A program made the translations under genes and the position numbers. A stretch of DNA of 35,375 nt, taken from NCBI GenBank assembly GCA_005887995.1, contig VBJD01000086.1:1-35375 (forward strand). The letters are read 5' to 3'. This stretch comes from Chloroflexota bacterium. GTDB taxonomy: Bacteria > Chloroflexota > Limnocylindria > P2-11E. The notes below the pieces were generated by a model. That model saw only the letters and a list, made by a program, of their open reading frames with translations. It was not told the DNA's origin and did no database searches. Shown here in pieces: positions 1 to 35,375 of this stretch; position 1 is the first letter of the stretch; the number at the start of each line of letters is the position of its first letter.

Positions 1-452
1 CCCAACGTCACCGCCTCAGCGAGCGCGGCATCGCGCGCGGATTGATCCCAGTCCACGAAGTCGCGATCGACGCGGATGACCGTGCCCGACGCGACCGCGC
101 GCACGGCTGTGCCCGCGCGCGCCGGAAAGTCGATGCCCTCGTGCCAGCCCGCGCGGAAGTCGCGCGGCGCGTTCGGCAGCAGCGACGGATCGGTCGGCAC
201 CTCCGCGCCTTCGATCGGCACCATGAGACCGCGGACCGCGGGTCGCGTTCGCACCGAGCGATCGTCGTCCGCGAGCCGTCCGCGCTCCGCGTTGGGATCG
301 ACGCGTGACGTCACCGCGGGATCGGCGGTCCACAGCGGCGCAGCCGTCGCCAGCGCGGCCGGGATCGTGCGAGAGGCGGGCCGCAGGGTCACGGCCGCGA
401 TCGAGATGAGGAGGAACGTGATCGCGCCGGTCGCCGCGAGGCCCAACCGCAT
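1..452 (-). CDS. M23-family metallopeptidase, N-terminal part (runs off window start)
   Basis: This reading frame is open from an ATG at 452 to the window edge, giving about 150 residues without a stop. An in-frame TAG lies two codons upstream, so the ATG is the only sensible start. Residues 1-35 form a short signal peptide or membrane anchor (hydrophobic stretch about 5-23). A variable linker to about 95 follows. Then comes the start of a LytM/M23 fold: WHEGIDFPARAG at 103-114 has the His104-x3-Asp108 zinc motif, followed by GTVIRV. M23 enzymes cleave peptidoglycan cross-bridges outside the membrane. The distal HxH zinc ligand lies beyond the window, so activity cannot be judged. The gene is divergent from pyrR. 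A TAGAGT hexamer 10 nt before the ATG, with no Shine-Dalgarno, suggests leaderless expression. Confidence 0.8.
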   Translation of the reverse strand, partial: MRLGLAATGAITFLLISIAAVTLRPASRTIPAALATAAPLWTADPAVTSRVDPNAERGRLADDDRSVRTRPAVRGLMVPIEGAEVPTDPSLLPNAPRDFRAGWHEGIDFPARAGTAVRAVASGTVIRVDRDFVDWDQSARDAALAEAVTL

Positions 453-459
453 CGTCGGC

Positions 460-468
460 TAGACTCTA
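460..468. promoter_or_regulatory. Overlapping divergent -10 elements (M23 gene / pyrR)
   Basis: On the + strand TAGACT (460-465) is a TANNNT -10 hexamer that would start a pyrR mRNA near 472-475, leaving a leader of about 50 nt. On the - strand TAGAGT (468-463) sits 10 nt before the M23 ATG. The two hexamers overlap by three bases. No convincing -35 is seen for either direction. Confidence 0.45.
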
Positions 469-490
469 CGGAGCGCGCCACCTTTAACGA

Positions 491-508
491 CCGGTCCTGA
501 GAGGCCGG
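491..508 (+). promoter_or_regulatory. PyrR-binding RNA loop in the pyr leader
   Basis: CCGG (491-494) and CCGG (505-508) pair around the sequence TCCTGAGAGG. The core GGTCCTGAGAGGCC (493-506) matches the published PyrR recognition consensus ARUCCNGNGAGGYU at all but the first and last positions. It ends 17 nt before the GTG start of pyrR and lies directly against the purine-rich ribosome-binding stretch GGGAAGGA (507-514). There is no room or second hairpin for a classic antiterminator/terminator switch. Translational repression by UMP-loaded PyrR, as described in mycobacteria, is therefore the likelier mechanism. Confidence 0.8.
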
Positions 509-523
509 GAAGGAAATCACTGA

Positions 524-1096
524 GTGGGCACGCGAAGCTCTGGGGGCACGCCCCGCACCGTCCTGCTCGGCGCCGACGACGTCCGTCGTGCGGTCTCCCG
601 CATCGCTCACGAGATCGTTGAGCGCGACCGCGACCTCTCCGCGCTCGCCATCGTCGGCATCCGCTCGCGCGGCGACGTCCTCGCGCAGCGCCTGCGGGAG
701 GCGCTACGCGTTCACGAGCACGTCACAGTACCGCTCGGCGCGCTCGACATCACGCTCTACCGCGACGACCTCACGCGCATCGGGTACGCGCCCGTCGTGC
801 ACGAATCCGCGCTCGACTTCTCCGTCGACGACAAGGTCGTCGTGCTCGTCGACGATGTGCTCTTCACCGGCCGGACGATCCGCGCCGCGCTCGACGCGCT
901 CGTCGACTACGGCCGGCCGCGCGCTATCCGGCTCGCCGTGCTCGTCGATCGCGGTCACCGCGAGCTGCCGATCCGCGCGGATTTCGTCGGCAAGAACGTA
1001 CCGACGCGCGCGACCGATGACGTACGCGTGCATCTCGTCGAGGTGGATGGCCGCGATGAGGTCGAGCTTGTCGCGAGAGAGCAGGTGATCGCATGA
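524..1096 (+). CDS. pyrR: Bifunctional pyr operon regulator / uracil phosphoribosyltransferase PyrR
   Basis: The 190-residue protein has the usual length of PyrR. The PRPP-binding signature [10 protein letters not shown] is at 109-118, the segment IVGIRSRGD at 43-51, and LDITLYRDD at 74-82, all typical of this type I phosphoribosyltransferase subgroup. PyrR binds a stem-loop in pyr mRNA when UMP is high, and also converts uracil plus PRPP to UMP. The GTG start at 524 is preceded by GGGAAGGA about 10 nt upstream. A consensus PyrR-binding loop sits just before it, so the gene probably regulates its own operon. The 3' end overlaps pyrB by 4 nt (ATGA). Confidence 0.96.
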
Positions 1097-2064
1097 CGGT
1101 GCTGGAGCAAGCGAAGGCGCTGCGCTGGACGCGCCGCCACGTGCTCGACACCGACGACTGGACGCGCGACGAGATCGAGGCAGTCCTCGAGACGAGCGGT
1201 GCGATGGTCGAGATTCTCAAGCGGCCCGTGCGCAAGGCGCCGCCCCTGCGCGGGAAGACGGTGATCCTCTTCTTCGCCGAGGCGTCGACGCGCACGCGTG
1301 TGTCGTTCGAGCTCGCCGCGAAGGCGCTCTCCGCGGACGTGACGACGATCAGTGCGAGCGGCTCGAGCGTCGAGAAGGGCGAAACGCTCCTCGACACCGT
1401 GCGGACGCTGCACGCGCTCGGCGGTGATGTCGTCGTGATGCGACACGCATCGTCGGGCGCGCCGTACTTCGTCGCGGAGCGCAGCGACGCCGCCGTCATC
1501 AACGCCGGCGACGGGTGGCACGCGCACCCGACGCAGGGGCTGCTCGACGCGTACACGCTGCGCGGCGCGCTCGGAGATCTGCAGGGAAAGCGGATTGTCA
1601 TCGTCGGCGATGTCCTGCACAGCCGCGTCGCGCGTTCCGACATCCACACCCTGGTACCGCTCGGCGCGCGCATCACGCTCTCGGGCCCGCCGACGCTCAT
1701 GCCGCTCGCGTGGCGGCGCGGGCAGCTGCCGGCCTGCGTGACATACGAGGCCGATCTCGACCGCGCGCTCGAGGACGCCGACGGCGCTATCGCGCTGCGC
1801 CTTCAGAAGGAGCGACAGGAGGGCGGTCTGCTCCCGTCACTGCGTGAGTACAGCCGCGTGTGGGGGCTTACTGAGGCTCGAGTGCGCCTCATGCGTCCGA
1901 ACGCGCCGGTGATGCACCCCGGGCCGATGAACGAGGGCGTGGAGATCGACGCCGCCGTCGCGCACGGCGCGCGATCGCTCGTCGAGCGACAGGTGACGAA
2001 CGGTGTCGCGGTGCGCATGGCCCTCCTCTACCTGCTCGTCGGGACGCCGCTGGACGAGCATTAG
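1093..2064 (+). CDS. pyrB: Aspartate carbamoyltransferase catalytic subunit
   Basis: This 323-residue enzyme condenses carbamoyl phosphate with aspartate to N-carbamoyl-aspartate, the committed step of pyrimidine synthesis. The carbamoyl-phosphate loop STRTR is at 65-69, SSVEKGETL at 91-99, and HPTQGLLD at 145-152. The aspartate-binding LRLQKER is near 235-241 and HPGPMNEG at 275-282. Its length is normal for a catalytic chain (about 305-325). No regulatory pyrI gene is present. The start ATG overlaps the pyrR stop by 4 nt, and the TAG stop shares a base with the GTG of pyrC, so the three genes are translationally coupled. Confidence 0.97.
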
Positions 2065-3305
2065 TGGACAGGCGAGAACTGGAGCGCCAGGGCCACCTCG
2101 TCACGCGCGGCTTCATCGATCTGCACGCGCACCTGCGCGAGCCGGGCTTCGAGGAGTCGGAGACGATCGCGACCGGCGCGCAGGCCGCGCTGCGCGGCGG
2201 GTTCACGACGGTCTGCGCGATGCCGAACACCGAGCCGGCGATCGACTCGCCCGGACTTGTCGCGGAGGTCATCGCGCGGGGCAAGGCCGCCGGTGGCGCG
2301 CGCGTCTTGCCGATCGCGACGGTCACGCGCGGCCGCAAGGGGAAGGAGCTCGCCGACCTCGTCGAGCTCGCCTCCGCCGGCGCGGTCGCGTTCTCGGACG
2401 ACGGCTCACCCGTCGACGACGCGCGGCTCTTCCGCAGCGCCGTCGAGTACGCGAGCGTTAAGGGGCTTCTCGTCATCGAACATCCGGAGGACCTTGCGCT
2501 GTCCGGTAAGGGCGTGATGAACGAGGGTAGGGTGTCCGCAGCGCTCGGCCTCCCCGGCATCTCGAACGCGGCGGAGGAAACCGCCGTCGCGCGCGCGATC
2601 CTCGTCGCCAGCGAGCTCGACGCGCACGTCCATCTCACGCACATCTCGACTGCCGGTTCGGTCGACATGATCCGGGCGGCGAAGGAACGCTCCATACCCG
2701 TGACGTGCGACGTCACGCCGCATCACCTCGCGATGACCGATGACTGGGTGCGCGGACGGCGAGCGTTCGCGTGGGAACAGGGGCTGAAGGGGGAGCAGAT
2801 CTCGGGCGCGCCGGCCGATGGCACGCCGTTCGACGCGAATACGAAGATGAACCCGCCGCTGCGCAGATTGCACGACGTGCGCGCGCTCTGGATCGGGCTC
2901 GCCGACGGCACGATCGACGCGATCGCTACCGATCACGCGCCGCACGCGAGCGTTCGCAAGGACGTCGAGTTCGATCAGGCGGCGTTCGGGATCAGCATGC
3001 TCGAGACCGCACTCCCGCTGGTCCTCGGTGGAGTGCGCGCCGGTTGGTGCGATCAGGACACCGCGCTGCGGGCACTGACCGACGGACCGGCACGCGTGCT
3101 CGGCATCACACCGAACGCCGACGACTGGATCGCCATCGACGTTGGCGCGACGTGGACGGTGAGCGCGGACGCCCTCGCAACGCGCGGAAAGAACACACCG
3201 CTTCTCGGCCGCGAGCTTCGCGGGCGCGTCGTCGCCGCGGCCGTGGGCGGTGATGTCCGGTTCGACGGAGGTGCGCGTGAGGAGATACGTGCCGGGGTCC
3301 GCTAA
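2064..3305 (+). CDS. pyrC: Dihydroorotase, class I type
   Basis: The 413-residue amidohydrolase cyclises N-carbamoyl-aspartate to dihydroorotate. Metal-site motifs are in order: DLHAHLREPG (His21, His23), AFSDDG near 111-116, IEHPED, THIST, DVTPHH and ATDHAPH. Class I enzymes normally have about 45 residues (a small beta-sandwich half) before the HxH motif. Here only 20 precede it, because the GTG start is fixed against the end of pyrB. The N-terminal strands are therefore shortened, while the C-terminal sandwich part (LLGRELRGRVVAA) is kept. The catalytic barrel looks intact. Translation is probably coupled to pyrB (TAGTG). Confidence 0.93.
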   Translation: MDRRELERQGHLVTRGFIDLHAHLREPGFEESETIATGAQAALRGGFTTVCAMPNTEPAIDSPGLVAEVIARGKAAGGARVLPIATVTRGRKGKELADLVELASAGAVAFSDDGSPVDDARLFRSAVEYASVKGLLVIEHPEDLALSGKGVMNEGRVSAALGLPGISNAAEETAVARAILVASELDAHVHLTHISTAGSVDMIRAAKERSIPVTCDVTPHHLAMTDDWVRGRRAFAWEQGLKGEQISGAPADGTPFDANTKMNPPLRRLHDVRALWIGLADGTIDAIATDHAPHASVRKDVEFDQAAFGISMLETALPLVLGGVRAGWCDQDTALRALTDGPARVLGITPNADDWIAIDVGATWTVSADALATRGKNTPLLGRELRGRVVAAAVGGDVRFDGGAREEIRAGVR

Positions 3306-3345
3306 GCACAAGCGCGCGGACGGCCGTGTCCTCGCGGAGCGCCAA

Positions 3346-3384
3346 TTGCATCTTTATTCATCCGCAACGTATAGTTATGCACCT
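3346..3384 (+). promoter_or_regulatory. carA promoter, apparently leaderless
   Basis: An AT-rich island interrupts the GC-rich sequence after pyrC. TTGCAT (3346-3351) and TATAGT (3370-3375) are separated by 18 bp, and the ATG of carA starts 9 nt after the -10. Transcription would begin within about 3 nt of the start codon. No ribosome-binding site is visible. carA thus seems to have its own promoter separate from pyrRBC. Confidence 0.6.
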
Positions 3385-4554
3385 ATGAGCAGGGCGGCCG
3401 TGCTCGGCCTCGAGGACGGCAGCGCGTGGTGGGGAGAGGCGTTCGGCGATGCGGCGTCGGCGTCCGGTGAGGTCGTCTTCAACACCGCGATGACCGGTTA
3501 CCAGGAGATCGCCTCCGACGCCTCGTACAACGGGCAGATCGTCGTCCTCACGTATCCCCTCATCGGCAACTACGGCACGTTCGATCGCGCCTCCGAGTCA
3601 CGGCGCCCGTGGGTCGAAGCGCTCGTCGTGCGCGAGATCGAGACGACGTGTCGCGACGACACGCTCGACCTCGACGCGTATCTCCGCCAGTACGGCGTCC
3701 CCGGCATCGCCGGCGTCGACACGCGCGCGCTCGTGCGACGTCTGCGCGCGAAGGGCACGCTGCGCGGCGCGCTGCTTCAGGTGCCGCCGCACCTCGCGCA
3801 CGATCCCGGAGTGGCGCAGGAGGCCGTCGCGAAGGCGCGCGCCTCGGCACCGCTGCAGGCGAAGCCGCTCGTCGTCGAGTCCACCGGTCTGGGGCGTCAG
3901 GTCGGTACGCAGACCTATTGGTCTGCTAAACAGGGGCCCCTGCCCCTGGGTCCGAAGGTCGCGCTGCTCGACACGGGCGTGAAGGAGAACCAGGTGCGCT
4001 GCCTCGTCCGGCGCGGCGCGACCGTGAAGGTCTTTCCCGCGACGGTGAGCGCGCGCGACGTCCTTTCGTGGTCGCCCGACGGCATCGTCATCACGAACGG
4101 TCCCGGCGATCCCGCGGCCATCCCGCAGATCGCGCAGAACGTGAGGCTCCTGCTCGACGCGGCACTCCAGCGCGGCGCCTCGCGTCCGCTTCCGATCCTC
4201 GGCATCTGCCTGGGCCATCAGCTCGTCGGCCGCGCGATCGGCGCGACGACGTCACGACTGCCGTTCGGCCATCACGGCGCCAACCATCCGGTGAAGGACT
4301 TGCGGACCGGTCGCGTGGTCATCACGAGCCAGAACCACGAGTTCCAGGTCGACGAATCCTCGATCCCCGCCGATTCGGACTTCGTCGTCTCGGCGCGCAA
4401 CCTCAACGACGGGTCCGTCGAGGGTCTCGCACACACGCTGCTGCCGATCCGCACCTATCAGTACCACCCCGAAGGCGCGCCCGGCCCGCGCGACAACGAG
4501 GCGGTGTTCGACGCCTTCCTCGACGACGTCCGGAGCGCGGTGGAGCGGCGATGA
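3385..4554 (+). CDS. carA: Carbamoyl-phosphate synthase small (glutaminase) subunit
   Basis: This 389-residue subunit hydrolyses glutamine and delivers ammonia to CarB. The N-terminal CarA domain (1-~150) begins with AVLGLEDGSAWWGEAFG, followed by NTAMTGYQE. The class I glutamine amidotransferase domain (about 190-389) has the nucleophile Cys275 in GICLGHQ and the catalytic pair His361 and Glu363 in YHPEGAPGPRDN. The frame is open further upstream, but residues before 3385 do not resemble CarA, and a strong -10 lies 9 nt before this ATG, which fixes the start. It is followed with a 4-nt overlap by a PhzF-family gene rather than directly by carB, which is unusual. Confidence 0.97.
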   Translation: MSRAAVLGLEDGSAWWGEAFGDAASASGEVVFNTAMTGYQEIASDASYNGQIVVLTYPLIGNYGTFDRASESRRPWVEALVVREIETTCRDDTLDLDAYLRQYGVPGIAGVDTRALVRRLRAKGTLRGALLQVPPHLAHDPGVAQEAVAKARASAPLQAKPLVVESTGLGRQVGTQTYWSAKQGPLPLGPKVALLDTGVKENQVRCLVRRGATVKVFPATVSARDVLSWSPDGIVITNGPGDPAAIPQIAQNVRLLLDAALQRGASRPLPILGICLGHQLVGRAIGATTSRLPFGHHGANHPVKDLRTGRVVITSQNHEFQVDESSIPADSDFVVSARNLNDGSVEGLAHTLLPIRTYQYHPEGAPGPRDNEAVFDAFLDDVRSAVERR

Positions 4555-5378
4555 CGCGCCACGAGTACGCGCTGCTCGACGTATTCAGCGACAAGAAGTT
4601 TGGCGGCAACCAACTCGCGGTGTTCCGCGACGGCCGCGGTGTCCCAGAGAGCGCGATGCAATCGATCGCGAAGGAGCTGAACCTTCCCGAGACGGTATTC
4701 GTCCTCCCGCCCGCGAACGACGGCGACCACTACCTTCGCATCTTCACCCCGGCGCGCGAGCTTCCGTTCGCCGGGCACCCGACGGTCGGCGCCGGCTTCT
4801 ACCTTGCCAAGGGGAAGGACGCGACGCTGCGTCTCGAAGAGAGGGTCGGCACGCTTCAGGTCACCGTGCGTGCCGGGTTCACCGAGATGGAGCAGCCACT
4901 CCCGCACTTTGCGCCTGGCCCGAATCGGGCGAAGATCGCATCGGCCCTCTCGCTGCTCGAGTCGGATATCGATCCGTCACTGCCGATCGAGATCGGGTCG
5001 AGCGGCAACGAGTTCATCTTCGTCCCGGTCCACGGCATCGACATGGTGAGGAAAGCCGCGCCGCGCGGGCTGACCGACGCCGCGTTCATCTTCACACGCG
5101 AGACGCTCGCGCCGTCGTCGACCGTGCATGGCCGGATGTACGCCGGATGGCAAGGCGTCGCCGAGGATCCCGCGACCGGATCGGCGTGCGGTCCGCTCGG
5201 CGCGTACCTCGTGCGCCACGGGCTCGCGGACGGCAAGCGCATCGTCGTCGAGCAGGGATACGAGATGGGCCGCCCGTCGCTCCTCTACGTCCGCGTCGGC
5301 GGCGATCGCGACAAGATCACGAGCCTGCACGTCGGCGGCCACGCCGTGATGACGGGGGGCGGATGGATCGAGCTGTGA
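4551..5378 (+). CDS. PhzF-family protein (isomerase/epimerase-like)
   Basis: The 275-residue protein belongs to the PhzF/diaminopimelate-epimerase-like superfamily. It has the conserved acidic residue Glu47 in NLPETVFV, ELPFAGHPTVG at 70-80, and EDPATGSACGPLGAYL at 205-220. The paired halves are characteristic of the two-lobed fold. PhzF of phenazine synthesis isomerises a dihydro-hydroxyanthranilate, but most homologues have no assigned substrate, and nothing else here points to phenazines. It overlaps carA by 4 nt and precedes carB, so it is co-transcribed with pyrimidine genes. A role in damaged-metabolite handling in this pathway is only a guess. Confidence 0.9.
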   Translation: MTRHEYALLDVFSDKKFGGNQLAVFRDGRGVPESAMQSIAKELNLPETVFVLPPANDGDHYLRIFTPARELPFAGHPTVGAGFYLAKGKDATLRLEERVGTLQVTVRAGFTEMEQPLPHFAPGPNRAKIASALSLLESDIDPSLPIEIGSSGNEFIFVPVHGIDMVRKAAPRGLTDAAFIFTRETLAPSSTVHGRMYAGWQGVAEDPATGSACGPLGAYLVRHGLADGKRIVVEQGYEMGRPSLLYVRVGGDRDKITSLHVGGHAVMTGGGWIEL

Positions 5379-5393
5379 CGAGGAAGGGCGAGC

Positions 5394-5528
5394 CAGCGGC
5401 GCGCCGCGAGCGGTGTCTCGCGCGCGGAGCGGGACGGATGGCCGCAACTGTCCGCCGACGTAGTGCGTGCTGGTCGGCGGCTACAGGGACCCGCGAGCAC
5501 GCGAGACACCCGAGAAGGCGCGCCGCTG
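5394..5528 (+). promoter_or_regulatory. Long dyad-symmetric spacer before carB (possible structured leader)
   Basis: Within the 166-bp gap between phzF and carB two nested perfect inverted repeats can pair. The outer 12 bp are 5394-5405 with 5517-5528 (CAGCGGCGCGCC / GGCGCGCCGCTG). The inner 11 bp are 5412-5422 with 5500-5510 (GGTGTCTCGCG / CGCGAGACACC). A 6x6 internal loop separates them. Inside, CGCGG (5423-5427) can pair with CCGCG (5491-5495), and an independent 8-bp hairpin CCGCCGAC/GTCGGCGG (5452-5459, 5473-5480) forms. The whole ends 16 nt before the carB ATG. It matches no riboswitch class I recognise and has no PyrR loop consensus. Confidence 0.5.
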
Positions 5529-5544
5529 CCGAGCGGACCAGGGC

Positions 5545-8500
5545 ATGAAGGTCCTGATCATCGGCTCCGGTCCGATCGTCATCGGCCAGGCCGCCGAGTT
5601 CGACTACGCCGGGACGCAGGCGTGCCGGGCGCTTCGCGAGGAGGGCGTCGAGACGGTCCTCGTGAACTCGAACCCCGCGACGATCATGACCGACGCCGGC
5701 GTCGCGGACGTGACATACATAGAACCGCTCACGGTCGACGTGCTCGAGCGGATCATCGCGAAGGAGCGGCCCGACGGCTTGCTGCCCACGCTCGGGGGGC
5801 AGACCGGCCTCAACCTTGCGGTCGCGCTCGCGGAAGCGGGCGTCCTCGAGCGCTACGGCGTGCGCCTCCTCGGAACGCCGCTGCGCGCGATCCAGCAGGC
5901 CGAGGACCGCGAGGCATTCAAGCAGTTGCTCATCTCGATCGGCGAGCCCGTACCGGAGTCGATCACCGCGCGCAATGTCGACGACGCGACCGTGTTCGCC
6001 GAGCGGATCGGCTTCCCGCTCGTCATCCGTCCCGCGTTCACGCTCGGCGGCACAGGTGGCGGCTTCGCGCACGACAGCGACTCGCTGCGGGCGGTCGCGC
6101 AGCGCGGCATCAGCGCGTCGCCGATCGGCCAAGTCCTCGTCGAACGATCGCTCATCGGCTGGAAGGAGATCGAGTACGAGGTCATGCGCGACGGCGCGGA
6201 TACCTGCATCACGGTCTGCAACATGGAAAACCTCGATCCGATGGGCATCCACACCGGTGACTCGATCGTCGTCGCGCCGTCGCAGACGCTGACCGACAAG
6301 GAGTACCAGATGCTGCGCAGCGCGGCGCTGCGCATCATCCGCGCGCTCGGCATCGAGGGCGGCTGCAACATCCAGTTCGCCTTGGATCCCGAGCGATCGC
6401 CTGTCAGCGACGCCGAGGCGCAGGTCCCGTATTACGTCATCGAGGTCAATCCCCGTGTGTCGCGGTCATCCGCGCTCGCGTCGAAGGCGACCGGCTATCC
6501 GATCGCACGCGTCGCGGCGAAGATCGCGATCGGCAAGCGCCTCGACGAGATCCCGAACGCGGTGACGAAGAAGACGACCGCCGCGTTCGAGCCCGCGCTC
6601 GACTACGTCGTCACCAAGATCCCGCGCTGGCCGTTCGATAAATTCGCGGGCGCGGATCGCACGCTCGGCACCCAGATGAAGGCGACCGGCGAGGTGATGG
6701 CGATCGACCGCACCTTCGAGGCGAGCCTGCAGAAGGCACTGCGCTCGCTCGAGGTGAAGGGGCAGGGCCTCCTCTGGGAAGCGCCCGCGTGGGTCGAGGT
6801 CACCGATCCGAAAGCGTTCATCGCGCGCTTCCTCACCGGGTCCGCGACGGACGATCGCCTCTGGCGCGTCTTCGCCGCGCTGCGCCGCGGCGCGACGGTC
6901 GACGACGTACACATGGAAACCCGGATCGATCGCTGGTTCCTGCGCAAGATGTCGAGCATCGTGCGCTTCGCCGAGGATGAGCTGCAGGGCAAGACGCCCA
7001 CGCCGGATCTGCTCCGCCGCGCGAAGCGACTTGGATTCGCCGACTCGGATATCGCGACGCTCGTCGGCATGTTGGCCGCCGACGTGCGCCGCCTGCGAGT
7101 GCAGTGGGGGATCCGGCCCGTCTACAAGATGGTCGACACGTGCGCGGCCGAGTTCGAGGCGGTGACGCCGTACTTCTACTCCACGTTCGAGCAGGAGAAC
7201 GAGGCGGCGCCGCTCCTCGGTGAGAAGGCGGTGATCATCGGCAGCGGTCCGATCCGCATCGGCCAGGGCATCGAGTTCGACTGCTGCTGCGTGCAGGCCG
7301 CGTCGAGCCTGCGCGAGTTGGGCGTCGCGCCGATCATGGTGAACAGCAATCCCGAGACGGTGTCGACGGACTTCGACGCGTCCGCGCGCCTCTACTTCGA
7401 TCCGCTCGACGAGGAATCGATCGCGAGCGTGTTGGAGAACGAAGGAAGCGATAGGGGAGGCAAAAGCGACACGCAGGTGCTCACGCAGTTCGGCGGGCAG
7501 ACCGCGCTGAACGTGGCGGAGAAGATCGCGGGCATCGGCGGCCGCATCGTCGGCACGTCGGCGGACGCGATCGCGCTCGCGGAGGATCGGCGCCGATTCC
7601 ACGACCTCGCGGACGCGCTGGGCATCCCGCAACCGCCGGGCGGGACCGCTGCATCGCTCTCCGAGGCGCTCGCGATCGCGAACGAGATCGGCTACCCGGT
7701 GCTGGTGCGTCCTTCGTACGTCCTCGGCGGACGCGGCATGGAGATCGTCTACGCGCCGGAGGACCTCGAGCGCTACTTCCACGCCGCGCTCGAGGCAGGC
7801 ACCGGCCGCGTGCTCGTCGACAAGTACTTGCGCGGCAAGGAGGTCGAGGTCGACGCGGTCTCCGACGGTATCGACACGCTCGTCGCCGGGATCATGGAGC
7901 ACATCGAGCGCGCTGGCGTGCACTCCGGCGACTCGTACGCGGTCTACCCCGCACAGAACCTCCTTCCCGCGGAGCGCCGACGCATCGTCGAGCTCACCGC
8001 GCAGATCGCGAAGGCGCTGCCGGTGAGAGGCCTCCTCAACATCCAGTTCATCGTCGAGGAAGGCCGCGTGTGGGTGCTCGAGGTGAACCCGCGCAGCTCG
8101 CGCACCGTGCCGTTCCTCACGAAGGTCACCGGCGTGCCGCTGGTGCGCCTCGCGGTCGCGATCTCGCTCGGCTCGACGCTCGCGACCGAGGGCTACGTCC
8201 GCGACGAGGGCATCTGGCCGGATCAGCCGCTCGTCGCGCTGAAGGCGCCGGTGTTCTCGATGGCCAAGCTCCTCGACGTCGACACGTATCTCGGCCCCGA
8301 GATGAAGAGCACCGGCGAGGTCATGGGCGTCGATCGCTCGTTCCCGCCGGCGCTGTGGAAGAGCCTCGTCGCCGCCGGGCTCGCCCCGATGCCGAGCGGC
8401 GACGTGCTCGTCACCGTCGCGGACAAGGACAAGGAGGAGGTCGTGCCGATCATCGAGGGCTTCCACTGGCTCGGATACGACCTCGTCGCGACACGCGGGA

Positions 8501-8814
8501 CCGCGGCGCTCGTACGGTCACTCGGCATCGACGTTCGCGAGGTGGGCAAGCTCTCCGAAGGCGCCGACGAGATCCTCAAGGTCATCCGCTCGGGACGCTG
8601 CGCCGCGGTCGTGAACACGCCGACGCTCGGGAAGACCGTCGATCGCGACGGCTTCCTCATCCGCCGCGCCGCCGTTGAGGCGCGAGTGCCATGCCTCACG
8701 TCACTCGACACGGCGCTTGCGGTCGTGCAGGCGCTGCGCGCTTCCGCGGTCAGCTACGACGTCGCACCGCTCGCGGACTACCGTTCGCCCGAGCGCGCTA
8801 CCGCGGCGGAATAG
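5545..8814 (+). CDS. carB: Carbamoyl-phosphate synthase large subunit
   Basis: The 1089-residue subunit makes carbamoyl phosphate from bicarbonate, ATP and glutamine-derived ammonia. It shows the two tandem ATP-grasp halves. The first begins [19 protein letters not shown] at 3-21, the second [18 protein letters not shown] near residue 565, each with its own ATP-grasp core ([29 protein letters not shown]). The C-terminal MGS-like domain with [14 protein letters not shown] is where UMP and other effectors bind. The ATG at 5545 is preferred over the in-frame GTG at 5467. The 26 extra residues from that GTG would be translated through the stem structure and look unlike CarB. Length is normal (about 1070). 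Confidence 0.97.
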
Positions 8815-8825
8815 AGGAGGGGAGC

Positions 8826-9437
8826 ATGTCCGTCATCTACCACGAGGGGAACCGCGACCTTCAGCAACGATTCGACACGACGAGGATCGCCGATCGCATC
8901 GAAGAGGTCCTCGTCTCAGATGTCATCTCCGTTCATGACCGATCCTTCATCGAATCGCGGGACATGTTCTTCCTCGCCACCGCTGACGACGCCGGTCTGC
9001 CGAACTGCTCATACAAGGGCGGCGAGCCGGGATTCGTGCGCGTCATTGACGAGCACACTGTCGCCTTCCCGAACTTCGACGGCAACGGCATGTACCTCTC
9101 GATGGGCAACGTCCTGGTGAACCCCGCCGTCGGCATGCTGTTCATCGACTTCGAGCGCGGCCACCGCATGCGACTCAACGGCAACGCGACGATCGACGCG
9201 AACGATCCGCTCATGAGCGAGTACCCAGAGGCGCAGTTCATTGTGCGCGTGCGTGCGCGCGAGGTGTTCCCGAACTGCCCGCGCTACATCCATCGGTACA
9301 AGCTCGTCGAGCGTTCGCGGTTCGTCCCGAGGAAGGGCAAGACGACGCCGGTCCCGGCGTGGAAGTGCGCGGAGTGGTCCGCGGACGCGCTCCCCGAGCG
9401 AGATCCCGCGCGCGATCCGACGCGCGAGGTGCTCTGA
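8826..9437 (+). CDS. Pyridoxamine-5'-phosphate-oxidase-like FMN-binding split-barrel protein
   Basis: The 203-residue protein has the PPOX-class split-barrel pattern: MFFLATADDAGLPNCSYKGG at 47-66, FPNFDGNGMYLSMGN at 81-95, and VGMLFIDFERGHRMRLNG at 102-119. The family binds FMN or F420 and includes oxidoreductases acting on small or xenobiotic substrates. A specific substrate cannot be named. The start follows an excellent Shine-Dalgarno (AGGAGGGGAG, 5 nt before the ATG), 11 nt after the carB stop, so it is part of the same transcript. The longer in-frame extension to 8691 overlaps carB and is rejected. Confidence 0.85.
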   Translation: MSVIYHEGNRDLQQRFDTTRIADRIEEVLVSDVISVHDRSFIESRDMFFLATADDAGLPNCSYKGGEPGFVRVIDEHTVAFPNFDGNGMYLSMGNVLVNPAVGMLFIDFERGHRMRLNGNATIDANDPLMSEYPEAQFIVRVRAREVFPNCPRYIHRYKLVERSRFVPRKGKTTPVPAWKCAEWSADALPERDPARDPTREVL

Positions 9438-10624
9438 TCCGGGCGGAGACCGTAACCCAGCGCGCTGCGCCCGCTCTCGCGAACGCGTTCGTCACCTCGG
9501 CGTCGCTCATCGGCGACACCCTCCTGTACACGGTCCTGCCGGTCCAGGCGAGCTCGCTCGGCGTGTCGCGTCCGATGGTCGGGGTCATCCTGTCGCTGAA
9601 CCGCTGGGTGCGGCTCGGCACGAATCCCCTCGCCGCGCGCCTCTACGAGCGGCTGCCCGCGGGCGCGCTCATCGTCGTCGCGATCCTGCTCACCGGTGTC
9701 TCGACGGTCATGTACGCGCTGCCGGCGGCGCTGGCGCTCTTCTTTTTGGGCCGGATCCTGTGGGGGTTCTGCTGGTCGCTGCTCCGTCTCGGCTCGTTCC
9801 TCGCCGCGCTCGAGGACGCGAGCGCGCACGCTGGGCGGCGCATCGGCAACACGCGCGCCATCTGGGGCATCGGCTATCTCGGCGGCGCCGTGTATGCGCC
9901 GTTCGCCGTCGAGGCGTGGGGTTGGACGAATGCGTGTCTGGTGGCCGCGGCGCTGTCGATCGCGCTCGGGATCGGGCCGGCGCTCATCGCGTCGAGTTGG
10001 CGGCGCCGCGTCGCGATCGATGCCGAGAGCGGTGTGCCCGCGTCCGTCTGGCAATCGCGCTACCTGGTGTTATTCGTCGCTGCGACGATCCAGTTCTCGC
10101 TCTTCGCCGGGATCGTCGTCGCGGCCGGTGGGTTCCGCATCGACGAGCTCTTCCACGGTGGCGCACCGATCGGTGCGACGCTCGTACCCGCGACGTTCAT
10201 CGCCGCGGGCTTCGCGCTCACGCAGCGGATCGCGCAGGTCGCATGGACGCCGATCGCGGGGCGCTGGAGCGATCGCTCGACGTCGTTCGCGTTCGTCGCG
10301 TCGACGCTCCTCTCGCTCGTCTCGATCGCCGCCCTTGTGGCTGAGCCGCCCGCGCTCCTCTTCGTGCTCTTCGGCGGGAGCGCGTTCGTCAACGGACTCA
10401 CTGCGACGATCGCCGTCGAACTCGCCGTCGCGCGGCGGTCGCGAGAGATCGATCGGCCGCGGATCCTCGCCGCGCTCCACACCTGGCAAGACGCCGGTGC
10501 GGCGGCCGGGGCTCTCGCGGGCGGTGTGCTCGCGGCCTTCGGCGCCTCAGCCGCGCTCCTCGCCGGCGCCGCGCTGCTCGCGTTGACGTTGCCGCTCTGG
10601 TGGGCGAGCGTGGTGCGGCCATGA
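9374..10624 (+). CDS. MFS-family transporter
   Basis: This roughly 400-residue integral membrane protein shows about twelve hydrophobic segments separated in the middle by a polar loop. An MFS-like loop NRWVRLGTNPLAARLYERLP lies after helix 2, and a related loop QVAWTPIAGRWSDRS in the second half, giving the two-fold repeat of the family. The substrate is unknown. The start is uncertain. GTG at 9374 is the last canonical start before the first helix and would overlap the preceding gene by 64 nt. A CTG at 9434, overlapping its stop, would begin the protein at IRAETV and is equally plausible. The 3' end overlaps the VOC gene by 4 nt. Confidence 0.82.
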   Translation: MVRGRAPRARSRARSDARGALIRAETVTQRAAPALANAFVTSASLIGDTLLYTVLPVQASSLGVSRPMVGVILSLNRWVRLGTNPLAARLYERLPAGALIVVAILLTGVSTVMYALPAALALFFLGRILWGFCWSLLRLGSFLAALEDASAHAGRRIGNTRAIWGIGYLGGAVYAPFAVEAWGWTNACLVAAALSIALGIGPALIASSWRRRVAIDAESGVPASVWQSRYLVLFVAATIQFSLFAGIVVAAGGFRIDELFHGGAPIGATLVPATFIAAGFALTQRIAQVAWTPIAGRWSDRSTSFAFVASTLLSLVSIAALVAEPPALLFVLFGGSAFVNGLTATIAVELAVARRSREIDRPRILAALHTWQDAGAAAGALAGGVLAAFGASAALLAGAALLALTLPLWWASVVRP

Positions 10625-11076
10625 CGACGAAGCGGACCGAGGCACAGAAATGGAGCGTTACCGCGGGTGACTACGGCCGCACGCTCAAAGGGCTCTCGCT
10701 CAACCTGCTCGTGCGCGACATCGATCGCAGCCTGCCCTTCTACACCGAGGTCCTCGGTTTCCGCGATCTGCACCACGATCCCGACTTCGCCGCGCTCGAG
10801 CGCGACGGCGTGAACCTCGTGCTCCACGCCGATCACGCCTACGCCGCGCAGCCGTGGGCGCCACGGCTCGCGGAGCAGGGCAAGCGAGGGTTCGGCGCGG
10901 AGATCCGCATCCTCGGCATCGAGCCGGAAGATGCCGAGCGCCGGGCGCGCGAGCGCGGGCACACCGTGCTCTATCCCACGAAGGAATGGCCGCACGGCTG
11001 GCGCGACGTCGTCCTCGAAGACCCGGACGGCTACACCTTCGCGGTTGGCGTTCCCGTCGGACAATCTGTCCGATAA
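10621..11076 (+). CDS. VOC/glyoxalase-family protein
   Basis: The 151-residue protein has the paired beta-alpha-beta modules of the vicinal-oxygen-chelate fold. The first is LSLNLLVRDIDRSLPFYTEVLGFR (about 25-48). The second ends in VVLEDPDGYTFAVGVP (130-145), where Glu133 is the usual metal ligand. Family members include glyoxalase I, dioxygenases and antibiotic-binding proteins, so the reaction cannot be named. The ATG overlaps the MFS stop by 4 nt, placing it in the operon, and its TAA lies inside the operator-like dyad of the following toxin-antitoxin pair. Confidence 0.85.
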   Translation: MTTKRTEAQKWSVTAGDYGRTLKGLSLNLLVRDIDRSLPFYTEVLGFRDLHHDPDFAALERDGVNLVLHADHAYAAQPWAPRLAEQGKRGFGAEIRILGIEPEDAERRARERGHTVLYPTKEWPHGWRDVVLEDPDGYTFAVGVPVGQSVR

Positions 11077-11095
11077 CATGCCAGATATGTTATCG
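11057..11095 (+). promoter_or_regulatory. Toxin-antitoxin promoter/operator (two overlapping inverted repeats)
   Basis: TCGGACA (11057-11063) and TGTCCGA (11067-11073) form a 7-bp dyad. CGATAACAT (11071-11079) and ATGTTATCG (11087-11095) form a perfect 9-bp dyad with a 7-nt spacer. TAACAT (11074-11079) is a TANNNT -10 placed 7 nt before the ATG at 11087. The AT-rich dyad therefore covers the -10 and the start codon, the usual arrangement for autorepression by a ribbon-helix-helix antitoxin. Confidence 0.6.
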
Positions 11096-11368
11096 CCGAA
11101 GCGGACGGCCCGGCGGCGCGTGAAGATCGGGGCAACGCTCGACCCGGATCTCCTGAACGCCGTCGACGCTTACGTCGCTAGCCATCCTGGGAGTGATCGG
11201 AGCGCGGTCATCGATGAGGCGCTGAAGCTGTGGCAGGAGCGCGAGCAGGGTCTCGCGATGGAGCGACAGATCCGCGAAGACGCGAAGTATTACGACGATC
11301 CGGACCGTGTCGCATGGCGAGAGATTCGCGATGCGGCCGCGGCTCGCACTTTCTCGAAGCGTCGATGA
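11087..11368 (+). CDS. Ribbon-helix-helix antitoxin (CopG/MazE-like)
   Basis: The 93-residue protein begins with a basic segment, then a ribbon-helix-helix pattern RRRVKIGATLDPDLLNAVDAY (about 9-29) and helix B AVIDEALKLWQERE (about 38-51). The C-terminal tail is charged (RQIREDAKYYDDPDR) and would wrap the toxin. The partner gene is a PemK/MazF-type toxin overlapping by 4 nt. Two ATGs are possible, 11078 and 11087. The second is preferred because TAACAT lies 7 nt before it and neither has a Shine-Dalgarno. The pair probably represses its own promoter through the overlapping dyad. Confidence 0.8.
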   Translation: MLSPKRTARRRVKIGATLDPDLLNAVDAYVASHPGSDRSAVIDEALKLWQEREQGLAMERQIREDAKYYDDPDRVAWREIRDAAAARTFSKRR

Positions 11369-11727
11369 CCGCGACGCCATCGCGTGGTGAGATCTGGTCG
11401 TGTCGCCTACCTGGCAAGGCTGACGACCCGCACCAGCCGCGGCCGGCCATGGTCATCTCGGCGGACGTCCGCAATCGTCTGGCCGACGACGTGATCGTGA
11501 TCCCGATCTTTTCGCGCGGTGCTTTCGGTCCAACACACATACCTCTCGCAGCTGGGCAAGGTGGCATCAAGAAGCCCAGCGTTCTGTTCTGCGAGGAGAT
11601 CACGACCATCGACCGAGGGTTCGTCGTGCGCGGCCCTTGGGGCGATCGCGTGGAGGACGACGTCCTGCGCGCGGCGGTTCGCGCGGTCCGCCGCGCGCTC
11701 GGTGAGACTCTACCCGAGCCGCTGTGA
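11365..11727 (+). CDS. PemK/MazF-type endoribonuclease toxin
   Basis: The 120-residue protein has the MazF/PemK barrel signatures. RGEIWSCRLPG at 7-17 is the first strand and catalytic Arg loop, RPAMVISADVRN is at 26-37, and VIVIPIFS at 43-50 carries the conserved Ser/Thr of the active site. C-terminal helices are at VLRAAVRAVRRAL. Such toxins cut mRNA at short motifs and are held inactive by the antitoxin encoded directly upstream. The ATG overlaps the antitoxin stop by 4 nt, and the TGA overlaps the GTG of pyrK by 4 nt. The pair is therefore spliced into the pyrimidine operon without a break in translational coupling. Confidence 0.88.
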   Translation: MTATPSRGEIWSCRLPGKADDPHQPRPAMVISADVRNRLADDVIVIPIFSRGAFGPTHIPLAAGQGGIKKPSVLFCEEITTIDRGFVVRGPWGDRVEDDVLRAAVRAVRRALGETLPEPL

Positions 11728-12548
11728 TCATCGAGGACGGCCGCGTCGTCGCGAGCACGCAGATCGGCGAACTCGGGGCGCTGCTCTCGATTTACGCGCC
11801 GGATGTCGCCTCGCGCGCGAGCGCGGGTCAGTTCGTCCATGTGCGACCGGGCACCGGATGGGACCCGCTGCTGCGCCGTCCCTACTCGTTCTGTCGCATA
11901 GATCGTCGTGGCGGCGAGGTCGAGCTCATCGTGAAGCCGCTTGGGCCGGGCGGCGAGTGGATCGCGACGCGCCACGTCGGCGAGACGCTCGACCTCCTTG
12001 GGCCACTCGGCACCGCGTTCGTCGTCCGTCGCGACACGAAGAACCTGCTTCTGGTGGCAGGCGGCACGGGCATCGCACCGATGCGTGTCATCGCCGAGCA
12101 GGAGGCCGCGCGACGCAGCGTGACGCTCGTCATGGGCGGGCGGAGCGTCGCATACCTCTGGCCCTCCGATCGACTTCCCGCGTCGGTCGAGTACGTCGCG
12201 ACGACGGACGACGGATCGTTCGGCATCAAGGGCCGGGTCACCGACGTCATGCCCGATCTGCTCGGCTGGGCAGACCAGCTCCTCGCGTGCGGTCCGTGGC
12301 CGATGCTCGCGGCGATCGGACGCATGCGCGATGACGCGGCGCGAGGTCCGGTCGTGCCGGGCCGTCAGGCGCTCATCGATGCGCAGATCGCGGTCGAGCA
12401 ACACATGGGCTGCGCGATGGGCGTCTGCCGGGCCTGCGTCATCGTCACCGCGAACGGGAACGCCCGCGTCTGCCGCGAGGGTCCGGTGTTCGCGCTCGGC
12501 GACGTCGCGTTCGAAGCCGGCGAGCCCGCTACGGTGGGACTCACGTGA
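11724..12548 (+). CDS. pyrK: Dihydroorotate dehydrogenase B, electron-transfer subunit
   Basis: The 274-residue flavoprotein passes electrons from PyrD to NAD. The FAD-binding RPYSF is at 52-56 (with LIVKPLGPGGEW at 68-79). The nucleotide-binding AGGTGIAPMRVI is at 112-123. A C-terminal [2Fe-2S] motif has Cys230, Cys235, Cys238 and Cys250 in the pattern C-x4-C-x2-C-x11-C, followed by REGPVF. All elements of PyrK are present at normal length. The GTG start overlaps the toxin stop (GTGA), and pyrD follows after 25 nt, giving the pyrK-pyrD pair typical of class 1B enzymes. Confidence 0.94.
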   Translation: MIIEDGRVVASTQIGELGALLSIYAPDVASRASAGQFVHVRPGTGWDPLLRRPYSFCRIDRRGGEVELIVKPLGPGGEWIATRHVGETLDLLGPLGTAFVVRRDTKNLLLVAGGTGIAPMRVIAEQEAARRSVTLVMGGRSVAYLWPSDRLPASVEYVATTDDGSFGIKGRVTDVMPDLLGWADQLLACGPWPMLAAIGRMRDDAARGPVVPGRQALIDAQIAVEQHMGCAMGVCRACVIVTANGNARVCREGPVFALGDVAFEAGEPATVGLT

Positions 12549-12573
12549 TACGTCCCGGGACGGGCCTCGTCTG

Positions 12574-13773
12574 ATGCCCTGGCGCCGACCACGTAAACCC
12601 GATCCACGGATGCCGAGCGCGCGCGTCTCGCCCGAGGAGCGCCTCGAGCACGCGGCCGAGGGCGAGGAGGAGCGCGACGCGGTCGAGCTCGCGTCTCTCG
12701 ACGGTGCGACGATCATCGAGGCCGCGACCGGTGAGCCGGAGGAAGCGGTCGCGACGCCGTCGATCGCGATCGATGCCGAGCGCCTCGCCGACGCGCAGAT
12801 CGTCACGACGAAAGAGGAGACGTGGCCGGAGCGCGGGGTCGATCTCGAGGTCGACGCCGCGCGCGGCCTCCGTCTGAAGAACCCCGTCCTCACGGCGTCG
12901 GGGACGTTCGGCCAGGGCATCGAGTACGCCGAGCTCATCGATGTGTCGCGGCTCGGCGCGATCGTGAACAAGGGCACGACGCGCAACCCGCGGCCGGGCA
13001 ACCCGCAGTACCGGATCGCCGAGACGCCCGCGGGCATCCTCAACTCGATCGGCCTCGAGAACCCCGGCGCGGCAGAGGTCGCGCGCGTCTACGGACCGAA
13101 GTGGGCGAAGCTGCGCGTCCCGGTGATCGTGAACGTCGCGGGATACAGCGTCGACGACTATGTCTTCGTCGTCGAGGCGCTCGCGCAGACACCTGGCGTC
13201 GTGGCGTTCGAGCTCAACATCTCGTGCCCGAACGTGGAGGGCGGCCTGCTCTTCGGTCAGGATCCCGCGCTCGCGGCGGAGGTGACGCGCGCGGTCCGCG
13301 AGACGACGGACCTGCCGGTCATCGTGAAGCTCACGCCGAGCGCCACCGACGTGGTTGCGGTCGCCCGGGCGGTCGAGGAGGCCGGCGCCGACGGACTCAC
13401 CGCGATCAACACCGTCCTTGGCATGCGCATCGACACCGCGAAGCGCCGGCCGATCCTCGGCACCGGCAGCGGCGGCCTCTCCGGACCGGCGATACGACCG
13501 ATCGCCGTGCACATCACCTATCAGGTCGCGCAGGCGGTCTCGATCCCGATCATCGGCGCCGGTGGTGTGACGAGCGCGGATGACGCGCTCGAGTTCCTTA
13601 TGGCCGGCGCCTCCGCGGTGCAGGTGGGGACGGCGACGTTCGCGGATCCGGAGGTGCCGCTCCGTGTGATCGAGGGCCTCGCCGCGTACGTCCGTGAGCA
13701 GAAGCTGTCGTCGATCCGCGACGTCATCGGGGCCGCGCTACCGAACGGGGGACGCATGGTGCCGCGTGGCTGA
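12574..13773 (+). CDS. pyrD: Dihydroorotate dehydrogenase, class 1B catalytic subunit with N-terminal extension
   Basis: The catalytic domain (about residues 88-399) oxidises dihydroorotate to orotate on FMN. Conserved are LKNPVLTASGTFGQG (101-115), Lys133 in NKGTT, ELNISCPNVEGG with the catalytic Cys218, and GAGGVTSADDALEFLMAGAS near 327. Class 1B PyrD proteins start almost directly at the first strand. Here an acidic, Ala/Glu-rich and probably disordered 85-residue segment precedes it. ATG at 12574 is chosen as the first start after pyrK. ATG at 12610 is an alternative that still leaves about 75 extra residues. The 3' end overlaps the next gene by 8 nt. Confidence 0.93.
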   Translation: MPWRRPRKPDPRMPSARVSPEERLEHAAEGEEERDAVELASLDGATIIEAATGEPEEAVATPSIAIDAERLADAQIVTTKEETWPERGVDLEVDAARGLRLKNPVLTASGTFGQGIEYAELIDVSRLGAIVNKGTTRNPRPGNPQYRIAETPAGILNSIGLENPGAAEVARVYGPKWAKLRVPVIVNVAGYSVDDYVFVVEALAQTPGVVAFELNISCPNVEGGLLFGQDPALAAEVTRAVRETTDLPVIVKLTPSATDVVAVARAVEEAGADGLTAINTVLGMRIDTAKRRPILGTGSGGLSGPAIRPIAVHITYQVAQAVSIPIIGAGGVTSADDALEFLMAGASAVQVGTATFADPEVPLRVIEGLAAYVREQKLSSIRDVIGAALPNGGRMVPRG

Positions 13774-14725
13774 CGAACTCAGCTTCGGTCCGTTCTTCTT
13801 GCTCGATAGGGCCGCCCGCGAGCGTCTGCGCGCGCTGGCGACGCGGACGACGCTGCAGCAGGGCGACGTGCTCATCGAGGAGAACTCCACCGGTGACGAC
13901 GCGTTCGTCCTCATCGAGGGCGCGGTGCGGGTGCTCGCGCGTGGCGACGAGCGCACGCTCGCGCTGCTCGGCGCGCCCGCGCTCGTCGGCGAGGTGGCGC
14001 CGGTGCGCTCGACGAAGCGCACCGCGACCGTGGTGGCCGACACGCCGTGCACGGTGCTCAAGATCCCTGGCGACGAGCTGCGCGAGCTCATCACGGCGCA
14101 GCCGCTCTTCGGCACGGCGATGCGCGAGCGCACCGATCTCGTCGTCGCGGACGCGTTCATGAAACGTCACAGCCCGTTGCGCGATCTGCCGGCGGAGATC
14201 GTGAGCGCGCTCGCCGGCCGCCTGCGGCCGCGCGAGTTCGCGCCGGATCAGCTCATCGAGGGCCGTGACGACGATCTGTACCTGGTGCGTCGCGGCGCGA
14301 TCGAGCAGCTTGCCGACGGCCATCGCACGCCCGCCGGTGAATTCGTGCAGCGCGAGCGCGACGAGCGTTACTCGGCCGTGGGCGAGACGTGGATCTACGA
14401 GCTGCGCATGGCCGACGTCGCGAAGGAGATCATCGCGCATCAGGAGCGCGTCCGGACCATCGCCGCGCAGCTCGGCGACAAGGTGAAGGTGCGTGCGAAC
14501 CGAACCACGATCGCGGTGCGCGACCCACAACTCGGCGGCGCGCTCGTGCGCGACGCGGGCGAGCATCGCGCGGTCGTGTCAGACAACGTCGGTGCGCTCG
14601 TCGAGAAGCTCGATGGCAAGCACGACGTCGACACCTTGGTGCGCGACTCGAAACGCCCACGCGGCGAGATCGTCGAAGGGCTTGCCATCCTGATCGCCGC
14701 GGGCATCGCGAACATCGAGGAGTAG
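13766..14725 (+). CDS. Cyclic-nucleotide-binding-domain protein with PqqD-like C-terminus
   Basis: The 319-residue protein has no DNA-binding domain. Residues 8-125 form a cNMP-binding beta-roll (QQGDVLIEENSTGDDAFVLI, then VGEVAPVRSTKRTATVV as the phosphate-binding cassette). A second, degenerate copy spans about 136-222. The C-terminal 75 residues (SDNVGALVEKLDGKHDVDTL to LAILIAAGIANIEE) look like a PqqD/RiPP-recognition winged helix. The GTG at 13766 overlaps pyrD by 8 nt and follows GGGGGACG. The same pairing of cNMP-binding and PqqD-like parts recurs in the M50 protease at 31003-33156, which suggests a shared signalling theme rather than a pyrimidine role. Function unknown. Confidence 0.72.
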   Translation: MADELSFGPFFLLDRAARERLRALATRTTLQQGDVLIEENSTGDDAFVLIEGAVRVLARGDERTLALLGAPALVGEVAPVRSTKRTATVVADTPCTVLKIPGDELRELITAQPLFGTAMRERTDLVVADAFMKRHSPLRDLPAEIVSALAGRLRPREFAPDQLIEGRDDDLYLVRRGAIEQLADGHRTPAGEFVQRERDERYSAVGETWIYELRMADVAKEIIAHQERVRTIAAQLGDKVKVRANRTTIAVRDPQLGGALVRDAGEHRAVVSDNVGALVEKLDGKHDVDTLVRDSKRPRGEIVEGLAILIAAGIANIEE

Positions 14726-14735
14726 CGCCTCGTAG

Positions 14736-14747
14736 TAGCCTCGCGTC
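14736..14747 (+). promoter_or_regulatory. Putative leaderless promoter of the DinB-family gene
   Basis: TAGCCT (14736-14741) ends 6 nt before the GTG at 14748, the spacing seen at other apparent leaderless starts here. It lies 11 nt after the preceding stop codon. There is no Shine-Dalgarno and no clear -35. Confidence 0.35.
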
Positions 14748-15338
14748 GTGCCGAGTCCACTCCCACCGGCGAGCGAAGCGTGGCGCAACTCGATCACCGC
14801 GCGCATCACGGCGATCAACGACATGCTCGACATGGCGGCCGCCGATCTCACGCTCGAGCAGATGAACCACGTCGAGCGCAAAGGCGTCCTGCCGATCGCG
14901 TTCAGCCTCATCCACGTCGTCGGCGGCCAGGACCGCAACGTGAGCCGCTTCATCACACGGACGCCGTCGCTCTGGGAGAGCGGCGACTGGAAGCGCAAGG
15001 TCGGCCTGGTCGGCGAGCCGCCGATGCGCGGTACGCCGATGGCGGACGCCGAGAAGATCCGCTTCGGCAACGCCGATGCGTGGCGCGGGTACCAGGCCGC
15101 GGTGTTCGCGAAGACCGAGAACGCCCTGGCGAACGCGCCGCTCGAGGTCTTCGACCGCGACGCCTTCGACGGGAAGCGACCTGATGATCTGAAGGGCGGC
15201 TTCCTCGCCATGCTCGTCCCGTCCGGCACGATCCGCGTGCGGGAGATCATCGAGGCGTACATCTTCCAGCACGCCGCGCGTCATCTCGGCGAGATCGAGC
15301 ACGCCCGCGCGCTCGTCGGGCTCGGGGGACTTTCCTAA
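14748..15338 (+). CDS. DinB-family four-helix metal-binding protein
   Basis: The 196-residue protein has the DinB/YfiT pattern: four predicted helices with three metal-binding histidines. These are His56 in FSLIHVVGGQDRN and His175/His179 in FQHAARHLGEIEHAR. Between them lies a variable section. DinB-family proteins include thiol-dependent S-transferases (bacillithiol or mycothiol) and many of unknown substrate. The GTG start has no Shine-Dalgarno but a TANNNT hexamer 6 nt upstream. It stands between the pyr run and an unidentified membrane gene, with no clear operon partner. Confidence 0.82.
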   Translation: MPSPLPPASEAWRNSITARITAINDMLDMAAADLTLEQMNHVERKGVLPIAFSLIHVVGGQDRNVSRFITRTPSLWESGDWKRKVGLVGEPPMRGTPMADAEKIRFGNADAWRGYQAAVFAKTENALANAPLEVFDRDAFDGKRPDDLKGGFLAMLVPSGTIRVREIIEAYIFQHAARHLGEIEHARALVGLGGLS

Positions 15339-15349
15339 GCCCCGCGCAC

Positions 15350-16165
15350 GTGGACTTTGAGGGGCTTCGTAGCGGGGAAATTTTCGGACGGTTATTCGCG
15401 TTCTTTTACGTCCCACAGTTCGTGGTATTCGCGCTCGCGTATTTCTTGGGGCTCATCCCACCTGCTCCATGGACGACGCTTGCGTCGGCGCTTGGCTTGG
15501 TGCTCGTCATCGCTGCGGTCACGCTCGACGCCCGACGTGCGCACTTACCACCGACCTGGATCGTGATCGGCGCGGTCCCATTTGTCGGCTGGTGGCTTTA
15601 TGGCAGACGGCGTAGTGGAACGAAAGCGTCAGAACTGGCTGGCGGGACCTCCAGCAAGGATTGGTCGACAGTCCTTTTGCCACTCAGAACCGATCGGTTC
15701 GTATTGAGGACGCGCGTGTCGCCGGAGGAGTGCGCTGCGCGATTGCGGGCCAAGACGATGAGCATCAGGTCACCGGCATCGTGGTTCGCGCCGTCGTCGC
15801 GTGTGCCCCTTCAAGGGAGCGCGACAGCGCAGCGGTTTGCTCTGAAGATCAGGCATGTCCTGACCCGTCCTTCGATGCTCGACGAGGCGCGAGGCACGCT
15901 TCGTCGCGAAGGCGATGTGACGACCATTGAGGTCGGGATCGGACTGAACATCTGGGACCGCGTGTTGGCGCTCGCGCTGCTCGTGTTCCTTTCACTCCTC
16001 AGCGCGCCGTTCGTCATGAGCGGTCGCCCAGAGGTGCTCGCCGGGGTCGCGTTCCTTGTCGCGATGTTCGTGTTCGTCACGTTCCTCGTCCGCGCGATCG
16101 GTCGCGGCGATCGCACGCGTCTCCGTCGCATCCTCGTAGAGACCCTCGAAGCGCTCGAGCAATAA
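15350..16165 (+). CDS. Unidentified multi-pass membrane protein
   Basis: I do not recognise this 271-residue protein. It has three N-terminal hydrophobic segments (about 14-38, 41-61 and 68-85). A roughly 115-residue soluble section follows, with WSTVLLPLRTDRFVLRTRVS near 105-124. Two more hydrophobic segments lie at about 204-225 and 228-250, and the C-terminus is basic. The coding sequence is less GC-biased at third positions than its neighbours (for example runs such as ATTTTCGG and TTCTTTTACG), which could mark a recent acquisition. The GTG start at 15350 has no obvious ribosome-binding site, and no alternative start before the first helix was found. Confidence 0.6.
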   Translation: MDFEGLRSGEIFGRLFAFFYVPQFVVFALAYFLGLIPPAPWTTLASALGLVLVIAAVTLDARRAHLPPTWIVIGAVPFVGWWLYGRRRSGTKASELAGGTSSKDWSTVLLPLRTDRFVLRTRVSPEECAARLRAKTMSIRSPASWFAPSSRVPLQGSATAQRFALKIRHVLTRPSMLDEARGTLRREGDVTTIEVGIGLNIWDRVLALALLVFLSLLSAPFVMSGRPEVLAGVAFLVAMFVFVTFLVRAIGRGDRTRLRRILVETLEALEQ

Positions 16166-16184
16166 CGCGAGCGTCGTTCGCACA

Positions 16185-16994
16185 TCACTCTCTCTGGAGC
16201 GGATGTAGGGCGACAACGAAGAACTCCAGCGCATCGCGGATCAGCTCGCGCGAGCGACCGTCGTCGTCGCGAACATCGAAGCCGTGCTGACCGGTCGGAT
16301 GGCGCTCGACACGAACATGCACACCGATCTCGCGTGCTCGCGCGGAGAACGCATCGGCACCGCTCACGAGCGCAGGGCTGTCGCGGTCCGCGATCGTTAC
16401 GAGGATAGGCGGGAGTCCCTTCGCCGAGCTGCCGAGCGCCGCCGTCGCCGACCATTCGTGGATCTCCTCATCCGTCACCGGCCGCGGAGACTCGTGCATG
16501 AACGCCAGGTCCCAGACCGTGTAGAAGCCCGCGATCGCCCGAACATACGCCGGTCGCTCACGAAGAAGCGGCGCGAGCGCGAACGCGCCAGCCGCGGAGA
16601 ACGCCCACACGCCAATGCGGTCCGGATCGACTCCCAGCTCGGCCGCGTGCTCGCGGACGTAGGTCATCGCCGCGCGCGCCTCAGCGGCGACCTCGAGCCG
16701 ACCCACCGTCCGCGTCGAGCGATGGTTGAACGGGATCCCGACGATGCGACGCGCGGCGAGGTGCTCGCCATATGAGTGATAGACGCCCCAGTCCTTGGCG
16801 TGCGTGATCACTGCTTCGTCGCCGTCACCGTTCACAAGCAGGACCGCTGGCCACGGCGGGTTTCCGGTCGACGGCTGGTATGCGTCGAGTTGGAGGTCGC
16901 CGCGGCTATCGGTCCCGTACACGAGGTCTCGCAGGACATGCGCCGCGGTGGGAGGCGGGAGCACCGTTGGCCTCGCGAGGATGTCGTCGGGCAC
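16185..16994 (-). CDS. Alpha/beta-hydrolase-fold protein
   Basis: The 269-residue protein has an alpha/beta hydrolase core. A probable oxyanion region is AVLLVNGDGDE at 50-60. The nucleophile elbow GVWAFSAAGAF at 128-138 has Ser133, though the usual GxSxG is altered to AxSxxG-like spacing. A later acidic residue is in TIADRDSPALV, and the catalytic His in GQHGFDV. It is the last gene of the leftward urate-degradation run, starting with GTG 2 nt after the urate oxidase stop. Its place suggests a hydrolytic step on a purine-derived compound such as a ureido product, but the fold alone does not show this. An unrelated esterase is equally possible. Confidence 0.75.
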   Translation of the reverse strand: MPDDILARPTVLPPPTAAHVLRDLVYGTDSRGDLQLDAYQPSTGNPPWPAVLLVNGDGDEAVITHAKDWGVYHSYGEHLAARRIVGIPFNHRSTRTVGRLEVAAEARAAMTYVREHAAELGVDPDRIGVWAFSAAGAFALAPLLRERPAYVRAIAGFYTVWDLAFMHESPRPVTDEEIHEWSATAALGSSAKGLPPILVTIADRDSPALVSGADAFSARAREIGVHVRVERHPTGQHGFDVRDDDGRSRELIRDALEFFVVALHPLQRE

Positions 16995-16996
16995 GC

Positions 16997-17845
16997 CTAC
17001 CGCCGCAGCACCAGGCCGATCTTGCCAAAGGTCTGTCGCGGCTCGGCGAACACGCGCACGTCGCCCTTGCCGTCGGCCACCTTGTCGGGCGTGTGGTTTT
17101 GAACGCTGAACTCGACGGCCGAGAGTGACGGGAATGTGTTGAGCAAGCGCTGACCCATCTCGTGCACGAGCTCCTGGATGGACTTGCTGTTGAAGTCGTG
17201 GAACGTGCGCTCCAGCGAACGCCGTATCTCGTCGACGCTCGCGTGCCCCGCGCCCTCCGCGGAGAAGGCGCGTGCATCCGCGTACTGCCAGTGCGCGTCC
17301 ATGACGACGGTGAGCGGACGGTCGCCCAGCTCGGGCAGCGTCGTGTACTGGTCGCGCGCGAAGGCGGCAAACGACGAGCCCGTGACCTTCAGCAAGCGCA
17401 TCCCTTCGATGCCACTGCGGGTGTGACTGATCGCAATGTCGCGGCCGTCGCGCGTGAAGTCGGCATGCGCGATGGCCATGTCGCCGCGCGTCATCCGGAA
17501 CACGACGTCGCTCGAACCGGCCTCGGCGTGGCCGGCATCGAGCGGGACCTCGGTTGCCGTCACGCGGATGCGCTCCATCTGCGGATACGTCGTGAGGAGC
17601 CTCCGGCCAACGAACGTGACGTACGCCTCGAGCGTGTGTCCACTGAACTCCGCGGCCGTCGCATACACGAAGTTCTTCATCGTGTCGGTCGCCACGACCT
17701 CGGTGTTGTCGCCCTCGGTGTAGGAGGCCTTGAAGCGCTCGCCGAAGACGTCGATGTCCACCGATGCGGCGAACGGTGGTTCCGAGCGCTTCGCGAGTCG
17801 GAAGAAGACGACGCGAGTCTTGCCGTAGCGGATCTCCATGGTCAT
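16997..17845 (-). CDS. pucL: Factor-independent urate oxidase (uricase)
   Basis: The 282-residue cofactor-free enzyme oxidises urate to 5-hydroxyisourate. The T-fold signature is clear. Lys9 is in RYGKTRV and Thr53 in VVATDTMKNFVYATA, the catalytic Lys/Thr pair. HTRSGIEGMRLLKVTGSSF and DQYTTLPELGDR, the substrate-binding region, lie in the middle. HDFNSKSIQELVHEMG and FSVQNHTPD, with the Asn/His pair, are near the C-terminus. Length is normal for bacterial uricases. The ATG overlaps the uraD stop by 4 nt, so the leftward run uraH-uraD-pucL carries urate straight through to (S)-allantoin. Confidence 0.95.
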   Translation of the reverse strand: MTMEIRYGKTRVVFFRLAKRSEPPFAASVDIDVFGERFKASYTEGDNTEVVATDTMKNFVYATAAEFSGHTLEAYVTFVGRRLLTTYPQMERIRVTATEVPLDAGHAEAGSSDVVFRMTRGDMAIAHADFTRDGRDIAISHTRSGIEGMRLLKVTGSSFAAFARDQYTTLPELGDRPLTVVMDAHWQYADARAFSAEGAGHASVDEIRRSLERTFHDFNSKSIQELVHEMGQRLLNTFPSLSAVEFSVQNHTPDKVADGKGDVRVFAEPRQTFGKIGLVLRR

Positions 17846-18297
17846 CGCGCCTCGGCCCGCGCTTTCCGGAGCCGATCGAGCGAGATCGCGAGGAACGCGT
17901 CGATGCCGGCACGCAGCTCAGCGTGGCGCGAGCGCGTCAGACGTTCGCGAAGCACCGGCAGCAGCTGCTCCTTCGAGCGGCCGGCGACGAACACGACGAA
18001 GCGGAACCCGAATGCGCGCTCGTACTGCGCCTGCAGCGTCATGAGCTCACGAAGGACGCTGGCCTCGGCTTCGGCGCCCTGCTCACGGCGCGACGGCTCG
18101 GACAGCGTGCTCACGGGCGCGCCGATGCGTGGATGCGCCTCGAGGATCGCGATCTGATCCGTTTCCGGCAGCTCCTCGATGATCACGCGCGTCTTCTCGA
18201 CGACATCCTCGGGCGAGTCGTCGGCCGTGAGCCGCGGGATGAGGCGCTCGAGCAGCGTCGGACTGCGTTCGAAGACGCTTCGCAGATCGTCGCTCAC
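17842..18297 (-). CDS. uraD: OHCU decarboxylase
   Basis: The 151-residue all-helical enzyme decarboxylates 2-oxo-4-hydroxy-4-carboxy-5-ureidoimidazoline to (S)-allantoin. The catalytic His55 is in EAHPRIGA, followed by a Ser/Glu-Gln turn (SRREQG) and the family's YERAFGFRFVVFVAGRSKE segment near 93-110. It is a stand-alone protein of normal length, not fused to uraH or uricase as in some bacteria. The GTG start lies 6 nt after the uraH stop, and its TGA overlaps the uricase ATG. Confidence 0.92.
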   Translation of the reverse strand: MSDDLRSVFERSPTLLERLIPRLTADDSPEDVVEKTRVIIEELPETDQIAILEAHPRIGAPVSTLSEPSRREQGAEAEASVLRELMTLQAQYERAFGFRFVVFVAGRSKEQLLPVLRERLTRSRHAELRAGIDAFLAISLDRLRKARAEAR

Positions 18298-18303
18298 GCG
18301 CGC

Positions 18304-18618
18304 TCAGCTTCCCCTGTACGACGTGATGCCGAATCGCGACAGCAGCAGCGGCACGTGCGTATGTCCCTCGGGCAGATTCACGTCCAGCGTCACCTGCACG
18401 AAGAACACGTCGGGCGCGTACTCGCGTGTCTCGAACACGATGCGATACACGCCGGGCTCGAGATCGCGCGCGAGCTCGCGGACGCGACCATCGCCATCGG
18501 TCTTGCCCGTCGCGATCACTTTCGCGTCGCGCTGCGTCTCGAGACGCACGCGAAGACCCGCTGCGGGCTTGCCTGTCGTCGTATCGAGCACGTGCGTCGA
18601 GAGCGATCCCTTCGCCAT
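18304..18618 (-). CDS. uraH: 5-hydroxyisourate hydrolase
   Basis: The 104-residue transthyretin-like enzyme hydrolyses 5-hydroxyisourate to OHCU. It has the family signatures: LSTHVLDTTTGKPA at the N-terminus (catalytic His9), TDGDGR in the middle (Arg45 region), and the C-terminal HTHVPLLLSRFGITSYRGS ending in the diagnostic YRGS tetrapeptide. Length matches free-standing HIU hydrolases. The ATG at 18618 starts 9 nt after a TACGAT -10 on this strand. It is the first gene of the leftward urate run and is divergent from the DUF3830 gene across only 23 bp. Confidence 0.95.
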   Translation of the reverse strand: MAKGSLSTHVLDTTTGKPAAGLRVRLETQRDAKVIATGKTDGDGRVRELARDLEPGVYRIVFETREYAPDVFFVQVTLDVNLPEGHTHVPLLLSRFGITSYRGS

Positions 18619-18626
18619 CGGCGGCG

Positions 18627-18633
18627 TATCGTA
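18627..18633. promoter_or_regulatory. Symmetric bidirectional -10 element of the purine-catabolism divergon
   Basis: Only 23 bp separate the uraH ATG (-) from the DUF3830 ATG (+). TATCGT (18627-18632) on the + strand and TACGAT (18633-18628) on the - strand overlap by five bases. Each lies exactly 9 nt before its start codon. Both mRNAs would be leaderless, and the two directions would compete for one melting site. Any -35 or activator site must lie inside the coding sequences. Confidence 0.6.
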
Positions 18634-18641
18634 CGCCCGCT

Positions 18642-19058
18642 ATGCGCATGCTTCGCATCACCGCGGGCAAGTACACGTTCAAAGCGCGACTCGAAGAAGA
18701 GAAAGCACCGAAGACATGTGCCGCGATGCGCGCGATACTCCCGTTCCGAAGCAAGCTCGTGCACGTGCGCTGGAGCGGCGAGGCGACTTGGGTGCCGATG
18801 GGCGACCGGCGCCTCGGCATCGATTTCGAGAATCAGACGAGCCATCCCGCGCCCGGACAGGTGCTCGTGTATCCGGGCGGCATCTCGGAGATGGAGATCC
18901 TCTTCCCGTACGGCTCGACGCTCTTCGCGAGCAAGGTCGGGCAGCTCGCGGGCAATCACTTCGCGACCGTTGTCGAGGGCAACGAGAACCTCGCGGAGGT
19001 CGGCCGGCTCACGCTCTGGGAGGGCGCGCTCGACTTCGCGATCGACGAGATCGCATGA
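18642..19058 (+). CDS. DUF3830-family cyclophilin-like protein
   Basis: The 138-residue protein matches the DUF3830 pattern: RITAGKYTFKARLEEEKAPKTC near the start, FRSKLVHVRWSGEATWVPMG at about 35-54, then HPAPGQVLVYPGG and a C-terminal strand region. These are small cyclophilin-like barrels of unproven biochemical activity, often encoded beside amidohydrolases for purine or pyrimidine breakdown. That agrees with allantoinase following 21 nt downstream. ATG 18642 is chosen because TATCGT lies 9 nt before it; ATG 18648 is a close alternative. Confidence 0.82.
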   Translation: MRMLRITAGKYTFKARLEEEKAPKTCAAMRAILPFRSKLVHVRWSGEATWVPMGDRRLGIDFENQTSHPAPGQVLVYPGGISEMEILFPYGSTLFASKVGQLAGNHFATVVEGNENLAEVGRLTLWEGALDFAIDEIA

Positions 19059-19079
19059 CGGCCGCGCCGGGCGGCGCGC

Positions 19080-20426
19080 ATGGCTGACCTTGCTATCCGC
19101 GGTGGGCGCGTCGTCCTCCACGACGCGGTGCGCGAGGTCGACGTCCTCATCCTCGCGGGATCGATCATCCGCATCGTCGCGCCGGGCGAGGGCGACGCGG
19201 CGGAGACGATCGATGCGCGCGGTCTCCTTGTGCTGCCCGGTGTCGTCGACGCGCACGTGCACGTTAACGAGCCGGGTCGCACAGAGTGGGAGGGCTGGGT
19301 CGCCGCGACGCGCGGTGCCGCGCGAGGCGGTGTGACAACGGTCGCGGATATGCCGCTCAACTCGATCCCACCGACGCTCGATGAGGCGGCGTTCGATGTG
19401 AAGGAAGCCGCGGCGTCGGCGGGCGCGCTCGTCGACTACGCGCTCTGGGGCGGTCTGGTGCGCGCCGATCCCGAGGCACTTCGCGCGCTCGCGGAGTGCG
19501 GCGTCGTGGGATTGAAGTGCTTCCTTTGCCCGAGCGGCGTCGACGAGTTCCCGCATCTCGACGATGACGAGCTGTTGCCGGCGCTCCGCGCGGCCACGAG
19601 GGCCGGGCTGCTCGTCGCGGCGCACTGCGAGGACGAGGGCATCGTCGCTCGCGCGACCGCCGAGGCACGCGGACGCGACCTTCGTGCCTGGCTCGAGTCG
19701 CGGCCCATCGATGCGGAGCGTGTCGCGATCGAGCGGTTCGCCGCCGCGGCGAAGGTCACGGGCGCGCGCGTCCACGTCGTGCACGTGTCGTCGGCCGACG
19801 GCATCGCCGCGGTCGCGCGAGCGCGGCGCGCGGGGCTGGACATCACCGCGGAGACTTGCCCGCACTACCTCGCGTTCGACGCCTCCGACCTCGATCTCGG
19901 GCCGCTCATCAAATGCGCACCGCCGATCCGCGCCGGCGCGCGCGCACGCCTGTGGGAGGACGTCCTCGCGGGGCACGTCGATCACATCGCCTCCGATCAT
20001 TCGCCCTGTACAGCGGAGCTGAAGACGCGCGGTAACGATGACGTCTTTGTGGCGTGGGGCGGGATCTCGGGCATTCAGTCCACACTTCCCCTGTTGTTGA
20101 GCGAAGGGATGAACGCTCGCGGCCTGCCCGCCGAGCTGCTCGCGCAGCTCCTCGCGACGCGTCCCGCGAAGCGGCTCGGGATCTGGCCGCGCAAAGGAGA
20201 GATCCGCGTCGGCACCGACGCCGACTTCGCGCTCGTCGATCCCGACCGCGGGTGGACGCTCGAACGCGAGGAGCTCGAGACCCGCAGCGGACTCTCACCG
20301 TACGCCGGCCGTCGGTTCCGCGGCGCGGTCGTGCGCACGATCGTGCGCGGCCGCACGGTCTACGCGGACGGCGAGATCACCGGCGCGCCCGGCGATGGCT
20401 GGTTCGTGCGCAGGCTCGTCGCGTGA
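19080..20426 (+). CDS. allB: Allantoinase
   Basis: The 448-residue cyclic amidohydrolase opens the hydantoin ring of allantoin to allantoate. DAHVHVNEPGRTEWEGW at 57-73 has the metal histidines His59/His61 and the allantoinase-specific NEPGRT. The carboxylated Lys146 is in GLKCFLCPSGVDEFP. HCEDEG, HVVHVSSADG, ETCPHYL and SDHSPC complete the binuclear site, and WGGISGIQSTLPLLL is diagnostic of allantoinase against dihydroorotase or hydantoinase. Unlike the pyrC of this window it keeps its full N-terminal sandwich (50 residues before the HxH). It sits between DUF3830 and allC in a rightward run. Confidence 0.96.
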   Translation: MADLAIRGGRVVLHDAVREVDVLILAGSIIRIVAPGEGDAAETIDARGLLVLPGVVDAHVHVNEPGRTEWEGWVAATRGAARGGVTTVADMPLNSIPPTLDEAAFDVKEAAASAGALVDYALWGGLVRADPEALRALAECGVVGLKCFLCPSGVDEFPHLDDDELLPALRAATRAGLLVAAHCEDEGIVARATAEARGRDLRAWLESRPIDAERVAIERFAAAAKVTGARVHVVHVSSADGIAAVARARRAGLDITAETCPHYLAFDASDLDLGPLIKCAPPIRAGARARLWEDVLAGHVDHIASDHSPCTAELKTRGNDDVFVAWGGISGIQSTLPLLLSEGMNARGLPAELLAQLLATRPAKRLGIWPRKGEIRVGTDADFALVDPDRGWTLEREELETRSGLSPYAGRRFRGAVVRTIVRGRTVYADGEITGAPGDGWFVRRLVA

Positions 20427-20433
20427 GTCAGCC

Positions 20434-21681
20434 ATGATGACGAGCGAGCTCGTCGCGATCGACGAGCGCCGTCTCCTGCGTCGCCTCGACGACCTCGCGC
20501 AGCGCGGAGCACTACCGAGCGGTGGCCTCTACCGCGCGCTCTACACCCCAGCGCACGTCGCGGCGACGGAGTTGTATGCCGACTGGTGCAAGGAGGCCGG
20601 GCTGCTCGTGCGCCGCGACGCAGTGGGGAACGTGTGGGGCCGCGTCGAAGGCTCGCGCGGCGGTCGCGCGATCGTGACCGGCTCGCACATCGACACGGTC
20701 CGCGGCGGCGGGGCGCTCGACGGCGCGCTCGGCGTCGTCGCGGGTCTCGAGGCCGTCGCGAGCCTCGTCGCGCAATTCGGCCGGCCGACGCGCATCCTCG
20801 AGTGCGTCGCGATCTGCGAGGAGGAGGGGAGCCGCTTCAGCACGAACTTCTGGGGCGCACGCGCGATCGCCGATCGTCTCGAACCTGACGAGGCGCAGCG
20901 CGCTCGCGACGCCGACGGCATCACGCTCGCGGACGCGATGCGCGGCGTCGGACTCGATCCGGCGAGGGCGTCGCAGGCGGTGCGCCGCGACATCGACAAC
21001 TTCGTTGAGCTGCACATCGAGCAGGGCCCGATCCTCGACGAGTCGAACGAACGCCTCGGCGTGGTCCGCACGATCGCGGGCACCGCACACCTCGAGGTGA
21101 CCGTGCGCGGCCAGGCGGATCACGCCGGCGCCGCGGCGATGGAGCGACGTCGCGATGCGTTGCTCGGCGCGGCCGCGATGACGCTCGCTATCGCGAAAGT
21201 CGCGACCGACATGGGTCCTCCGGCCGTCGCGACAGTGGGCACGATCGGCGTGGAGCCGGCGCAGGTCAACGTCGTTCCTGGTCTCGCGCGCTTCACGGTG
21301 GACGCGCGGCACAGCAGCGCAGCATTGCGGCTCGAGCTCATCGCCGAGATCGCGAAGGCGTGCAAGGTGATCGGACGCGAGCGCGAGCTCGCCGTAGACG
21401 TTCGCACGCTGCGTGACCGTCCGCCGGTCCAGTTGCATGAGCGGACGACGGACGCGCTGCGTCGCGCGGCGCGGGCCGCCGGCGTCGAGCCGCGTGAGAT
21501 GGTCAGCGGCGCGGGTCACGATTCGCAGATCCTCAGCGCTGCCGCGCACGCCGCGATGCTGTTCGTGCCGAGCATCGGCGGGCGCTCGCACCGCGCGGAC
21601 GAGGCGACCGCCGCGGAGGACGTGGTGCTCGGTACGCGCGTCCTCGCCACGGCGCTTCGCGACTTGGCGTACGCGGCATGA
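20434..21681 (+). CDS. allC: Allantoate amidohydrolase (M20 family, AllC/hydantoinase type)
   Basis: The 415-residue M20-family metallo-amidase has GSHIDTV with His85, GALDGALGV with Asp96, CEEEGSRF at 128-135, VELHIEQGP, the dimerisation segment RGQADHAGAAAMERRRD, and the C-terminal PSIGGRSHRADE with the last metal His. The subgroup contains allantoate amidohydrolases and N-carbamoyl-amino-acid hydrolases. The adjacent allantoinase makes the former far more likely, giving ureidoglycine or ureidoglycolate plus ammonia and CO2. ATG 20434 (or 20437) follows the allB stop by 7 nt. Confidence 0.9.
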   Translation: MMTSELVAIDERRLLRRLDDLAQRGALPSGGLYRALYTPAHVAATELYADWCKEAGLLVRRDAVGNVWGRVEGSRGGRAIVTGSHIDTVRGGGALDGALGVVAGLEAVASLVAQFGRPTRILECVAICEEEGSRFSTNFWGARAIADRLEPDEAQRARDADGITLADAMRGVGLDPARASQAVRRDIDNFVELHIEQGPILDESNERLGVVRTIAGTAHLEVTVRGQADHAGAAAMERRRDALLGAAAMTLAIAKVATDMGPPAVATVGTIGVEPAQVNVVPGLARFTVDARHSSAALRLELIAEIAKACKVIGRERELAVDVRTLRDRPPVQLHERTTDALRRAARAAGVEPREMVSGAGHDSQILSAAAHAAMLFVPSIGGRSHRADEATAAEDVVLGTRVLATALRDLAYAA

Positions 21682-21697
21682 AGGCGGTGCGCGCCGC

Positions 21698-23047
21698 ATG
21701 ACCTGGAACGTCGCGGCCGGTCCCATCAGCACCGTCATCCGCGGTGCGACGCTGCTGCCGCTCGTCGAGAGCGCGCGGGCACTGAGCGGCGACCTCGTCA
21801 TCTCCGGATCGCGGATCACGCACGTCGGCCCAAATGCGGCGATCCCACCGGGCGCGGACGTCCTCGAGCGTCGGGGGCACTACGTGATGCCGGGGCTCAT
21901 CCAGACGCACCTGCACCTGGTGCAGACGATCTTCCGCGGTCTCGCGGAGGACCTCACGCTCCTCGACTGGCTGCGTCGACGTATCTGGCCGCTCGAGGCT
22001 GCGCACGACGCCGACTCCGTCCGCGCGAGCGTGCGGCTCGGCCTGGTCGAGGTGCTTGGGACCGGGACGACGACGATCGTCGACATGGGCACGACGAAAC
22101 ACGGCGATGTAGTCGGCGAGGAGCTCGTCCGCTCAGGCATCCGCGCGTTGTTCGGTCAGGCGATGATGGACACGGGCGAGGGTGCGCCGCCCGAGCTGCT
22201 CGAGACGACGCGCGCATCGCTCGATGCGAGCGCGGCGCTGCACAAACGCTGGCACAAGTCGGGCAACGGTCGCATCCAGTACGCGTACTCGCCGCGGTTC
22301 GCCCTCTCGTGCACGCGCGAGCTGCTCGAGGCCGTCGGCACGCTCGCGAAGATGAACGACGTCGCAATCCACACCCACACGAACGAGGATCCCGCGGAAC
22401 GCGCCGCCATCCAGGCCGCGACGGGTCGCGCTCCGATCACGTATCTCGCGGAGATGGGCATCGCGTCGGAGCGCACGGTCGCCGCGCACGGCGTGCACGT
22501 CGATGATGCCGAGCTCGCGACGCTGCGCGAGACGCGCACCGCGATCACGCACTGCCCGACGTCGAACCTCAAACTCGGCGCCGGCATCGCAGATGTCGTG
22601 CGATTGCGCGGGAGCCGCGTGACCGTCGGCCTCGGCGCGGACGGGGCGGCGTGCAACAACCGTCTGGATGGATTTGAGGAAGCCCGCATCGCTTCGCTGC
22701 TCGCGCGCAGCCTGCACGGCCAGCGGGCGCTCACCGCGAGCGACGCCCTCCTCATGGCGACGCGTGACGGCGCGCGCGCGCTGCACCTCGACGAGGAGCT
22801 CGGCACGCTCGAGCCCGGTAAGCGCGCCGACCTCATCGTGCTGGACGCCGGCCGCCTCGCCGGTCCGATGGGCGATCCCGCGACGCGCATCCTGTTCGGC
22901 GGTGGTGGACGAGCCGTGCGAGACGTGTTCGTGGACGGGGTCGGCATCGTGCGGGACGGCACGGTGCGCACCATCGACGCCGCCGAAGCGCGCGCGAAGG
23001 CTTTCGAGGCGACGACCGCGCTGATGCAGCGCGCTTCGCTCGCTTGA
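21698..23047 (+). CDS. Amidohydrolase, nucleobase/nucleoside deaminase-like (ATZ/TRZ/MtaD type)
   Basis: The 449-residue metal-dependent hydrolase has THLHLVQTIFRGLAEDLTLL at 70-89 (His71, His73) and DWLRRRIWPLE. AIHTHTNED carries His225/His227 and Glu230. AAHGVHV has His264, HCPTSNLKLGAG has His285, and LGADGAACNN has Asp315. This subgroup includes guanine, 8-oxoguanine, adenosine, S-adenosylhomocysteine/MTA deaminases and triazine hydrolases. Beside xanthine dehydrogenase and urate genes, guanine deaminase (giving xanthine) would fit best, but the IWPLE segment is more MtaD-like, so the substrate is open. It starts 16 nt after allC, preceded by AAGGCGG. Confidence 0.82.
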   Translation: MTWNVAAGPISTVIRGATLLPLVESARALSGDLVISGSRITHVGPNAAIPPGADVLERRGHYVMPGLIQTHLHLVQTIFRGLAEDLTLLDWLRRRIWPLEAAHDADSVRASVRLGLVEVLGTGTTTIVDMGTTKHGDVVGEELVRSGIRALFGQAMMDTGEGAPPELLETTRASLDASAALHKRWHKSGNGRIQYAYSPRFALSCTRELLEAVGTLAKMNDVAIHTHTNEDPAERAAIQAATGRAPITYLAEMGIASERTVAAHGVHVDDAELATLRETRTAITHCPTSNLKLGAGIADVVRLRGSRVTVGLGADGAACNNRLDGFEEARIASLLARSLHGQRALTASDALLMATRDGARALHLDEELGTLEPGKRADLIVLDAGRLAGPMGDPATRILFGGGGRAVRDVFVDGVGIVRDGTVRTIDAAEARAKAFEATTALMQRASLA

Positions 23048-23088
23048 TGCCGACCGCGCGTCGCGGGGACGCCACGGTCGGCCGGCAC

Positions 23089-23094
23089 TAGAGT
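23089..23094 (+). promoter_or_regulatory. Putative leaderless promoter of the xdh unit
   Basis: TAGAGT (23089-23094) ends 7 nt before the ATG at 23102, with no Shine-Dalgarno between. It lies 41 nt after the deaminase stop, so xdhB-xdhC-GNAT-xdhA can be transcribed separately from the allantoin genes. Confidence 0.45.
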
Positions 23095-23101
23095 CGGCGC
23101 G

Positions 23102-23980
23102 ATGCCCGTGCAGGTCGTGCGACATCTGGACGAGGCGCTCGACGCGCTCGCAGCGATGCCGCGCGCGGAACCGATCGCCGGCGGAACCGATCTGATGGTC
23201 GAGATCAACTTTGGGCGGCGGCGCGTCTCCGATGTCGTCGCGATCGACCGCGTCGACGAGCTCAAAGAGCTGCGCACCGGGCGAGAGTTTCGCGTCGGAG
23301 CGGGAGGCGACACGCGCATCCGCGTCGGCGGCGGCGTCACCTACACGCAGCTGCTCACCGATGGCGCGGGCTCGGTCGCGCTCTGGGAAGCGTCGCGTAC
23401 GGTCGGCTCGCCGCAGATCCGGAACGCCGGGACGATCGGCGGCAATCTCGCGACGTCGTCGCCGGCCGGCGACACGTTGCCGGTGTTCGCTGCGCTCGAT
23501 GCGACGGTCGTGCTGCGCAGCCGCGAGGGCGAGCGACGCGTGAAGTTCGGCGAGTTCATGACTGGACCGAAGCGCAACGTGCGGAGACGGGATGAGCTCG
23601 TCCTCGCCGCGGAGTGGGACGACGCGGGCCCGGCGCAGACATTCATCAAGGTCGGGACGCGCAACGCGATGGTCATCGCGGTCGCGTCGCTCGCGTTCGT
23701 GATCGACGCTGCGCGCCGTCGCGTCGGCATCGCCCTGGGCTCGTGCGGGCCGACGATCATCCGGGCCGCGGATGCCGAGCGCTTCGCGCAGGGATGGCTC
23801 GAGGAGCGCGGGTGGGACCGGCCGCGGCGTCCGACAGAGGCCGAGCGTGGTGAGCTCGGTCGCCTTGTGGCCGCGGCCGCGCGGCCGATCGACGACGTAC
23901 GCGGCACCGCCGCGTATAGGCGTCACGTGCTCGCGGTCATCGCGGCGCGCGCGTTCGATCGGCTGGCGGTGATGACGTGA
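23102..23980 (+). CDS. xdhB: Xanthine dehydrogenase-type FAD-binding subunit
   Basis: The 292-residue FAD subunit of a xanthine-dehydrogenase-type molybdo-hydroxylase takes electrons from the iron-sulfur subunit to NAD or another acceptor. The FAD-binding AGGTDLMVEI is near 26-35. The family signature TVGSPQIRNAGTIGGNLATS is at about 100-119, followed by PAGDTLPVFAALDATVVL. A C-terminal CO-dehydrogenase-flavoprotein-like domain follows. It lacks the extra iron-sulfur binding seen in some 4-hydroxybenzoyl-CoA reductase homologues. The last bases overlap the GTG of the next subunit. Confidence 0.92.
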   Translation: MPVQVVRHLDEALDALAAMPRAEPIAGGTDLMVEINFGRRRVSDVVAIDRVDELKELRTGREFRVGAGGDTRIRVGGGVTYTQLLTDGAGSVALWEASRTVGSPQIRNAGTIGGNLATSSPAGDTLPVFAALDATVVLRSREGERRVKFGEFMTGPKRNVRRRDELVLAAEWDDAGPAQTFIKVGTRNAMVIAVASLAFVIDAARRRVGIALGSCGPTIIRAADAERFAQGWLEERGWDRPRRPTEAERGELGRLVAAAARPIDDVRGTAAYRRHVLAVIAARAFDRLAVMT

Positions 23981-24438
23981 GGATCCGCCTGCGCGTGAAC
24001 GGCACCGAGCGCAGCGTCGAGGCGCAGGATCACGAGAGCCTCCTCACGGTGCTGCGCGATGACCTCCGCCTCGCGGGGAGCAAGAACGCGTGCGAGCAGG
24101 GCGAGTGCGGCTCGTGCTCGGTGCTCATGGACGGAGAGCTCGTGTGCGCGTGCCTCGTCCTCGCCGGCGCGGCCGCCGATCGCGAGGTCCGCACCGTCGA
24201 GTCGCTCGGGACCATGGAGCGGATGCATCCCGTGCAGCAGGCGTTCGTCGACGCGGGCGCGGTGCAGTGCGGCTTCTGCACGCCCGGCTTCGTGATCTCG
24301 ACGGTCGCGTTGTTGCGCGCGAATCCCGAGCCGAGCGACGCCGAGATAAAGGAGGCGCTCGCCGGGAACATCTGCCGCTGCACGGGGTACGGCAAGATCC
24401 TCGAGGCGGTGCATCGCGCCGCGGGGCAGCGAGTTTGA
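23977..24438 (+). CDS. xdhC: Xanthine dehydrogenase-type [2Fe-2S] subunit
   Basis: The 153-residue subunit carries two [2Fe-2S] clusters. The plant-ferredoxin-like one is in CEQGECGSCSVLMDGELVCAC (from residue 39). The second, in the helical domain, uses CGFCTPG and CRCTGYG. The spacing is that of all XdhC/CoxS-type proteins, and the length is typical. GTG 23977 overlaps the FAD subunit stop (GTGA). The stop overlaps a TTG start of a GNAT gene, which separates it from the molybdenum subunit. Confidence 0.95.
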   Translation: MRIRLRVNGTERSVEAQDHESLLTVLRDDLRLAGSKNACEQGECGSCSVLMDGELVCACLVLAGAAADREVRTVESLGTMERMHPVQQAFVDAGAVQCGFCTPGFVISTVALLRANPEPSDAEIKEALAGNICRCTGYGKILEAVHRAAGQRV

Positions 24439-24848
24439 GCGTTTCCGTCCGGGTCGCGACGACGCATGAACGGCAGGCGGCAGAGGCGTTCTACCGCACG
24501 GAGCTGCGCCGCGACGTTCCGCTTCAAGATGACCAGGAGGTGATCGTCGCGTGCGACGGCGACACCGTCGTCGGCGCCTTGAGGTTGTGTCCTGAGGCCG
24601 GGACGCTCCTGCTCCGGACCGTCGTGGTGGCCTCGGAGCGCCGCGGGTCCGGTGTCGGCCGCGCGCTTTTGCGCGAGGCATCCCGGGCGATCGGCCGTCG
24701 CGAGTGCTGGTGCTTTCCCTGGTCGTATCTCGACGAGTTCTACGCGGGGATCGGGCTCGTTCGCGTCCCAGAGACGCGCGTGCCCGCCGCCTTGCGCCAT
24801 CGCATGGACGACGGGTGCATCGCGACGTACCGGGCGGCTCGCCCATGA
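24435..24848 (+). CDS. GNAT-family N-acetyltransferase inserted in the xdh operon
   Basis: The 137-residue protein has the GNAT acetyl-CoA core: a strand TLLLRTVVVA followed by SERRGSGVGRALLREA (the Q/RxxGxG/A pyrophosphate loop) near 72-92, preceded by VGALRLCPEAG. The substrate is unknown. The TTG at 24435 overlaps the [2Fe-2S] subunit stop, and its own TGA overlaps the ATG of the molybdenum subunit. It is therefore fully coupled in translation with the dehydrogenase, which argues for a functional link such as modifying the enzyme or a purine-derived amine. That link is inference. Confidence 0.82.
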   Translation: MSVSVRVATTHERQAAEAFYRTELRRDVPLQDDQEVIVACDGDTVVGALRLCPEAGTLLLRTVVVASERRGSGVGRALLREASRAIGRRECWCFPWSYLDEFYAGIGLVRVPETRVPAALRHRMDDGCIATYRAARP

Positions 24849-27136
24849 CGCTCGCGCCACCGCGCACAAGGCTTCGCGGCGTCGTCGGCGAGTCCGCGCC
24901 GCGCAGCGATGCACCACCGAAGACACAGGGGTCGTTCGAGTACGCGAGTGACCTCGCGCGCGACGGGATGCTCCACGGCGCAACCGTCCGCAGCCCGCAC
25001 GCACGCGCACGCATCGTGCGCATCGACACGTCCGCGGCGCGCGCGATGCCAGGCGTCGTCGCAGTGCTTACGAGCGCGGATCTTCCAACGGACGAGCTCT
25101 TCGGACTCATGCGCCGCGATCAGCTGGTGCTCGCGCGCGGTGAGGTGCGCTATGTCGGCGAGCCGGTCGCCCTCGTCGCGGCTGAAGACACCGAGCAGGC
25201 TCGTCTCGCGACGAAGGCCGTGAAGGTCGAGTACGAGCCGCTCCCCGCGGTCACCGACCCCGTCGCCGCGCTGCAATCTGGCGCGCCGCAGCTGCATTCG
25301 TTCGGGAACGTCATCGAGGACGTCCGTGTCGTTCACGGCGACCCGAAGGCGAAGGCCGACATTGTCGTGAGCGGCGAGTACGAGATCGGCATGCAGGATC
25401 AGGCGCCGCTCGGGCCCGAGGCCGGACTTGCGATCCCCGACGCGGACGGTGGCGTGACGCTGCACATCGCGACGCAGTGGATGCACGAGGACCTCGGGCA
25501 GATCGCGCCCTGCCTCGGGCTGCCGCGCGAGAAGGTGCGCCTCGTGCTCGCCGGCGTCGGCGGCGCGTTCGGCGCGCGCGAGGACGTGACGCTGCAGATC
25601 CATCTCTGCCTCCTCGCCCTTGCGACGCGGAAGCCGGTGCGCATGGTCTACGGGCGCGAGGAGTCGTTCTACGGTCACGTGCACCGCCACCCCGCGCGGC
25701 TCTGGTACGAGCACGGCGCGAAGCGCGATGGCACGCTCGTCTATGTCCGCGCGACGATCGTCCTCGACGGCGGCGCGTACGCGTCGTCGAGCCCGGCGGT
25801 CGTCGCGAACGCGGCGTGCTTCGGCGCCGGTCCGTATCGCGTCCCGAACGCTGTGATACACGCGGTCGGTGCGTATACCGACAACCCTCCGACCGGTGCG
25901 ATGCGCGGGTTCGGCGCGGTGCAGTCGTGCTTCGCGTACGAGGCGCAGATGGATAGGCTCGCGAAGGCACTCGGCATGGATCCGGTAGAGCTACGTGCGA
26001 AGAACGCGCTGCGTGACGGCGACGAGATCATCACCAGCCAGCCGGTCGAGGGGAGCGAGCCGGTCGCGAACCTGATCCGCCGCTGCGCGGCAATGCGCTC
26101 GCCGGGCGAGCCCGACACGAGCGACCCGGCGGCGATGCCGGGCGGCGTCGGCAACATCACGCGCGGCGAGGGAGTGCGGCGAGGGACCGCGCTGGCGGCG
26201 GGCTTCAAGAACGTCTGCTACTCGCACGGGTTCGATGACTACTCGACCGCGCGCGTGCGTCTCGTCCGGGAACGCGGCGAGCCCGTCGCGTACGTCCTCA
26301 CCGCGGCGGCCGAGGTGGGGCAGGGGATCGTGCTCGTGTGCGAGCAAATCGCTCGCAGCGTCCTCGAGGTCCAGCGCGTCGTCGTGGAGACGCCGAACAC
26401 GAGCATCGACTCGGCGGGATCGTCGTCCGCATCGCGCCAGACGTGGATGACCGGCGGTGCCGTCCTCGCCGCGTGCCGCGAGGTGCGTACCGAGCTCGAA
26501 CGACGGGCGAAGGCGCGCGGCCGCGCGCTCGAGGACTTCGAGGTCGCGGATCTTCTCGATGAGCCCATCGAGCGCACCGTCAAGCACCGCCATCGTCCCA
26601 CGGAGGCGCGCAACGAGACGACGCAGAACCACGGACATGTCGCGTTCCTCTTCGCGGCTCATCGCGCGACCGTCGACGTCGATGTCGAGACCGGCCTCGT
26701 GAAGGTCGTGCAGGTCGCGACCTCGCAGGACGTGGGGAAGGCGATCAACCCTGTCGCCGTCGTCGGCCAGCTCGAGGGCGGCATCGCGCAGGGGCTCGGC
26801 CTCGCGGTCATGGAGGAGCTGCAGCTGCGCGACGGTCAGATCCGCAATGCGTCGTTCACCGACTACCTGCTGCCGACGATGCTCGACATGCCGCCGGTCG
26901 TGTGCGACATCGTCGAGCACCCGCACCGCGACGCACCGTTCGGCGCAAAGGGCGTCGGCGAGCCGCCAACGATCTCGAGCACGCCCGCGATCGTCGCCGC
27001 GATCCGCGCCGCGACCGGTCGCGAGCTCAACCGCGTGCCGGTCCGTCCCGACGACATCGTGTTCGGCACCGTCGCGCGCTCGGGCTGGCGCGTCACGCCG
27101 GGCGACGATCCGCGAAAGGCCGCACGCACCGAATGA
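24845..27136 (+). CDS. xdhA: Xanthine dehydrogenase-type molybdopterin-binding subunit
   Basis: The 763-residue catalytic subunit hydroxylates purines or related heterocycles at the molybdenum centre. Motifs in order are VRYVGEPVALVAAE (101-114), QWMHEDLGQIAPCLGLP, the cofactor loop GVGGAFGARED at 237-247, GAMRGFGAVQSCFAYE at 351-366 (Arg354), AEVGQGIVLVCEQ at 489-501, and GAKGVGEPP with the base Glu706. Substrate-pocket residues cannot be assigned confidently, so hypoxanthine, xanthine or another heterocycle remain possible; the urate genes favour xanthine. ATG 24845 overlaps the GNAT stop. The TGA lies inside the stem of a strong hairpin. Confidence 0.92.
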   Translation: MTLAPPRTRLRGVVGESAPRSDAPPKTQGSFEYASDLARDGMLHGATVRSPHARARIVRIDTSAARAMPGVVAVLTSADLPTDELFGLMRRDQLVLARGEVRYVGEPVALVAAEDTEQARLATKAVKVEYEPLPAVTDPVAALQSGAPQLHSFGNVIEDVRVVHGDPKAKADIVVSGEYEIGMQDQAPLGPEAGLAIPDADGGVTLHIATQWMHEDLGQIAPCLGLPREKVRLVLAGVGGAFGAREDVTLQIHLCLLALATRKPVRMVYGREESFYGHVHRHPARLWYEHGAKRDGTLVYVRATIVLDGGAYASSSPAVVANAACFGAGPYRVPNAVIHAVGAYTDNPPTGAMRGFGAVQSCFAYEAQMDRLAKALGMDPVELRAKNALRDGDEIITSQPVEGSEPVANLIRRCAAMRSPGEPDTSDPAAMPGGVGNITRGEGVRRGTALAAGFKNVCYSHGFDDYSTARVRLVRERGEPVAYVLTAAAEVGQGIVLVCEQIARSVLEVQRVVVETPNTSIDSAGSSSASRQTWMTGGAVLAACREVRTELERRAKARGRALEDFEVADLLDEPIERTVKHRHRPTEARNETTQNHGHVAFLFAAHRATVDVDVETGLVKVVQVATSQDVGKAINPVAVVGQLEGGIAQGLGLAVMEELQLRDGQIRNASFTDYLLPTMLDMPPVVCDIVEHPHRDAPFGAKGVGEPPTISSTPAIVAAIRAATGRELNRVPVRPDDIVFGTVARSGWRVTPGDDPRKAARTE

Positions 27137-27160
27137 GCGGCCCCGAAAGGCCGCTCATTC
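27131..27160. terminator. Bidirectional hairpin terminator (xdhA / repeat protein 1)
   Basis: A perfect 12-bp stem GAATGAGCGGCC (27131-27142) / GGCCGCTCATTC (27149-27160) has a CCGAAA loop. The stem includes the xdhA stop codon on the left, and it ends 22 nt before the stop of the leftward gene. There is no U-tract. It is one of three near-identical hairpins that follow the three repeat-protein genes. Confidence 0.7.
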
Positions 27161-27182
27161 GCCGATCAGATCCGTCTTCGCG

Positions 27183-27875
27183 TTACTGCTGAAGGTCGCC
27201 GTCGCCGGTCGAGACGTTCTCGGGACCCGCGTTGTCATCGCCGCTGTAGGTGTGCGCCGGCATGGTGCCGTCGTTGTCACCGATCCACGTCGGGGCCACG
27301 TCTCGCGGCTCGCTGCCGCTGGCTGTGAGCGAGTTGAACGATTCCTCGGCCGAGCCATCGATCGGCGCGGCGTGCGTCGCTGCGGCGGTGTCGCCGATCC
27401 AGACAGGCTCGCTGTCGCGCGGCTCTGAACCGCCCGTCGTGTAGGCGAGGTTCCGGTCGACCGCGTCGGGCGATTGCACGCCACTCCCGGTCGCCAGCGG
27501 GTCGCTGATGATCGCGGCATTGCGCTCCGCCGCATCCGGCGTCTGGATGACCTTCGTGCCACCATCGCCGATCCACATCGGCGCGACATCGCGCGGCTCG
27601 CCGGTCACCACGTACGAGTCGCGGAGCGCGCCACCCTCCGAGGTGATCGTCGGGGTGCCGAGCGCTCCCTGTTCGATCGTGAACATCTTGCTCATCCGCG
27701 TGTCGACCCCGAACGCCGTGAGCTTGCCCGCGTCGCGGCTGCGCAGCGCGCCGATCTCATCCGGCGTCAGCGTGTAGCCGCGGAGCGCACTGTCGGCATC
27801 CGTGGTCAGCTGGCGGCGGAAGGCCGCGTCATTGATGGACCGCTGGACCACTTTGACCAGCTCTTGCTTCGACAT
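27183..27875 (-). CDS. Repeat protein 1 with NHLP/Nif11-like leader domain
   Basis: Residues 1-70 of this 230-residue protein form a helical domain (KVVQRSINDAAFRRQL, then LRGYTLTPDEIGALRSRDAG). It resembles leader domains of NHLP/Nif11/Os1348-type RiPP precursors, which carry an FRxxLxxD...LxGYxLTPxE pattern. The rest is low-complexity and Cys-free. It has three PRDxxPxWIGD motifs (94-104, 152-162, 190-200) and two PDAxxRN motifs (113-119, 136-142), ending STGDGDLQQ. There is no signal peptide. ATG 27875 is set by AGGGAGGG seven nt upstream. Paralogues are at 28060-28875 and 29839-30657. It could be a precursor peptide, a secreted repeat protein or a scaffold; I do not know its function. Confidence 0.75.
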   Translation of the reverse strand: MSKQELVKVVQRSINDAAFRRQLTTDADSALRGYTLTPDEIGALRSRDAGKLTAFGVDTRMSKMFTIEQGALGTPTITSEGGALRDSYVVTGEPRDVAPMWIGDGGTKVIQTPDAAERNAAIISDPLATGSGVQSPDAVDRNLAYTTGGSEPRDSEPVWIGDTAAATHAAPIDGSAEESFNSLTASGSEPRDVAPTWIGDNDGTMPAHTYSGDDNAGPENVSTGDGDLQQ

Positions 27876-27911
27876 TTCTTTGCCCTCCCTGTTGCCTTGG
27901 GCGTCAGTCTT

Positions 27912-27925
27912 CACCCAGACGGGTG
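27912..27925 (-). promoter_or_regulatory. CACCC-N4-GGGTG dyad upstream of repeat protein 1
   Basis: CACCC (27912-27916) and GGGTG (27921-27925) lie 36 nt before the start codon. The surrounding 23 bp share 19 identical positions with the element 35 nt before the paralogue at 28875. This may be an operator or a 5'-UTR hairpin. Confidence 0.45.
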
Positions 27926-27955
27926 AGCCTTCGTCCACGCGGGTATCCCCGCCAA

Positions 27956-27971
27956 TGTCATCGTCGTTACC
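27956..27971 (-). promoter_or_regulatory. Weak CRP-like dyad upstream of repeat protein 1
   Basis: TGTCATCGTCGTTACC (+ strand) shares the GTNAT-N4-RTWAC pattern of the sites at 28955 and 30745. It lies 80 nt before the start, the same distance as in the paralogue. By itself the match is poor; the conserved placement is the support. Confidence 0.3.
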
Positions 27972-28008
27972 CAGCGCTGGCTTAACGCCCTCCAACGGCG
28001 CTCCTATG

Positions 28009-28038
28009 GAACGAGCGGCCCCCGAGGGCCGCTCGTTC
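28009..28038. terminator. Hairpin terminator after repeat protein 2
   Basis: A perfect 13-bp stem GAACGAGCGGCCC (28009-28021) / GGGCCGCTCGTTC (28026-28038) closes a CCGA tetraloop. It lies 21 nt downstream of the stop of the leftward gene at 28060. It has no U-tract. It is nearly identical to the hairpins at 27131 and 29791. Confidence 0.65.
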
Positions 28039-28059
28039 GCTGATCAGATCGCTGTCGGG

Positions 28060-28875
28060 TTACTGCTGCAGGTTGCCGTCGCCCGTGGACAGGTCGCCGG
28101 TGCTGTCCGCCTCCGGCGAGCCGTCGATCGGCGCGGCGTGCGCGTCGAGCGGAGCGGCGGTGTCGCCGATCCACACTGGGTCGCTGTCGCGCGGCTCGGT
28201 ACCGCTGCCGGTGAAGGCCGCGTTGCGGTCCATGGCGTCGGGCGACTGCACGGCGCCGGTCGCCGCGTTGCCGAGGTCGCCGATCCAGACCGGGTCGCTG
28301 TCGCGCGGCTCCGCACCACCCGTGAAGGCCGCGTTGCGCTCCATGGCGTCGGGCGACTGCACGGCGCCGGTCGCCGCGTTGCCGAGGTCGCCGACCCAGA
28401 CCGGCTCGCTGTCGCGGGGCTCGGATCCGGTCGAAGAGACCGCGAGGTTGCGGTCGACTGCGTCAGGCGACTGCACGCTCGTGGCCGAGAGCTGCGGGTC
28501 CCCGATGATCGACGCGTTGCGCTCGGCCGCATCCGGTGTCTGGATGGCGCCGTGCGCGGCACCGTCGCCGACCCACACGGGGGCAGCGTCGCGCGGCCCG
28601 CCGCCGGTGACGGCCGCGTTGCCGATGGCGCCGCTCTCGGACGTGATCGTCGCGCTACCGAGAGCTCCCTGGTCGATCGCGAAGACCTTGCTCATTCGCG
28701 TGTCGACCCCGAACGCAGTGAGCTTGCCGGAGTCGCGGCTGCGCAGCGCGCCGACCTCGTCCGGCGTGAGCGAGTAGCCGCGGATCGCGTTGGCGGTGTC
28801 CGTCGTCAGCTGGCGGCGGAAGGCCGCATCGTTGATGGAACGCTGGACCACCTTGATCAGATCCTGCTTCGACAT
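28060..28875 (-). CDS. Repeat protein 2 with NHLP/Nif11-like leader domain
   Basis: The N-terminal 73 residues of this 271-residue protein are about 80 % identical to repeat protein 1 (MSKQDLIKVVQRSINDAAFR, then IRGYSLTPDEVGALRSRDSG). The remainder is Cys-free and built from PRDxxPVW(I/V)GD units near 94, 153, 190 and 228, alternating with PDAxxRN units near 114, 137, 175 and 212. It includes one near-perfect 37-residue duplication, and ends STGDGNLQQ. No signal peptide or membrane segment is seen. Strong AGGGAGGG lies 6 nt before the ATG. The leader-plus-repeats layout suggests a precursor whose repeats are modified or cleaved, but no modifying enzyme of a known RiPP class is in the window. 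Confidence 0.75.
   Translation of the reverse strand: MSKQDLIKVVQRSINDAAFRRQLTTDTANAIRGYSLTPDEVGALRSRDSGKLTAFGVDTRMSKVFAIDQGALGSATITSESGAIGNAAVTGGGPRDAAPVWVGDGAAHGAIQTPDAAERNASIIGDPQLSATSVQSPDAVDRNLAVSSTGSEPRDSEPVWVGDLGNAATGAVQSPDAMERNAAFTGGAEPRDSDPVWIGDLGNAATGAVQSPDAMDRNAAFTGSGTEPRDSDPVWIGDTAAPLDAHAAPIDGSPEADSTGDLSTGDGNLQQ
28211..28432 (-). repeat. Tandem 111-bp (37-aa) repeat inside repeat protein 2
   Basis: Two adjacent copies, 28211-28321 and 28322-28432, are nearly identical at the DNA level. They encode EPRDSxPVWxGDLGNAATG followed by AVQSPDAMxRNAAFTG. More diverged copies flank them. Identity this high points to recent unequal exchange. Confidence 0.8.
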
Positions 28876-28910
28876 TCGTTGCCCTCCCTAAAGCGTTGCG
28901 GTGCAGTGTT

Positions 28911-28924
28911 CACCCAGTCGGGTG
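28911..28924 (-). promoter_or_regulatory. CACCC-N4-GGGTG dyad upstream of repeat protein 2
   Basis: CACCC (28911-28915) and GGGTG (28920-28924) lie 35 nt before the start codon, matching the element before repeat protein 1 in both sequence and position. Confidence 0.45.
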
Positions 28925-28954
28925 GGTCTTCGGCCATCGCCGTGGCAGCCGGTG

Positions 28955-28970
28955 AGTGATCCTGATTACG
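28955..28970. promoter_or_regulatory. CRP-like site between repeat protein 2 and the Crp/Fnr gene
   Basis: AGTGATCCTGATTACG contains GTGAT-N4-ATTAC, close to the two half-sites of TGTGAT-N4-ATCACA. It lies 79 nt before the start of repeat protein 2 and in the gap shared with the divergent Crp/Fnr gene, so it could control both. Confidence 0.45.
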
Positions 28971-29018
28971 CACCTTCCCCACATTTGCGCCGGCGTACCC
29001 CTCATGGATTCCGAGGCG

Positions 29019-29037
29019 CGCAAGCCTACTCCTTGCG
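29019..29037 (+). promoter_or_regulatory. Inverted repeat upstream of the Crp/Fnr gene
   Basis: CGCAAG (29019-29024) and CTTGCG (29032-29037) form a 6-bp dyad with a 7-nt spacer. It lies just upstream of a TAGCCT hexamer (29050-29055) that is a possible -10 for the Crp gene about 40 nt before its ATG. Role uncertain. Confidence 0.25.
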
Positions 29038-29095
29038 AGGCTCCGCGCATAGCCTTCCGGCGGTCGTCCTTGACCGCGGTGCCAGCATTCCCGCG

Positions 29096-29770
29096 ATGGA
29101 TGTCACGGCCATCGCGGATTACCTTGCGTTCTCGCCTGTCTTCGCCCCGCTGTCGCTGAAGGAGCGGGCCGACCTCGCGAGCCGAATGCGGCCTCGGCAC
29201 TTCGCCCGCAACGAGGTCATCTTCCACAAAGACGACCCGGCGACGCACGTCTACCTCATCGCCTCGGGCACGGTGAAGATCACCGTCGAAGAAGAGGACG
29301 GGCAGGAAGTCGTCATCGCGCTCATGCGCGGCGGCGACGTCTTCGGCGATCTCGCGCTTTTTGACGAGGGGCCGCGCTCTGCGACGGTCACCGCCATGTT
29401 CGAGACGATGACGTTCACCCTCGCGAACCGCGATTTCATGGACGTGCTCCAGCACAACCCCGCCGCGATGCGCCAGCTCCTCGCGCTCCTTGCGCGGCGC
29501 ATCCGCCGCAGCACCGGCCACATCGAGGACCTCGTCTTCCTCGACCTTCCGGGACGCGTCGCAAAGTGCCTGGTCGACCAGAACGAGCTCGCGGGCGGCA
29601 ACGGCCGCGTGGAACTCACGCAGGAGGAGATCGCCTCGTTCGTCGGCGCGACACGTGTCGCTGTCAACCGCGTGCTCGTCGATCTCGAGCGGCGGGGCGC
29701 GCTGAAGCTCGGTCGCGGTCACGTGAACATCACGGACCCCGAGCTGCTGCGCAAGGAGATCCGCCACTAG
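29096..29770 (+). CDS. Crp/Fnr-family transcriptional regulator
   Basis: The 224-residue protein has a cNMP-binding beta-roll (about 15-125), with NEVIFHKDDPATHVYLIASG and the phosphate cassette GDVFGDLALFDEGPRSATV. The usual Glu of GELA is Asp here. A dimer helix and a winged helix-turn-helix follow, with LTQEEIASFVGATRVAVNRVL. In the recognition helix the CRP Arg and the second Arg are kept, but the Glu that contacts the G of TGTGA is Val, so its site may differ from the classical one. There is no Fe-S cysteine cluster, so it is not FNR. It is divergent from repeat protein 2 and probably regulates the repeat-protein genes. The ATG has no clear Shine-Dalgarno. Confidence 0.9.
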   Translation: MDVTAIADYLAFSPVFAPLSLKERADLASRMRPRHFARNEVIFHKDDPATHVYLIASGTVKITVEEEDGQEVVIALMRGGDVFGDLALFDEGPRSATVTAMFETMTFTLANRDFMDVLQHNPAAMRQLLALLARRIRRSTGHIEDLVFLDLPGRVAKCLVDQNELAGGNGRVELTQEEIASFVGATRVAVNRVLVDLERRGALKLGRGHVNITDPELLRKEIRH

Positions 29771-29790
29771 GTGACGGTCGAATAGACGCG

Positions 29791-29816
29791 ACGAGCGGCC
29801 CCGAAGGGCCGCTCGT
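29791..29816. terminator. Bidirectional hairpin terminator (Crp gene / repeat protein 3)
   Basis: A perfect 11-bp stem ACGAGCGGCCC (29791-29801) / GGGCCGCTCGT (29806-29816) has a CGAA tetraloop. It sits 20 nt after the Crp stop and 22 nt beyond the stop of the convergent repeat protein 3. It has no U-tract. It is the third member of the hairpin family. Confidence 0.7.
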
Positions 29817-29838
29817 GCGATCGCCAGAGACGCCTGTC

Positions 29839-30657
29839 TTATGGCGTGATGTTGGGTCCCTCGCCGGCCTCGGCGGGCGTCGTCGCGCCGCCCTCGCCGG
29901 TGCCCATGTTGAGCGCGTTCGTCAGCTGACCCTCGTCGGTGGCGAAGCCGGCGGACGAATCCTGCGTGCCGCCCTCGCTCGTCGAGGCGTAGTTCACGCT
30001 CGGCAGGTAACCCTCGTCGCCTGCGGTGAGCGCGCTGTCGCCGAACGCGCCGCCCTCCGGCGTCTGCGCGCCGAAGGCGTGCGCCGGCTCGCCCGGGATG
30101 ACCGTGCTGAGCGGAGCATCGTCGTTGCCGTCCCACTGCACGACCTGGTGTCCGGCGTTCTCGCCGCCGCTCAGGTCGGCCGATCCGCCGGCGCCTCCGT
30201 CGATCGTCTCGACGCCGTTCGCGGATGAGTTCACTCCGCCCGTGAGCGCTGAGTTGGTGCCCGAGTTCACGCCGGCGGTCAGCCCCGCGTCGCTGCCCGA
30301 GGTGAGCGATGAGTTCGTACCGGAGTTCACGCCCGAGGCGAGCCCCGCGTCGCTGCCCATCGTGAGCGATGAGTTCGTACCGGAGTTCACGCCCGAGGCG
30401 AGCGAGGAGTCCGCGCCTGTCGTGAGCACGCTCTCGGCGCGTCCGTCGGTCGCCGCCAGGCCGAACGCCTTGCTCATGCGGAGATCGACGCCGAGCGATG
30501 AGATGCGACCCGAGTCACCGCTCTTGATCGCGGCGATCTCGGTCGGGGTCAGATCGAAACCACGAAGGGCCGTCGTGGTGTCCCGCGTGAGCTGGTTGCG
30601 GAACGATCCATCACTGATGGCCCGCTGGATGACCTTCGCGACTGCGTCTCTTGTCAC
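29839..30657 (-). CDS. Repeat protein 3 with NHLP/Nif11-like leader domain
   Basis: The N-terminal 65 residues of this 272-residue protein are a diverged copy of the leader domain of the other two (KVIQRAISDGSFRNQLTRD, LRGFDLTPTEIAAIKSGDSG, LGVDLRMSKAF). The rest is different: Gly/Ser/Asn/Thr-rich, Cys-free, with a 20-residue repeat SGVNSGTNSSLT-x-GSDAGL from about 88 to 140, then an acidic tail containing one QWDGN and QTPEGGAFGDSAL. It resembles neither a known toxin nor an adhesin that I can name. The GTG start is fixed by GGGAGGAG five nt upstream. A CRP-like site lies 87 nt upstream. It could be a substrate of the protease operon next to it. Confidence 0.72.
   Translation of the reverse strand: MTRDAVAKVIQRAISDGSFRNQLTRDTTTALRGFDLTPTEIAAIKSGDSGRISSLGVDLRMSKAFGLAATDGRAESVLTTGADSSLASGVNSGTNSSLTMGSDAGLASGVNSGTNSSLTSGSDAGLTAGVNSGTNSALTGGVNSSANGVETIDGGAGGSADLSGGENAGHQVVQWDGNDDAPLSTVIPGEPAHAFGAQTPEGGAFGDSALTAGDEGYLPSVNYASTSEGGTQDSSAGFATDEGQLTNALNMGTGEGGATTPAEAGEGPNITP
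30302..30403 (-). repeat. 60-bp tandem repeat inside repeat protein 3
   Basis: The 42 bp at 30302-30343 recur without change at 30362-30403, a period of 60 bp (20 residues). A more diverged copy begins near 30242. The exact identity suggests recent duplication or gene conversion. Confidence 0.8.
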
Positions 30658-30676
30658 GTTGTCTCCTCCCTATTGC

Positions 30677-30696
30677 CTCTCTGGCTTAGCCGAGAG
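30677..30696 (-). promoter_or_regulatory. 5'-UTR hairpin of repeat protein 3
   Basis: CTCTC (30677-30681) plus GGC (30683-30685) pair with GCC (30689-30691) plus GAGAG (30692-30696), leaving one bulge and a 3-nt loop. It lies about 19-38 nt upstream of the start, just above the ribosome-binding site. It takes the place of the CACCC dyad found in the paralogues. Confidence 0.35.
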
Positions 30697-30744
30697 ACTC
30701 GTCCCCACTGATTCGACATTCGTCCATCTGAATGGCTTGCCGTG

Positions 30745-30760
30745 TGTGATCCTGGTAACA
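30745..30760 (-). promoter_or_regulatory. CRP-like site upstream of repeat protein 3
   Basis: TGTGATCCTGGTAACA differs from TGTGA-N6-TCACA at only one half-site base (TAACA for TCACA). It lies 87 nt before the start, close to the position of related sites before the other two repeat proteins. Confidence 0.5.
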
Positions 30761-30782
30761 GTTCTCGGCCAAGCCTACCTTC

Positions 30783-30998
30783 TCATTCCAGCTCGGGGAG
30801 CTCTACGGGCTCTCCGCGCGGTCGGCAGACACCACAGTGCAGCGCGTCCTCGACGACGAGGGCGCGCAGGGTCTCATGGGTGCGCCCGCGGAACACATCG
30901 ACGAGGAAGGGATAGGTCTTCGCATGGTCCCTGCAGGTGCCGCGTCCACAGAAGCGACAGGCACCGACCGCGGTCCGCTCGCAGGTCCAGCAGTCCAC
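30783..30998 (-). CDS. Small zinc-finger protein (DUF2180-like)
   Basis: The 71-residue protein has CWTC at 3-6, CRFCGRGTCRDH at 14-25 and CGVC at 55-58, enough Cys/His for one or two zinc sites. The N-terminal half resembles the CxxC...CxxCGxGxCxxH pattern of DUF2180-type proteins. The GTG start is 4 nt after the M50 protease stop and has GGGGAGGG seven nt upstream. It is thus the last gene of the kinase-cyclase-protease operon and ends 125 nt before repeat protein 3. It may be an adaptor or redox-sensitive accessory; function unknown. Confidence 0.75.
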   Translation of the reverse strand: MDCWTCERTAVGACRFCGRGTCRDHAKTYPFLVDVFRGRTHETLRALVVEDALHCGVCRPRGEPVELPELE

Positions 30999-31002
30999 CC
31001 GT

Positions 31003-33156
31003 TCACCCTCCCCTTACCGCCTCTCCGAGTCCGGCGCCGACATAATGCGCCGTTCTGGCCCGGAATTGACCCATCGTCTCGCCCGACTCCTTGACGAGCC
31101 AGATGAACTCCCGCCGTCCGAGCGCTGCGAGGATGAGGTCGGTCACCGCCCGGACGGTCGCCGTCCGCGGCCGGCCGGTGAGGAGGGCGATCTCGCCGAA
31201 ACCCGCGCCTTTCCCGAGCCGGCCCGTCGCCTGGCCGCGGATGGACACCTCCGCCTCGCCCTCGCGGATGAGGTAGTAGCGGTCGCCGGGGTCTCCCTCG
31301 TTCACCACCGCGTCGCCGGCAGGCACGCGGACGGTGTGGAGGCGCGGCAGGATCCGATCGAGCTCGACCGGGTCCAGACCCTTGAAGAACGGGAGCGCCG
31401 CGAGCGCCGCCCGTTCTTCCGTCGACGCGCGGATGCGCGCCGAGATCTCGTAGCGGTCCTTGATCCACCGCTCGAAGTGGCCGCGGTCGAGCGACCAGAG
31501 CTCCGCGTCGTCGATCGCGCGGACCGTCGCGCCCCGCGGTCGGTGGTCGAGGAGCGCGAGCTCGCCGAAGCCCTCGCCCGGGCCGATCGTGGCGCGAACG
31601 GAGTCGTCGGCGTTCAGCACCTGCAGCTGGCCAGACCGAACGAGGTAGAAGCGATCGCCGGGCTCGCCGATCGTCACGACCGCCGTCCCCGCCGTCGTGC
31701 GCTCCTCCTGGAGGTGCGACGCGATCGCCATGAGCGACGGCGGGTTCAGCCCGGCGAGGAACGGCACACGGGCGAGCACCCTCGCCCGTTCTTGAAGCGC
31801 GGCCATCCGCGCTCGTCGCGCGCGTTCCGCCGACGCGCGCGCGAACGCGCGCAACCAGCCGATGACGCGGGCGACGAGCGCGAGGAGCAGCGGCCCGATG
31901 AACACGAGCACGAGCAGCGCGATCGCGACGAGGCCCGCGGGCCCCGATCGCAGGAGCTCAGCGGCCGCCGCTGCGACGCGCGACTGCCACAGCCCGAGCG
32001 AGAACACGATCATGACGAGCGACGTGACGATCGCGAGCGCGCCGTACGTCGCAAGGCCCATCTCGCTCGCGGTCCAGCGCTCCCGGCGTCGGAGTTTGCG
32101 CACCGCGATGCCTCGCGCGAAGGCGATCGCGCGCGCACGCAGGAACGGCGCGTCGAGGAGGTCGCAGAGCACGAAGTAGCCGTCGAGCTCGAGGATCGGC
32201 AACATGTTGAACGCGAACTGGAAGATGAAGAGGCTCGCCGCCTTGAACGCGAGACCGCCGACGAACCCGCCCTCGGCGGCCGCGACGAGCGCGCAGATCG
32301 CGCCGATGGTGAGGCCACCGATGGGACCCGCGAGCGATACGACGATGCGTGCCCGGCGCGTCGACATCGTCATGTCGGTGCTGTCGACGTAGACGCACGG
32401 GAAGAAGTAGTACATCGCAAACCCGAGGCGACGCACGCGCCGACCGAAGTGCGTGATGGCGAGCGCGTGACCCGCCTCGTGCACCGACACCGAGAGCACC
32501 TGGAGCACGAGCAGCGCGATGAGCCCGAGGACGACCGAATTGTCGATCGTCACGAGCGCGTGTCGTCCGGCGCGGATCTCGGTGATCCACGCGACGATCC
32601 CCGCGAGGCACAGGGCGATGATGACCGTCGCGCCGACTTTTGTGAACGCGAGACGGCCGCCAGCGCGATAGACCGTGCGCACGAAGCCGTCGGCGTTTGG
32701 CCAGCGCGCGATGTCCCAGATGATCAGCCGGCGGATCAACATCATCATGCGCGTCAGCGGATCGCGCATCGCACGCCGGAGGCGGAGCCGCTCGTACACG
32801 CGCGGCCGTTCCTCGCCGAAGAACCCGTTGGCGGACAGGGCCGCGCTGAGCCGCGCGAGGCGGTCGAGCGCGAACACCCCGGTTCGCTGCAGATGCTCGA
32901 CGAGGATGTCTTGGATCGCGCGCTGGCCGTCCATGAGCTCGAAGAGTGCGACGTCCTCGGGCTCGAGCCGCATGTACAGCCCGGCGCCGCGATCGCCGCG
33001 CGGGTTCTTCAGCGCGGTATACGGCGTTCCGTCGCGGCGGCGCAGGTCAGCGCGCTCGATGTCCGGGATCGGACGCGGCACGAACGTTGCGTACTCGAGC
33101 TTTTGCCGGATCGTCTCCCAGATGCCTTCCATCACCGGCGCCACCGCTTGGCTCAT
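31003..33156 (-). CDS. PqqD-like / M50 membrane metalloprotease with two cNMP-binding domains
   Basis: This 717-residue protein has an unusual domain order. Residues 55-115 are PqqD-like (YMRLEPEDVALFELMDGQRA to LSANGFF). About eight hydrophobic segments then span 172-435. They hold the zinc-protease motif HEAGH (226-230, Glu227 catalytic) and the third ligand in NMLPILELDGYF (Asp325), as in M50/S2P peptide zinc metalloproteases. Two cNMP-binding domains follow: 465-575 (FGELALLDHRPRGATV) and 588-700 (FGEIALLTGRPRTATV), both with complete phosphate cassettes. ATG 33156 overlaps the cyclase stop by 4 nt. A PqqD-like part can bind leader peptides, so I infer that it cleaves or exports leader-bearing substrates under cyclic-nucleotide control. 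Confidence 0.85.
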   Translation of the reverse strand: MSQAVAPVMEGIWETIRQKLEYATFVPRPIPDIERADLRRRDGTPYTALKNPRGDRGAGLYMRLEPEDVALFELMDGQRAIQDILVEHLQRTGVFALDRLARLSAALSANGFFGEERPRVYERLRLRRAMRDPLTRMMMLIRRLIIWDIARWPNADGFVRTVYRAGGRLAFTKVGATVIIALCLAGIVAWITEIRAGRHALVTIDNSVVLGLIALLVLQVLSVSVHEAGHALAITHFGRRVRRLGFAMYYFFPCVYVDSTDMTMSTRRARIVVSLAGPIGGLTIGAICALVAAAEGGFVGGLAFKAASLFIFQFAFNMLPILELDGYFVLCDLLDAPFLRARAIAFARGIAVRKLRRRERWTASEMGLATYGALAIVTSLVMIVFSLGLWQSRVAAAAAELLRSGPAGLVAIALLVLVFIGPLLLALVARVIGWLRAFARASAERARRARMAALQERARVLARVPFLAGLNPPSLMAIASHLQEERTTAGTAVVTIGEPGDRFYLVRSGQLQVLNADDSVRATIGPGEGFGELALLDHRPRGATVRAIDDAELWSLDRGHFERWIKDRYEISARIRASTEERAALAALPFFKGLDPVELDRILPRLHTVRVPAGDAVVNEGDPGDRYYLIREGEAEVSIRGQATGRLGKGAGFGEIALLTGRPRTATVRAVTDLILAALGRREFIWLVKESGETMGQFRARTAHYVGAGLGEAVRGG

Positions 33157-34208
33157 GAGGTCGCCGCTGCCGCGACGGCGCGCGTCACACTGAAGGCCGC
33201 GACGGGCCGGGTCATGCCCTTGAGCTCGAGCTCGCCGACCGGCTCCGTTTCGATCTTTCCCTCGAGGGCCGCGTTGAGCCGCTGGCTCACCAGGATCTGG
33301 CCAGCCGCCGCGCGCGCCGACAGCCGCGACGCGAGGATCGTCACGTTCCCGATCGCCGCGTAGTCGTAGCGGCCCTCGTAGCCGATCCGCCCGAGCGTCG
33401 CGTACCCGACCGCGGCGCCGAACCCGAGACCGAGGTCGTAGCCCTTCTTCTTCCATCCGCTCTCGATCTCCGTGAAGCGGTCGCGCATCGCGATGGCCAT
33501 ACGCACCGCGCTCACCTCGTGATCGGGCAGCTCGATCGGGTCGTTGAAGAACACCATCATGCCGTCGCCCTCGAAGTGCTCGAGCGTGCCGCCGTACTGT
33601 GCGATGAGCTCACCCATCGCCTTGTGATACGTGCGCAGAACGGTGAGGACCTCTTCCGGCTCGACGGTCTCCGAGAACGGCGTGAAGCCCCGGAAATCGC
33701 AGAACACCACGGTGACCTGGCGGCGGTGCCCATCGAGGAGGCGTTTGCCTTCCTCGCTCGTGATGAGCTCGGCGATCGCCGGCGAGAGGAAGCGGGTGAG
33801 CTCTTCGCGCTGCCGCTGGACGGTGTCGTAATAGCTCTTCACGCGGATGAGCGACTTCACGCGGGCGAGCAGCTCGTTCTTGTCGAACGGCTTCGGCACG
33901 AAGTCGTCAGCGCCCGCCTCGAGCGAGCGCACGAGGTCCGCGCCGCCGGTCGCGGTGACGACGATGATCGGTAGGTGGCGCCACGCTTCGTCGGCGCGGA
34001 TGGCCTTCGTGACGTCGAGGCCGTTCATGTCCGGCATCACTAGGTCGACGAGTAGGAGATCCGGCCGCTCTGCCGCCAGCCGCGCGAGCGCCTCGCGCCC
34101 TGACGGTGCGGTGACGACGTCGTACCCCGCGGGTACGAGGAGCGCCTCGACGAGGCGGAGGTTCTCCGGCGTGTCGTCGATCGCGAGGACCTTGCGGCGG
34201 TCGGTCAC
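33153..34208 (-). CDS. Response-regulator receiver domain fused to class III nucleotide cyclase homology domain
   Basis: Residues 1-120 of the 351-residue protein are a receiver domain with phospho-acceptor Asp55 (LLLVDLVMPD) and Lys106 (PKPFDK). After a linker helix, the class III cyclase domain (about 160-340) has metal residues Asp171 in VFCDFRGFTPFSE and Asp215 in FEGDGMMVFFND. The base-selecting Lys position is His211. The transition-state Asn expected in the VTNLASRL-type motif is Ile291, while Arg295 is kept. It may therefore be a weak or altered cyclase, or a regulatory pseudo-enzyme. The GTG start overlaps the upstream receiver gene, and its stop overlaps the M50 gene. Confidence 0.88.
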   Translation of the reverse strand: MTDRRKVLAIDDTPENLRLVEALLVPAGYDVVTAPSGREALARLAAERPDLLLVDLVMPDMNGLDVTKAIRADEAWRHLPIIVVTATGGADLVRSLEAGADDFVPKPFDKNELLARVKSLIRVKSYYDTVQRQREELTRFLSPAIAELITSEEGKRLLDGHRRQVTVVFCDFRGFTPFSETVEPEEVLTVLRTYHKAMGELIAQYGGTLEHFEGDGMMVFFNDPIELPDHEVSAVRMAIAMRDRFTEIESGWKKKGYDLGLGFGAAVGYATLGRIGYEGRYDYAAIGNVTILASRLSARAAAGQILVSQRLNAALEGKIETEPVGELELKGMTRPVAAFSVTRAVAAAATS

Positions 34209-34578
34209 GCACGCCCCTTGGCGATCGCGTCGCGGACCTGCTGGGGGAAGGCGCGCACGTCGATCGGCTTCGTGATGAAGCCGTCGAAGCCCGCCTTATC
34301 GAAGCGCTCGCGATCTTCCTTCATGACCGACGCGGTCATCGCGACGATCGGGATGCGCGACGTGTTCGGATCCCCGCGCAGGTGCTCGAGCGCGGCGACG
34401 CCGTCCATCCCCGGGAGCTGGATGTCCATGAGCACGAGCTTCGGCGAGCGCTCCTTCGCGAGGACGATGCCATCTTCGGCGTTGGTCGCCTCGACTGTCG
34501 TGAAGCCGTGGTACTGCAGGAGGTCGCGCGCGAGCTTCATGTTCTTCTCGTTGTCCTCGACGAGCAGGATGAGATCGC

Positions 34579-34582
<4 letters not shown>
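34205..34582 (-). CDS. Single-domain response regulator (CheY/DivK-like)
   Basis: The 125-residue stand-alone receiver domain has acidic pocket Glu9/Asp10, phospho-acceptor Asp53 in [13 protein letters not shown], Thr83 in AMTAS, and Lys105 in ITKPID. No output domain is present, so it probably relays phosphate or acts through protein contact. The downstream REC-cyclase fusion is the obvious partner. The GTG start overlaps the kinase stop by 4 nt (GTGA), and its TGA overlaps the cyclase GTG. Confidence 0.93.

Positions 34583-35375
<793 letters not shown>

Follow-up and report, generated by a model that had tools for sequence, protein, structure and literature searches.

The locus studied here raises the question of whether a gap of 23 bp between two divergent operons can hold the promoter of both within a single symmetric -10 element. 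The window, which is the whole 35,375-nucleotide stretch analysed, comes from an uncultured soil Chloroflexota bacterium, and both of the operons that diverge from the gap are devoted to purine breakdown. Their genes, together with the elements between them, are as follows.

16185-16994, minus strand: alpha/beta hydrolase, the final gene of the minus arm
16997-17839, minus strand: urate oxidase (pucL/uaZ; TIGR03383 above cut-off, PF01014)
17842-18297, minus strand: uraD, OHCU decarboxylase (PF09349, 7e-32)
18304-18618, minus strand: uraH, 5-hydroxyisourate hydrolase (PF00576, 3.8e-26; TIGR02962 above cut-off)
18619-18627, minus strand: spacer between the minus-strand -10 candidate and the uraH ATG
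18627-18633, both strands: symmetric box TATCGTA, a 7-base near-palindrome made up of overlapping -10 candidates that share the A2/T6 base pairs
18633-18641, plus strand: spacer ACGCCCGCT between the plus-strand -10 candidate and the DUF3830 ATG, with a widely kept GCCCGC core
18642-19058, plus strand: DUF3830 protein, the leading gene of the plus arm (PF12903, 3e-35)
19080-20426, plus strand: allantoinase allB (TIGR03178, 530.8 bits against a cut-off of 357.9)
20434-21681, plus strand: allantoate amidohydrolase-like gene (allC; NF006771, 404.6 bits against a cut-off of 399; under the AllC equivalog cut-off)
21698-23047, plus strand: TRZ/ATZ-type amidohydrolase resembling purine/adenosine deaminases (top match NF005557, under its cut-off)
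23102-27136, plus strand: xanthine dehydrogenase set, comprising the FAD subunit, the [2Fe-2S] subunit, a GNAT gene and the molybdopterin subunit

A preliminary description of this DNA had divided the arms into a urate branch and an allantoin branch of one pathway. The division is incomplete, and the single pathway stands: xanthine dehydrogenase and a purine-type deaminase are encoded in the plus arm as well, which makes the two arms one continuous purine pathway. Within the plus arm, the GNAT acetyltransferase gene (24435-24848) interrupts the xanthine dehydrogenase set, with the iron-sulfur subunit on one side and the molybdopterin subunit on the other. Two adjacent minus-strand genes (27183-27995 and 28060-28875) each encode a protein with an Os1348/NHLP-type RiPP precursor domain (NF038399); at about 270 amino acids, both are unusually large for precursor peptides.

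The gap at 18619-18641 (CGGCGGCGTATCGTACGCCCGCT) separates uraH, with its ATG at 18618 on the minus strand, from the DUF3830 gene, with its ATG at 18642 on the plus strand. The hexamers TATCGT (plus strand, 18627-18632) and TACGAT (minus strand, 18633-18628) overlap, and each is separated by 9 nt from its ATG, as the preliminary description had placed them. Read as -10 elements on opposite strands, they have the arrangement of a symmetric bidirectional promoter, in which the -7T of one element pairs with the -11A of the other. The locus has no -35 element in either direction, neither strand of the gap carries a Shine-Dalgarno motif, as in leaderless genes, and the gap gave no Rfam match or structured leader.

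Both start calls are trustworthy, because the uraH frame is closed by an in-frame TAG (18642-18640) immediately upstream of its ATG, the start positions are kept in relatives, and a second in-frame DUF3830 ATG, two codons downstream, is absent from eight of those relatives. The uraH start codon adjoins the box in relatives as ATG or GTG; DUF3830 begins with ATG in 20 of 21 and with GTG in one. The distance from the box to DUF3830 is 9 nt in 19 of 21 genomes (7 and 10 nt once each), and that to uraH is 9-12 nt in 20 relatives, most commonly 11. Conservation of spacing, which had been proposed as a check, is therefore close to complete on the plus side, while an exact 9/9 symmetry is confined to this genome and its nearest relatives.

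A search of 28 genomes of the family for DUF3830 yielded a homologue in 21 of them, the window's own genome among these, and in 20 of these 21 it is divergently adjoined by uraH, the exception being locus L037. The relatives are mostly soil Chloroflexi MAGs. TATCGTA is intact in 19 of the 21 genomes. When the sequences are anchored on the box, T1, A2, T3, C4, T6 and C8 are identical in all 21, and G5 and A7 in 20. The two variants are TATCCTA in L037, which retains the symmetry of the key bases, and TATCGTG in L038, which removes T1 of the minus-strand hexamer; a GATAAT 6 nt before the L038 uraH ATG is a possible substitute. At fourfold-degenerate sites in the first 51 codons of DUF3830, the relatives match the window in about 50% of cases; where either sequence has A or T, the match falls to about 10%. 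It is unlikely that relatedness alone would have kept five A/T bases at 67% G+C, and by these comparisons the conservation of the box is beyond chance. The middle bases TCG and the GCCCGC spacer are conserved more than a TANNNT box needs; the spacer, within 18634-18641, is possibly a discriminator or an early-transcribed element.

Outside the family, no uraH was detected in the neighbourhood of the majority of distant DUF3830 loci. Gemmatimonadetes MAGs (L118-L119, L121-L127) have the divergent uraH/DUF3830 pair without a gap, and the TATCGTA box is absent from these loci. In L118 (3995-4003) the start codons of the pair share bases within CATG, which forces each promoter to lie within the opposite gene.

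Leaderless mRNAs are, as judged from a 1.09-Mb sample of this genome (taken as stretches and annotated with a home-made gene finder), common, because TANNNT is sharply peaked 6-8 nt ahead of start codons. Before 252 divergent starts it occurs 15, 22, 21 and 7 times at 6, 7, 8 and 9 nt (65 in total), over a background of about one per position. Where divergent gaps measure 12-40 bp, half of the genes have TANNNT at 6-9 nt and 6% have a Shine-Dalgarno motif; in gaps longer than 40 bp the figures are 20% and 21%. No -35 signal was seen at the 137 leaderless-type -10s of the sample. The 9/9 spacing of the uraH/DUF3830 locus lies in the tail of this distribution and not at its peak, so leaders of 0-4 nt are likelier here than leaders of exactly 0. 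The earlier claim that both mRNAs are leaderless is thus upheld by the comparison in the form "leaderless or near-leaderless", and a leader of exactly 0 nt is the less likely case. Spacing beyond the 6-8 nt peak, extending in relatives to 12 nt for uraH, may mean short leaders of 1-6 nt.

The uraH/DUF3830 locus is, on the sequence evidence from this genome, one of a class, as the same layout recurs. Among 13 divergent pairs with gaps of 15-27 bp, seven have a TANNNT 6-10 nt from the start codon in each direction, against 0.04 expected after base-shuffling of the gaps. With one -10 granted and the rest shuffled, 1.2 second -10s are expected and seven are seen (tail 8e-6); without the locus under study the count is 6 of 12. 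These numbers refer to this genome, the same-genus genome G014 having given too few short gaps, and they leave out one pair (L193) that was dropped after retraining of the gene finder. Four of the seven pairs have the TANNNTA form found at uraH/DUF3830 and three have the form ANNNTANNNT. Geometrically these would correspond to the 18-bp and, for the second form more tentatively, the 23-bp spacings between transcription start sites that PMC12825309 gives among the common ones of bidirectional promoters in E. coli. The base that makes the symmetry, A7, is present in 8 of 21 -10s at short divergent gaps and in 8 of 116 others (Fisher p = 0.0005; p = 0.005 without the uraH/DUF3830 locus), in counts that are partly non-independent since each symmetric pair enters twice.

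A second member of this class is as well kept as the first. A 19-bp gap (L010, 6775-6793) separates an rpoN-like (sigma-54) gene from a divergent gene for a putative membrane protein; its box, TAAGGTA, is found in 20 of 21 family genomes (relatives L241-L261) and reads TAACGTA in the remaining one, and the two starts lie 7-9 and 6-12 nt from it. The symmetric box of a DAHP-synthase-like/gamma-carbonic-anhydrase-like pair is retained within the genus and, outside it, in just a single genome. The names of these two genes and of the rpoN partner rest on resemblance. Most of the other six two-strand pairs, these two among them, join genes without an obvious link.

Together, these observations lead us to favour, at a probability of roughly 0.8, the reading that TATCGTA is a -10-only bidirectional promoter, kept across the family, whose two mRNAs are leaderless or nearly so and which belongs to a recurring class. 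A symmetric -10 shared by both strands, as the preliminary description had proposed, is borne out by the family comparison, and its combination with near-leaderless genes on both sides is well supported at the level of sequence. Conservation of both -10s and of both start codons argues for transcription in both directions. For transcription itself, the start positions, the sigma factor, mutual exclusion and leaderless translation at this locus, we infer the following sequence of events. RNA polymerase with the main sigma factor would load on TATCGTA in either orientation, because -11A and -7T of one strand complement those of the other. Transcription would start about 7 nt downstream of each -10, a distance taken from a 7-bp rule for -10 to start site (PMC12825309), and hence 0-4 nt before the uraH and DUF3830 ATGs. 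The predicted plus-strand start is near 18639 (G18639 or A18642) and the minus-strand start near 18621-18622 (G18622, G18619 or A18618); with purines at these positions or at the ATGs themselves, leaders of 0-4 nt are expected, and on the uraH side they would reach about 6 nt in those relatives whose spacing is 11-12 nt. The geometry predicts start sites separated by 17-24 bp, within the 7-25 bp by which bidirectional promoters are recognised. The uraH-uraD-urate oxidase mRNA and the DUF3830-allB-allC-xanthine dehydrogenase mRNA would both be leaderless or nearly so, for which a Shine-Dalgarno sequence is unneeded. A change in the box would usually hit both operons, which would explain why it is kept across the family.

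Two polymerases would be unable to open TATCGTA simultaneously, since overlapping -10s cannot, by their geometry, be melted by both together. The preliminary description had concluded from this that mutually exclusive open complexes balance the two branches. Such competition, in which setting the ratio of the arms is the very purpose of the overlap, would be an addition to the bidirectional reading, and we regard it as unlikely. In E. coli, one side can repress the other when it is strongly activated, but at the five bidirectional promoters tested basal transcription did not reach a level at which competition would arise in the absence of such activation (Warman et al. 2026, PMC12825309). The plus arm, moreover, holds steps both before and after those of the minus arm. 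Since most other two-strand pairs in this genome drive genes without an obvious link, balancing does not account for the layout in general, and compact packing is a simpler account than balance within a pathway. It is plausible that one box co-supplies one pathway at uraH/DUF3830.

It is somewhat less likely still that the promoter works one way, with the box serving DUF3830 alone as its -10, symmetric by accident, and uraH transcribed from within the DUF3830 gene or from some other place. The near-fixed spacing on the plus side, which is nearer the genome peak than the variable 9-12 nt of the uraH side, would fit such an arrangement, as would the loss of T1 of the minus-strand hexamer in L038. 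Against it, A7 is required by the minus-strand -10 alone, yet is kept in 20 of 21 genomes, while only 7% of other leaderless -10s have an A there; the uraH start directly adjoins the box in relatives, and the rpoN pair has the same two-sided conservation. That GTATCGTAC, an imperfect 9-bp palindrome, is bound as an operator by a regulator of purine breakdown, perhaps atop a promoter function, is very improbable: although conservation of the central TCG and of the neighbouring C goes past what TANNNT requires, nine bases are short for an operator, one relative has TATCCTA, no regulator-like gene was found among those tested in both arms, and with only two sites in 3.02 Mb, the other without evident link, the sequence is too rare to define a regulon and was rejected as a regulon operator.

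Bidirectional promoters with symmetric -10 elements are themselves known, having reportedly been described by Warman et al. in Nat Microbiol in 2021. What would be new in the bidirectional promoter proposed here is that both sides are leaderless, that it consists of a -10 only, and that it is recurrent and conserved in a family. The reciprocal -7T/-11A arrangement is the commonest bidirectional configuration, and its 18-bp form has been described (PMC10268837). The uraH/DUF3830 box resembles the symmetric promoters of PMC12825309 and PMC10268837 in these reciprocal bases, in an expected start-site separation of about 18 bp and in having one short element per divergent pair. It differs from those of E. 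coli and Salmonella in its predicted 0-4 nt leaders and its lack of a -35, and leaderless pairs are unmentioned in the available parts of both papers.

The leaderless genes of Actinobacteria and Deinococcus-Thermus likewise have a TANNNT whose first T lies about 12 bp upstream of the start codon, lack a -35 consensus and need no Shine-Dalgarno sequence; unlike uraH and DUF3830, each is treated with its own -10 in what is available of these sources (PMC3160421, PMC3898074, PMC12340547). In Deinococcus, a -10 motif alone beside an ORF drives leaderless expression (PMC12340547). A further likeness is M. tuberculosis prpD (Rv1130)/Rv1129c, divergent neighbours whose leaderless mRNAs have both been mapped (PMC3898074). 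The two are not described as having a single symmetric -10 in common in that paper, which calls closely juxtaposed divergent promoters common in M. tuberculosis. The EcoRV restriction-modification system also has overlapping core promoters for two divergent genes, but it uses a control protein and its C transcript is not leaderless (PMC5333194). Among the open-access papers searched, we found no direct precedent for the combination of leaderless genes with bidirectional promoters.

Our data suggest that this Chloroflexota lineage is rich in leaderless genes, unlike the Chloroflexi of an early survey, which scored them as poor (4 of 12 genomes, 4.7%). Some Chloroflexota would then be leaderless-rich, which that survey (PMC3160421) did not find for the phylum. 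We also think it fairly probable that this family routinely packs its genes by means of overlapping -10 boxes (TANNNTA or ANNNTANNNT), a class undescribed as such, in which the box is the whole intergenic promoter of two leaderless operons, within gaps of 15-27 bp that have neither a -35 nor a Shine-Dalgarno sequence, and is near-invariant across the family in at least two cases, uraH/DUF3830 and rpoN. A recurring class of this kind separates packing from regulation as grounds for symmetric promoters. In leaderless genes the position of the -10 is tied to that of the start codon, so the symmetry of a promoter would be readable from genome sequence alone, and bidirectional promoters may thus be predictable in uncultured lineages without RNA data. 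If true, a 7-bp box running two operons would mark a natural lower limit for regulatory DNA.
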